Part shown: in pieces, positions 1 to 64,000 of the stretch
Layout: every line of letters starts with the position of its first letter
Numbering within the stretch: the first letter of the stretch is position 1
Assembly (NCBI RefSeq): GCF_026210795.1
Contig: NC_089440.1
Coordinates: 4,092,001-4,156,000 of the forward strand
DNA from: Rhizophagus irregularis
Taxonomy: Eukaryota > Glomeromycota > Glomeromycetes > Glomerales > Glomeraceae
DNA: 64,000 bases
Direction: 5' to 3'
The notes under the pieces: model-generated
Databases searched by the model: none
Seen by the model: the letters and a program-made list of their open reading frames with translations, nothing else
What the model was told of the DNA's origin: nothing
Made by a program: the position numbers and the translations under genes

Positions 1-330
1 AAGTTTTTTTATAAAAAAAAGTATGATATTAAACAAATATCTGGATTTGGATACAATCACTTGCGTATTTAAAACATATTTAGATGATTACACAAAACAT
101 ATTAGAAAATTCTTTTTTTCCTAACTAAAAAGAGGAAGATTCAAAGTTTACAATAAAGAAATGATTTTAAAAGAAATGTTCCAAATGTGAAATCAGAATA
201 ACTGGTTTTTGTGGTTTTTTGTCTATCAGTAATTTAACACAACAGGAATATTCTTTTACCAGTACTCGGGAATAACATTACCCAAATTGTTTAAATAATT
301 TAATGTTTCGCAAGCGACGAGTATTATGAT

Positions 331-475
331 AGTTTGATATTAGTTTAATATTAGTTTAATGATAGTTTGATATTAGTTTAATATTAGTTTAATATTAGTC
401 TGGTATTAGTTTGATATTGTTTTGATATTAGTTTGATATTATTTGATATTGTTTTGATATTAGTTTAATATTTTA
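331..475. repeat. Tandem repeat, TTAGTTTGATA/AATA unit
   Basis: About ten imperfect copies of an 11-14 bp unit reading roughly ATTAGTTTAAT or ATTAGTTTGAT lie in direct orientation. No coding potential is seen. Confidence 0.8.
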
Positions 476-497
476 TATATTCTTTAATACAGCAGTT

Positions 498-600
498 GAT
501 ACAGTATATTCTTTGATACAGTATATTCTTTGATACAGTATATTCTTTGATACAGTATATTCTTTGATATATTCTTTGGTATATTCTTTTATTCTTTAAT
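498..600. repeat. Tandem repeat, ACAGTATATTCTTTGAT unit
   Basis: A 17-18 bp unit is repeated four to five times in direct orientation, then decays into TATTCTTT fragments. It is a simple satellite with no gene. Confidence 0.8.
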
Positions 601-3600
601 ACATCTATTCATGTCTATTTATTCTTTGATATATTTCAATACATCTATTCATATCTATTTATCTATTTATCTATTTATTCTTTGGATATTTTGCAAGCCA
701 AAATATATCTATTCATTATATTATAATTTACCAGATTTAATTGATTTAATTGAATTTACAGAATTAACCGAAATTACAAATTATATTAAATTCTATGTAG
801 AACGTATTTTTTAAAATGGATATTTATTTTTCGTTATTCCCTGTTTTTGGTTATTCGGGTAATACTAATAACGAGAATTTAATTATTAATTAATAATTTT
901 TTTTGGTATAAAGAAAAAAAAAAAACTTGTTTTTCTCAAAAGATTATGCATGTAATCTTCTTTGGTTCACGCTGACAGAGAGAAAACAGGGCACAATCCA
1001 TTTTCATAATACCCGGTAAACTTTATAGAAAGAAAAAAAAAAATAGGGTTAAACTTTATAAAGATATATTTATTTAAATCATATGTTGAAAAAATATTTT
1101 CTTTGTATTAAAAATTTTAAAGTTTGAAAACAAATCCCGTTTTTTGGTTAGATTAAACAGATAAATTTTTTTTTTTTTTGGTGGCTTGGTACCTTGTAAT
1201 AATATATTGGATTAAGGTTCATTATTTCCTTGTTTTTCCTTGTGTAATTTAATCCTTCGATAATCCGATTTTTTTTTAAAAAAAAAAAGTTTCAGAATAA
1301 TATTACATAAGAATTTTTGTTATACTAAATTTTTTAGAATCTTGGTTTAAATTACTATAAATATATTCTGGTAAAACATTAAACCCAGCATTCGGCATCT
1401 TTAAAATTGTTGTAACACATTGCAAACATATTTGACAAACATATTTGAAAAAAAGATATGTATCACTTATAAGAACAAAGGTTTAAGAAAGAAAATGAAA
1501 AAAAAAATATTATTCTTTTTGTTTATTCTTTAATTATGTATCACTGAAAAATTTTATTGAAAAAATAAAAAATAATAAACCAAAAAGGTCAAAATATATA
1601 CCCGACTAGGCCCAAACTATGATTTTATCTGACTATCATCTAATCAATCAAAAATTGAAAAATTTGGCAATATGGCGGATTTGTCAAATAAACAATAATT
1701 TTTTTTGTGATATGTGAAAAAGGTTGGACATTTCATTTTTTTTTTTTTTAAATGTCGCATTTATTATATTATTATATTTGTTTTTTTTCTTGTCTTAAGT
1801 CCGAAAAAAAAAACCCTTAAGAACTTTATTTATTAAAAATAAATAAACAAAAAAAAAAATCTTTTTTATTTTATATATATATATATATATATATAATTTT
1901 TTTTCTTTCAATTTTTGTTATTATTTTTTATTTGTTTATTTATTTTTTTTTTAAAGTTCTATTGATATTACTTGTTTCAAACTTGTTTTTAAGATTTTTT
2001 TTTTTCAAAAAAAAAATTTAGTTGTTTCGAATCTATTAGAAGAAACAAGGTTTAAACAATCAGATGATATCATTTATAATTATAAAGATCACATATCAGT
2101 CTATATTGCTGTAATATTGTATGTAACCATCGAATAACTATTGTTCTAATTACGTTGGATTTTTCCTTCTGACAAGCAATTTCCAGTACATGATCGGCAT
2201 AACCTTCAAAAAAACCTTCTTTTATTTTCAAAATAAACGAATGAAGATTCTTTCTTTCAAGAACCAGTTAAAAACATAAACATTTCATCAAAAAAAAAAA
2301 AACATACATACATAACATAACATAACATATACACATAACCATACATACAATTTATTATAATTAACAATATTAATCTATATTATTAATCTTAACTTAAAAA
2401 AAAGAACTTATCAAAATATTTTTCTTCCCTGCAACATAAAAATAAAAATAAAAAATAAAAATAAATAAAATATAAATAAATAAAAAAAACTTGAAAAAAA
2501 ACTTGAATAATAATCTTTAAAGGGTAATGACAACAACTATTGGGGACGAATTAAAGAATAAATTCTTTTTTTTTTTAACTTGTCATTCTTTAAAGGAAAA
2601 TTTTTAATTAAAATTTAGTATAATAGACAATAAGAAGTTTAGAAAAAAGAAAAAATTCGAATTTATTCTCAGCGAAACATTTTCTGAAAATGAAAAAGTC
2701 TTAATGGTGATTGACAATGCATTCGAAGCACTTCAAGAAGTCATGAGATTTGTTACACGCATTCAGTCTCATTCAATCTCATTCAATCTCATTCAGTTAT
2801 AATAAAGAACAAGTTCCAGAATGTTTTTTTTTAAAAAAAGACAAAGAATCTTTTTTACATTCTCAATTAACTTAATTTTAAAAAAAGGAAAATTAACTCG
2901 TAAACATATTGACTCAGAGAAAATAAATGTTGTTACATAAAAAAAAAATATTCGAGATTTTTGGTGAATTTTGGTTTTTTCCGAATACCGAAAAAATTTT
3001 CAATTTTTGGAATTTGTGTAAAAAAAAATAAACGGATTAATAAATTATGTTCTATATAGTTTTCATTCGATTTTAATTTCGGAATTTCCCGGATCTTACC
3101 TAAATTGATGTCAATCAAATCCCTTATAGATTAACTAAATTTAAACTAGCTTACTATAAAAGTTTTATTTTGACGTTTCTTTCTCGTAATCTTTCTTATC
3201 TTTGAGAGAAAATTATTTAATAATTTATTTTCAAAACAAAAAAAAAAAACAACTCACAAAGACACATGCATAATGTTTAGGATTCTTTCATATTATTAAA
3301 CTAAAAGTTGTATCTTTGTTATATTGAGTTTAGTATAAAACTAGATAACCGGCCGTTTTTCGGACTTCTTTAACCGGACTTTTTTTTTTTTTCCTTTTTA
3401 AAAAAAAAGCAAACATTTTTGGTTTCATATTTCAGAATTCATATGCAGAAAATGTATAAGAGTTAAATGTAAATAATATATTTTAATATAAATAATTATC
3501 TATTATTAGCGAGGGACCCACACGAAATAAGAAAGAACCGGTAATAGATAACGAGAAAAAAATTATAAACATTATAAACAATACAGCAGGGTCAAATTTA

Positions 3601-4814
3601 CAAGTTTACAAAATGTTTTTTACAGCACAAAAAAATAACAATAATAATAAACATTCTTATCAGTTATTTATTACGTATTTATTATAATCTTCATTGTTGA
3701 CAAATAAGTACGGAAAAATTAAGGAACGAAATAAAAAAAATCAATCCGTTTGATTAGATCAACGATTTGTTCGTGAAATTATATTAATTATATTAAAATG
3801 GATAATTATGATAACTATGATAACTATGATAATTTATGATAACTATGATAATTTATAATGATTATGATGCAATTTTTTTTTTTCTTATCTCTCTCATTTA
3901 TAACAACGAAGATTTATTATCTTATCTAATTTATGACCTGATTAAAGATTGTTATGCATTAATTGCTGATAACTTAATTAAACCGCCATATTCTCGTATA
4001 GCCGTAATTGCCGTAATTACAAAAACTTTACCGGGTGATATAATGTTCATTTCTATAAATTATTTGACTCGGAGAAAAGAGACCAACTTATCAAAATGGT
4101 TTCTTTTGTTGTTTTAAAATTCGGTTATTTAACTTAACTTAAAATGATATTCATAAATAAACCGAAAAATTATCCTACGCGTTATTTTTTTTTTTGATTT
4201 TTAGGTTTTCATTTTCTTTCCAAAAAACCGAAAAAATAAACCGAAAAAAAATAAATAAAAATAAATAAAAAATTAAAAGAATATTTAATAATTATAATAA
4301 TAATAACGCATGAAGATCAGGAATGACTCAGAGAATTTACAACTTGATTTTAAACTTTTTAACGCCAACCAAATTTTTTAGCATGAGAAAAAAAGAACAA
4401 TGGATCAATCAAAGGGAATAAATTTTATTGACAGGAAAAAATATAATTTTTTTTTTATTTGTTACCCTAAAAATATTATGTACCTTTTAAATCTTGTTCA
4501 TATGTATCTCAATATGCACACTTTTATTTTGACAGCCAAATAAAAAAAAAATAATAAATAAAAAAAAGATAAAAATGGAATTTTTTTTTTAAAAAAAAAT
4601 TTCTTTATTTTCTATTCTCTCTCTCTATTTCTTTGTCTGAAAAAAAAATCTAAATTTAACTTTTCGAAAAAAGAAAAAATAATAAGAAACATTATTTCTT
4701 TTTTGTTTTGTTCAATATAATAATTATTTTTTGATCTGATTGTTTTTTTTTTTGTTTTCCTTTTACGCCGTCTTAGTTACAGTATTTTTTTTTCTAAATT
4801 TCGAATTGTCGATC

Positions 4815-4880
4815 ATAGGCGCAGTCATAAAAAAAGTTAGGTTCATTGGCGCAGTCATAAAAGGTTCATTGGCGCAGTAA
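4815..4880. repeat. Short direct repeats TTGGCGCAGTCATAAA
   Basis: Three direct copies of a GGCGCAGT(C/A)ATAAA core, two of them preceded by AGGTTCATT, stand out by their GC content in AT-rich sequence. Their origin is not recognised. Confidence 0.6.
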
Positions 4881-4899
4881 TAAATTAAAAAATGTTCAT

Positions 4900-5010
4900 G
4901 TTCAATTTTAATCAATTTAACCAATTTAATCAAATTCTATCAATTTAATCAATTTAATCAATTTAATCAATTTTATCAATTTTATCAATGTCAATATCAA
5001 TTTATCAATT
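4900..5010. repeat. Tandem repeat, TCAATTTAA unit
   Basis: A 9-10 bp unit (ATCAATTTA, variants ATCAATTTT) is repeated about ten times. It is simple-sequence DNA. Confidence 0.8.
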
Positions 5011-5934
5011 TATAGCAATGCCAACAAAACATGTGGTGATATTCAAAATTTTCGAACACTTGATGAATTATTTTTAATTATTCCCTTGTTAATCATTAAA
5101 AATAAAATCACGTAACGTACGTAATATAATTTACATTATTTATATTTACGTGAAGAGGTTTGGGATGACAGACCTGGGTCCCTCTTAAAATAATAAAGGA
5201 GAATAATAAATATTTTTAATAATGTCATATACTATGTTTGAACTCGGTGAAAATTATATATAGTTTGTTGTTAACTATTTAATTATTGGTAAGAATTTCC
5301 GAAATTTAATCCTTAAATATCAAACAATAAACTTACATATTTGTATAATTGTATATTTGTATATATATACATATATTTATATATACAGTACTTACTTACT
5401 TTTTATCGGTATTAGATTCTATAATAACTCATTTATATATATAATAAATAGACTAAATAGGACTAAATAGAATCATATATCATATAGCAGATAATCCTTA
5501 AAAATATCCATTTTCAATATTTATTTCCATTTCACGCGAAATGTAAATTAATGTATTATTTAAAATTACATGAAATGAATGAAGTTTTTTTTTTAAGTGA
5601 GAAAATGTATTATTTGTTGTGGGAAACGTGGGAAAGAGACAAATTAAATTGGGGGGTTTTTTATTTATTAAAAAAGGAGAAAAAAGGAATTATTTGTATA
5701 TACATACACCCTGAACTTTTTTGTTTATCAAATTTTCTGTTTATCAAATTTCTGTTTATCAAAACTTACTCTCTCTCCTTACCGTTTTTTGACGTAATAA
5801 ATAACGGTACACATGTGAATTAAACTCGAAATCAACGTATAAAAACAATTAAAACATGACGTAAATACACATGATTGTGTTTATAAATAGTCCAAGTAAA
5901 GTAAACTAAGTAAACTAAATAGACTTATAGACTT

Positions 5935-6165
5935 TATAAACTCAAAAGTAAATAGACTTGAATAGACTCAAAGGTAAATCCGAATAACTCAAAAGTAAAT
6001 CCGAATAGACTTTTATAAACTCAAAAGTAAATCCAAATAAACTTGAATAGACTTAAAAGTAAATCCAAATAGACTATTATAAACTCAAAAGTAAATAGAC
6101 TAAAGTAGACTCAGAGGTAAGTCAATAGACTCAAAAGTAAATAAATAGACCCCGAGGTAAATCAA
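5935..6165. repeat. Tandem repeat, ACTCAAAAGTAAAT(A/C)(G/C) unit
   Basis: Imperfect direct repeats of about 20-30 bp are built from TAGACTTATAAACTCAAAAGT-like pieces and run for about 230 bp. No open frame of interest is present. Confidence 0.75.
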
Positions 6166-6719
6166 TTTATATTACTTTTTTAGGTATTTTTAAAATATTT
6201 TATTTTAATAATAATATTTTTAACAAATATCAAATAATAACAATATATCAATCCTTTCAATCCTTAATCCTTTTAGCATATCCTGATTTTCTGATTATAA
6301 ATAATACTTTAATATTTTTAATATTACTAAATAGTTGATCGATTGATTGTATTGTATCACAATTAGTATTTTTCTCCTAGTTTCACCCTAAATAATATTT
6401 GTTTATATGATAGAAATAATAATAATAATAACAATAATAATAATCTAATAATTTAATTTTTTTTTTTTTATTCTTCCATATGAATGTCCATACTCCATAT
6501 GAAATGTTCGCATATGAAATGTCTCATATGAACGAAATATAGATGTCGTACAAAAAGTTACGCCACGCACGTGAATATTACATAATTTTTTTTTTTACAT
6601 TTAATAATTTTTTTTTTAAAAAAAAAAAAAAAAAAATTTTCCTTTGTCTCCTCTTTTGATTTTTTTTTTTCAACAGACTTTTGATCTTAAAACATCACGA
6701 TAATCTTAAATATCTAGAG

Positions 6720-7163
6720 ATGGGAAAATCGGCTAAATTTTATAAACGTCTTGTAAGTTAAAATATATTTAATTATCTGTTATTTTTTAATTATTTTTGA
6801 TTAATCCATAATATCCATAATATCCATAATATTCATAATATTCATAATATTAATTTTATTAATTTGAACAAATCAAAATAGTCAAAGAAAGAGAAAATAG
6901 TTCAATCAATAATCTCTAATAATGATAATAATAATAATAATATAAAATCAGAATCTCAATCTTCAATATTATTATCATCACAAGATTCATTAAACAGTGC
7001 AAAACCTTCAGCTACTACAAAAATTACTAAAAAACAAAACAAAAGGAAAAAAGTGAAGGCTGTAACAAATGGTAATGGGAATAAAAATAACGAGAAAGAT
7101 TATGTTGATATATTTACTGGGAAGAAATTATATAAATCTTTGATTGGACGAGATGAAAAATAG
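6720..7163 (+). CDS. Small basic two-exon protein of unknown function
   Basis: The gene reads join(6720..6752, 6882..7163) and gives 104 residues. Exon 1 encodes MGKSAKFYKRL and ends at a GTAAGT donor; the acceptor AAAATAG at 6881 restores the frame as SKKEK. The alternative AG at 6900 leads at once to a stop. The protein has a lysine-rich start, an Asn/Ser low-complexity middle, a basic TKKQNKRKK patch at about residues 66-74, and an ordered-looking tail DYVDIFTGKKLYKSLIGRDEK minus its last residue. The basic patch would suit a nuclear or RNA-bound protein, which is inference only. I do not recognise the family. Clean splicing, a compact frame and non-repetitive ends in otherwise repetitive sequence support a real gene. 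Confidence 0.7.
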
Positions 7164-8366
7164 TAACTTTTTTACTGATTGAAACCTGTTTGAGGTAGAA
7201 ATAATAGATAAGATTAATATTATCAAATAATTTAAATTTGTTTGTTACAGAAATCATTTTAAATTATTCAATTCAAAACTCATTTTTTTTATATGCATAT
7301 TTTTTTATATGCATATTTTTTTATATGCATATTTTTTTATATGCATTTTTTTTTATATGCATATTTTTTTATATACATATTTTTTTATATAACAAAAATA
7401 AAAAAAAAATCATTTTATACAACGAGAGAAGTTTTGGTTTTTAATAAATTTTTTATTTTTTTTTTTATATTTTTATCTGAAAACGCGATTCACGAATATT
7501 TAAAAAATACAGATGTTTTTGTACAATAAAAAAAAAAAAAATAATATACGATATATTTGATTAAAAGACGAATTTATATATGTAAGGGAAAAAAATTACA
7601 AGCTAATAATTCGAAAATTATAATACAAAAAGGAATGTGGTTTGAAAATTATTTTCAGATTTACAAAAGAATCAGGAAATCCAGAACATTAATAATTGAA
7701 GGGAGAAAATAGAAAAAAAAAAACATTTTAAAATGTTGTAATTTGTTTTAAATGGGGTAAAAAAAAGTTTGAGAAAAAAAATATGAGGTAATTAGAAAAA
7801 TTGTTAAAGAAAATTCCGAATAAAATTAAATTTTTTCGCACGTTTTTAATTGACTTAAAAAAAATTTTTTTTTGTTTTGTTTTTTTTTTTTTGTCTTTTT
7901 TAGAAAAAAAATTAAAAAGTAATAATAATAGTGGAAGGTACGTTACATCTTAATTAAAAATATATATATATATATAAAAAAATAGTTGCATAAATTCTTC
8001 TTTTACGTTTTCGTTTCACTTTTTCGTTTCACTCAAAAATAATAAAATTAAAGAGAAATTGGAGATTCTTGTTCTTAAAAGTTTTTTTTTTTTTTTTGTT
8101 TCTTTTTGTAAATATAAATACATTATATACATAAAAAATATCATAATCTAAAAAATCTTAAATTATATGGTAATTATTTGTGTGATTATAATTGCTTGCC
8201 GAATGGGTTCAATTTTTAAAAATAATTGCTTAAAAACTAAGCTAAAATAAATCGAGTTGTGCGAAAAAAAGTAAGATTATGAAAGAAGTAATATAGCGAA
8301 TTGATTTTTTTTCCCGATTCGAAATATGCTTTTTTTTCCATTTTCCCCCCGTAAATTGTTCAAGAT
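7164..8366. other. Intergenic AT-rich DNA
   Basis: No gene is seen. It contains the 16-bp tandem repeat at 7280-7392, long A and T runs and a TATA microsatellite near 7,965. Confidence 0.6.
7280..7392. repeat. 16-bp tandem repeat TTTTTTTATATGCATA
   Basis: Seven near-identical direct copies of a 16-bp unit. Reading frames through it give artificial (F)FICIFFYMH repeats, which I do not call genes. Confidence 0.85.
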
Positions 8367-8864
8367 TCAAGAAAAAAGGCTTTTTTCTTTTCCAAACGTC
8401 CCTTTATTGGGTTCTAATGCTGGATCACTCGCAGCTTGAGTTCTTGGACTAGGAATGTCAATGGGATTACTAGTGGAGTAATACGAGGTATAATAATCAT
8501 TATCAAATGTATCATCTTCAAATTGATTACAGCAGCGAGTGTATAAATAATTATAATTATCATTGAAATTTTGATCTAAAGTACTCAAACTATTAAATGA
8601 AGAAGACAAATTGGAATCAGAATAAGAAGAAGACATTGACGAGGGAGATGAGATTTTAGCATTAGAATCCGAAGCTTTATACATGTTTGGGGTGATGGTA
8701 ATAGAAAAATGTAAATTCATTGGAGGATTCTGAGGATTTTGTGATTGATGATAAGAGGAGGGTATCGAATTATTGCTATCAGCATTCTTGCATTCATTTG
8801 AACAATACAAAGCGTTATTGTCCAAAACAAGTTTTCCACAAATGCACCAAGCGTCTAATTCCAT
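8367..8864 (-). CDS. Ecl1-family (life-span regulatory factor) zinc protein
   Basis: A single exon encodes 165 residues. The first 27 residues match the fungal Ecl1 family signature: Cys at 7, 9, 21 and 25 arranged C-x-C-(11)-C-x3-C, starting MELDAWCICGK and followed by ALYCSNEC. Family knowledge: Ecl1/2/3 of fission yeast are small proteins that extend chronological life span and respond to sulfur, zinc or amino-acid limitation; the cysteines are thought to bind zinc. The rest is Ser/Asn/Pro-rich and probably disordered, with Ser runs at about residues 70-90. The start is the first Met before the zinc motif, and no upstream extension is open. The family call rests on the cysteine-rich head. 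The protein is longer than the roughly 80-residue yeast members. Confidence 0.75.
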   Translation of the reverse strand: MELDAWCICGKLVLDNNALYCSNECKNADSNNSIPSSYHQSQNPQNPPMNLHFSITITPNMYKASDSNAKISSPSSMSSSYSDSNLSSSFNSLSTLDQNFNDNYNYLYTRCCNQFEDDTFDNDYYTSYYSTSNPIDIPSPRTQAASDPALEPNKGTFGKEKSLFS

Positions 8865-10117
8865 TTTTTATTATGATGAATCGTTAAGTGAATGATAAAT
8901 GTGTGTATCGTGATATTCAAAATATTACAATAAATAAAAAAATTAGGAGCGGGAGGTAAGGTAAAAAGTAATTAAGTAAAATTATCGGGAGAATATGAAT
9001 TATAATGTAGAAAAGTATTTTATATGACTTCTCTTTATCGAAGGAATTTTTGTTAAAAAAGGAATAAATAGAGAGAAAAAAAAAGTGTTTTTTTTTCGTT
9101 ATTTTTTTTTTTCTTGAGAAAAAAAATTACAAGAAAAAAGAAAAAAAAAAAATAAATAAAAAAAAATCAACAGATATAAGCGAAAGTGCAAATACTGTTG
9201 GTTTTTTTTTTTGATTCTTATGAAAAGGTTATTTTGAGTTGTTGTTGTACTTTGTCGAGGAGAAGAAAAGGAAGATTTTGTCCCTTTTATAATATTATCC
9301 TACTTTATATTCGGGTAACAATTCAATATAAATTAAAAAAAATTTTTTTTTTTATTTTATTAAATAAAATTTAAAATTGTACAACCAAAGTACAAATATT
9401 TGAGTACCCACCATTTTTTTCACAATACGACATATAAAAAAAAAATTTTTTTTTATATATATTATTTTATTTATAGTTTTTTTATGCAGCCAGCAAGATT
9501 GACAATTTTTTTTAAACTACTTAGTATTTTTTTTAAGGGGGCAAGAGGATAAAAAACAATACTTTAATATTATATATATATATTTATACAATTTTATACA
9601 TAAAAAAAAAAAAAAAAATTTTGGCTTATCATTTTCATCTCAATTAATAATCCGTTGTTGTTTGATAACGTAAGTGTTGAACTTGAAATTCTTTTACAAA
9701 TCTATTCATTCTTTTTTCATTCTTTATTCTAAAAAAATATTTTTCAAAAAAAAAAAAAAAAATTTTCAATGTCTCCTTTACATTATTATTTTTGGACCCA
9801 CGTTTGAACCATGAATTTTTTGGTATAAATCTGGTTTTTTTTTCTATTAAAAATACTTTTTTTGAAAATTCGGAGCCTAAAGTTCATAGTCACACAAACA
9901 TTGAATGCATAATTATTATTATACATATAAAAAAAAAAATTTATTATTTAGGCATAAGGAAAAAAGAAATTTTTATATAGAATGAATTGAAAATTCGTTA
10001 TATAATTAAAAATTCGATTGTAACCTAAAATTTTAATAATTTATTAATCCGTGTATTATTCCCATTAAAGTTTATGATTTTTAAATTTAAGAACATTATA
10101 TAAAATGTGATTATAAT
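8865..10117. other. Intergenic AT-rich DNA
   Basis: Upstream of the minus-strand Ecl1-type gene, so its promoter should lie here. No motif could be assigned with confidence. A/T homopolymers dominate and no other gene is seen. Confidence 0.5.
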
Positions 10118-10294
10118 ATGACAGATATACAAAAAAAACTCAAGATATACAACCACGTTTTATGTTTGTTATACGATATTCATAAAAATTGGTTACCCTC
10201 ACATCCGAAAAGAATCAATAAAACTTTGTTTCTTTATAACACCCTGAATTCACGAGTTGTAGACAAATCCCTTGTAAAGTTCCCTCATGATTAA
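10118..10294 (+). CDS. Small ORF, 58 residues, unknown (weak)
   Basis: An ATG-to-TAA frame of 59 codons starts MTDIQKKLKIYNH and includes LLYDIHKNWLPSHPKR. Unlike neighbouring frames it is not low-complexity and contains Trp, Pro and His. It has no recognised family, intron or signal peptide. It could be a small gene, an exon of a larger one or chance. Confidence 0.3.
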   Translation: MTDIQKKLKIYNHVLCLLYDIHKNWLPSHPKRINKTLFLYNTLNSRVVDKSLVKFPHD

Positions 10295-11977
10295 ATTAAT
10301 TTATCATAAGAATTGCAGGAAGTATAATGGGGTAATAATAAAGTCTTGATCATCGTCTTCCGTTGACCAATTAAAGTTACACGCAGAGCCAGATGATTTT
10401 TATCAAACTTCTCGTGTCATAGATGATTTTCTAAGATGGAATTTCAAGTTGTTTTTGATTTCGTAATTATTATCATTCGATCTAGATTTTTATTGAAACA
10501 GAATCGAATGACCTATTTTAGAATCAAAATATTAAACGTCTATAATGTCGCAAAAATATCGTAAGATATGAGGTAATAAACAATAATAAAACCTTTTTTT
10601 TTTTTGAGTTAATTTTTATAACAAAGAACAGTACACCATTATACATAATTTTTCCGAATAAATCGAATAAAAATCTCTGTACTGCATGATACAAATAAGA
10701 TATCTCATCGCAGGAAATGAACCTTCTTACGGTTTACTTTTTTTTTAAAAAAAAAAAGGAAGAAAATAACTAATTTCGGAAGAATTCCAAATTCCTTTGC
10801 ATGTTACATAAAAAAAATCAGAGATTTTTTAAATCTTAATTATAAATATATTCATATTGACTAAAAATGTATAAATTTCCTTTAGAGGAAAATTATTTTG
10901 TGTAATGAATCCCTCTCCGACATGCATTTATTGCATTTATGTACACTTGTAAAAAGTTTCAATCTTTTTTAGAAATTTTATAATTTTTTATGAAATAATC
11001 TTTGTTAAACTTTCTTATAAATTTAATAAATTTTGATTGGGGAATTGGGGTTTTCATCAATCTCTTTTTTTTTTGTTGTTTTTTTTTAAAAAAAAAAAAA
11101 AAGTACTCGGACCTTTGATGATCAAATACATTCGAACTAGATCGATTTAGTAAAGATGCACGTATAAGCAATGAAGTAATGGATGCACGTATATCGTTAT
11201 TATTAAATCATTCGATATTATTTGATAATTTATTTGAATATTTGTACGATATTTATTCGATATTTTATTCGATATTATTTGAATATTTATTTCGATGTCA
11301 TATACTTATATACTTATATACTTATATACATGTATACTTGTATACTTATATATTTATATATTTATAATTATATAATATAATTATATCTTATATACTTATA
11401 TCTCTTTTCATGCATAATGATAACATTTAATCTTTTTTTTTAACGTGCATTTCCTTGTTTCATCTTTAAAAACTTTTTTGAAATACCTTTCGGAACCTTT
11501 CGTATCCTTTTGTAGCCCTTTTCGTAACTTTTCGTAGTAATAGGAACTCGGGTAAATTTATTCTAAGCCTTAAATACCATACAAAGAAAAACCATATCCA
11601 AAGAAATTCCGTATATGTGTAACAAATGAAGTAATTAATATAATAAATATGTCATATTTGATTCATATTATTTATAACGATAGGATATGAACGAAAGTTA
11701 TACAAATAATGCAATATTAACTTTTTATAAAATCACCTCATTTCCTTATTTCCCTTATTTCCCTTTAACGGATTGTTTATTCTATAAATACTTAGTTTTT
11801 TTTTTTCAAACAGCATTTATAATTATAATAATAATACTCTCTCTCTCCCTCTCCTCTCTTTGGAATATCGGGTTTTGCTTATTTTATAATTACCCTTTTT
11901 TTAACGACATCGTAGATCTTTATTTCGGTAATACATTTCTAAATAGGAGATTTTTTGATTATCAAAAAATATTATCG

Positions 11978-12298
11978 ATGGAAAATTTAGAGAATGTGGT
12001 AAGTATTTGGATCCTTACATAATTTCAGCCACCACAAAGAAATAAAAAAAAAAATACAGCCAAAGAAGGAATTAAAAATTCATTCCAAATTATGCGCAGT
12101 ATATCAGATCATCAATATTCGGAGACTTTATTGTTGTATTATCGAATGTTATATGATATGTATATAATGTATATAATGTATATGATCGTATATATGATCG
12201 TAAAAAAAAATAAGGAAAAAAAAATTTCCCACAAAAAAAAAATCGTAAAATTACGTAAATCCCATGAAACGTTAATCAAAAATGTGCCATATTTGTGA
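11978..12298 (+). CDS. Possible small two-exon gene (weak)
   Basis: Reading join(11978..11998, 12029..12298) gives 96 residues: a seven-codon first exon (MENLENV), a GTAAGT donor and a TTTCAG acceptor, then PPQRNKKKN and QIMRSISDHQYSETLLLYYR. The intron would be only 30 nt, far shorter than the 70-90 nt introns of the solid genes here, so the model may be wrong. The tail becomes low-complexity (MYIMYI, then lysine-rich). No family is recognised. Confidence 0.3.
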
Positions 12299-13959
12299 AA
12301 CGTAAAACGACCAAAGAACGTTTTGTATAATGAATACTAATTAGGATAAATCATGATCAAAGGTATCAAAGGTACTAGACTATTAAACATCAAATAAAGG
12401 GAGAAGGAGGAGGCTTAGAAAAATTTATTAGGGTTAATTTTATTTTTTATTTTTTTTTACGGTTTTTTTTTATTATTATTTGTTTTTTTCTTAAAAGAAA
12501 GAAAAAAAAATAAAAAAAAACAGATGTAATTTTTTATATAAAACTTTCTTTCAAAAAAGGTTAATGAATGATTTTTCTTTTTTAATTGATAACTTTGTTT
12601 TTGTTATAAACATTTTGTTCAAAAAGGAAGCTTTTTTTTTATAAAATTTTAAAATTTTTATAAATAAATGCACGCCCAATTTTTTTTTAGCATTTTTAGC
12701 ACTAAACAAGATTTTTTTTGTGACTAAACTAATTTTTACTCACGCCTCAAAAAACATTGTCATGCATGATCTGTTTTTTTTTTCATTATTATTATTACAT
12801 TATTAAAAAAAAATTTACTATAAACGAATATTTTCTTTTTTTTAAAAAAAAAAAAAAAAAAAACGGTTGAAAAAAAAACCTGTTGAAAGGTTGAAAGAAA
12901 AAAAAATATGAAAAAAAAATCTTTTTTTTTTTTTTGTGCCTGCAAAGCCGCAAAAAAAAAAGTTCCCAAATTAAGTTTTTTAAGCCATCAATTTAAAGGT
13001 AACAATTGTAAACTTATTTTAAAACCATTTAAAAACCCATACCAAAATAATTTGGTTTATATGTCGTGTAAAGATTTCCATGTACCAAATATTCGTAACG
13101 TAACGTTACAGGTTTTTTTATAGTTTTATAGTTTTTTTAATTAATGATTGGATTAATTACCGAGAAAATTGTTATTACATACGTTATTTATTGATTAAAC
13201 TCTTTCCAATTAATTCTAATAAATATTCGATTAAAGTTACGGTAAAAAAAATTTTGGGCGTAAGCAAGCACGCCCAAAAAAAATAAATAAAAATAAAAAT
13301 AAAATAATTTCTTTTTTTAAACAACGAAAAAAAAAAAAGTTTTTTTGAAACAGCCTTCAAGAAATCCTTGGGCATGTGGTGAATTTTTGTTTACTGTCAA
13401 ATATAAAAAGATAAACGTTGCATTTCATAACTTACACTTTAAAACCCTTGAAACAACCCTTATTAAGATTAGTTTCACCGAATTTCTTTCTTTCCTAACA
13501 ACAATAATACATATTTTAAATCGATTTTCTTTTTTGAAACTCGCATGAGGGATCAAACAATATAGACAATAATTATTATTTAGATAAATATGGTATGATT
13601 ATACATTTACTATATTGTCCCTTGAAATAATTTAGTTAAAATACTCTGAGAAAAACAAATAATAGTTTTCATTTGTTACAGAAATGGGTTAATAGAATAT
13701 CATACGTTTTTTTTTTCAATAATAGTAATAGTGATAATAAATAATAATATTTTTTTTTTGAATTCAATATATACGGGTCTGTAGCTATTGTTGATTGATA
13801 GTATAAGATTGATAAATTACGTAACATAAATTGATGACGTGATTATAATATTTCATATTATGATTATTATGATCTCGACTAACAAATAAGGCTAAAAAAG
13901 GTAAATATTACAATTTGAAATTTTGTAAATATATAAATAATGAATTAAAAATATTTAAA

Positions 13960-14060
13960 AGAGTATAAAAAAAGTATAAAAAAATATAAAGAGTATAAAA
14001 AAGTATAAAAAAATATAAAAGAGTATAAAAAAGTATAAAAAAGTATAAAAGTATGTCAAT
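13960..14060. repeat. Tandem repeat, AAAAAGTATA unit
   Basis: About nine imperfect copies of a 10-11 bp AGTATAAAAAA unit. Confidence 0.75.
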
Positions 14061-14559
14061 AATAGTGTAAATATTGTAAAAATATGGTAAAAATGTAAAT
14101 GTGTCAAGTAAATGTGTAAAATGTGTGTTACTCACTCACGTTTGTTATTGTAGACTATAAAGTATGTACACTCACTTAAAAAAGATTATAATAAATAACT
14201 TTAATTTCAAAGTTACTCAAACTAGTTTCCTTTTAATCTTTTGGAACGTTTCTTTGGAAAAACGATAATATGGTAATTTTATAATTAAAAATTAATTATT
14301 ATTTTTTTCCGGTATTAACTGGTTTTTGACAACCTTAAATTATTGTTTACTTTATTTAAAACAAATATTTTTTTTTTGTGAAGCATATATAGTATATATA
14401 TGATGCTATCTGAAGTATGTATAAATAAAAACTTGTTTCGCGTGAGATCATGACTTTTTTTTATCAATGTTAAACAATTTTGGAAATTTTATACAGGACC
14501 TTTTTTTTTAAGGGTTTAAAATGTATTGCAATGTATTGGTTATAAATTGTTTATAAAGT

Positions 14560-14670
14560 TTGTTATAAGTATTAGTCATAAAGTTGTTTATAAAGTTTGT
14601 TTATATAAAGTTTTTTATAAAGTTTTTTATAAAAGGTTTATAAAAGTTGCTTATAAAAGTTGTTTATAAC
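14560..14670. repeat. Tandem repeat, GTTTATAAA unit
   Basis: About eight imperfect copies of a 12-20 bp unit containing GTTTATAAAGTT. Confidence 0.7.
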
Positions 14671-15169
14671 CATGAATATACCCATGAATCCATGAATCCC
14701 CCATTCCCCGTGAATACACTGAATACACGTACGAAATATTTATAGCAAACTGCGCCAACAAGGTAATTTAAACTAGGTATAAGTCACCTAATATGGTTGA
14801 ACTCGGGTTGATAGATAACACCTGATAAACATTTATGTAAAATTTTGAAACATTACACCACATAACTTGGCGCGTTTGATGTGTTACACTCAATACTTTT
14901 TAAAGTGACACAAGGAAAAAACTTATTAGATAGAAGGGAAAAATAAAAAAAATAAAAAAGGCATTTAAAAAAAAAAAAAAAAAAAAATCAGGATAATCAA
15001 AGAAGTAATCTTGAAAGGCTTTAATCTTTTTGGGCGTTTTTTTATTTTATTTTTTTTTTCATTATTCAAATAGTAATAGATAAGATAGTTTGGCATATTT
15101 GCATATTTTTGGCAAAATAAATTCATTCGCTTTTATAAAAAAAGATAAAAAATATATATATATATGTAA

Positions 15170-15255
15170 TAAAATAAATAAATAAAATAAATAAATAAAT
15201 AAATAAAGTAAATAAATAAATAAATTTATAAAAAATAAATAAATAAATAAATAAA
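15170..15255. repeat. (TAAA)n microsatellite
   Basis: AAATAAAT tetranucleotide repeat of about 85 bp with small interruptions. Confidence 0.85.
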
Positions 15256-16311
15256 TATTAAGATATAAAAAACAAGAGATCCGTTATCTTTAGTTATCTT
15301 ATCAAACTGTTTTTCTTTATCATACGGATTCATACCCAATACCAATATATGTAATATATGGTTTTTGTTGTTTTGGTTACAATTTAAACAAAAAGGAAAA
15401 GTTAACTTGATTTTATTATTAATTCGAATTTTAAATTTAAATTTATAAAGTTTTTTTAAAAATAATTTTACCCAGGCAATTAAAAATGAATAAGATGAAT
15501 AAATTGACTCTGACAAATGACCTTTTGTTTACACCTAAATGACCTAAATGACTAAATGAATAATGAATAATGAATATCACTAGTCTCACGTCACGCTACA
15601 ATTTATTTACTTTTATTTACTAACAATAATAATTTTTTTGACACCCTCGTGATATTAAAGACTCAGAGTTGAAAAAGAAAATATTAGGTAATTAAAATTG
15701 ACAGAAAATTTTATATTATATAAAAATAAAATCTATTAATAGTACCTAAAATTTTTTCAAAAAGTTCATTTAACCTGATTTAATTTAATGCAAAAAAAGA
15801 AAATATTTCCACAATACTCACTCACAATACATTTCTATCTTTCTTAAATTCCAAATATAAAATATCATTTTAACTAGGAAAATGCATGGATTCCGCCAAT
15901 TTTTCTCGGTATGTGCCATTTTACTAAAATAATTTCATAATAAATGAAATAATATATCCTGTTTAGGTTAAATTAACATGTCAATCTTATATCAAATTTA
16001 TCCATTAACGGACACAATAGTAAATTTTCTTCATTTATTTAATTAGTATATAATTATTTTTAGGTCAAGAAGTAAAATAGGTTAACTTATTAGAGAAATA
16101 TTAAAAAAAAAGGTGAAAAGTTTCACAGGGGGGAAGAAAATAAATAATAATATAACTATTTTGATGACTCATATATGTATAACAACAATAACATACGAAC
16201 ATCGGATTTTTAATGCAAGTTGATGTGCGTCCGCCCCTCTCAAAATTTACTTTTTTTATACTTTGTGAATTATATTTCGGGTAAAAAGGATAACAAAGAT
16301 CGGGAAATATT

Positions 16312-16343
<32 letters not shown>

Positions 16344-17754
16344 AGGTTCTAGAATCAGGGAAATCTTAATATAGGTATTACGGATAATTTTAATTTTAGG
16401 TATTTTAGGTAATATGATCAAAAAAGAGAGATTTTTTTTTTTTAAACAAGAAAAGCTTTGGGCAAGTTGGTGATATCTTTCTTTGTTACAATTTATGTAT
16501 AAGCATGTGAGTATGTAAGCAAATCGATAATGTGCTTTTAATTTATTCATTTTTTGGAAAAAAAGTTCATTATTATTATTATTCTTTTTTTTATTATTGT
16601 GATTATTTAAATTATTGGGGGGGAGGCTTATAAAATGATACTTTCAAATTCGGCTATTGATACAGTACAATCAATTTAAACAATAAAATTAACAAGGACA
16701 AAAAGGAAAATTTTTTTTTTTTTTTTTTTTTGCATTGACCTTTATGCATATTTAGTATTTTATTTTAACCTGTGCGCTTTTTTTTTTCATTGTGAAAAAA
16801 AAAAAATTTTTTTTTTACGGGGCTTATTTACGAGATGAGTAAAAAGGCGTTTTTTTTTGGGGGAAAAAATTTTTTAAAAACTTTATATACTTTTTTTGTA
16901 AAATACCGGTTTATTAAGGTTTACCTTTTTTATTTTCGCGATAGTAAAAATTTGGATGACCGAATAACGAGACTCGGAATAATCGGGATACTCGGGATAC
17001 TCGGAATAATAGAATAACAATAATAAGGCTAATCTTTAATCTTGCATGTTTAAAGTAAATCTATCAAAAGATCATATTTTCTAAAATAATTTTGTCTAGA
17101 ATCATTTATTTTAGAGTGGGAATTTTTTTAATTAAACTTTTAAAAGTTATATTTAAAAATACCCCTTAAAATTAGGTAATCAAATGTTGAAAATCTTTGA
17201 AGGATATTTGATTAACGATTAGTAAACATACATGTTTACTTGTTTACGAAAACGCGTAACTTAAAACTTTATGGATTTTATAGATTAAAAAAGTAAAATT
17301 ATTAAAAATTCTATTTTTTTTCAAAAATATGAAATTGTGAAATTTAAAAAAAAATTGATACATATATTAAATAAATAATGATATATTTATACATATATAT
17401 ATTGATATATTGTAGATCTTCATAACTTCTTTTTTAACAAAGTTATTTTATTTCTTTTTAAAATTCGCGATATTTTTTTATAAATATTTTTTTTAAATTA
17501 AGAATTATTTTTTAATAAAATAGAATTTTTAAAATTTTTTTAATTTAAATACGTGTTTTTTTATTTTTATAATTATATTATTTTATTTTTTTAAAATGTA
17601 ATATTATCGATTTTCGTTATTTAATAAATTTGAATTATTTTCTTTAAAGTTTACCTTTAAAATATTTATTATTATTATTTAGATTACCTAAACTTTTTTT
17701 CTCACCTAAACCTAAAATATTTTTAGTAACTTCAATGGCGTTTGGTTATACCTA

Positions 17755-17860
17755 TATATATTATGTTCCGGCTAGTTTATATATGATATATGTTTCGGCT
17801 AGTTTATATATAATATATGTTTCGGCTAGTTATATATATATACGTTCCAGCTATTTATAA
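17755..17860. repeat. Tandem repeat containing TTTCGGCTAGTT
   Basis: Three to four direct copies of a roughly 33-bp unit, TATATATGTTTCGGCTAGTT plus AT spacer. The GC-containing core is conserved and the AT spacer varies. Confidence 0.75.
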
Positions 17861-17935
17861 AAAGTGTATTTATAAATATATTTTATAATCTATTTAATCA
17901 TAAATTTTAATCATCTTGGGAGTTGGGATTATCAT

Positions 17936-18035
17936 TACCTTGGGATTACCTTGGAATTACCTTGGGATTACCTTGGGATTACCTTGGAATTACCTTGGAA
18001 TTACCTTGGAATTACCTTGGGACTTACCTTTGGGA
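17936..18035. repeat. 11-bp minisatellite ACCTTGG(G/A)ATT
   Basis: About nine direct copies of an 11-bp unit. Since 11 is not a multiple of three, all three plus-strand frames read the same periodic peptide (LPWNYLGIT-like). The overlapping open frames here are therefore repeat artefacts. Confidence 0.9.
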
Positions 18036-18226
18036 TTATCATTACCTTTACCCTGGAATTACGACATATATAACATATATAACTTATACAGTAATTGTTT
18101 TCCAAAAAAGTTTATAAAGACTATAAATAAAATTCATAATTTTATAATTTTAAACCGTCGTACGTAATATAATAAATAAACCAAATTTGTTCATTCATTG
18201 AACGAATTTAAAATTGAATAATAATA

Positions 18227-18260
<34 letters not shown>

Positions 18261-19934
18261 AAAAATAAAATTACATAAGATCAATTTTAAAACAAACATG
18301 TCGTGAAAAAATTCAATTACATAATTTTTTTCGCATGAACGAATTTTGCATAAAAAAAAACATATACATATATATAAAATATATATAAAAAGTATACATA
18401 TATAGTATATTATGTATGTATGTTTGTATAATTCTTTTAATTTACCTAAATTATCTAAATGCATGATCCAAATTTGGCCAACAAAAAAAAAAGATAATCT
18501 TAGCAGAATTTAAAGTTCGGTATCTAGCGAATTTATTCATTATGATCATCTGATCTGAATAGTATAGAAATACCTTTTCATAACTTTTTCATATGAACTT
18601 TTATTATCAAAAGATGCAATGCAACATCTTTTGTGGGGAAGAAAGGGGTGAATTAAAATTGTTCAGTTGATAACCGGTATAACGGGTACATTTAACTATT
18701 ATTTCGATTAATTTGGTAATTCTTAATCAAATATATTTAAAATATATTAAAAAGTACACGAGAATAACGAAATGCAAAGATTTTCTTTACGGAATAAAAT
18801 TACTTATTCGCATGAGAAAATATATTTAAGCTTAAAAGCTTTATTGCATAAATCAAAATCCAATTTAAGTAGTTACAAATGAAATAATTATATGTAAATA
18901 AATATATATAATATATGTATCATACAGTCATACACTCATACTGTATATACAGTAAATATGAAATGAGCTAATTTTGGAATACAGTTAATTTTCAAGACAA
19001 AAGAATTACGAAACTTTTTTTTATTTATTTAATCATGCATCAATGAAACTTTCTATCCTAAAATGGAGTACAAGATAAGATCATTTACAGTTATAAACTT
19101 AACTCAGGAAATTAATAAGTTACATTTAAAAAGGAAAAAATTTCGAAAAAAGGTGACAATATTTTTCTGACGTTTTTTATGTTTATTAAAACGTGTATCT
19201 TTTGACCAATGGATGATAAAAAATTTGTTTATTTTTTATGTGGTACCAAGTACGTACGTACTTGTGCGTACTATAGAAGTATATAGACTGTACTGTACAA
19301 TTAATTATCTTAACAACTAATCCTAACTTTTTTTCCACGTGTTTAATAATTCTATAATAGTTGTCTCAAAAAAACTTTAAATAAAAAGTCTAGAATTTAT
19401 TTTTATGGGTAATGATTTACGAAATATTTGTGTTTTTTTTTATTGTTTTATCGTCATTTAAACAAATTTTGAATGTGATTTTCGCATATAGTGTAATAGT
19501 GTAATAATGTAATAAATATTAGCATAAATTTCAAATTAATAATAATAATATATAATAAATATAAACAATTTACAATTTATAAAAATTGTTGTTGAAAATC
19601 CATCCTCTTTTTGATTAATTCTTTATAATTATATTATTGTTGTTAATTTTCATTATTTATTACTATTTTTATTATTATTTGTATTTTTTTTTTAAAGTTG
19701 ATGTGTTTCCTTGTTTTAAGGGGTTCATTGAACGTCTTATGTACATATGTAGAATTTTATTGAATTTTTATTAAATTTTCATTGAATTTCATCATAAAAG
19801 TTCATTGAATTTTATTGATTGTGGGTTGAAAATCTCTTTATAATTCCCCGGGACGGGTCCTTATAACTAATTTATATTAATTTGCAGATGAATTTTTTTT
19901 AGGCGTTCGTTTCCGTTCGTGTTCACTACCAGTT

Positions 19935-20060
19935 TTTCGTGTTCATTTCCAGTTACGTTCATTTCATTCATTTCGGTTACGTTCATTTCCAGTTACGTTC
20001 ATATTTCTCAGTTAGTTCATATTTCCAGTTACGTTCATTTCATTCATTTCCAGTTCTCTT
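19935..20060. repeat. Tandem repeat, TTTCCAGTTACGTTCA unit
   Basis: About six imperfect copies of a 16-20 bp unit. The frame through it encodes only repeated SSYVHF-like peptides. Confidence 0.75.
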
Positions 20061-20473
20061 GCATTATCTGCATTATCATTATTACCAACTAAAAAATCTC
20101 AAATATTCATTATACTTTTTTTTTACAATTGATTCAATATATTCACGGATTGGTGTTTGGAAGAAGATTACACAAATTTAAACAATTTAAACAATTTTAA
20201 ACAATTATTTAAACAAAGTAAAAAATAAAGTTGTGGCATAAAAATTTTTTTTTCTAATTGGAAAATTGGAAACAGAAAGAAATACACGAAAAGCATAAAA
20301 TTTTCTTTCTAATTGGAAATAGAAAGAAATACACGAAAATAAAATTTAATGATACATAAAATAAAAATAAAGTTTAATAAACAAAAATAAAAACAAAGTT
20401 ATAGAAAATTATAGAAAATGACTATATATATAAAAATTTATAGTTTTTATAGTTTTACAGTTGCATTACTATC

Positions 20474-20690
20474 ATATATACTTTTATGTATAATATATAC
20501 TTTTATGTATAATATATACTTTTATGTATAATATATACTTTTATGTATAATATATACTTTTATGTATATACTCTTATATATATAATCTTGTATAATATTA
20601 TATGTATAATATATACTCTTATATATAATATATACTCTTATCAGTCTTATGTATACTCTTATGTATACTCTTCTTATGTATAACCCGTAA
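20474..20690. repeat. 19-bp tandem repeat TACTTTTATGTATAATATA
   Basis: Five near-perfect 19-bp direct copies are followed by decayed copies reading TATACTCTTATGTA. Confidence 0.85.
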
Positions 20691-22395
20691 TATAACCCGT
20701 AATATAACCCGAACTAATCTGTACCTGTACAGGTAAAAATAGTATTAAATATAATAAACTTTACATTGTTTTTTAAGAAATTGTGTAAATAAATAAATAA
20801 ATAAATATTATTATTATTTTTTTTTTTTACCCACGATATATTTGACGCGAATATTATGCACTTAATATTTTTTCTGTAAACAAATAATATAAATAATGTG
20901 ATTTGACATTTAACAAACAAGAAAATTATTAAATGTTAAATGTTTATTCCATTCAAAAATAGTTTTTTTAAATTTTTAATTTTTTTTTTTTAAAATTTGA
21001 TTAAAATTGGTTAAGATTGGTTAAGATTGGTTAAATGAAAAATGTCTTATAGGTAACAAACAAAACGCGAGGAAAAAAAAAACTTTAAAATAGAACAATC
21101 GAGAAAAAAAAATGCATTCATATTCAACTCAACTAATATTATTCCGTTTAATTCATTATGTTTCTAAAAACGTTTCTGGTGAACTTTTGACTCAGAATAA
21201 AATGAGATGTTCGTTGATCTTGTGCTACTCATTTTTTTTTTTTATAGAACGGGTTATCCGGTCTAGGGAGGGGGCGATGGGGTCCCGGTAAAATTATTAA
21301 TAGATTTATAAGCCAGACAACGAAACTTTCAGGAGGAGAAGATTGTAAACAATGCATGTCTGATAATTTACAATAAACTATTGAAAAAAGGTAAATATTT
21401 GAAATTCACAAGAGCTAAAAAAGAATTTGAACATAAAAGGTTTAATTTCTCGCCCCTGGAAAATTACATAATCATCAAATTTTCTAAACAAGGTAGTATT
21501 GTATTTTGTATAAGATTATATAAGTGCGATGTTAAATATTTTCGCTCAAGTTTTATGCAGTGTCGCATTAAAATTTTCGGTAAACAAAAAAAAAAGTGGT
21601 TCACAAAACAACGTAAAACCTCCTTAATTGTTTAGCATATGACCAGTTTTTCGGAAAGTGACACGATATTTTGTTTTTTGGGGCTCATGATTTTAATATA
21701 CTTAAATATGCGCTCTACAAATTTCTTTCTATGTAGTGTCTCTAATTACCATGGATTATTCAGCATGTGATAAAGGTCTAGAACAGAGTTTCTATTATTA
21801 TTATTTCTTTCACAACATTAAAACGCCAAATCACTTTATCCATAATTTAAATCTCATTTGAGTACCAAAGATTACTTTTTTTATTATTGGAATTATATGC
21901 CGTGTGACGACAATATTAATTGGTTTAGGTAATAAATAAGAAATAAATCCGATATGATGTTTAGCTATTCTCATTGATCAAATAAAAATAAATAGTAACA
22001 TATGATTGTGTCCAGTCATCCGGTAATGAACCTTTTGGTTCTCTAAATTATTTCTATACATAATTACATATAATTGGTCTTTTAAGATTTCTCTGTGTCG
22101 AATTTTGTAATTTTCGTCTTTAATTGATGGACTTTAGACAAGATTATTATTCAGCATGTATTTGATGTAATTGAAGAATATCGTAATTAATTAAAGTTGA
22201 GAAGGTCCCATTTATAATTTCCATTTTTCAACAACACAAAACGCCAAATTACTGCGTTTAAATATAATTCGATAACTATAAATGATTATTAATAGATTAT
22301 ATATTACGATTAACAATCTATTTTTTTTTTTATAAAAAAAATTAGCCAATAAGAAAAAAATTCACACAACAGTTTTAAAACATTTCAAAAAAATA

Positions 22396-22560
22396 ATGGT
22401 GATTTTTAGGATTTTTTCTTGGTTATTATTCATTTTAATATTTCTTCTTTCCTTTTTTATCCCTCAAAAGGTTCAAAGCCACAATAATCAACCGAGTTTT
22501 TCATTTAAAAATTTTTTTAATTTAATAAAAACAAATATTTTTTTTGTTTTACGTTTTACT
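22396..22560 (+). CDS. Possible first exon with signal peptide (weak)
   Basis: The frame begins MVIFRIFSWLLFILIFLLSF, a typical hydrophobic signal or anchor, then QKVQSHNNQPSFSF. A canonical GTAAGT donor follows codon ACT at 22560. I found no convincing acceptor and second exon downstream. It may be a secreted-protein gene fragment or chance in T-rich DNA. Confidence 0.25.
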
Positions 22561-23883
22561 GTAAGTATATCATTATTTAAATGAATGAAAAAAAATGAAA
22601 ATCTTTTAATATGTAACGTCAAATAATTAAAAAAAATGCACTCTTTTAATTTGAATTGATTATGATTTTTTTTTTTTTAACGAATCATGGAATCATAAAA
22701 AATAAAATTTTATTTTAAATTTTTTTAATATTCGGTTTTTTTTTTCCTTTTTTTTTGGTGAAACATTATTTTTTTTACAAAATTTTAAATTTTAATTGAA
22801 TGAAAAAAAAAAAAACGCGAAAATAATTTTTAACTTAAAATATAATTATTCATACATACTTTTTAATATACTGTACATAATTATTATTATATATCATATG
22901 TCGTATTACTTTAAAAAATTCTAGAACCTTATTATTCATTAAAAATTTTTGAAACTTATTATTTTTTACCCGAAAAAAAAAACCTCAATCTTATTATTGG
23001 ATGAATTTATTATTGGATAAAAAGAAAAAGCCAAGAGAATAATTTTATATATCTTCATTCATGTATTCATGTAATTATCCAATCCAATGAACCGTTATCC
23101 AATGTCGATCTTTAATTTTTTTTCTTTCAATCGATTCTAAAAAAGAAAAATAGTAATTTCTATGTAAAAAAAAAAATTTAGAAGATAATGAATTTTAAAA
23201 AAGCGATTTGTTAAAAAAAATAATGCATTTGTAAAAAAAAAAGTATGCATCTAAAAAAGAAATGCATCTTTAAAAAGAGTACTCATTTATGTTGTTATGC
23301 ATAATCATAATCTTAAAAATGCGGCCAGCAATCTTCACAGAAGATTGCAGCTAGGTACGACAGTCCAAGCTTAATGGTCAGTTTTATTTTTAAAAAAACT
23401 AAAAAAGGTAAATTAAATAACTTCCACCCATATTTGTAACTATTAGACTTCTTTAAAAAAAATTTCATTGAAAATATTATAATTGCAATTTTTTTTTTCA
23501 TACTTTTTCTGCAGCCAATAAACATGTAAACAATTTTAATTAAAGTTTACTGGATTTCAGAAAGAAAAATCTTAAATTTTTAATGTACGGTATCTTAAAC
23601 GCCTGGTACATACGGGTACATTACATCTTGCATATATAATTTCCTTTAAAAAAAAAAAAACTGGTTTTATATATTATATAAAATGAAAAGAACAAATAAT
23701 ATTTTGATTTGTTAATTCATTATGTAATTTAACCGAATTATTTTTTCCTTTGTTTAAAATCGAAATCTTTAAGGAATCGTACATTTGACTAATGGGACTT
23801 GGCATTTTGTATGTAAATCTCTCTATTCCAGGAACATTATTACAGTATAGCAGGTAGCAATTTTACCGAGTAAATAATATCAA

Positions 23884-24060
23884 ACATGGTTAGTACCGCA
23901 AGTAATGATACATGGTTAGTATCGCAAGTAATGATAACGAATTTAAATGCAGTAATTGCTAAATTAAACATGGTTAGTATTGCAAGTAATGATAGAAACC
24001 TAGCGAATTAAACATGGTTACTACCGAAAGTAATGATAGAAAATCCAGCGAATTTTAAAT
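23884..24060. repeat. Direct repeats of AACATGGTTAGTA(C/T)(C/T)GCAAGTAATGATA
   Basis: Four direct copies of a 25-28 bp unit lie at irregular 30-60 bp spacing, with a second shared piece (AGCGAATT.AA). This looks like decay of a satellite. No coding. Confidence 0.75.
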
Positions 24061-24441
24061 GCAAATTGGAAATCAGTATATGTTACAAAATATGTTAGGT
24101 CAAAAAAACTTCAAAAATGTTCAAATATTCAGAATAATTTGTAATATTCTCATATTAAAATATTTATTGGCGAAAAAATTACGTTAAAATGATATATCTA
24201 TAAAGCGAATGAGATTACTATTTTTGTTTTAGTGGACTGACTCTTTTACATCATAGTACGATTTTCATATAGCCTATATACTGCAATTCGCTGGTTTATA
24301 ATCATCTTTTCTGTTTCGTTTAGTGTCTTCACGATATTCTATTAATGAAATTTCATATTAAAGGGTCGAAATCTCGTAAGGAAATCGTTCTATCTTTGGA
24401 AATTCTATAGTTAAAAATTTTGATTCGATAATTTTATAGTA

Positions 24442-25075
24442 CAGCAAACTCCGATATAACGATACTACCTATATAACGATAACTCCGATATAACGATATG
24501 TTGAGGATTGTTGGGGATTCCCATATGAAAATTATTGAAAAATATCAGTTATATTAAATTATATTGATACTTAGATGTTCTCTCATATAGCGGGAAAGTA
24601 AAATTTTATCGTTATATTAATATATATCGGTATACCGAATACTGGTATTATCGAGGCATCATGCATGTTGTTAAAGAGACAGTACCTAACCTATTATTAA
24701 AGAGGAATGGATATGAGAATGAAATAATAGCAAAGTTACAAAAAATAGTCTCCTCGTGTGGCCCGCATATAATGTGTTGCATATAGGAGGTCAAGAAGGG
24801 TGTCGTAACGTCGATGTTGGATGAATTTATTTCAAGATATCTATTCACATCATTAGCATCCGTCAATGCTTACGTTCCCTTTATAGACACTTCCAATTAA
24901 TTACATCACAATATCTACGATTCTACGTCCACACAACAATACTATGTCCACAGCGGGGTTGACACGGTCCTTGTTCTAATTTTTAGAAATTGTTCCCTGT
25001 AGCAAGGTCTCAGACTGAAGGTAGGCTTGTATAGAAATTTCTTTATAATGTTCGTCTGCAGCCATTATTGTACTG
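24442..25075 (-). mobile_element. Tigger/pogo-like transposon relic
   Basis: The left edge at 24442 reads CAGCAAACTCCGATATAACGA after a TA, closely like pogo/Tigger terminal repeats and like the intact element at 48212, with further TATAACGA repeats inside. On the minus strand about 24650-24870 encodes DANDVNRYLEINSSNI, reminiscent of the acidic tail of Tigger transposases. No catalytic core or second terminus was found, so this would be a 3'-end remnant. The terminus call is fairly good; the coding call is inference. Confidence 0.45.
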
Positions 25076-25077
25076 TC

Positions 25078-25200
25078 TTATATTTCTATCATATAGTTTT
25101 GTTCTCTAATAAAGTACCGCAAAAAAAAAAATAGTAGACTGTGTATTTTTATCATATAGTTTTGTCCTTTTAAATAAAGTACCGCAAAAAAAAATAGTTG
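25078..25200. repeat. Two-copy direct repeat, about 63 bp
   Basis: ATCATATAGTTTTGT...TAAAGTACCGCAAAAAA is present twice in tandem with small differences, ending in A-runs. A minus-strand frame across it only repeats the same peptide and is not called. Confidence 0.75.
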
Positions 25201-25369
25201 ACTATGTCCAGAAATTCGAATCATCATCATTGGTATGGGAATTTTCACAGTAATTCTATATGAAGTGGACTTAAGTGAGTCTTGGTGTTTACTTTTCGGA
25301 TGCAAGCGACATTACCTTGGAAAAGTTACATTTTCTAGCATCCATTTTCCGACGATTACTCAACAAGAC

Positions 25370-25485
25370 ATATTCCCGAATGGACACTTTACTGGCATAT
25401 CATCTTAACATTTTCCCGATGTACTCTTCCAACGATTACTCTTTTCACTGACATATCATCTCAACATTTTCCCGAATGACTTATG
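25370..25485. repeat. Two-copy direct repeat around CATATCATCT(T/C)AACATTTTCCCGA
   Basis: Two imperfect direct copies of about 60 bp share CGATTACTC and CATATCATC.CAACATTTTCCCGA. Function unknown. Confidence 0.6.
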
Positions 25486-25905
25486 CAGATGATTTTTCTG
25501 CCGTAGTTTCTTCCCATAATCCATATGAAAAAGTTTTTAGCATTTCGAATTATATGATTACATTTGACTTTAAAATTGGGTTTGGAATTTTTTTATGAAA
25601 ATTTTATTATTTATTAGAATCTGTTCTGACTTCAAAAAACTTAGACGGAACCTAAACTTATGGGTAAATAGTTCATTTCTTTGATTACAATATAAATAGT
25701 CCACCTATTTACTTTTGTTAGGGTATTAAATTTTGTTTAAAAAGTTTGGCACACCTTCTAGAATGTGATTTTAATTAAATTTCACGAATAATTAAATGGC
25801 TAATAAAAGCTTAAAAGATAATAATTAAATTAAGGTACGGTAGATAACATTAGAGGATAAATCGCAAATTTGTTACAAATATTGGTCATCCTAATTAATT
25901 CTAAT

Positions 25906-26107
25906 CATTGTTGGCATTTGGACGCGGCCAAGAATTTTTTTGGCCAGTTTGGCCGACCAAAATGGCCAACCCTAGCCAAATTTTGATCAAATAACAAAAT
26001 ACTAATTCTTTATTAAGGCTGAATTGGCATTTGGCCCGCGGCCAAAGATTTTTTTGGCCAGTTTGGCCGACCAAACAAACTGGCCAAACGGCCAAGTGCC
26101 AACACTG
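25906..26107. mobile_element. hAT-like MITE, about 200 bp
   Basis: Ends are inverted: left CATTGTTGGCATTTGG; reverse complement of the right CAGTGTTGGCACTTGG. CAGTG-type termini followed by TTGGCA suggest a hAT MITE. Inside, TTTTTTTGGCCAGTTTGGCC(GACC) occurs twice in direct orientation. It contains no transposase. An 8-bp target duplication is not visible. Confidence 0.55.
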
Positions 26108-26458
26108 TTAAGTTTTAATCACGTCAGGAGGAAATACTGTGAAAGATTATGAAATTTACAATTTTACTCACATTAGAGAAGCGGTTATAATTTGTAAGTA
26201 ACGAACAGAAAATCTTATATTTAGGAAAACGCAGAAAGAGGAGAAGAAGAAGGAGGGGAATATGCTTTATTTACGTTTTTATTTACTGGACGGAATCGGT
26301 GGTCCTATAAAAAATTTTATCCGTTATTTCTGTAAAAACTCCGTAAAAAATGAGTCTTTCCCGGATCCATTCATGGAAAATAAAATAATTCGATAAATTC
26401 CGTGATATAAGGTTATTAATGCGGAAAAAAAGATGGATATAAAAAGAGTTTACCATAA

Positions 26459-26868
26459 AATCGACAGTCTACAACCCCGACACCAAACCCAAATCCTGTT
26501 GAAATAAAATCCCGAAAGTCACAAATTCCGACAGTTAAAAAATCTTGACAGTCAAAATCCCAAAGTTTTTTTTTTAAAAAAAATAAAAAAATGTATATAG
26601 TTTTAAAATGTAGTGACGCAGTAAAGTGACGCAGTAATGGGCTAATTTATTCAATATAATTTAAAATATAATCTGTAAATTTTATTAATACCAAAATGTA
26701 AATTGTTTGCAAATTTTATTAATAGTTACTATATTATTAATGAAAATTAAAGAAAAAATTTTTATCTTAGTATGTACAGTATATTTCTAGATTCTAAACC
26801 AATCGAAATTTGCATTTATCAGGATTTTGGTGTCGATAGACTGTCGCATTATGGGTGTTAGGATTTTT
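26459..26868. repeat. Inverted-repeat-bounded segment (possible MITE)
   Basis: CGACAGTCTA...CGACACCAAA...AATCCTG at about 26461-26500 is matched in inverted orientation at about 26820-26856 (CAGGATTTTGGTGTCGATAGACTGTCGC). The inside is AT-rich and holds no gene. The true outer ends and target duplication are not resolved. Confidence 0.45.
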
Positions 26869-28383
26869 GGGTGATCCCATATAAAAAACGGATCGATTTT
26901 TTTTACAGGGAAATATATCCGTCGTATTTTATTTGATGGTTTATAGGTTGTGATAATTTGTCATCACACGATGAAGATTTTTGACGTTTCAGAAATACAT
27001 CTGGTTGTGTGAGGAAGAGTTAGTCGAGACTTACAAATATATATTTATCACCAAGATTTTCCATTTATGATTACCGCAAAAATCGGTGCATTTCTTCCGT
27101 TGAAAATATTAACATCGGAAAGTGATGCAGTTTAATTCGAGGCCTTTTAATTTCTAAACCTGAACTAAACCTGAACTAAATAATGCGTTTCAGTCATCAA
27201 TCAGCGCATTAGTTTAATCGTTACAATCTTTTTTTTTACTACCAGCGAAATCACTACTAATGTGATATCTAATTTAAATGTGTAAATTTCTAGTTGTATT
27301 GAAACAAAAATTCAAATAATTTGAGAGATTCTTGAAATTTAATTTGGCAACATGTGTAAGTTGCCGTTAATTATTTTATCTCTATTTGCAAATTAGCTTG
27401 ATATGGACAATTACAAGATTGATTACAGGACAATTGCCGGACAATTACCGGATATTTAATGGACAAAAATTGATTGATAATCAATCAAAATAAACATTGT
27501 AAATCAATGCGTTTCATTCAGGGCTGAAAATGAAAAATCAAGAGGTACTAAAATTATATTTGACATATTAGATAAAAATTGCGTAAAATGATGGAATAAT
27601 AAATTTTAAGAAATTAATTTTATCATTAATAATAATTTATTTCAGATTGAAATGATTATTATAGATTTTCAATACATGTGGCTATTTTTTCGTGCTGCTC
27701 CTGATTCGTTATTTATGAAAAGATCCGATCTAGTTATTTGATCTGATAAACGATCTATAATCAATTAATAAATAATAAAAATCAATCTATATTTTTAAAG
27801 CTTTCTTGGAAATAATTATTATTAAAAGAACTTAACTGAATAAATTAAAGAATCTTTATGATAATCTGAATTTATTGTATTAATTAATTATTAATATATT
27901 GCCTGGATGTTTTTTTAAATGTTCCTTGTAAATCAAATTAAATAAATTAAATTACCTTATCATTCTTAATCTATAGAATTTATCCCATATTTAGGATTCG
28001 GCGTTTACAGGGAGAAACGTTTCGAGTTTTTGAAAAATGGTTTTCTCCTATGCAGGTGATATGAAATACAAATAAATACGTTTAAGAAATTGATACGCAA
28101 TATCGATAAATTTGAGCCAAACTTTTTATAGTGTGACCCTATCTACTTAAGCTATATCGGAGAACTAATTAATCTATCCAAATTTAGTTTAATGAATACA
28201 TATATAGATAGTTAGCAACCTCCTTTTTTTTTTCCTTTTTTTGAATTTGTTACCGAAGATCATCAATTATTTAAAAAAATTTTTTTTTTGCGAAATTGAT
28301 TTTTTTTTTAAAAAAAAAAAAATCGAGAATTCGATTAAAAAATTTTTACGGAAAAAAAGTATTAGGGTTAGGTTGTAATCAAA
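26869..28383. other. Intergenic, upstream of the Bre4-like gene
   Basis: No gene seen. Near the 3' end there is a pyrimidine-rich stretch and a T-run/A-run junction (28295-28321) just before the start codon region, likely part of the promoter or 5' leader. That role is inference. Confidence 0.5.
27610..28260. other. Non-coding, no distinct feature
   Basis: Inspected as the proximal upstream of the Bre4-like gene. AT-rich with AATTAATTATTAA-type words; nothing could be assigned. Confidence 0.4.
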
Positions 28384-31300
28384 ATGAGTGATCCGCCTAA
28401 TAATGAATCTGAATCCGAGCGTCAACAAAGTACTATTCCTATTAGTAATCCAGCGTTACTTTCTTCTTCCCGTCGTACTGTAAGGTAAATTAAAGATCTA
28501 TTTTTGATTTGTAATTTATATAAAAGAAATTCATCATTAATTATTAGGTAATCCTTTTTAGTTTTCCAAGTCCATATTACGATTCAATTTATAATCCACC
28601 CGTAACCGCAGAAAGTCAAGAAGCACATGGGTATAATGAAGAAGAAAATATAAATAATTTTGATACTTCATTACACCCAATCGAAGAAGAAGCTCATCGA
28701 CCTTTAGATTCTGATTTCTCATCATTTCCTAGAAGGATAAAAAAGGGAACTTCACCTAGATTTCTTAGACATCGACATCAAACTCAATATGGAACTCCAC
28801 ATTCATTTGCTTGGAGTGCTTTGAGATATTTTAATGAAGGATTATCCGGGGGAACTCCTTCATCTATTCATTCTGAGGATGTTTTTCAAAGAAGTTTTAT
28901 GTATGATGAACCTGGTGTTATATCTCCTGGTGAAGGAAGTATGTATAGTGTTATAATGGATGATGGTTCATTACAAAGAAGAAGAATTTCTCTAACTTCG
29001 GAATATTCAAGGTTCTTATTACAATATAAATTTTCATTCTAAAATTCTAAAAACATTTAATTTATTCTTACTCTTATATTTTAACTTTTTTTAATTCAGG
29101 TACAATACGGTTAACGAACAAACGGCATTACTTCATGATCAAGATAATTCAGACTCTGATGCTGAAGATACGTACAATAATAATAAAAATCGACGTTATA
29201 CATCAAAGTTTGAGAAATTTAAAGCTTGGTTTTATGAAGATTTTTTTACACAAAGTACAAAGAATATAATTAAATGTGCATTAGCATATTTTCTTGCATC
29301 ACTATTTACTTTTATTCCGATATTAAATGAAAAAACGGGATTAAAAGAAGCACAAAATTCTCATTTAGTAGCATCAGTAGCAGTATTTTTTAATCCCGCT
29401 AAAACTGTTGGAGGAATGTATGAGGCAGTAATGTTTTCTCTTATAGGTGGATTATTTGGATCTTTAATTTGTATTGGTAGTATGGCTAGTGCTGTTTGGT
29501 TTGATAATAATGGTCTTGATACTATCGGACGTATCTTAGGTGTTGTAATTTGGTGTGGTGGAAGTATGTTTATAGTAGCTTTTCTTAAGGCTAAACTAAA
29601 TAAACCTAATTTTAACAGCGGTAAGTTGTAATTTAATTTTATTATTTGGAACTTTTTTGCTAAAATAAACCAATTTACTTATTTTTTTTATAAATTTATA
29701 GCATGTTCTCTTGCAAATATTATCATATTTGTAATTGTAACAAAGGAAGGATCACCTGATTTAGCTAATTTTTCAATGGATAAAATTATTCAAGTAACAA
29801 AAATAATTTTTTTTGGGATATGTATAAGTTTCTTCGTTTCAGTATGTGTTTGGCCTGTTAGTGCTAGTAAGAAATTAAAGTAAGTTATAATATATTTAAA
29901 GAAATGTTTCGTTCCGATGTGAATTTATTAATCTAATCTTTTTATATTTTATAATAGGGTTGAGATTGGGAAAACTTTAGGATCATTTCGTCTTCTTTTA
30001 AAACTTCTTACCAAATCTTTCCTTATCGATGATGTTAATTATACAGACGAATCTGTTCAATCTGCAATTAAATCATATCAAGCTACGTTCACAACACTGA
30101 AGGAATGCCTTAAGCAAGCATCATATGAAATTCATAATAGGAATATGCAACGACAACTTGGACTTTATCAAGAGACGATCAATAGTTTACAAAGATTAGC
30201 ACAATATTTGGGTGGTTTAAGAAGTTGTTGTGGATTACAATGGGAAATTATGAAAGATGATAAAACTAAATACGGTAGTGGTTCAACTACTTTGAATGAA
30301 AGTTTTGATGGATTAGGTGTGGAAGTAGATGATGATGACGAAGATGAAGAATTTGTAGATTTAGGAAATTTATTGGAAATTATTAGATTTGTTGGACCAT
30401 CAATGAAATCTTTAGCATATACTTGTAAACAAACTATTTCACATCTTCAAGATCAATTTACCGTTACATCAGCATTTTCAAAAATACCATCATTTACTTT
30501 ACTTCATCAAAACTTAAAATCCGCACTGGAATTATTTGAAAAATCACAAACAAAATCACTTACAAAACTTTATCGTAAAAAAACTAATTATGATAATAGA
30601 CCAAATGAAGAAGTTTTTTTAACATATTTTTTTGTATTCAATTTACAAGAATTTGCAAGAGAATTGGCAGATTTGGTGGATTTAGTTGATCATATACAAA
30701 AATTAGATGCAATAGAACAACGTAGAAGAGCAACGAGAAGATGGTGGAAATTTTGGCGTTATTTTGGTTGCTTTACAAGTGATAGTTCTCATGACGCTAT
30801 GTTTAATAAAAGTTTTGATGAAAAAATCAAAAAAAAATTCCCTGAAAATACGAATAATTTATTTAATACGATTCAAACTCCGATACCAAAAACTTTTGCG
30901 CAAAAGTTTACTATTAAAATGTGGAAATCACTCACTTGGTTTAGACAATTTGAAGTCAAATATGCTTTTAAAGCAGCTGTTAGTACTGCTATTTTAGCTA
31001 GTCCCGCGTTTATTGAGTCAACTAGAGAATTATTTTGGCAATATCGTGGTGAATGGGCTTGTATTTCAGTAAGTTAAATTAATTTTTTTTTTATTTATTT
31101 AATTTAATTTAATTTAATGCTAATACTTTATAAATAATTAGATGATGGTCGTGATGGTACCAACAGTAGGAGGGGCAAATCTTATAGGATTATATCGTGC
31201 ATGTGGAACATTATTTGGATCATTTCTCGCTTGGTTTATTTACACACTCTTCCCTGAAAATGCAATTGTAATGTCAATTTTTGGATTTTTTATCGCCATT

Positions 31301-32440
31301 GTATGTTATCATTTCATACTTTACTCGAAATATAATCGTATCGGAACATTCGTTTTATTAACGTATAATTTAGTAGCTTTATATAAATTCAATCTTCGAG
31401 ATTCTGATCAACAAGATCTTGATATTATTGATATTGCAAGATATCGTGCGATCGCAGTTGGTACAGGTATAATTTGGGGAGTTTATGTAACAACATATTG
31501 GTGGCCATATGAAGCACGTGTAGAATTACGAAAAGGATTAAGTCAATTATTTATTAACATGAGTTGGTTATATAATAGATTAGTAGCTATCTATTCAATT
31601 AATCGAAAAGATTATGATGATGATAATAATAATACGGATCATCCAGTAAATGTTTCACAAGCATTATCAAAATCAGCCAGAGAATTTATAGAAATGGAAT
31701 TATTTTTACAATTATCATTACTTAAACTTAGAGAATTATTATCACAAACACCAAATGAACCACGTATGAAGGGACCATTTCCAGTAAAAACCTATAGTGA
31801 AATTTTAAGTGGATGTCAAAATATTTTAGATAAATTACTTTCAATGAGAATAGCGGTAACAAAACAAGAATGGTATACATCAATTCGAAGGGATTTTATT
31901 ATACCAGTATCAAAAGAAAGAAAAGATTTAGTAGGAAATACTATTTTATATTTTTATATTCTTGCAGCGGCTCTAAGATTAAAAACACCCTTACCACCTT
32001 ATTTACCACCTGCTGAAAAAGCAAGAAAAAAATTGATTAAAAAAATCAGAAATCTTCCAGTTGTTAAAAAACGTGTTATTGAAGGAAATGATGAACATTA
32101 TATCGTTTATTATGCTTATGTTTTAGTCATGGAAGATATAATTAGAGAATTAGAAAAATTAGGTGGAATTATGAAAGAGTTATTTGGTTGTATAGGTAAT
32201 GAAGAATTTGATGATTTTTTCAATACTAAACGTGAAGCTAGCACTAGTGGTTTTGATGATAATATGGGTGTTGCTAATACTTCGGTTCCACAACAAGATG
32301 AACAAGATGATAACGTTAATAACAACATTTCAAGTACTGATAATAATAATAATGTAGAATCCGGAGCTTTTATGAATTCATCTCAACCAACCGCTGTTTC
32401 ACAAAATGACGTACATAACAATCAAACAACTAATTCGTAG
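28384..32440 (+). CDS. Bre4-like / DUF2421 aromatic-acid-exporter-type membrane protein
   Basis: Six exons give 1,219 residues: join(28384..28484, 28562..29011, 29100..29620, 29702..29879, 29958..31068, 31142..32440). All introns are 73-88 nt and GT-AG; intron 2 has a poor donor (GTTCTT). The N-terminal 180 residues are Ser/Glu-rich and cytosolic-looking. A first membrane block (about 225-415) holds five or six hydrophobic segments. A long middle region (about 420-740) carries an acidic DDDDEDEEF patch and a basic Trp-rich RRWWKFWRYF. A second block (about 750-930) includes GANLIGLYRACGTLFGS and WWPYEARVELRKG, typical of the fungal ArAE_2/FUSC-like and DUF2421 (brefeldin A sensitivity, Bre4) family. 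Yeast Bre4 (about 1,125 residues) is linked to endocytosis and brefeldin sensitivity; the substrate is unknown. The tail is Asn/Ser/Gln-rich. Confidence 0.85.
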
Positions 32441-32863
32441 AAATTTTATTATTGTTATATATTGTATTATATATTTTTAAATAGGAATAACATTTTCTTG
32501 TATTTTTTTTTTTATTATTAAGTTATTATAAAAAAATTTTTTCGGCATATTATAAAAAGTTGAATAAAAAGACAGGATTTTGATCATATTTTATATAAAA
32601 TAAGAGATTGATGATTATCAGAAATTTTATTTAATTCGATTAAGGCAGTAATTTACTGCGATACATCTATGTTATTACGTCATGTGCATTATGAATCGTT
32701 GTAGTACAAAGTTTTGGTCACAATGACGAAATTAGATAATAGTTTAAAAAGACATCAATCTCAAGTTCATCGTAACTCAAATTTTGAATTTTTCGAAACA
32801 AAATTTTTTTTATATCTAAAAAGAAGAAAAAAAAAAGATAAGAAAAAGTAAAGATTTAAAAAG

Positions 32864-33926
32864 ATGAGAATATTTGCAATACCAATATTAAAAAACAAGA
32901 CAACATATTATTGTCGTCATAAACCTAAAACAACAACATATTTAACAAAAATGACGAATTATGCTACAAGAAAATGGGAAGAATTATCAAATGCTGATAA
33001 ACAAAGTTTAAAAGGTAGAATTTATGTAGGAGGACAAAATTTATTAGACAGAATGGATTATCAAGAATATTTTCTTAAAGGTGTACCTATGAGAGAAGAG
33101 AGGGGTGATGATAAAAGTTCAGTAAGTTTTTTTTTTTTATTATAAAGTAATAGAAAGATTTTTCATTATAAAATAATAGATCATTATAAAAATAATAGAA
33201 AGATTTTTTATTGTAAAAATAAAAGATTTTTCATTATAAAAAGAAAAAAGAATTTTTAATTCTTGTTTTTTTTAAGAGTATATTCGAAATTCGAAATTCC
33301 TTTATTTTTTTATAACAATTAATTAATTATTTTTCATACATTCTCTATTTTTTAGGTTCCTTTATTATATCCTTCTAATGTAATCACTTCTGAACAAATT
33401 GTAAATAATCTTCAAAAACTTTTAGAAAGAAGGTCACCATATCATCGAAAATATATGATTTATTCTGCATTATTTGTTCCTTTATCAGCCACATTTTCAA
33501 TAATTCCTATTTTACCTAATATACCCTTATTTTATAATCTATTCCGTTTATACAGTCATTATAAAGGTTAAGTACAATATTTGAAAAAATTAAAATTTCT
33601 TTTTTTTTAAAAAAAAAATTTATATATTATATACTAATATAATATTTTCTTTAATTATAGCATATAAAGGAGCACAACATTTATCTCATATTATTGAAGA
33701 TAATAGACTTGTTCCAACAGCATCAAAGGAATTAATATATATTTATAATGGATTAGATTTAAATAAAAATGAAATTATTGATGAACAAAGAATTCATAAT
33801 ATCGCCAAGAAATTTGGTTTAATAGTATTAGAAAATGATGTTAAGAGAGCAAGAAATCAAATTTTAGAAAAAATAAAAAAAGAAAATCAAGAAAAAAATC
33901 CTAATAATAATATTAAAGTTGATTGA
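32864..33926 (+). CDS. Mitochondrial K+/H+ exchange-related protein (Mit_KHE1, Mrx19-like)
   Basis: Three exons give 244 residues: join(32864..33121, 33356..33566, 33661..33926); introns of 234 and 94 nt begin GTAAGT and GTTAAG. Residues 1-30 are basic and Arg/Lys/Thr-rich, as expected for a mitochondrial targeting sequence. Then comes a helical region with LLERRSPYHRKY, a hydrophobic segment (about 121-148, with IPILPNIPLFYNLF) and RLYSHYKAYKGAQHL, the pattern of the Mit_KHE1 family (yeast YDL183c/Mrx19). That family is required for mitochondrial K+/H+ exchange, with the exact transport role unsettled. The C-terminus is a Lys/Glu-rich helix. The gene follows the Bre4-like gene in the same direction by 423 bp. 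Family call from motif memory. Confidence 0.75.
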
Positions 33927-34611
33927 TAGTGTAAGAAATGATGGTGGTGATAATAATAAAATTATAAAGGATAGCAAAAGGACTTTTTAGGAAATGAATT
34001 TTAATAATAAATAAAGAAGTTTTTAAAATAAAATAAAGATAATCAAATAATTTTATCAAGAATATTTAATATTTTAAAGATTTATTTTGGGATTGGAAAA
34101 GAAATTTCCACGGACAATTTTTTTTTTTGATCCAAAAAAAAAAATCATTTTTGAATTAATTTATGTTCTGAACGCGTAATATTTAACCAAATCTGCGTAT
34201 ATTCTGTGTATTCTTCATTGTCTGCCATTGTGCTAATTATACATTTATACATGAGAAAAAATCGAATTACCAAATCAAGTTAGATTATCTGAATACATAA
34301 TCGAATTAAGAGATTCAACAGATTCAACGAAAATAAAATGAATCTAAACTAATATATTTTCATTATGATCCACAAAGAAATAAAAATGTATGGGATATGT
34401 CGTGTAACATATTGATTTGGTTAAAAAATTAGATTAAGTATCACAAATATAATATAGTAGCCAATGTGCATAATAATAAATACTGTTCTTTTCTTTATTC
34501 ATAATAAAGTTTTGTTTTTTTTTACGATATTTACTATGCTCTAAAAAAGAATATTTTTTAACTATATATTGATATAAGACGAAACCTATTTCTTTCTTTC
34601 TTTTTATAAAC
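33927..34611. other. Intergenic
   Basis: AT-rich DNA between two plus-strand genes. No ORF, RNA gene or clear element is seen. It should hold the terminator of the upstream gene and the promoter of the downstream one. Confidence 0.5.
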
Positions 34612-35438
34612 ATGAAGATAAAAATTATTATTCTAACGGTTACATTTTTAATATTCCAAGTAAATATAATTTTTTTTTTAATTATTTACTGTTTTATTTT
34701 ATTATTTTTTTTTATATAAAAATAAAAAAAAATAGAAAAATAAAAAATAAATTAAAAAAAATAAAATATTATTTAATTTAGATCATTAATATAAATGCAC
34801 AAAATATATTGGGTTCGGTAATTATTCCATATAAAACCGTAGAAATTCCACCAAATAATGGAACATGGTATCTATGTTCACAAGAAGCGACAAAATATGT
34901 TAGTAAGTATCAATATTTTTTAATAAATTTTTTTTCAAATTTTTTTCTAAATATTTATCATTGATTATTTTACAAAAATTTTCTTTTAGGTTATAGCGTA
35001 AGAGTAGTAAATAATACATGGCCATTAACGGAGCCAGAATTTGGTACAAAAAAAGAGGGATATAATGTATCACTTTTAACAGCACCAAAAGAAGGAATTG
35101 TTGCTCAAATAGTTTATACTTCATCTTTTAAATTTGTTCCTTCTTTATCTTGTTACATGAATTTTGTTACTGAATGTGATCAAGATGCTGGCAATTATTT
35201 AATGAAAGATAATGAAGTTTATTGCTTGGTTTTGGTAAATCCTGCTTCTGAAGCAAAACATACAAATGTTACCATTTCTTTTACTAATTCAGTATTTGAA
35301 AATCCATTTACAAGTGATGATAAACCTGGTGGAAATTCTCCTCCAGGAACACATAATAGCGCTACTTTATTAGAATTCAGTTTTATTAATTTATTTTTAT
35401 TATTAGTTATTCATATGTTAGTAATTGAAATTTTATAA
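34612..35438 (+). CDS. Secreted, probably GPI-anchored small cysteine-containing protein
   Basis: Three exons give 205 residues: join(34612..34659, 34782..34902, 34990..35438). Residues 1-23 are a classic signal peptide (MKIKIIILTVTFLIFQ, then IININA, with cleavage expected before Q). The mature part has four cysteines (two disulfides possible) and N-glycosylation sequons NNT, NVS and NVT. The C-terminus is LLEFS followed by about 20 hydrophobic residues with no cytoplasmic tail, as in GPI-anchored fungal surface proteins. The first intron donor is GTAAAT and the others are canonical. No known domain is recognised. A cell-wall or plasma-membrane surface role is inference; a secreted symbiosis or effector role is possible but unsupported. 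Confidence 0.75.
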
Positions 35439-38400
35439 TGTAAATTTTAATAGTTATTGATGAGCAAAAAAAAAAAAATTTCTTTGCATTGGCAAAATAA
35501 ACCAAATATTTGTCGGTAAATACTGTATTATCTGTTATGTATACTCATAAATTGACATCATAGAGTAATAATAGTTTTGCATATATACTATATGATTGTA
35601 TGCCCCCTTCTTCATAAATGTTAATAGGATCTTCGTCCATTTTTTGCGTTACAAAATTAATTAAATGGGAAATCGTGAATATATGTAAAGTAAGACACCG
35701 ATAAACTAATGCATTTGCGCTTGCACTAACTTAAATACTTCATTTTGATCTTCTAGAAGACAGATCTGATATCGATGATTGAACCGAAAGTTAGTATGAA
35801 AGAATTACGTAATAACCGCAAATAACATTTAGTAAATATGGGCAAAAATCTTAAATTTCCAATCACAACGAACTAGAGTAAGCTGTTTCAACTTACCGCG
35901 ATAACAAAGTTTAATAAATTTTTAAGATTTATTTCTTAATTTAAAAGGAAATTCAAATCATTATAATACCTGTATTCCTTATATTTCAATATTTTCTTTA
36001 CTCAACAAATAATGTGCTTTAATTAGTGAAGAAAAAATATGTTTTTCGTTTTATGATAAAATTTTGAATTAATGTAAATTTCTTTTTATCCAACAATTTA
36101 TTAAGCACATCATTGAAGGCATCTAAGAGTGATATACTGGTTTCACCTTAACTTACAATCTAATTACTGATTAAGTGGCTCTTACGAGTTGATTTTACAG
36201 TTCTTGTTCCAACTGGATGCGCTTGATTCGAACGATTCCCTTGTACGAAGATTCACACGAACAGTATTAAGCAACACTATAGTAATCCTCAATTTTTGAC
36301 AAAACATAATCACGATTACCAGGAGACAGGAGTTATAGAAGACCTACAAATTAATATTTTAATACCAATAAAAGGCTTATGTCTTTGAATGAGTGTTGGT
36401 CATTGAGACCATCTGTAAACATCGAAGTATATTCGTTGCCATTAGCGACACATGGGAAATCAATCAGGTTGGTAGTTGTCGTCTAAGTGAACTCTTTAAT
36501 GAATCATTCTTTTGTCATGCTGTTACTTGAATCTAAATCATGTAAAATAAATAAGAACGTGAAACGATCATAATTATTGTATATGGTAATTCTGCCATGT
36601 GTTATCCTATGCCTGCCCCGGTCTCCGTAGGCTACCTTGGCCGAAGGACTAAGGGCCTTCAAAGGCTCAAGGCCGGAGAGGAGCCTGCTTTATCCCTAGG
36701 GGACTTGGGCTATAGTTTGAAGAATAATTATAAGATAAATAAAAGGCAAATCCATTTCCACAACGTATATATCCTTATTATCCTTCCTTCTATTTCTATT
36801 TTGTTAATTAGTTAATCATTACTAAGTTTCGTCAAAGACTACCGTAATAAATGTTATAGATGAGACCTGCTCGTATTTCGAAACGTTGTTTGAAAAATTC
36901 AGCAAGGAACAAAAACAAGAAATGACAACATGTGTGTTTTAGTGTTGTTATATCAATGTAGAATAACCTTAGTAATAAAAATATAACCGCTAAAGGAAAG
37001 TTTTGACAACAATTGACATATATGTCAGATGAACTCGATTAATAAAGTATAAATAATGGCTATTACAATCTAGATTCTAGAGTTTACCCATGGAAAATTC
37101 AGCTGGTAAACCGTGTACAGATGACATCCACAGTAACAGTATATGATTACTATTTACTACATAATAATTCAATATACAATAAAATAATGCATTTTACGAA
37201 ATACAAACATAATTAATTTTTCAGATGCATAAAGTGGAAATGAAATAATCGCAAGCGAAATACACGACATTTCAAGGGAGTACATAGACCCTATCAGTAT
37301 ATACTACAATTAAAATCGGGATTGATCTAGGCCATTTTAATGCGGGTCTTTGCTTTTACTTTATTTCTAACTACGAGATCCTCGCATATCTACCTATCTA
37401 CTCACACAGACCATGTACAGTTTATTTTCCGCAAGAGAGTCTTTCTGAGATGACAGAATTTCAGATCTATAGAAGAATTCCAGAGATTATTAATTGGGTA
37501 AAAACAATGTAATACTTCCGATTCACTCACCGTTAAATTTCTATGCCACCCTCCTCTGTATTGAAGACCAACATGTAATAACGATTGCCGATTTGATTTC
37601 ATCATGAAATTCGAAAAATTCTATTAATATATTTAATCGATATATAAATATTAGATTTTTTTATCCTTGTTTGTTTGATAATGACTTAAGTTCGATTAGT
37701 TTGTTCCTTAATTTTTATTTTTATTTTATTTATTTATTCATTTATTTATTTTTTTGAGTAAATAAATGATTTATGTTTTATTTACACAAGGAGGTTTGTT
37801 AATCAGATTCATGTAATTTGAACCCGAGAGTGACAATCTTTAGTAAAATTATGTTAATATGATAACACAGAAGCCTTGGATTTTTTTAATCAATAATTCA
37901 CGTAAATATTCAGAAAAGTTTGGAGCACCATTCCTTATCATTTCCGATAATCAGTGTTCCAAATAAGAAATATCAACTTTGATGTGACAAAAAATTTATT
38001 ACTGCGGACAACATATTTGATGATTTATTCTAATTCTCTTATCGAAGAACATATACAGTATAAATCTAAATAATAATATGACAATGATACAATATTTTTT
38101 AAAAAAAAACCTAGAAACGGAAAGTCCCGATACAGTCGGAAATAAAAGTTATGTTAAAAAATAATATTACTAAACGGATCATTAAAAAAAATTAATCTCT
38201 AGAAATAATGAATTAGAATGTAATTTTCGCAATTAATACTCACAGTGCATAACATTTTTACAAGTTGAAGTAAATAATTCAAGCATTTCATCTGTTCGGA
38301 ATCAGTTTTTGTCCGAGAAGTTTGGCGCAGCAATGCGAGGCAGAGTGAAATATAAATTATAATGGTAGGATGTATTACTTTTATTTTTTTAAATAGACTC

Positions 38401-38851
38401 TTACTGATTTTTGCTCCGAAATTTTGTAATAGATCAAAATTTACTTCATCTTGGAATGTGTGAATGGGAATTGTTTAATTTATATTAGTTAGAATGATAT
38501 ATATAAACATAACAAAAATTTAGTGTATAAAAAATTGATCATAGAAGCAAAGTAGATAGTAAAAAATTGGCATTAGGTGTAGGAGTAGCGGGAAGGAAGC
38601 TCATTTTATGGGTTAAGGCTCAAGATGCTTCCTCCCTTTAGACTCGCTACTCATTTTACTCACACTTTATTTTGTCATAATCAATGAAAAATCGGGTTTT
38701 AAATTTTTGCGATAAATGTGCATCTACCGGGAATTTATATATTTTATTTTGAGCATTGTAATCTAGTTTCATTTATTACATTTTTTCTTGTATTTATTTG
38801 CATAATCTGTTAGTTGTTAGTTAAAGCTAAAAGTAATCTTATTTCCAATGA
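35439..38851. other. Non-coding region with a short GC-rich island
   Basis: About 3.4 kb has no defensible gene. A patch at about 36600-36712 is much more GC-rich than its surroundings and contains inverted words (AAGGGCCTTCAAAGGCTC, GGCC/CCGG). It could be a fragment of a repeat. The frames at 36597 (+) and 37402 (-) have no recognised similarity and are not called. Confidence 0.5.
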
Positions 38852-39174
38852 TTAAAAATCTGGCAAATCTATCAGAGTCAAATTCTTCCTAATCCAATAT
38901 GTTGTATAATTCCATCCTTCATATTCTTTGTCTGCTGTTGTAACATACAGTACTTCTGTGGACCAAAATCATCAAACAGATCGTTTATATCCGGGATAAC
39001 AAAATATAGATTGATTGGATTATAATTATTTATTTTACTCCAAATCACTGAGACTGTTCACCTTTGTACTATGTTTTCTGCAATTGTCATCTGATATAAA
39101 TAATGAATCCCATCACATTCAGGCACAATAGCATCAATAGATTTAAAATTAGGACTATCGGGAATGTTATAACA
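38852..39174 (-). pseudogene. Crinkler (CRN)-like gene, 3' part, split by hAT insertion
   Basis: This is the downstream part of the gene whose upstream part lies at 45945-46500. The minus strand reads SIDAIVP, then YQMTIAENIVQ, matching the ending typical of Crinkler/RHS-type C-termini (SIDA.IP...FQMT). After a non-coding stretch of about 40 nt comes INLYFVIPDINDLFDDF and a last piece ending in a TAA at 38852. A frame change falls inside the last piece, so the gene was probably decayed as well as interrupted. Knowledge: CRN proteins are P-loop-ATPase/nuclease-like proteins known as host-directed effectors in oomycetes and present in large numbers in some mycorrhizal fungi. Function of this copy: none expected. 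Confidence 0.65.
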
Positions 39175-39182
39175 CCCTGAAG
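39175..39182. repeat. Target-site duplication CCCTGAAG (left)
   Basis: Identical 8-bp sequence CCCTGAAG lies directly outside both ends of the hAT element (here and at 45937-45944), the standard hAT duplication length. Confidence 0.95.
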
Positions 39183-39189
39183 CAGTGAT

Positions 39190-39355
39190 GTTAAATGACA
39201 TTGTCATTTGACCAAATTTCAAATGACCTTAAATGACATTGAAATGATATAAGAAATTATGTCATTTAAAAAAAATGTCATTTGCAAATGACAAATGACA
39301 AAATGACATATGTCATTTCTAAGTGACAATATCATTTATGATTGTCATTATGATG
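39190..39355. repeat. hAT subterminal repeats (AAATGACA)n, left
   Basis: More than ten copies of AATGACA or TGTCATT occur in both orientations, matched by a similar cluster at 45822-45925. By analogy with known hAT elements these are likely transposase-binding motifs. Confidence 0.75.
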
Positions 39356-41499
39356 ATTAATCTATTTAGCGGCACATTTCATAATAACTTGTTGATCGAA
39401 ACTCCAAAAAGCATAACTTAAAATTGATGATATCCAAAAATGGAATGACAAGTGTGTGATATTTATTTAATCTGGAAATTTAACAATTTATTATTATTTG
39501 TTTGTTAAATCTAAGATTTATCGATCTTTTTTGTGATTCTCGCGTTTCGTCATTATTTTTCATAACAAATTTCTTATTTCAATATATACGAGTTTGTATA
39601 AAATTAAAATGAAAGAAAAGCATAATTTTCGTGAATTTTTTTATTTATGTACACCAGATAATCCTAAAGCAAATAAAAAAGCAGTGTGTTTTTCTTGTAT
39701 AAGAAAACATACTTTACCTATTGCTATTTCTAAACCTGAATGTTTCGTATCTAATAAAGCATTATTATGCCGTAATCATCTGAAAAAATGTGAAAATTTT
39801 GCTCATGAATATCATGAGAGTGAAAGAGAAGAAATTTTATCACGTAAAGTACCTGAAGATGAGAAAAAAAATAAAACACAAGCAATAATAAATGAAAGTG
39901 AGATGGAAACTGATAAATCTACAACTGCTGCACCATCTAATTCAATTATTAAATAATCAACCTTATCAGGATATGTATCCCGGCCATTTTCTAAGAAAGA
40001 CATTCCTCATTTTGAAAATCTGGTATTACTAATGATGGTATCAAATGGTTTATCATTTACATTTCTGGAAAATAAAGAAACACAAGAAGTTTTTAGATTT
40101 ATTGCTCCAGCATTGAAACTTCCAGGACGTCATGCCATCAGTAATCGTATTCTTTCTAAATCTGCAAACCAACTATCTATATCAATTGTAGAGCAGGCAA
40201 AAGGTGATGCAATTGGTGTTACTGCAGCTTTTGACGGCTGGACAAATGTTAAACAAGAACATCTTTTTGGGGTTGTACTTATTACTTCATCTGGTAAAAC
40301 ACTAATTTGGGGAGCTAAGGATATTAGTGATCAACGATCTAAAACTGAAGATGTTAAAATGTTAATTAAAAATTTGATGAATAATGCCGAATTGAAACAA
40401 ATAAAAATCAATTGTTTTGTTTCTGATTCAGCTGGAGAATATGCTGCAGCAAGGTGAGTACAATTTTATATTATATATTTTATGGTATAGAATATTATTA
40501 ATAAAATCTTAATTTTTTGCTTTTTTAGATGTCAATTAAGAGTAGAATATCCAAGTAAGGTATTTTTACCTTGTATGGCCCATCAGATGAATTTGGTTGT
40601 AGGAGATATTTTTAAAGAATCACTTCAATACAAGCAAGTATCAAAAAATGCAGTTCGTATTGTTAGTTATTTTCACTCCTCTCCTTATTTCACTGGATTG
40701 TTAAGAAATGAACAAACTTCATGCTATGGTCAAACAATAGCATTGATAACTCCAGGGGAAACACGCTGGAATAGTTACTACTTTTGTTTTCACAGTATTT
40801 TAAAAACAGAAGCAGCATTAAAGGTGAGAATTATAATTTTGGCAAGTTGCTCAATAAATCAATAAATAAAATTTTTATACCTGTTTTATTAATTTTTTTA
40901 GACTTTAATAACAAAATGCTCTCCTGAACGTATTGGAACTCCAAGTACTTCTCGAGCTGGAGTATCTCGTCAACGTTATAGAACTAATTCAAATAATGAA
41001 AACAAATGTCTCCCTTCAGACATAATTGAAATTATTAATGATCCAGAATTTTGGATCCAACTATTTGAACTTCAAAATTTATTATTACCAACACTGGTCG
41101 AATGAAGGGCTACCGGGTAAATTTCATATACCCGATAGCCCTATTATATGTTTTCGATTTTAACCTGAATGGCAGCTGATCGATCCACCCGATTTGTGAC
41201 CGGTTCTCGGCGCAGATCAGGTATAAGTCATGTGACTTTCAGGTTAGAACATAACGGTAAAGTGCTATATGAATATCGGGAGAATTTCAGCAATCCGATA
41301 TTTCTCCGAACTATTTATAATATTAGATGTATATTTGCTACATCGAAACCCGAAACTTATTATTTATTCATTTATATATACTATATATTATTCATTTATT
41401 TATTTATTTAACATAATAACATATATATATATTTATTTTATTATTATATTTTTAAAAATTATATTCGTTAATTTATCCTATTCTATCTATCTACATTAT

Positions 41500-41551
41500 G
41501 TTGTTAATGGTTTGGAATATTATTCCAGTTGGTTCGATTCCAACAAACAAC
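41500..41551 (+). other. tRNA-like mini fold
   Basis: A perfect T-arm-like hairpin (GTTGG TTCGATT CCAAC) lies beside a second stem (TGGAAT ATT ATTCCA), and the outer strands GTTGTTA/AAACAAC pair. At about 52 nt it is too short for a normal tRNA and no D-arm or clear anticodon is present. It may be a tRNA-derived remnant (SINE-like) in the nested element. Not called as a tRNA. Confidence 0.3.
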
Positions 41552-41699
41552 TATTTTTCCCAAAGTTTTTATGCCAACTCTTCCGAACTATTGCCTACTA
41601 ATACCAAACGAATTAAGCAGAAGATGGATATTAGATTGTGGTGGATTAGGTTGATTTTGACTTGGTAAAATTGTGAGTGAAATATTATTTCGTTCTCTA

Positions 41700-44035
41700 T
41701 AAAAAAAAAGAACGTTTAGTAAACGTTCTTAACGAAAAATATTAAAAAAAATAAGTTCTGGTACCTTGTGTCAATTTCATCTTGAGCGAATTACCTACAA
41801 GAAAACGAAAAAAGTAACGTTAAAAATGTTACAAAAAAAATAGAAAAACCCTTCTATTTACCTTTCGTCCAAAGTCCAGTTCGTAATCTTGTCTGGCGTT
41901 CCTACTAAAAAAGAAAGAAACGTTAGTACGTTTCTTTAAAACAATTAAACACCATACACCGCATTATCCCATATACCTAAGTCCAGGTTCTCCCAAATTC
42001 CTAGGAGTCCGGTAATCTAAAAAAACAAAAAAAGAAACGTTAATACGTTTCTTTAACATAATTAAACACCAACGCTATACACTTCCCCATATACTTTACC
42101 GGGTTCTTCCAAATTCCTAGGAGTCCGGTAACCTAAAAAAATGAAAAAAAAGAAACGTTAATACGTTTCTTTAATATAATTAACGCTATACACTCCTCCC
42201 ATATATTTTACCGGATTCTTCCAAGTCCGGTAACCTAAGAAAATGAAAAAAGAAACGTTAGTACGTTTCTTTAACACAATCAAACGTCATACGCCACCCA
42301 TATATTATACCGAGACTTCCAAGTTCCTAGGAGTCCGGTAACCTAAAAAATTGAAAAAAGAACGTTGATACGTTTCTTTAACAGCCCCCATATATCTAAA
42401 TCCGATTTATTGAAAAAAAAATATTTAGTTTCGACAAAAAAACTTACCGAATTTAAATACCGAGCTCAACAAATCCTACAAAAAAAAGAAAAAGAAACGT
42501 TAAAACGTTTCTTAATAAAAAAAATAAAGTTTCGTAACGATTTTCGTTACGAAACTTACCATTTCGACCTTAGAGTACCGGAGCGGCGGAGCCTACAGAT
42601 TCTACAAAAAAAAAAATAATAAGAACGTTAAAAACGTTCTTTGAAAAATAAAAAAAATATTGAAAGTTTGAAACTTACCCTCTCTTAGGCCTTAGCATCC
42701 CAGTCCGGTATAAAAGTCGAAGGGAGCCTACAAAAATAAATAAAGAAACATTAGTAACGTTTCTTTAAAAAAAAAATAAAAAAAAAGAATCGAAGTTTCA
42801 AAACGAAACTTCGAAACCTAACCGAAATCCAATATCCAGAGAGTATCTACAAAAAAAAGAAGAAACGTTAATATAACGTTTCTTACAAAAAAAAGAATAA
42901 AAAAAAGATTGTTTTGCAACGTTTAAACTTACCGTTTCGAAACACCGAGCCGAACACTTCGAACCTACAAAAAAGAGAGAAACGTTAATATAACGTTTCT
43001 CAAAGAAAAAAATTTTTTAAGTTTCGTAACGTAACTAAACGTCGCGAAACTCACCGTCATTTTGAATTTCACAAGGCCGAAATACTTGAACCTACAAAAA
43101 AAAAGAGAGAAACGTTAATATAACGTTTCTTACAAAAAAAAATAAATAAAAAATAAGTTTCGCGTTGTGAAACTTACCATTCGAGGTTTGCCATTTCGAA
43201 GCTCCCCACTTGAACCTACAGAAAAAAAGGAAACGTCAGAATAACGTTTCTCAAACTCTCCAAAGAAAAAAAAATTGTAAGTTTCGCAAGCGCTGCGAAA
43301 CTTACCGTTCGTTTCGTTGAAAAATGAAAAAAGATATTTCGAAGTATACTTGAAGTATATCTTCGAAATGTCAAATTTAATTTCGTCCGTCTAAGGAGCC
43401 GCCCAAAAGAAACCGAACCTAAAAGAAAAAAAAACGAAACGTTAATAAACGTTTCGTTGAAAAAAAACAAAAAAAAAATATATTTCGAAGTATACTTCAA
43501 GTATACCTTCGAAATGTCGAATAAGGAGCCGCCCAAAGAAGTCGAACCTAAAAAAGCAAAAAAAACGAAGCGTTAATAAACGTTTCGTTGAAAAAAAAAA
43601 ACCCAAAAAAGAAAGACATTTTGAAGTATATATACCTTCAAAATGTCTTATTGATTTCCGTCCGTCCAAGAAGCCAAGAAGCCGCCCAAAGAAGCCGAAC
43701 CTAAAAGAAAAAAGAAACGAAACGTTAATAAACGTTTCGTTAGTCGAAAAAAACAAAAAAATAATTATTTCGAAGTATACTCGAAGTATACCTTCGAAAT
43801 ATCGAGTTCCGTCTCAAGGAGCTGCCCAGCCGAACCTAAAAAAGCAAAAAAAACGAAGCGTTAATAAACGTTTCGCTAGTCGAAAAAATAAAAAAATAAA
43901 TTATTTCGAAGAAGTATACCTTCGAAATGTCGAATTCCGAACCTATACCTTCGGCGTTCTGGACCTAAAAAATAAAAAAGAATATTAGTGCTAACGTTCA
44001 TTAAAACAAATAAAAAAAAATTTTTTGCTTACTCC
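41700..44035 (-). repeat. Array of about 19 hairpin units with splice-site borders (micro-exon-like)
   Basis: Units of about 100-150 bp each contain a short inverted repeat, e.g. AGAAACGTTA ATA TAACGTTTCT. On the minus strand each is followed by a T-rich tract ending TTTTAG or TTTTTGTAG, then a 24-65 nt GC-richer piece usually starting GTT(C), then G|GTAAGT, GGTATAC or a similar donor. Examples of exon-like pieces: 43178-43215, 43055-43091, 42933-42964, 42823-42846, 42679-42727, 42560-42592, 42448-42475, with intron-like gaps of 84-95 nt. Three unit classes are visible: 41850-42395 (shared CTAGGAGTCCGGTAAC), 42440-43310 (GTTTCG inverted repeat at the donor) and 43316-43970 (shared AAGGAGCCGCCCAAAGAAG). 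Stem variants keep pairing. No transcript evidence is available. Confidence 0.75.
42679..43970 (-). other. Predicted spliced reading frame through micro-exons
   Basis: Joining the minus-strand pieces 43918-43962, 43790-43835 (approximately), 43636-43700, 43507-43547, 43306-43418, 43178-43215, 43055-43091, 42933-42964, 42823-42846 and 42679-42727 at their GT-AG borders keeps one frame open except for a single TGA. That TGA lies in 43636-43700, where sister exons read CGA (a CpG to TpG change). From 43547 the frame runs for roughly 105 codons without a stop to a TAA inside 42679-42727, and includes GSFEMANLEWFKYFG. Several exons encode variants of FGRLL and RHFE. No known domain is recognised. 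At least one sister unit (about 43360) lacks its donor GT. Hypothetical. Confidence 0.4.
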
Positions 44036-45936
44036 GGAAGACTGGAACTAATTTAGATACCGGTATATGTCTTCGGCTTCCTTAAAGTCTCCAAGAGTCC
44101 GGCGTTTCCTTCAAAAGAAAAGAAGTCCGGAGACTACTAAAGTGAAACTTTTTAATCCGTTTCTGCATGTTGCAGATTATATTCCGAACGTTGGACGAGC
44201 TTGCCAGAAGTTAGAAATTTGATTTCGAGTTAAATATTTGGTTCTTCAAAAGGTGTGATAAAAATTTATTTATTTAAAGTATTGTAAGAAAAAAGTTAAA
44301 AAAAAATTAACTTTAAAGTGTAAAAAAAAAAAGTTTATCAATTAAAAAAAAGATCGAAGATTTTTGTGGGAATAGAAATAATTACATGCCGTAAATTATT
44401 CCAATGACCTATCAGACTACTGATAGGTATAATAAAATTTTCTGATATTTTAATGATATGTCTTTAAAAAATCAGATTTTTTTCATAAAATATTATTAAA
44501 CATTTCGGATTACCGATACTTGTAAATGTTTAATATTGCCTATCATGCCATATCGGGTTTCTGATTATTTCCTGATATTTGACCAATACGTTATTACCCG
44601 ATATTTCATCATTTGACCAGTGGCAATATGCAGCGCATTAAATAAATTACAAAAGGATATTGCGCGCCTATATGAAATTGCACACTGCTTTGGTTGGATA
44701 ATTAAAATATTTTCTTCTCACAAAAACGTAGAATTTGGTAATTGCATGATAGCAAGATTAGAATCACGCTGGGCACAGTGGGAACAGCCATTACTATTAC
44801 TTTCAATTGTTCTTCATCCAAAATATCGAGTTTCAAAATTTAATTCTTCTGCTAAAAATATTTCTTATACACATTTTGGACAATGGCTTATATATTACTA
44901 TCAAGCATGGTTTAATGAAACACCAAAAAGAATCCTTCGTGATTATTTATCATATCAACGTGAGCTTTTTCCTTTTAATTCTGAAACTTATAATCAGTTT
45001 GAAGAAAATATTATTGATTTCTGGGAATCTGCCAAAGGATTGGCACCTGAACTCTCAAAATTAGCTTTACATCTTTTTGGGATCTGCGTTAATGCAGCTT
45101 CAGTGGAACGTCTTTGGTCAAATATGGGTTTTTTACATTCAACCCGCCGAAATAAATTATATGTAAGTGTATTTTACCAAAATTTATATTATGCAAAATC
45201 ACATTAACAAAAGATTATACATTTTTAATTTTGTAGCATAAGAAAGTTTTGGCTATGGCTCAATTGCGAAGTGATATATTATGTAAAAGAAAACGTGATG
45301 ATATAGAAATTTCTGAACGACAATATAAACGATTACATATTGCTGAACCAATCCAAGAATACCAATCAGATGAAGAAGACACAAATGATAATGAGTTCAC
45401 ATTTAATGCTTTTAACGATAGTGATACTGAAGAACTAGAAGAAACTTCTGTTATTGATGAATGTAATGTTAATGATACCTTTGAAAAAACTAATAATAGT
45501 GATAATATTAATTCTGAACAATGGACTAAAATAATTGAAGATTGGATTAAAATGGTTAATGCAGAAATTAATATAAATAATACAGAAGTTATAGGCGAAG
45601 AAACATATGAATTTGAAATAGGTGGACAAAGTATTCATCCAGCAGATAATCCATTGGCTAAATGGAAGTTACTTGATTTGTTTAATGAGACTTTAGAAGC
45701 TCCAGTTAATATGTTTTAATAATAAATTGTGAATTTGTGATTAAGTAATTTTTACTTTTATTAAATAATACGCTATAATAAAGATTTATTATATTAAATA
45801 ATTTTGGCCGGCATTACAGCTCACATGACATAATTTCAAATGACATAATATTGTCATTTACTCACTGAAATGACATAATGATACGTGACATGTCACTAAT
45901 GTCATTTGTGTCATTTAATATCACTTCACAACACTG

Positions 45937-45944
45937 CCCTGAAG
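45937..45944. repeat. Target-site duplication CCCTGAAG (right)
   Basis: Right copy of the hAT 8-bp duplication, identical to 39175-39182. Confidence 0.95.
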
Positions 45945-46500
45945 ATATTTCATCAATTTCACGAAACTGTTTGTGCTTTAACTCTTTAAGTGTTAACTCT
46001 TGAACGGGCAATTTTTCAGAGCCTTCATTGCTATCCTTAATTAAACGTCGCACCTTATATGTTCCACCTTTTTGCAAGATATCATGAGCCATCATTTCAA
46101 CGAGTTTGCTGGCTAATGGACTACCAGCAATCTTTGCAAAATTTTTGATTACATTAACAATTATATCTTTTGTATTCTTTTCATAGTGATCATATAAAGC
46201 CTTACATATTTCTGGTGAAGTAATAACATATTGTTTATCTTTAAAATTAGAATGGGTAAATATGTATGGCTTTTTTGGAATAATTATCTTTAAAAATTAA
46301 TCGTATTATACCATATTATCAAATTACAATCTGTCATCCCCGTCAAACACGTTGTTTGCCAAATTCATGCCATGAATAGTATGAGATTTGCCTTCATTTA
46401 ACTGTTAATAGATGAAATCTGCTAAAAAATACCAATGAGTTATATAGAAAGCCAGATATAGTGAAAAGTGTGTTTTGCCAATGCCAAGTACTAATCCAAT
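45945..46500 (-). pseudogene. Crinkler (CRN)-like gene, central part
   Basis: Read on the minus strand from about 46497, the frame has a P-loop-like G(x4)GKT word (LGIGKT) followed by HFSLYLAFYI, as in the NTPase domain of CRN/RHS-type proteins. After a stop and a degenerate stretch, from about 46290 a clean frame runs through YIFTHSNFKDKQYVITSPE, then SPLASKLVEMMAH and GGTYKVRRLI (the family's LAS...E..AH..L..GG.F.VR pattern) to EIDEISSG, where the hAT target duplication begins. The order is right for one minus-strand gene continuing at 39174. A frameshift before the P-loop and stop codons mark it as decayed before or after the hAT entry. Family call from pattern memory. Confidence 0.6.
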
Positions 46501-46617
46501 TATAATACATCCTTTTTTTCTGTCATTTTTTCTTTACTAATAGTATGATTATTTCCAATCTCTTCAACCATCTGCAAGTATGAAGTCTTTATTAGTATTA
46601 TATTTTGTATTGATATA

Positions 46618-46927
46618 CTATAGACAGGACCCCAGACATTACATATACAACTCAGTGGCAACTTTTTCGCAGATTGACCTAAATTTCGCAAAAAAAAAAT
46701 CAGTTTTTTTGTGATTATCTTGGCATCCAGTAGTCCAATTTGTACAAACTTTTTTTTGTTTTGTAGCTCTCATCGAGCTCTACAAAATAAAGAAACTCTG
46801 CATGAATCGGATCACTGGATACTGAGATAATCGCAAAAAAGGAAAATAATAAAAGAGCAAATTGGGCCTTTTTTGGCAAAAAGTCAGTTGTGGGTTCTAT
46901 AAGAGATGTCCAGGGTCCTCTATAGAC
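46618..46927. mobile_element. 310-bp foldback MITE
   Basis: TA dinucleotides flank an element whose halves are inverted copies along nearly the whole length. Left start CTATAGACAGGACCCCAGACA pairs with the right end (reverse complement GTCTATAGAGGACCCTGGACA); GATTATCTTGGCATCCAGT pairs with ACTGGATACTGAGATAATC; the centre is GTAGCTC tcatc GAGCTCTAC. It has no coding capacity and would fold into one long hairpin. It sits within the upstream part of the Crinkler-like pseudogene. A Tc1/mariner-type MITE is likely from the TA target; the family is not determined. Confidence 0.8.
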
Positions 46928-47118
46928 TATTCCTTTTGGTAAATTACAGAAGCAAAGGAATTTTGCCAGTAGTCTGGGCTTCTTATTTCTATCATCCTTC
47001 TTTTCTTCAAATCTATTGTAATATTCTCTATTACAGATTTACTACTATTATCATATTTTTTTTTTATGCCTTCAGCATATTTGGTAAGTTTATTAAAATT
47101 TATATATAAAGAATACAT
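46928..47118 (-). pseudogene. Possible upstream piece of the Crinkler-like gene (weak)
   Basis: A minus-strand frame reads NKLTKYAEGIKKKYDN and IEIRSPDYWQNSFASVIYQK up to the MITE border. Beyond the MITE the same frame would give only a few more codons before a possible intron and MVEEIGNNHTISKEK, which leads to the P-loop piece. Colinearity supports one gene, but I cannot identify this segment independently. Confidence 0.4.
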
Positions 47119-48211
47119 AATGATTAATTAAACTAAATCCTAATCTAAGTAACTACCAAACTACTTATCATACACAAAAAAGCATCTCATATACTGTATA
47201 TACTACTAAGTAGAATTTAGATTCAAAGGGTAAGAACTGCTTGACTATCAATCTATCTTAAAGCAATATTCTCCATTTTTTATATCCATTTGGAATTTCA
47301 TAAAACCTACTATGCTGCTAAAACAAAATAATATCCTGCTATACCATTATAGACCAACTATAAATATATAATTCAGTTAGTAAATTCCTTCTATAATCCT
47401 TAAAGTATTTTTTCATACAATAAGTCATTAGCAAAATGGCAAGTTGGCTAACTTAAAGTTGCATTTAAATTGCAAAAGCCATTTAACTTTCTTAGATTAT
47501 ATATTAATAAAGTGGTATTCCAATAGTATATAAAATACTTCTACTTACTTAAAAATTTCCCTTTACTGAATACTATCTACTATTGATATGACATATTCTA
47601 AAGAATTAAGTATAAAAAGTTGGTATGATAGATACACTTAGAATCTACTAACTACTTTTGAAGGGTAATACTAAAGATTTTAAGAAGATTTTTTCCATTA
47701 ATATTACATTCAGTGATCTATTCAAGATCAATAATATTTGTATATTTGGTCAAGTGTGATATTTTTAAAGCTATAAATTTTAAAAAATAAAATTAGTATT
47801 TTTCTGCTAAAAAAATGGACATAATAATCATTGGAAAGAATTCCTTTTTTTCAATATTTAATAACAACATTATTTCAATAAATAAAATATTATTTTGTTG
47901 ATTGTATAGCTGTAATAAATTATTTAATTATATACTTTTTACCAAACAATTCCCTATATATTCTTTCTTTTAAGACCAATAGTCAAAACAAATTAATTTT
48001 ATTTAAATAAAGTTTAATTTAGTAAAAATATGTGAAAACTTGAAAGTAATTTATAGAAATGAAGTAGAAAATGAAATTAAATAAAAATTAATAATAATAT
48101 ATATATATATATATTTTTAAATGATTTATATATGCTTTATTGATATTAAGTAGTAATAATATATATTAAAAATAATTCTAATTTAATGAAATAGAAGAGA
48201 ATGTGAAACTA
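47119..48211. other. AT-rich DNA without genes
   Basis: No coding, RNA or clear element is seen. It consists of AT microsatellites and short words. Confidence 0.5.
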
Positions 48212-48876
48212 CAGTCAACTTTTAATATAACGAAGTCAGCGTCTGGACTGATCAGGTCTTTATTATAGGAATATTCGTTAATATGATGGGAAAATCTGGT
48301 ATAACCCAGAAAATTTTTGTATATTATGGTATATTGTCATATAATAATTGTATCTTATAATGCAAAGATGCAAGTTACACAAAATATCTTCGTTATATTG
48401 AAAAAAAATTTGTTATAAAAGAAAATTCGTTATTAAAAGGGGCATTTTTCATATACGGTTTATAAAATTTACTTCGTTAAATGGTATACTGCATTTAATT
48501 ACCGTATAGCGCTACATAAAACACCCTCGGTGTAATTCAAGAAACCCCGCTTAGATTGTATAGTACCCGGGGGTGTTATGTGAGGAGGGGGGTACTATAA
48601 TAGGGGGATACATTGAAAGGGGGGTACTAATCATGTGATAATATACTGGTAATCTTAAAAAGTAATAAAAAATTCAAAAACTTTCAAGCGTAAAATTAAT
48701 TTAATTTATTGCAAATGAGAATTCTGTGTCGTTAATAATTACCAGACAAATCTTTTTATCAGATGACCTACAGGGTAGCAAAATTTTGAAAAGTGCAATA
48801 AAATGGTCATGAAATTTGATCACGTCAGTATTCTTCGCGTTCTTACAAATTTTCATTTCTTCATTTCATTCATAAA

Positions 48877-50558
48877 ATGGGTCGTCCTCGAGCAAATAAA
48901 AGTAGTAACCGCTCAACAATAACAGAGAAAAAAAGGAGACACTGGAACGCACGCGAAAAAGTTGCAATTATTATATATCATGAAAATAACCATAGTAAAA
49001 ATAAGACAGCAGCAAAGTTTAACATTCAAACAAACCAACTTCGCAACTGGATATCTAAAAAACCTCAGTTACTGAAAGTACAACCAGGTGTTAAACGTTT
49101 AAATACAGGAGCAAAACCAAAATACCCTGCTTTAGAAACTGCTTTGCTTATTTGGGTAAAAGAAAAAAGAAAAAATCAAAATGCAGTTACACAAAGCATG
49201 ATTCAAATGAAGGCCAAAGCACTTGCACAACAACGCCAATGGCAAGTTACATGTTCTGGTGTTGGATCTTTTGCTTTTAGTAATAAGTGGCTAGATGGTT
49301 TTATGCGACAAAAAAATTTGAGTAATCGCTGCCGTACTACTGTTGCGCAACATTTACCTGATGATCTAGTTGAAAAACAACAAGAATTTTTATCATACAT
49401 TGTGTATCGGTGTGTTCAGTATGATTATCCTTTAGCATATATTGGTAACATGGATAAAACGCCGGTATCCTTTGATCTTCCTTCCAATACCACTATTGAT
49501 GAATTGGATACACGATCAGTTAGCATCCGCACAACAGGACATGAAAAAGCTAACTTTACAGTAGTTTTAACGTGTATGGCAGATGGAACAAAACTTCCTC
49601 CACTTATAATTTTCAAACTTAAGAATGTTCCTCGAGGAAATTTTCCTTCTGAAGTAATTATTCGTGCAAATCAAAAGGGTTGGATGAATGAAAATGAGAT
49701 GCTTTATTGGATCGAAAACATTTGGACTAAACGTGAAAGAGTTTCTAATCCACAGTCATTATTGGTTTTGGATTCGTTTTCTGCTCACATAGTTGATTCT
49801 GTTAAAAGGCGTTTTGGTGAAAAAATACCAATATTGCTGTAATTCCTGGAGGATTAACATCCCGCCTACAACCTTTAGATGTTTCAGTGAATAAATCATT
49901 TAAGACCAAGGTAATAAGTATTACTCTGATCCCTTTGACAATATCATTTAATTCTATTTTGCTTTTTTGATTCTAGTAGTTATAATAAAAAAAAAATAAT
50001 AATAAATATTAAAACATGTTATTATTATCCTATAGATGCGACGAAACTATAATGAATGGATGGCAGAAGCGTAAAAGAGTTAACACCAGCTGGTAATTTA
50101 AAAAAACCTCTTACGAAACTGTAGCAAAGTGGGTTAGAGATTCATGGAATGCAGTTGATGTTAATTTGATTCAGAAATCTTTTAAATGCTGTGGCATCTC
50201 TAATAAGCGTGATGGAACTGAAGATGACTGGATTTTTAACTATAATCGACTTGGACAAGGAAATCAGCCAGGGGATGAAGTAGAAATGCCATCAGATGAT
50301 GAACGTGGCAATAATGAGGAAGGGAAAACAGATGGTGAATATGTTGGCAAGGAGAGGGAAACGGATGAGAAATATGTTGATGAGGAAGGGGAGGAGGATG
50401 ATGAGGGAGAATACGAAGGGGAAGAGGATGAAGAGGGAGAATACGAAGGGGAAGAGGATGAAGAGGGAGAATATGAAGGGGAAGAGGATGGATATGATAA
50501 TAAATACCATAGTCACTATGAACAAGGAACAAATTACGTTAATGTGTGGGATGATTAA
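48877..50558 (+). pseudogene. pogo/Tigger DDE transposase, frameshifted
   Basis: The N-terminus carries a helix-turn-helix (KNKTAAKFNIQTNQLRNWI) and a CENP-B/Tc5-type second HTH region (WVKEKRKNQNAVTQ, then FAFSNKWLDGFMRQ). The catalytic Asp residues are visible in GNMDKTP, LVLDSFSAH and, after a frameshift at about 49827, RLQPLDVSVNKSFK, giving roughly DD35D spacing. The first exon would end at 49910 with an intron to about 50035 (AG before ATGCGACG). The second exon shows further frame changes near 50072 and 50105, then runs open to 50558. The tail is acidic with three copies of EGEYEGEEDE encoded by a 30-bp repeat (about 50401-50490). Probably inactive, but it is full length and only mildly decayed. 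Confidence 0.9.
50401..50490 (+). repeat. 30-bp tandem repeat coding EGEYEGEEDE
   Basis: Three near-identical 30-bp units in the transposase tail. It is in frame, so it expands an acidic stretch. Long minus-strand frames here are shadows of this repeat. Confidence 0.85.
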
Positions 50559-51323
50559 CAGGTAGTTTTGATCATGTAACAATGCTTATTATTCGTTAAT
50601 AAAGCTTATCAGTTTCAGTTTTCAGTTTTTTTACTTTTATAAGTTAATTAATAAAGTTAATATATTATTATTTATTACATATTATTATTTATTACATTTA
50701 GTTTATTTATTATAATATATAAATGATTAGTACTGGGTACTTTACAAAATTGATAATTGATTAATACCGGGTACTATTTAAAATCGGATATTGATTAGTA
50801 CCAGGGTACTTTTCAAAAATACTAGAATAATGTAAACTTGAGTAATACCCCGGTACTAATTAAGGGGAGTATTATTCCAGGGGGTACTGTATGCAGCGCT
50901 GTACAGTAGTAAAATTTGATATAATGAGATTTTTTTCATATGTTAAAATCTGTACCATACTGAAGATCTGTTATATTGTAAAATTCGTTATATTAAAATT
51001 TGTTATAAGAAGAGTTGACTGTAGACTAAATTTAACAATAAAAATATAAAATTAATAAAATTTTTTAACTAAATAGAATAAAGAATAATATTATTGATTT
51101 AGAATTAAATTTTTTAATGAAAAAAAAAGGAGAGTAAAATCAGATGAGATTTAATATAAATACAAAAACTGACAAAATTTTTCATATAAAATTTAGTAAA
51201 ATATATTTAAAAATAGTTTTAATTGAATTTTTAAAGAATAAAATATAAAATAAATTTAAAATTACATAGTTTATAAATATATATAGTAAGAAACATGATG
51301 GTAATTAACAGTTTTTGAAATTA

Positions 51324-51495
51324 CAGTCAACCCTTGTTATAATGAACCTTAGGGTCCAGATCTCAACTTCGCTATAAGACTATAGTGAAAATTTTAAGAG
51401 ATTTGATTGGTTAATTCATTATAGCGAAAGGAAATTTATTATAATTGTCTGAAAAATTCACTATATCAAGGGTTCATTATATCAAGGTTTGACTA
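51324..51495. mobile_element. 172-bp pogo-derived MITE
   Basis: TA-flanked. Left CAGTCAACCCTTGTTATAATGAACC; the reverse complement of the right end is TAGTCAAACCTTGATATAATGAACC. The ends resemble the Tigger termini at 48212 and 51021, suggesting mobilisation by the same transposase type. No coding capacity. Confidence 0.85.
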
Positions 51496-52959
51496 TATTT
51501 ATTTGTTACAAAAACTATTTATTAATGCTAATAAATTATATTTAATTTGTAGATATTAAATAATAAATATATTATTATTTACTGATATGGATATTATGAT
51601 AGTTTTGCTTTATTTTTTAGAAGTAAAGATAAAAGAATATATGTATAAAGTATATATATACCAATACTTTTTATGCAGGTAATATAAGCAATCTATATAT
51701 TATAATAGAGATATTAGCTATTTATATTACTATTATTAATTTAATTATAGCATATAAAATTTATATTCTTATTTGTAAATATGTAAAAAGTAATAAATTT
51801 CAATAGTTAATACTAATTTTAATTTTATTAAATAAATAGTTTTTTAGTATTTTAAAATAAATATAAAACTAACATTTACTAATTACAATATAAAGAAATG
51901 GTTTATAGAAGTATTTCTAATAAATTAAAAAAATAAAAACTTCTAAAAAGTTTTTATTTAGTATTTAAATTATATATTACAAATGTATTATAAGCATTAC
52001 CAAATTTTTTTGTTAAATTAATACCAGTAAATAGAAAACTAATAAAAACTTTATTTGTCCATTCATAAAAAAAGATTCCCATTTGCAACTTTATTTTTAT
52101 ATAACAAAATTTTTTAAAGTTGCAAAGTATTACTCAAGTTAATAGCTTTTTAAACATATAATTTTTATTACTTTACATTAATATTATAAAGTTTATATTG
52201 TATAGAAAATTTGTATTCTGATTTGCTATATTGATTATAAGAAATTATCACATAATTTACAATACCTTTAAATAAAATACTTTTGGTAAGAATTGCTTCC
52301 AGTATGTAACTTCTTTAAAATTAAAAGTTTTTGGTCCAGATAAATTTGAAAAAATTTTCTTGAAATCTTTAAACTGTTAAAAAGTATCTTATTATTACTT
52401 AAATAAAAAAAAATAAGCTTTTTCTTTAACATTCTTTTGCTAGAAAAATAGTCAAAAAATCACTGAAAGTATAATTGATATTCCCTATTATTATATATAA
52501 ATTTATTATATAATTAATATAAGTTTATATTTCATCTTGTAGTTATATTTATAACAACTTTTAAATTATCAAACTTATATATAATATATATTACATAAAA
52601 TATCATTATTATATTTAAAAAAGTTTATTATAAAAAGAAATTGGTATAAAAAGGGTTATTTTATTATGTATAGTTTATAGTAGATTTATTTATTAAATAG
52701 TATATAGCATTTAATTAATAATATTTATTATAGCAAATTTTTAAAATTTGTACAATATTAAAGATTCATTATATTAAATAATTCATTATATCAAAATTTG
52801 TTATAACAATAACTATATATAACAAATTTTTTAATTATATAAATTTATTAAATATAATAAAATTATATTTCCTGAAATGGTATAATTGCACCAAAAATTA
52901 AATTATAAAATAAGTCTTATTTTATTTACTTTATTTTTAGATTACTTGTGTAAATTTCA
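51496..52959. other. AT-rich DNA without genes
   Basis: Only A/T-rich simple sequence and short frames are seen. It may be the decayed continuation of the repeat array that starts near 53,000. Confidence 0.4.
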
Positions 52960-53040
52960 TTACTACTATATTTTTATCTAGTAATTTTTTTAAAAAAAGT
53001 AAAATATATATTAGCAATATTTTTTTTAAAAAAATAATAA

Positions 53041-53790
53041 AACTTTTTTCTTTAATCCTTTTTTTATTTTAATTTTAAAAATCTGGTCATATTTTTTATT
53101 TAATAAGCTAGCAATCTTATAAAAAAGAAAAAATAAATTAAATTTATTAAAAAAAGTGAAAACCCTTCATCTGCTTTTTCTTACCTTAATTTTTCAAAAG
53201 TCTGGTTTTGTTTTTCATTTAAAAGTTCTATAAAAGAAAAAAAAATAAATTAAATTTATTAAAAAAAGTGAAAACCCTTCATCTGCTTTTTCTTACCTTA
53301 ATTTTTTAAAAGTCTGGTTTTGTTTTTCATTTAAAAGTTCTATAAAGAAAAAAAAAATAAATTAAATTTATTAAAAAAAGTGAAAACCCTTCATCTGCTT
53401 TTTCTTACCTTAATTTTTCAAAAGTCTGGTTTTGTTTTTCATTTAAAAGTTCTATAAAGGAAAAAAAATAAATTAAATTTATTAAAAAAATAATAAAATC
53501 ATCTTTTCCAACCTTATATTTAAAATTCAGAAAAAAACAATATTTACAAAAATAAAAGAAAAAGAAATGTTAGTAATATGTTTCTTAAAGTTAATTTTGA
53601 AACTTCATCTTAAAGAAACCAATTTACAGTAAAAATTCTTCAGTTATGTTTTTCATTCAATAACTTTAAAGAAAAAAAAATAACAAACCTTTTTTTCCAT
53701 ATAATTCAATTGTCCAGTCATATTTTTCATTTGGCAAGTTAATAACTTTACAAAAAAGAAAAAATAAATTAAATTTATTAAATTCTTTTT
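53041..53790 (-). repeat. Second hairpin/mini-exon-like array, 112-bp units
   Basis: Three near-perfect 112-bp copies (exon-like pieces at 53185-53227, 53297-53339, 53409-53451, 43 nt each) are flanked by decayed copies on both sides. On the minus strand each piece sits between TTTCTTTATAG (or TTTTATAG) and G|GTAAGAAAAAG; the 69-nt gap contains the inverted repeat AATAAATT A AATTTATT just before the T-rich acceptor. A flanking copy at about 53571-53595 has AGAAATGTTAGTAATATGTTTCT, recognisably the hairpin of the 41.7-44.0 kb array with C-to-T changes. Sequence differs from that array but the layout is the same. The exon-like piece has stop codons. Confidence 0.65.
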
Positions 53791-55236
53791 TTAAACTGGA
53801 TTACCACTAGAAATACACCTGTTTGGCTACCTATCAATGTATCAGTGGTTGGTATTTTAATATGATCTCTATAAGCTAAGTAAATCATTTTAAAAAAATT
53901 AAAAAAAAAAATTACAAATTTCAGTTTAAAACTGATTAATAAAAAATATGTAATATATAATATAATATTCTTTTAATACAAATAATAGTAATTTTAAAAA
54001 ATAATTTTTAAGAAATAAATTTTTTTTTTTTCTTTATAAAGAAATACATATGTGAGGATTGGATCCCAATAAAGAAGAAGTTTGATAAGGTTACATTATA
54101 CATGAGCAAAAAATTATTGGAGTAAGACTTTTTTTTAAAAAAAAAAAAAAATAATAATAATAATAATTTTACTTTTTATTTATAATTTTATTTTATTTTA
54201 CTTTTATTTCTTTTTTTAGTTTAATTTTGGTTTATAGTATGGTATTTTGGTTTAATTATTTTGGTTTACTTTCACTATTTAATTTTGTTCTTAATTTATT
54301 TGTGATATAATAGTTAATGTTTGATCGGACTGGGGTTGTGATTATTATGTAGTCCAAATAAATATATTCTAATAAAATGATACATGATTTAACATTTAAA
54401 AAAAAAAAAAAAAAGAAATAAATTTTTTTTTAAAAAAAATTATATAAATTTTTAAATTAGAAATTTTCTTGAAAATATAGTAAAATTTGAAAATTATTTA
54501 ATTTTAAATTTTTAAATATTAAAGTTAAACTTTATATATTTTTTTATTTAATAAAATAGACTTATACGGTTATACCATAATAAAAATACTTTCAATATCA
54601 AAAAATAATTGAAATATTAAAATACAATATAAATATATTAAAGATAAATATAATATTAAATATGTTGGTTTGACAATTCATTATTATTATTACTAGATAT
54701 ATCTGTTAATTAAAAGAACTTTATTGAATTTATTCTATATACAAGTTACAAATTTAATTATTTAAAAATAATTTCTGCAATTGTTTATTAATTATAAATA
54801 CAATTAAAATTTTTTAATATGAAAATATGAAAATTCGATTATAAAATTCAATTATTTTATCTGTTATTTTTATTTTTATTTTTAACATAAAGATAGAACA
54901 GAAGTACAACAAAACATGTAGTTGCTACCCATGAGACTGTCCCGCTTGATACAAGATGTTCTATTGTATTATGTTAAATGAAAAAATAAAAAAGAATATT
55001 GATCTCTATAAAAATGTTCTATATTTTCATAAGTAAATATAAGAGGTCCATACGTTACAATATACCATCCATACCATCCATAATGGTGTAAACGTCGAGG
55101 GTGGAAGATTATCACATGATCTGTTAAGTTATCGACTTACGAGTAAAATTTTGATTGGGTGGAAACTTATATAAATTTAAAGATATAACTTTTTTAATAA
55201 TATAACTTTTCCTTCTTTTTAATAAAATAATAAATA
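53791..55236. other. Intergenic, upstream of SEC11
   Basis: No gene found. A stretch at 54200-54415 ends in an A-tract after ATTTAACATTTAAAA and could be the 3' end of a retroposed copy, which is a guess. T-run/A-run junctions occur near 54130 and 54405. Confidence 0.45.
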
Positions 55237-56046
55237 ATGTTATTTGAAGACGAAATACGGTTTTTACGAAAAATGAATAAGCGTCAGGTGAAATTTCTTA
55301 AAGATGTATACCGTAATTCCAACATTATTAATTATAAATATTTGTTTTAGTTGGCGCAACAAATTTTAAATTTCCTAATGATAATTTCATCGGCATTAAT
55401 GGTATGGAAAGGGCTAGCTCTTTATACAAATAGCGAAAGTCCTATTGTGGTAGTTCTAAGGTATCAAGACAAAGTCTTATCTTCAATTCTTTATTGATCA
55501 AATTTAAACCGATCTATTCTATTTTATAGTGGCAGTATGGAACCAGCATTCTATCGAGGAGATTTATTATTCCTGGGGATGCCAGATGAGCCTATAAGAG
55601 TTGGTGATATATGTGTATTCAAAATACCGGGAAGAGATGTTCCGATTGTACATCGCGTCATAAAATTGCATGATGAGTGAGTATTTATTATCTTAGTTGA
55701 AAATGAAATATTGACCCGCGAAGGTTTCATTTGCAACTTTCATTTTTAGGAAAGAAACAGGGAAACAATATATTTTAACAAAAGGTGATAATAATCAAGT
55801 AGATGATCGTGGATTATATAATCCGGGACAACTTTGGATTCATAGAGAACATATTATTGGAAAAGTTAGAGGGTAATTAATCTATTTTTCTTATGTATTT
55901 AAGAAAAAATATCTTTTAACTTTTTTACTTTTTTAAGATTTTTGCCGTATATTGGAATTATTACAATTCTTATGAATGATTATCCTCAACTTAAATTTGT
56001 ATTAATTGGATTCCTTGGATTATATATGTTAGTTAATCGAGAATAA
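55237..56046 (+). CDS. Signal peptidase complex catalytic subunit Sec11
   Basis: Five exons give 179 residues: join(55237..55287, 55351..55460, 55530..55676, 55750..55872, 55938..56046); all introns are GT-AG and 63-73 nt. The protein has a short cytosolic N-terminus, one membrane anchor (about 23-42), then the ER-lumenal S26 serine protease domain: catalytic Ser56 in SGSMEPAF, His95 in VPIVHRV, and Asp residues in [13 protein letters not shown] (116, 121, 122), followed by [20 protein letters not shown] and a C-terminal hydrophobic segment. Its role is to cleave signal peptides of secretory proteins in the ER as part of the signal peptidase complex. Length matches fungal Sec11 (about 165-180). 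The stop lies 90 bp from the 3' end of the convergent dehydratase gene. Confidence 0.96.
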
Positions 56047-56136
56047 TAATTTGTATAACTTAAATAAATAATAATTAACATGGTGAGAAATCTTTTTTAT
56101 TACATTGTTTGTATAAAAATAACCCGTAAATGTTAA

Positions 56137-56665
56137 TTAATTGGTAAAAGTAGCGTAGACATTATCAATGAATTTTGCAAGATTCACATCTCTTTGAGAG
56201 AGACCTTTACATTCATGTGTTGCAAGTGTTATTTCTACACGATTGTATACCTGAAATAACAATAATTATTACATTGAAATTTAAGTCGCATATAAGAATT
56301 TAACTTACATTGAACCATTCTGGATGGTGGTCAACCTTGTCTGCTCTTAATGCAATTCTAGTCATGAAACCAAATGCTTCGTTAAAATCCTTGAAAGTAA
56401 AATTTTTCTTTATTGCATCCCGGTCTTGTACCATTTCCCAAGAATCGGAAAGTAATGGTGAAAGAAGTGTATTGCGTTCCTCTTCGTTTAACTTTTGTAC
56501 TCCCATTCTTTTTATCGTTGTTGAATAAAATGAATAACGTAACGTCGGTAATATATGAAATAATGGACGAAAGGAGACAGATTTTGTAAAACCAGATAAA
56601 GCGAACATGTACAAATTATCGGAAGTTATAAACGTTTTAGAATTAATTATGACATCATCCATCAA
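56137..56665 (-). CDS. Pterin-4a-carbinolamine dehydratase (PCD/DCoH family)
   Basis: Two exons on the minus strand, 56309..56665 then 56137..56250, give 156 residues with a GTAAGT/TTTCAG intron of 58 nt. The C-terminal about 100 residues are a full PCD domain: [10 protein letters not shown], then [32 protein letters not shown] with the active-site His113-His114-Pro-Glu-Trp, and the third His131 in [13 protein letters not shown]. Reaction (family): dehydration of 4a-hydroxytetrahydropterin to quinonoid dihydropterin, recycling the pterin cofactor. An N-terminal extension of about 54 residues, rich in Ser, Phe and Arg with few acidic residues after position 10, may be a mitochondrial presequence. 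A shorter start at Met54 ([11 protein letters not shown]) is the alternative. Confidence 0.93.
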
Positions 56666-56808
56666 ATATCATTTTATGGTTAATTTACTGTGCCACATAA
56701 CAACAATTATAATATTTATTAATTATTTATGTGTTAAATATGTTAAATATGTGATAAATAAATATATAAATATACAAATTTGTAAAACTCTCTTTTTATG
56801 TTAATAAT

Positions 56809-59800
56809 CTAAGTTAATTTATCCCATAACCAATATCCAATTGTTCTAGCAAGATCAGCTGCAAATTGTAACTCGAATTCTTTAAAGTCGAGTGCTTCAC
56901 GACAAACTACATTCACTACAAGTTTGCCATTATCGTTATCATTATTGTTATCTATTTCTGTCTCATCATCCTTAGAATACGATAAAATAAAATGTAAGAG
57001 TAAATCATAAGTATGAGAATTTAAAATTACTAAATGACGAATATTATTTTCTTCTTCATATAACTCTCTAGAAAATTCGGAATGATAACGTGATAAAAAT
57101 TTTAACAATTCAGTCCAATTTAAATTCATATCAAGGAATTCCTTAAAATCAGGATAAATCGTGATAAGTTCACGACTATACCATTGATTTTTTAATTCAA
57201 GAAAATCTTGAACGTTTATTGCATTATTATTCGCGTTGTTATTACTATTTGGTTTAGCATTACATAATACACGCCATAACGAATCGCGTCGATGAAATTG
57301 ACTTGCCTGTTTAAATAATTGAAGGATATTAATTATTTATATTTTTAAAAATTCAATAATAATAACAATATAAAATTTAGTAAATATTTTTAATACCTGA
57401 GAAATTATAGAATCAAGTCTATTTTCCGAACGATTTTTTATCTCTAAAAGGTCTAAATACGATAGATCTGTTGACTGACGACTATGAATATATTCGGAAG
57501 AACTTACAGTGGTTTCTGCCTCAAATGATGTATCAGTATCATTTTGCAAAACAATAACAAAATATTCTAATGAAATCTTTCCGGGAACACTTTTATCAAA
57601 TTGATTTCTTTCGGTAAAAATTAATGTACTGTAGGTTGTTTCATTATCATGTGCAATTTGATTCTGCGGGGTAACATTTAAAGTGGCAAAGCAAGAAATT
57701 GGTTTACCATCATAATAAGTAGAGCGGAAACCGTATCGCAGAGGATTTTTTATAATGTACTCAAACAAATCATTTGGAATTGTCGGCAACTCTTTGTAAA
57801 AAGTATCATGATAAATACGATGAGCTGCAAAATATGCAGGTTGAGAATGTCGACGAATGAAAGCCCTAAGTACTTCCAGTACATTAAAAGAGGGTGAATT
57901 TTCCAAAGATTCCAAAACATGCTTGATATATTTCAAATGGAAATCATAAACAAAAGAATTAACGTGTATCATCTTCTTGAACCTTCCACACTCCTCAGTA
58001 AATACTCTTAGATTGTATCTGTCAATTTCAGCGACTCCAGGAGCTGTCGTAAGCCTACGTCCATGATTTAATGTATATAAAGTAACGCACACGAAAATTT
58101 CTTGAATTCGAATTTCACACATTATGGAACCACCCTTAAGTTCCTTCAATAAGAACACAGCGGGACTATCTGGCGCTGAAAACCTAGACGTATAAAACAC
58201 TTTGTCACCATCATCTACCAACATTAAGCCAGATTTGCCACCCATAACTACTTGCATTCCAAGTTTTTCCAAGTTGGAAGAATATTCCTGCAAAAAAGTT
58301 TCAACCATATCTTTATACCATTGAGATATTATGGTTTTATCCTTTCGGTCAGGTGCAATTACTGTATGAATATCTGAAGAACGTATTGATTCAACCTTCC
58401 CTCCAAATAGTAGGGGTGTTCTGCAAAAATGCAGAAGTCGAGAAGTGCGAAATATTATAGCTAAATCTGATTTTGTTATTACTTCGTTCGTATCTGGATT
58501 ATCTTCCTTGTGTCCTTGATATCTTTTTTCCCATTTCTTGTAAACTTTCTCAGCATTATCATGAGCTTGGATTATCTTTGCTTGTTTTATACATGCTTCT
58601 ATAAATGGAGGTCCATGTCTCATAAGTGCATCCCGACTCACACTAGAAATATCACATGCGGCTACTTTTTCAACACAAGAATCTTTTAATACGTCATTTA
58701 AATCAGATGAAGTTAAAATGAATCGGTTTGCTTCCAATCCGGTTGAATATGAATTGCCTACTTCATGACGTGCCTCTGAATTTTTTTTACTTTCTTCAGA
58801 TCGGATATCAATATTTTGACGCTGAGGAAATCGTTCAGATATTAAAGAATATACGTGCATTAAATCTGTTGTCGTACTTTGACCATTTGGTGTAACATTC
58901 GAACGATTTGTTCCCGACATTGAAAGTCTAGGGGTATTAGGATTGCTGTTGACAGGTAATGGAGTCTGAGGTTGTGTCTTAAATATATTATTTGTATGAT
59001 AAAATAATCCCATTTTTTGATGAAAAATATTATTCAAAAGTTCTATGCGTTTATTATGCCAATCAGAAATTCTTCTCATTGCAGTAAATACTTGCTCAGC
59101 ATATTGCTTATCCCAATTATAAGTATAAATAGTTAAGTCAAAGCCATTAATAGACATTACCAAAAAACACGAACGAAACAAATCAGATGTATTGCGGTTG
59201 GCATGGTCATTGATTGTATGCATCATGATGTCCTCAATTAAATGACGCTTTTGTACGGCTAATGGCATCCAAGAACTTTTACGCGAATGGATCACATTAG
59301 CTTTTTCATTTGAAATATTTTCAGTAGAACTTCTACGAGAATGTAGCACATCGCTTCCATACACACTGCTTCTGCGATTGTCTGGTTTATGTGAACCATA
59401 TTTTGCATTCATCTCTTTAAGTCCAGCAACTAATAAATATTGATGTGGAACAGATATTGACTCGTCCATAGTAGAAATAGAGTGCTTTGGCCGATAAATT
59501 TCATATTTTGGTGTTAATGCTGTAGGAATTGTTCTCAATATAATTGGAGTAAATATATCATGTACTTCAACTAAAAGTTCGTGGACTTCATTTAAAAAGT
59601 TATCCATCATCCAAGAAGGCATATCTAATCTCGTACGCAATGCATGCAATGCCGGATTTGCCATATCAGATGCTTTGTTCAAGAGTTCTAAAACTGGCTC
59701 AACAAAATTATGTTGAACATGCAGTTCGACATGTTCATTAATACATTGATCGCCTTGATCTAAATTTTTTGTCATCTGGATAATGTTATCAGCAGAAACG

Positions 59801-62800
59801 CGGCCCAATCCTTTACTTATAGATACTTCAATGAAGTAATCACAAAGACTCTGTTGGAAACTTTTTGTAATTCTATTAAGTAGGATATTATAATTAAGAG
59901 GACAATGACTCCATAACTCTATTAATAGCCTATAAGGAGCGTCTAAAATATTATAATTCGAACCATTATTCGAGTCCGTAACTATTAATGCCTCATCGTT
60001 AGAAATGTATTCTAAAATCTTATTCAAATCTATGTCGTCCGAATCAACAGTATCAGGAACCGAAAGTTCAAAAACAGGCTGACCTTGTCGATTCAATAAA
60101 GTGAAACAGAGTCCTGCAATCCCTTGACCGACTGATGCCTCAAAAGGATGTGTACGAGATTGGTTGTTATTGTTATAAAAGAAGACAAATTCATGAAGTT
60201 GGATATTATTTGTTGTTGGAGTTTTTCTATCCATTCGGAAAATTCAGTTAAGTATCGTATTAAAAAAAATTTACATACGTTCAAAAAACTGGTAAGATCT
60301 GTGTAACATACCTCCCGCTGTCAGAAGTCGAATCTGGAAATTCGGTTGTTCCATAGTTTGAGTTATAATGACGCTTTATTGCGTTCGTCACTTCTGGTCC
60401 TTGTAAAGTGTTGAGGTACAAAGAAATATTTTGTCTAAAATACACCAAGAAAGCATAAATATTTCTTATACATGATGGTGCTTTTAAAGATAGGCGATGG
60501 GGAGTTCTATGAATAGGTAAAATAAAATCTACATCCTAAATGATAATAATAATAGTAAAAATATTATATACATATAAGGTAAAACAAATAGCAAACTACA
60601 GAGATTAATTTTATATAAACTTAACTAACCGCTCGAGTTGGATTTACTTTAAGATTACGAGCAAGAAAGGTAGACATAACATTAAGAGTTATGTTTGAAA
60701 TCAATCTTTTTTCTAACGATTCCATTAACTTTTCGGTTATCTCTTTGCCTGGAGTATCCAAACCAAAAACTTCTACGACTAATTCTCGAGAATCTGTTAC
60801 TCTAGCTTGAGCATTCGATTTGCGTGGACTTCCTTCATTTTTTGGTGGAGGTTTTCGTGATTCATCAGTAACATGAATATTTGATTGTGATTCCAAATTC
60901 GAAAATCGAGAAGAATCATCAAAATTCTCATCAACAATATAAGTTGAGGATACTTCTACTTCAAATATTTTGAGATAAACGATATAATCTTCGCTCCTTA
61001 TTACATACATATTTTTTCTATTAGAAACTTCAAATGCATTAAGCACAGATGATGCAATGCCATTTAATGCTTGGTTCGGTTTTAGCCGCCAATGGAGTGG
61101 AAACGATTGTTTATAAACCAATGGACATTCAAACTGCCCTGGTCTAAATTTTTTCGAAACAGTCACATTCCCATCATTTGGTGCCATTGAAAGCACGTCA
61201 ACCAAGTCAGATGAAAACTCTCCCTCAGAATCCGATGAACCGTCAGAAGGAACCAAAAAGTTGCTAAATACATACAAGAGAATCAAGAACAAACAATCTA
61301 TTACATAAACAATTTAATAGTAGACTATCCTTGTTCCTTACCTACAGCTACGTAAATAACATAGTTCGTCTAATAATACTAATCTATTGACTTTTTCGGA
61401 AATTTGTATTATACAATTTCGCACATGTTTGATTATATTAGCACGTTCGATTGCTGAAACCGCCTTTGAATAGAAATACATTTGTATACAAGTTTCTTGT
61501 GGGATAAGCAACAACCAAAACAATTGTTTATGTACAACATGTCTCTTAACAGATTTAACATTTTGATGATCTAATTTAGTATCATTTTCATCAAGGGAAT
61601 AAATACTAATTCCAAGACCTTGGCAAATATCGCTATCCTCATCAGGATAATTATCGTCATACGTATCTTCCAGAATATTAAGAGATGAATTTTCAGAGAT
61701 TCTATTTGAATCAAAATCAGACATACTATTGACAATTATAGGTTCACTCCTCTCTTCATCTTCGCTTATATAAAAGCAGCCTTCAACTTGATTTAATGAA
61801 TATGGTGACATATTAGTTTTACTAAATTCTTTTAAGAATCTTTCCTGTCCTTTTTCATCATTAACAAAGGATAATGGAACATTAAAAGTAGTCGGAAAAT
61901 CGACAAACGGATTTTTATGTTTCAACTGTGCTTGAATATATGAAAGGACCAATTTTTCTACAGGTTGCGATTTCAATAGTCCATGCATTATTTCCTCTCT
62001 TAATAACCAATCAATACGATGTCGAGTCTCTGCCAGAGCTTCTTGTTTGTCAGTAGTAAGTGAATCCATATTTTCTTTTGTACTTTCAAAGGCACTATAA
62101 TTTAAATATCTTACGTTATCGATCGTTAAGAAAAACAAGAGTACGTAAAATAAGTAATTTTGAAATACCTTGTCACGTTATCATCCGTTCTGAGATCAAC
62201 GAAACCTAGAGCTATTTCGGCAATTTCATTATCAACTTTAGGCAAAGTCAAACAAATAAGATGCAAGGTAGCGGTAGTGCCATCAGAGGATTCCACAGGA
62301 GATGTTTTTGTCCCGATTGATTCTGGAGAAAAATCGTAAAATTTGCCATCCACTGTACACGAATAACTTGTTGGCAAGCTTGAAACAGGAAATTTCACGA
62401 AACTAGATTCTCCTGGTCTATAGTCTCTATGCGCGTAATCAATATTCTCAAGCACACGGGTTGAAGCCGGTTTCTTGAGGGTGCATTCAAGCCGTAAAAA
62501 TAAAGGATTATCTGCATAATTAAAAACATCCAGAAAGCTTCCTGCAATATCAGCAGCATTTTCGTTATCTATAGACAACGAATTTGGTTTTTTGAAATTT
62601 GGCCGATAATAATATATATTTTGCAATTCATCTCCATCAAAATTGGCCGGTTCAAAGTAATGACCAAGTACAGCAACAAATTTTTGATATACGTCGTCGA
62701 CATCATCACTATGTAAGAGTGTTTCTTATTTTAAATAATGATTAATCGTAAAGAACTTGAAAATAGTAAAATGTACCAACCTATCTGGTCTCTCTCGAGA

Positions 62801-64000
62801 AGCTTTTACATGTACATTGACATACCCTGTGATATCTATATCAACAGAAGTTTCTACGCAAGTGTCAATCGCTTTAAGAAAATCAGTTTTTGTAACTTTA
62901 TGTCTTTGTAAAACACTAGCGTATACAGACTTAACAAATCCATGAGAATATAACTGTGTAATATTTAAAGTGATTTGTGTTGCCTGATCTGAAAGATCCG
63001 AATTAGAGAAATTTTCGGAAAAAGAACCACTTAACAAACTAGGATCTAATGAATTTTTAGTTGAAGTTACAGCTTTATGAAATAAAGAAATAGTTTCAAA
63101 AGATAGGGCCTGATCTCGACTAGAATCTAGTGACTTGTTTATAGAATCACTTCGAACTTGGGGTCTTTTACATAAAAATATTATTATACTCATAAAACAC
63201 GATTTGTTGTCAACTTGAAATCCGCGATTTTGTTTCATAATATCTAATATAACCCTAAACGATGGAATAATTATTAGAATAAATGAACTAAAATCAACAA
63301 TTTTTATGAAGCATCGAGACTCTCTTAAATTCTTGATATATGCTATTGTAGTTGAAGTTTCTTGAAAAATGTCGGTTTTAGACAACCCACTAATAATTTC
63401 TTTTAATATTGAATCTTTAGAATCAATATTACTTGTATCAACTTCTCCGTCTGCATAATTGGTTAGAGTCTTTTCAACAAAAAGATGCAATAAAGCAAAG
63501 TCACGATCTAAAGGACTTAATGACGCAATAGAGGCGCGATCAATAATGTAAGTTACTTCAATAGTTGGGTTTTTGGGTAACGAGAGGGACAATTTCTTTT
63601 GCTGTGCCGCTTCTATATATGACAAATTTCTATTGCTTATGCTACCTTTCCTTATATAAGGGCTTGACTCCAGAGATCTTAGATCTTCATAACTAGAGGC
63701 TTCACTGTTCATAGATGATGATTGTTTAACAGATTGCAAATTAACTTTGGATAAAGATTTGAAAGAAGGAATATTATAATTGGCGATTAGTAATCCACTC
63801 GATTTGAGTAATACAGGAAGATTGAATAAGCTCGGGAGATGGGATGGCTTAGGTAGAGCTAAGCCGTATGAATTCCTACGATGTGACACGCGTGTTTTTG
63901 CAATATAGTGTATTTGATCGAAAGTCACTAATTGAGATAATATTTGACGGTCTATTGCTGATATTTTATAAGCAACAGATTCATAAAGGTCTCTTAAGAG
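56809..64000 (-). CDS. SZT2-like protein (KICSTOR subunit), 5' end outside window
   Basis: Seven exons are visible on the minus strand: 64000..62781 (partial at 5'), 62708..62169, 62094..61342, 61263..60630, 60535..60312, 60226..57397, 57306..56809. The phases agree throughout and give 2,232 residues ending in TAG at 56809. Recognisable blocks are QSFPLHWRLKPNQALNGIAS, QLHEFVFFYNN with GIAGLCFTLL, the region with RLTTAPGVAEIDRYNLRVF and NSFVYDFHLKYIKHVLES, and a C-terminal FAADLARTIGYWLWDKL. This resembles SZT2, a giant protein (about 3,400 residues in human) that with KICSTOR tethers GATOR1 to the lysosome or vacuole to restrain TORC1 under amino-acid starvation. About one third, at the N-terminus, would lie beyond 64000. 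Ser/Asn-rich linkers with RRSS-type sites (about 59330-59390) may be phosphorylated. No catalytic domain is expected. Family call from memory of motifs. Confidence 0.8.

Follow-up and report, generated by a model that had tools for sequence, protein, structure and literature searches.

Candidate spliced, non-coding micro-exon arrays carried by transposons in Rhizophagus irregularis

On the minus strand of the window (the whole stretch analysed, 64,000 nucleotides of Rhizophagus irregularis contig NC_089440.1), positions 41,697 to 44,032 hold 18 micro-exons (23 to 113 nt) alternating with 19 GT...AG introns (67 to 105 nt), and related arrays occur elsewhere in the genome. Reading from sequence, we explain these loci as what are probably spliced, non-coding micro-exon arrays, multiplied by duplication of an exon-plus-intron unit and spread by transposons.

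Structure of the array

The initial annotation had described about 19 repeated units on this strand, with acceptor- and donor-like signals in strict alternation. This was confirmed: TAG precedes and GT follows all 18 exons, 17 introns lie between them, and the first (43,965 to 44,032) and last (41,697 to 41,764) introns flank them. The piece put at about 113 nt is exon E6; the other exon-like pieces had been put at 24 to 65 nt and the gaps at about 80 to 100 nt. Exons were, as foreseen, richer in GC than introns (0.46 versus 0.26), and the statement that they mostly start with GTTC was exaggerated, since 7 of the 18 do so (E3 to E9).

A splice chain with generic weights recovered 16 of the 19 introns with the same borders, gave i2, i14, and i17 a different donor or acceptor, and placed three weak extra introns beyond the array. 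Across 41,700 to 44,035 the chain scored 350 on the minus strand (18 introns) and 36 on the plus strand, versus a mean of 103 and a maximum of 194 in 60 dinucleotide shuffles and 87 or less in 98 further segments of the window, which overlap and cover both strands. When trained on the array, the chain favored a first-intron donor at 44,060. Against Rfam 15, the region 41,000 to 44,700 had no matches at E values up to 1, and the window had none at the gathering score.

Features are as follows (minus strand unless stated; both edges or one edge "as in model" refers to the public gene model on copy L017).

41092..44622, no strand assigned: whole CACTG-ended mobile element, 3531 bp; boundaries common to copies; terminal inverted repeat (TIR) and 3-bp target site duplication (TSD)
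41092..41105, plus: terminal inverted repeat CACTGGTCGAATGA
44609..44622: terminal inverted repeat CACTGGTCAAATGA (minus reading)
41697..44032: micro-exon/hairpin-intron array
44033..44622: probable promoter and first-exon region, with a putative transcript start
44,032 (generic chain) or 44,060 (array-trained chain): first donor CCGGA/GTAAGC, boundary before GTAAGC
43965..44032: intron i1, 68 nt, from the splice chain
43920..43964: exon E2, 45 nt, low edge as in model
43836..43919: intron i2, 84 nt, donor within hairpin loop
43792..43835: exon E3, 44 nt (45 in most copies), both edges as in model
43701..43791: intron i3, 91 nt, branch hairpin AACGAAACGTTTATTAACGTTTCGTT
43636..43700: exon E4, 65 nt, both edges as in model
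43548..43635: intron i4, 88 nt
43507..43547: exon E5, 41 nt, both edges as in model
43419..43506: intron i5, 88 nt
43306..43418: exon E6, 113 nt
43216..43305: intron i6, 90 nt, 5' hairpin and branch hairpin
43178..43215: exon E7, 38 nt, both edges as in model
43092..43177: intron i7, 86 nt
43055..43091: exon E8, 37 nt
42965..43054: intron i8, 90 nt
42933..42964: exon E9, 32 nt
42847..42932: intron i9, 86 nt
42823..42846: exon E10, 24 nt, recognisable in L029 to L032, both edges as in model
42728..42822: intron i10, 95 nt, donor GTTAGG
42679..42727: exon E11, 49 nt, both edges as in model
42602..42678: intron i11, 77 nt
42560..42601: exon E12, 42 nt, both edges as in model
42476..42559: intron i12, 84 nt, long 5' stem
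42448..42475: exon E13, 28 nt, acceptor as in model
42343..42447: intron i13, 105 nt
42311..42342: exon E14, 32 nt
42235..42310: intron i14, 76 nt
42212..42234: exon E15, 23 nt
42133..42211: intron i15, 79 nt
42100..42132: exon E16, 33 nt
42017..42099: intron i16, 83 nt
41977..42016: exon E17, 40 nt
41902..41976: intron i17, 75 nt
41862..41901: exon E18, 40 nt
41795..41861: intron i18, 67 nt
41765..41794: exon E19, 30 nt
41697..41764: intron i19, 68 nt, from the splice chains

E6 looks like two units fused into one after loss of a donor, where AT stands for GT, and of the branch hairpin and acceptor that would come next.

Carrier elements

The array fills the interior of a 3,531-bp CACTG-ended element whose TIR reads CACTGGTC(R)AATGA and which has CACTGGTCRAATGA at both ends. 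The segment 44,040 to 44,622 recurs at 17 places with 97 to 100% identity and at an 18th with 92%. Carriage by a CACTG-ended transposon, as first proposed, was borne out by the TIRs and by a 3-bp target duplication in 11 of the 17 copies with both ends found; the window's own copy is without this duplication. CACTA/CMC (EnSpm) elements are marked by a TIR beginning CACTA or CACTG. The element shares CACTG ends and the 3-bp target duplication with this group and differs from it in having the array as its interior and no transposase found inside, and in a relative, L059, every open frame is shorter than 110 aa. As part of the explanation given above, we regard a non-autonomous CACTA/CMC (EnSpm)-like DNA transposon as its probable identity.

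The earlier reading had missed that at least two different mobile elements carry such arrays. The second, MULE-like and 1611 bp long, carries the L052 array, and its flank occurs at 11 places (96 to 100%). MULE target site duplications measure about 8 to 11 bp; the one copy checked has a 10-bp duplication, ACAACCAACT, on each side.

Arrays elsewhere in the genome

A genome search for further arrays with the same core returned 541 matches to the branch-hairpin-plus-acceptor pattern versus 83 for the backwards pattern, a multiplicity that had also escaped the earlier reading. On inspection, 9 of 10 pattern loci were array-like: all six clusters, which were chosen by eye out of 19 multi-hit loci in the 100 places listed, and three of four singletons, taken from the first listed on C1 (the fourth, L060, is not an array). 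Donor classes vary between arrays, with GT in good context mostly kept, and borders are lost or unclear in E6 and in several units of L031, L053, and L055. E10 and its neighbours recur in the same order at L029, L030, L031, and L032.

Within arrays, exons repeat in register with introns, which is explained by duplication of the whole unit and supports the mode of growth first suggested. Such register argues against single insertion of introner-type introns into a transcribed region, as does the finding that three of the four inspected singleton matches also lie within arrays; introns of one array are indeed alike, and introners often have inverted repeats (PMC9860276, PMC7789003), and still we consider this origin extremely improbable.

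A further alternative is that a host multi-exon gene was captured and decayed (Pack-type transduplication), with later multiplication of its exon-intron units within the element. CACTA and MULE elements are established captors of genes, and the ordered recurrence of E10 and its neighbours at loci not shown to lie inside mobile elements fits this account. Protein searches found no ancestral coding gene, however, and the tested sets look non-coding, so that we rate capture as quite unlikely; it concerns origin and can be compatible with spliced, non-coding arrays.

Hairpins and covariation

The initial annotation placed an inverted-repeat core in nearly every gap. By a strict rule the palindromic core was present in 15 of the 17 introns i2 to i18; i2 and i4 have a variant (AACGTT..AACGCT). 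Overlooked at the time was a branch-point-like YTRAY within the repeated core, which was found in 86 of 105 introns. In a set selected by hairpin and not by splice site (108 hairpins from 13 loci), 91 hairpins were followed by a T-rich run and YAG, and 11 by YGA.

The flanks of the branch hairpin covary (127 introns, 13 arrays), own flanks scoring 4.20 of 6 versus a permuted mean of 3.39 and a maximum of 3.84; none of 10,000 permutations reached the own score (64 distinct flank pairs). For the stem across the exon-intron junction, the own score of 6.74 compared with 6.07 in within-array swaps (P = 1.8e-4) and 5.54 in between-array swaps (P = 6.4e-6), and own pairs exceeded those of other arrays in 10 of 13 arrays, L031, L052, and L058 showing no advantage over swapped pairs. 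The class-A test by itself gave a P value of 0.11 (n = 12). Covariation in the +3 stem (n = 34) was found for the whole arm (P = 0.024) and for the inner part (P = 0.0004). Of four introns folded, i6, i7, and i8 formed separate local hairpins and i9 formed the branch hairpin inside weak outer pairing; the ordinary-intron control for folding has six members and carries little weight.

Borders were curated by hand for the stem, core, exon-length, covariation, and G.U tests. The 127 introns had been pre-selected as GT/GC-AG, and the 126 GT donors among them are therefore uninformative on donor retention; the set excludes units that were misparsed or whose borders are lost or unclear, including some from L053, L054, L055, L056, L058, and L059. 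L029_479 and L031_966, whose listed borders are not GT/GC-AG, were removed before the core count, the folding, the 127-intron covariation, and the G.U test, and L031_966 is included among the 34 introns of the +3-stem test.

Constraint at the RNA level was also sought in a G.U test, with a negative outcome. Stem mismatches were without G.U bias over A.C (13 versus 15 in the branch hairpin and 22 versus 17 in the 5' stem), and genome-wide wobble in the 5' arm (114 matches, control 44) was barely commoner than mismatch (103, control 48). Because G.U bias is absent, upkeep of the palindrome at the DNA level is kept as an alternative.

Sequence change and the DNA-repeat alternative

Among young copies of the CACTG family, 80 of 107 distinct changes were C>T/G>A, 50 of those 80 at CpG, and CpG sites in the array changed about 5 times as often as non-CpG sites. 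Hypermutation of the array relative to the element ends was considered, but variation at non-CpG sites is also higher in the array (0.0029) than at the ends (0.0004); this excess is only partly explained, part of it being, in our reading, alignment noise in T-runs. Constraint on splice sites was weak within the family, with 1/2010 versus 72/25,014 non-CpG sites in 14 young copies (P = 0.024) and 14/591 versus 236/6,958 in 5 old copies (P = 0.11).

These data bear on the view that the arrays are palindromic DNA repeats, in which inverted repeats would drive slippage and unequal exchange and so multiply the unit, template switching would keep the arms matching, and the splice signals, derived from a single ancestral intron, would hardly or never be used. 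The symmetry of G.U and A.C mismatches is what DNA-level upkeep or plain decay predicts, and the preponderance of C>T/G>A changes and an exon conservation barely or not above that of introns between loci point the same way. On the other side, hairpins are coupled to the T-tract and AG (91 of 108), donor classes differ among arrays while GT in good context is mostly kept, and the junctions agree with a public gene model. We consider this view unlikely.

Public gene models and coding potential

On copy L017, the public model RIR_jg38097.t1 is matched at 115 of 115 residues, and its spliced mapping agrees at both edges of seven exons (E3, E4, E5, E7, E10, E11, and E12); it is without E8, E9, and E14 to E19, and only 5 nt of E6 are in the mapping. 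OCT59_000823 likewise uses array micro-exons, and homologous exons are translated in different frames within one public model. According to the published methods, these models are predictor output with RNA-seq hints, and their micro-exons could derive from signal alone.

The first proposal, a gene of serial micro-exons, is supported as a minus-strand exon/intron series, whereas a protein product is not supported. Exon lengths modulo 3 (0/1/2) were 30/42/38 over 110 exons (12 sets from 11 loci, the L029 locus being two sets, one L053 border off by one nucleotide here and corrected in the 127-intron set, and L031 absent), and open frames in joined exons did not, overall, exceed a control in which the repeats are retained and the phase is jittered (P = 0.20), their longest stretches being 54 to 120 aa across sets. 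Between loci, exon identity was at most 0.01 higher than intron identity (6 comparisons); the alignment misplaced some borders (GT/AG identity of 0.69 to 1.00) and was used only for exons versus intron bodies. The arrays thus look non-coding.

A protein-coding micro-exon gene, perhaps for an effector and comparable to flatworm micro-exon genes (MEGs) or the bicycle genes of aphids, is very unlikely in light of the frame-blind exon lengths, the jitter control, the discordant frames within one model, and the near-equal exon and intron identity. Some observations lean toward it: public models translate parts of the array, open frames were in mild overall excess over dinucleotide shuffles (combined P = 0.022; in six of 12 sets they were matched by no more than 10 of 100 shuffles), and L057, with mostly 42-nt exons, has a 54-aa open frame, a length attained in 4 of 100 shuffles and in 3 of 300 phase jitters. 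L057, to which no protein model matched, is alone a possible coding array.

Proposed mechanism and implications

Under our preferred explanation of spliced, non-coding arrays, a non-autonomous CACTG-ended DNA transposon would bear a minus-strand transcription unit of serial micro-exons, in which the multiplying unit would be one exon and one intron. Each intron has the appearance of a self-contained, intron-defined U2-type intron, and in most a hairpin, whose palindromic core AACGTT(N)AACGTT includes the putative branch site YTRAY, lies just upstream of the T-tract and AG. Many introns, not in every array, show another hairpin at the 5' splice site, either with the donor in the loop and a stem bridging exon and intron (TTTCGAAG/GTATA..CTTCGAAA, boundary before GTATA) or with the donor at the foot of a stem from +3 (GTAAGTTTCG..CGAAACTTA). 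Each intron likely folds locally during transcription, which would pair the donor with the branch site of the same intron and prevent mispairing among near-identical splice sites that number in the dozens. Splicing would yield a non-coding RNA in which the micro-exons are joined and whose sequence is free to drift as long as splice signals and hairpins persist. Any benefit to the element would most plausibly come from efficient splicing, through which its transcript may escape silencing or be better exported.

More tentatively, and somewhat short of probable, R. irregularis may possess a genome-wide class of non-coding genes conserved for the act of splicing, comprising tandem arrays at loci numbering on the order of hundreds, with the branch site and often the donor in hairpins, carried by at least two non-autonomous transposons and partly held in databases as lineage-restricted protein genes. 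If spliced, the arrays would be natural tests of spliceosome choice where near-identical sites recur by the dozen at a spacing of about 100 nt, and of a deciding role of donor and branch-site hairpins in that choice, and they would show tandem intron multiplication, as opposed to insertion. Some "uncharacterized" R. irregularis proteins are apparent translations of non-coding arrays; arrays annotated as proteins could make young, lineage-restricted genes seem more numerous than they are in this important plant symbiont. The host is a root-symbiotic fungus, for which PMC11075540 reports 40 AGO-like genes, and if the arrays are spliced, one may ask how a transposon in such a fungus would profit from a non-coding transcript with so many introns to remove.

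Comparison with known systems

No earlier description of such arrays was found in listings of open-licence PubMed Central papers. SP7-like effector genes were considered for their repeats and dropped, because PMC11333574 describes one conserved intron ahead of the first repeat. Schistosoma MEGs are, like the arrays, series of very short exons; PMC10526429 describes their exons as coding and mostly multiples of three in length and their introns as spanning from 100 to nearly 5000 bp, whereas the arrays have frame-blind exon lengths, no single frame through the exons over the tested sets, and introns of 67 to 105 nt. The symmetrical stwintrons and sister introns of Hypoxylaceae are multiplied fungal U2 introns with marked inverted repeats, and in PMC8469720 terminal inverted repeats of 45 to 55 nt belong to an ancestral stwintron that was inserted at gene positions; the arrays appear to differ in that their hairpins are short and local, lie at the branch site and in many cases at the donor, and stand in tandem. 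Introners of fungi, algae, and Amoebophrya are spliceosomal introns in repeated copies that often bear inverted repeats or marks of DNA transposons (PMC9860276, PMC7789003, PMC4457414), and repeated introns with inverted repeats are common to both. Introners, however, are scattered over genes, one intron at many separate coding-gene positions, whereas 9 of the 10 loci inspected here were array-like, with tandem exon-plus-intron units, apparently non-coding, and whole arrays lying inside larger transposons.

Structure and predicted splicing of the array

The structures concerned lie at the following window positions.

41,092-44,622: transposon with CACTG ends
41,697-44,032 (minus strand): array of micro-exons and hairpin introns within the transposon

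On its minus strand, the array comprises 18 exon-like pieces of 23 to 113 nt (E2 to E19), interleaved with introns of 67 to 105 nt (i1 to i19), and each exon-like piece is bordered by TAG before and GT after. The repeated exon/intron units reported here in the initial annotation were rightly seen, and indeed understated. When splice sites in 41,700-44,035 were chained with generic weights, the minus strand scored 350 versus 36 for the plus strand; scores did not exceed 194 in 60 dinucleotide shuffles or 87 in 98 other window segments. Over the whole element, this chain recovered 16 of the 19 listed introns with identical borders. The 113-nt E6 appears to be a fused unit in which the donor and the following acceptor have been lost.

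Introns i6, i7, and i8 folded into two hairpins apiece, and i9 into the branch hairpin alone, within weak outer pairing. The first type of hairpin pairs the donor with downstream sequence, or the exon end with the intron start so that the donor lies in the loop; the second is an AACGTT palindrome holding a branch-like YTRAY. Anchoring on the hairpins alone, we found a T-rich run and YAG next in 91 of 108 cases (YGA in 11).

Coding potential of the micro-exons

Coding potential was assessed in 12 exon sets from 11 loci (110 exons). Exon lengths modulo 3 (0/1/2) were distributed as 30/42/38. When the exons of a set were joined, 4 to 59 of 100 dinucleotide shuffles, depending on the set, matched the longest open stretch observed. 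Six of the 12 sets were matched by 10 shuffles or fewer, a mild overall excess of open frame (combined P = 0.022) that was absent under a phase-jitter control keeping exon sequence and repeats (P = 0.20). The sole set standing out against phase jitter (3/300) was that of L057 (G000:C1:7508300-7509500), which also stands out over the shuffles and has exons mostly of 42 nt and one 54-aa open frame. This locus may be a coding exception; no public protein model matches its translation. In six comparisons between loci, exon identity was at most 0.01 higher than that of intron bodies, and in four it was lower.

Matching of hairpin arms

Covariation was assessed in 127 introns from 13 arrays, the AACGTT(N)AACGTT core being present in 105, with 64 distinct flank pairs. 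Flanks of the branch hairpin paired with their own partner at 4.20 of 6 positions (permuted mean, 3.39; maximum, 3.84; 0 of 10,000 permutations). In the exon-intron 5' hairpin, the own partner scored 6.74; partners taken from the same array scored 6.07 (P = 1.8e-4) and those from other arrays 5.54 (P = 6.4e-6), P values here and below being optimistic because the units are related to each other. Own pairing exceeded that with other arrays in 10 of 13 arrays (exceptions, L031, L052, and L058). For 5' stems starting at intron position +3 (n = 34), the whole arm gave an optimistic P of 0.024 and its inner part one of 0.0004; for stems bridging the exon-intron border with the donor in the loop (n = 12), P was 0.11 when taken alone.

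These results establish that the hairpin arms match each other. Either selection on RNA or correction at the DNA level may keep them matched. Mismatches lacked a G.U bias (G.U 13 versus A.C 15 in branch stems; 22 versus 17 in 5' stems), and genome-wide 5'-arm variants with a wobble (114; control, 44) and with a mismatch (103; control, 48) were about equally common; this symmetry and parity count against the RNA-level reading.

Public gene models

The protein RIR_jg38097.t1 fits L017, another copy of the element, at 115 of 115 residues. In our own spliced mapping of its protein sequence, seven exons match listed borders at both edges, and E2, E6 (of which only 5 nt are used), and E13 agree at one edge; E8, E9, and E14 to E19 are absent from the model. 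R. irregularis OCT59_000823, found from another array, was mapped to part of the locus only, and its total mapping score is negative because the protein extends beyond that part. Three of its six mapped introns are introns of the ab initio chain, and a fourth equals a curated-list intron after a one-nucleotide correction. The window array translation is matched by one public model, and that of the L053 array by 14 R. irregularis models at E values up to 1. Two R. irregularis annotations are described as built with RNA-seq evidence (PMC6123716, PMC10234402), and from their names we infer that RIR_jg38097.t1 and OCT59_000823 belong to these. The hypothetical proteins OCT59_000823, RIR_jg38097.t1, RIR_jg10448.t1, and others in public R. 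irregularis annotations seem to have arisen by translating non-coding micro-exon arrays.

Related arrays in the genome

Across the genome (146,748,485 bases, 32 contigs), the branch palindrome followed by a T-tract acceptor gave 541 matches, versus 83 for the backwards pattern. The 100 listed places fell into 61 loci, 19 with more than one match. All six clusters picked were array-like, as were three of four singletons, whose chain scores over 1 kb were 67, 111, and 128, versus 10 for the remaining one. From these matches, their grouping into loci, and the array-like clusters and singletons, we infer some hundreds of arrays. Other dispersed repeats, at G000:C1:3424888, C6:99050, C2:538776, and elsewhere, also match the hairpin patterns; their cores include GCGAAAACG and TTTCGCAACG, and in appearance they differ from array introns.

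Diverged arrays at L029 to L032 hold some exons in the same order as the window array. The L052 array is carried by a second mobile element (1,611 bp; terminal inverted repeat, AAGGTTGCYTGCCGAAACT), this copy having a 10-bp duplication, ACAACCAACT; its flank occurs in 11 places at 96 to 100% identity, L052 itself counted. At L059 (G000:C5:1943400-1951400), one end is 84% alike to the CACTG element, no open frame reaches 110 aa, and two arrays are present.

2552-4523 of L059: array with 16 introns
5542-7439 of L059: array with 16 introns

A separate tandem in the window looks like a young exon+intron duplication.

53,116-53,450 (minus strand): tandem repeat of three copies (period 112, 96% matches), each an exon-like piece of 43 nt plus a GT-AG intron-like piece of 69 nt; the AACGTT hairpin is absent

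The transposon carrying the array

The element lies within a hAT-like transposase region, and the window also holds a pogo-like transposase.

40,500-41,091 and 44,623-45,207 (plus strand): hAT-like transposase region split by the element
48,877-49,842 (plus strand): pogo-like transposase, 321-aa open frame with CENP-B/Tc5 DNA-binding and DDE_1 domains

A domain scan identified a hAT dimerisation domain in the downstream open frame, which starts at the element end; the upstream piece is a putative assignment from reading the sequence. Boundaries at about 41,092 and 44,622 are common to the copies compared, and no transposase was found in the 3,531-bp element. Fourteen young copies differ from the window copy by 14 to 30 substitutions over 2.8 to 3.5 kb, C>T/G>A accounting for 80 of 107 distinct changes among them. 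The array most likely consists of non-coding micro-exons, predicted to be spliced and separated by structured introns, and would have expanded as exon+intron units were duplicated and been dispersed by transposons. The element starts with CACTGGTCGAATGA and has a near-perfect inverted copy at its other end; a 3-bp target duplication flanks 11 of the 17 copies with both ends found, the window copy being without one. Such a combination of CACTG ends with 3-bp duplications is characteristic of CACTA/CMC elements.
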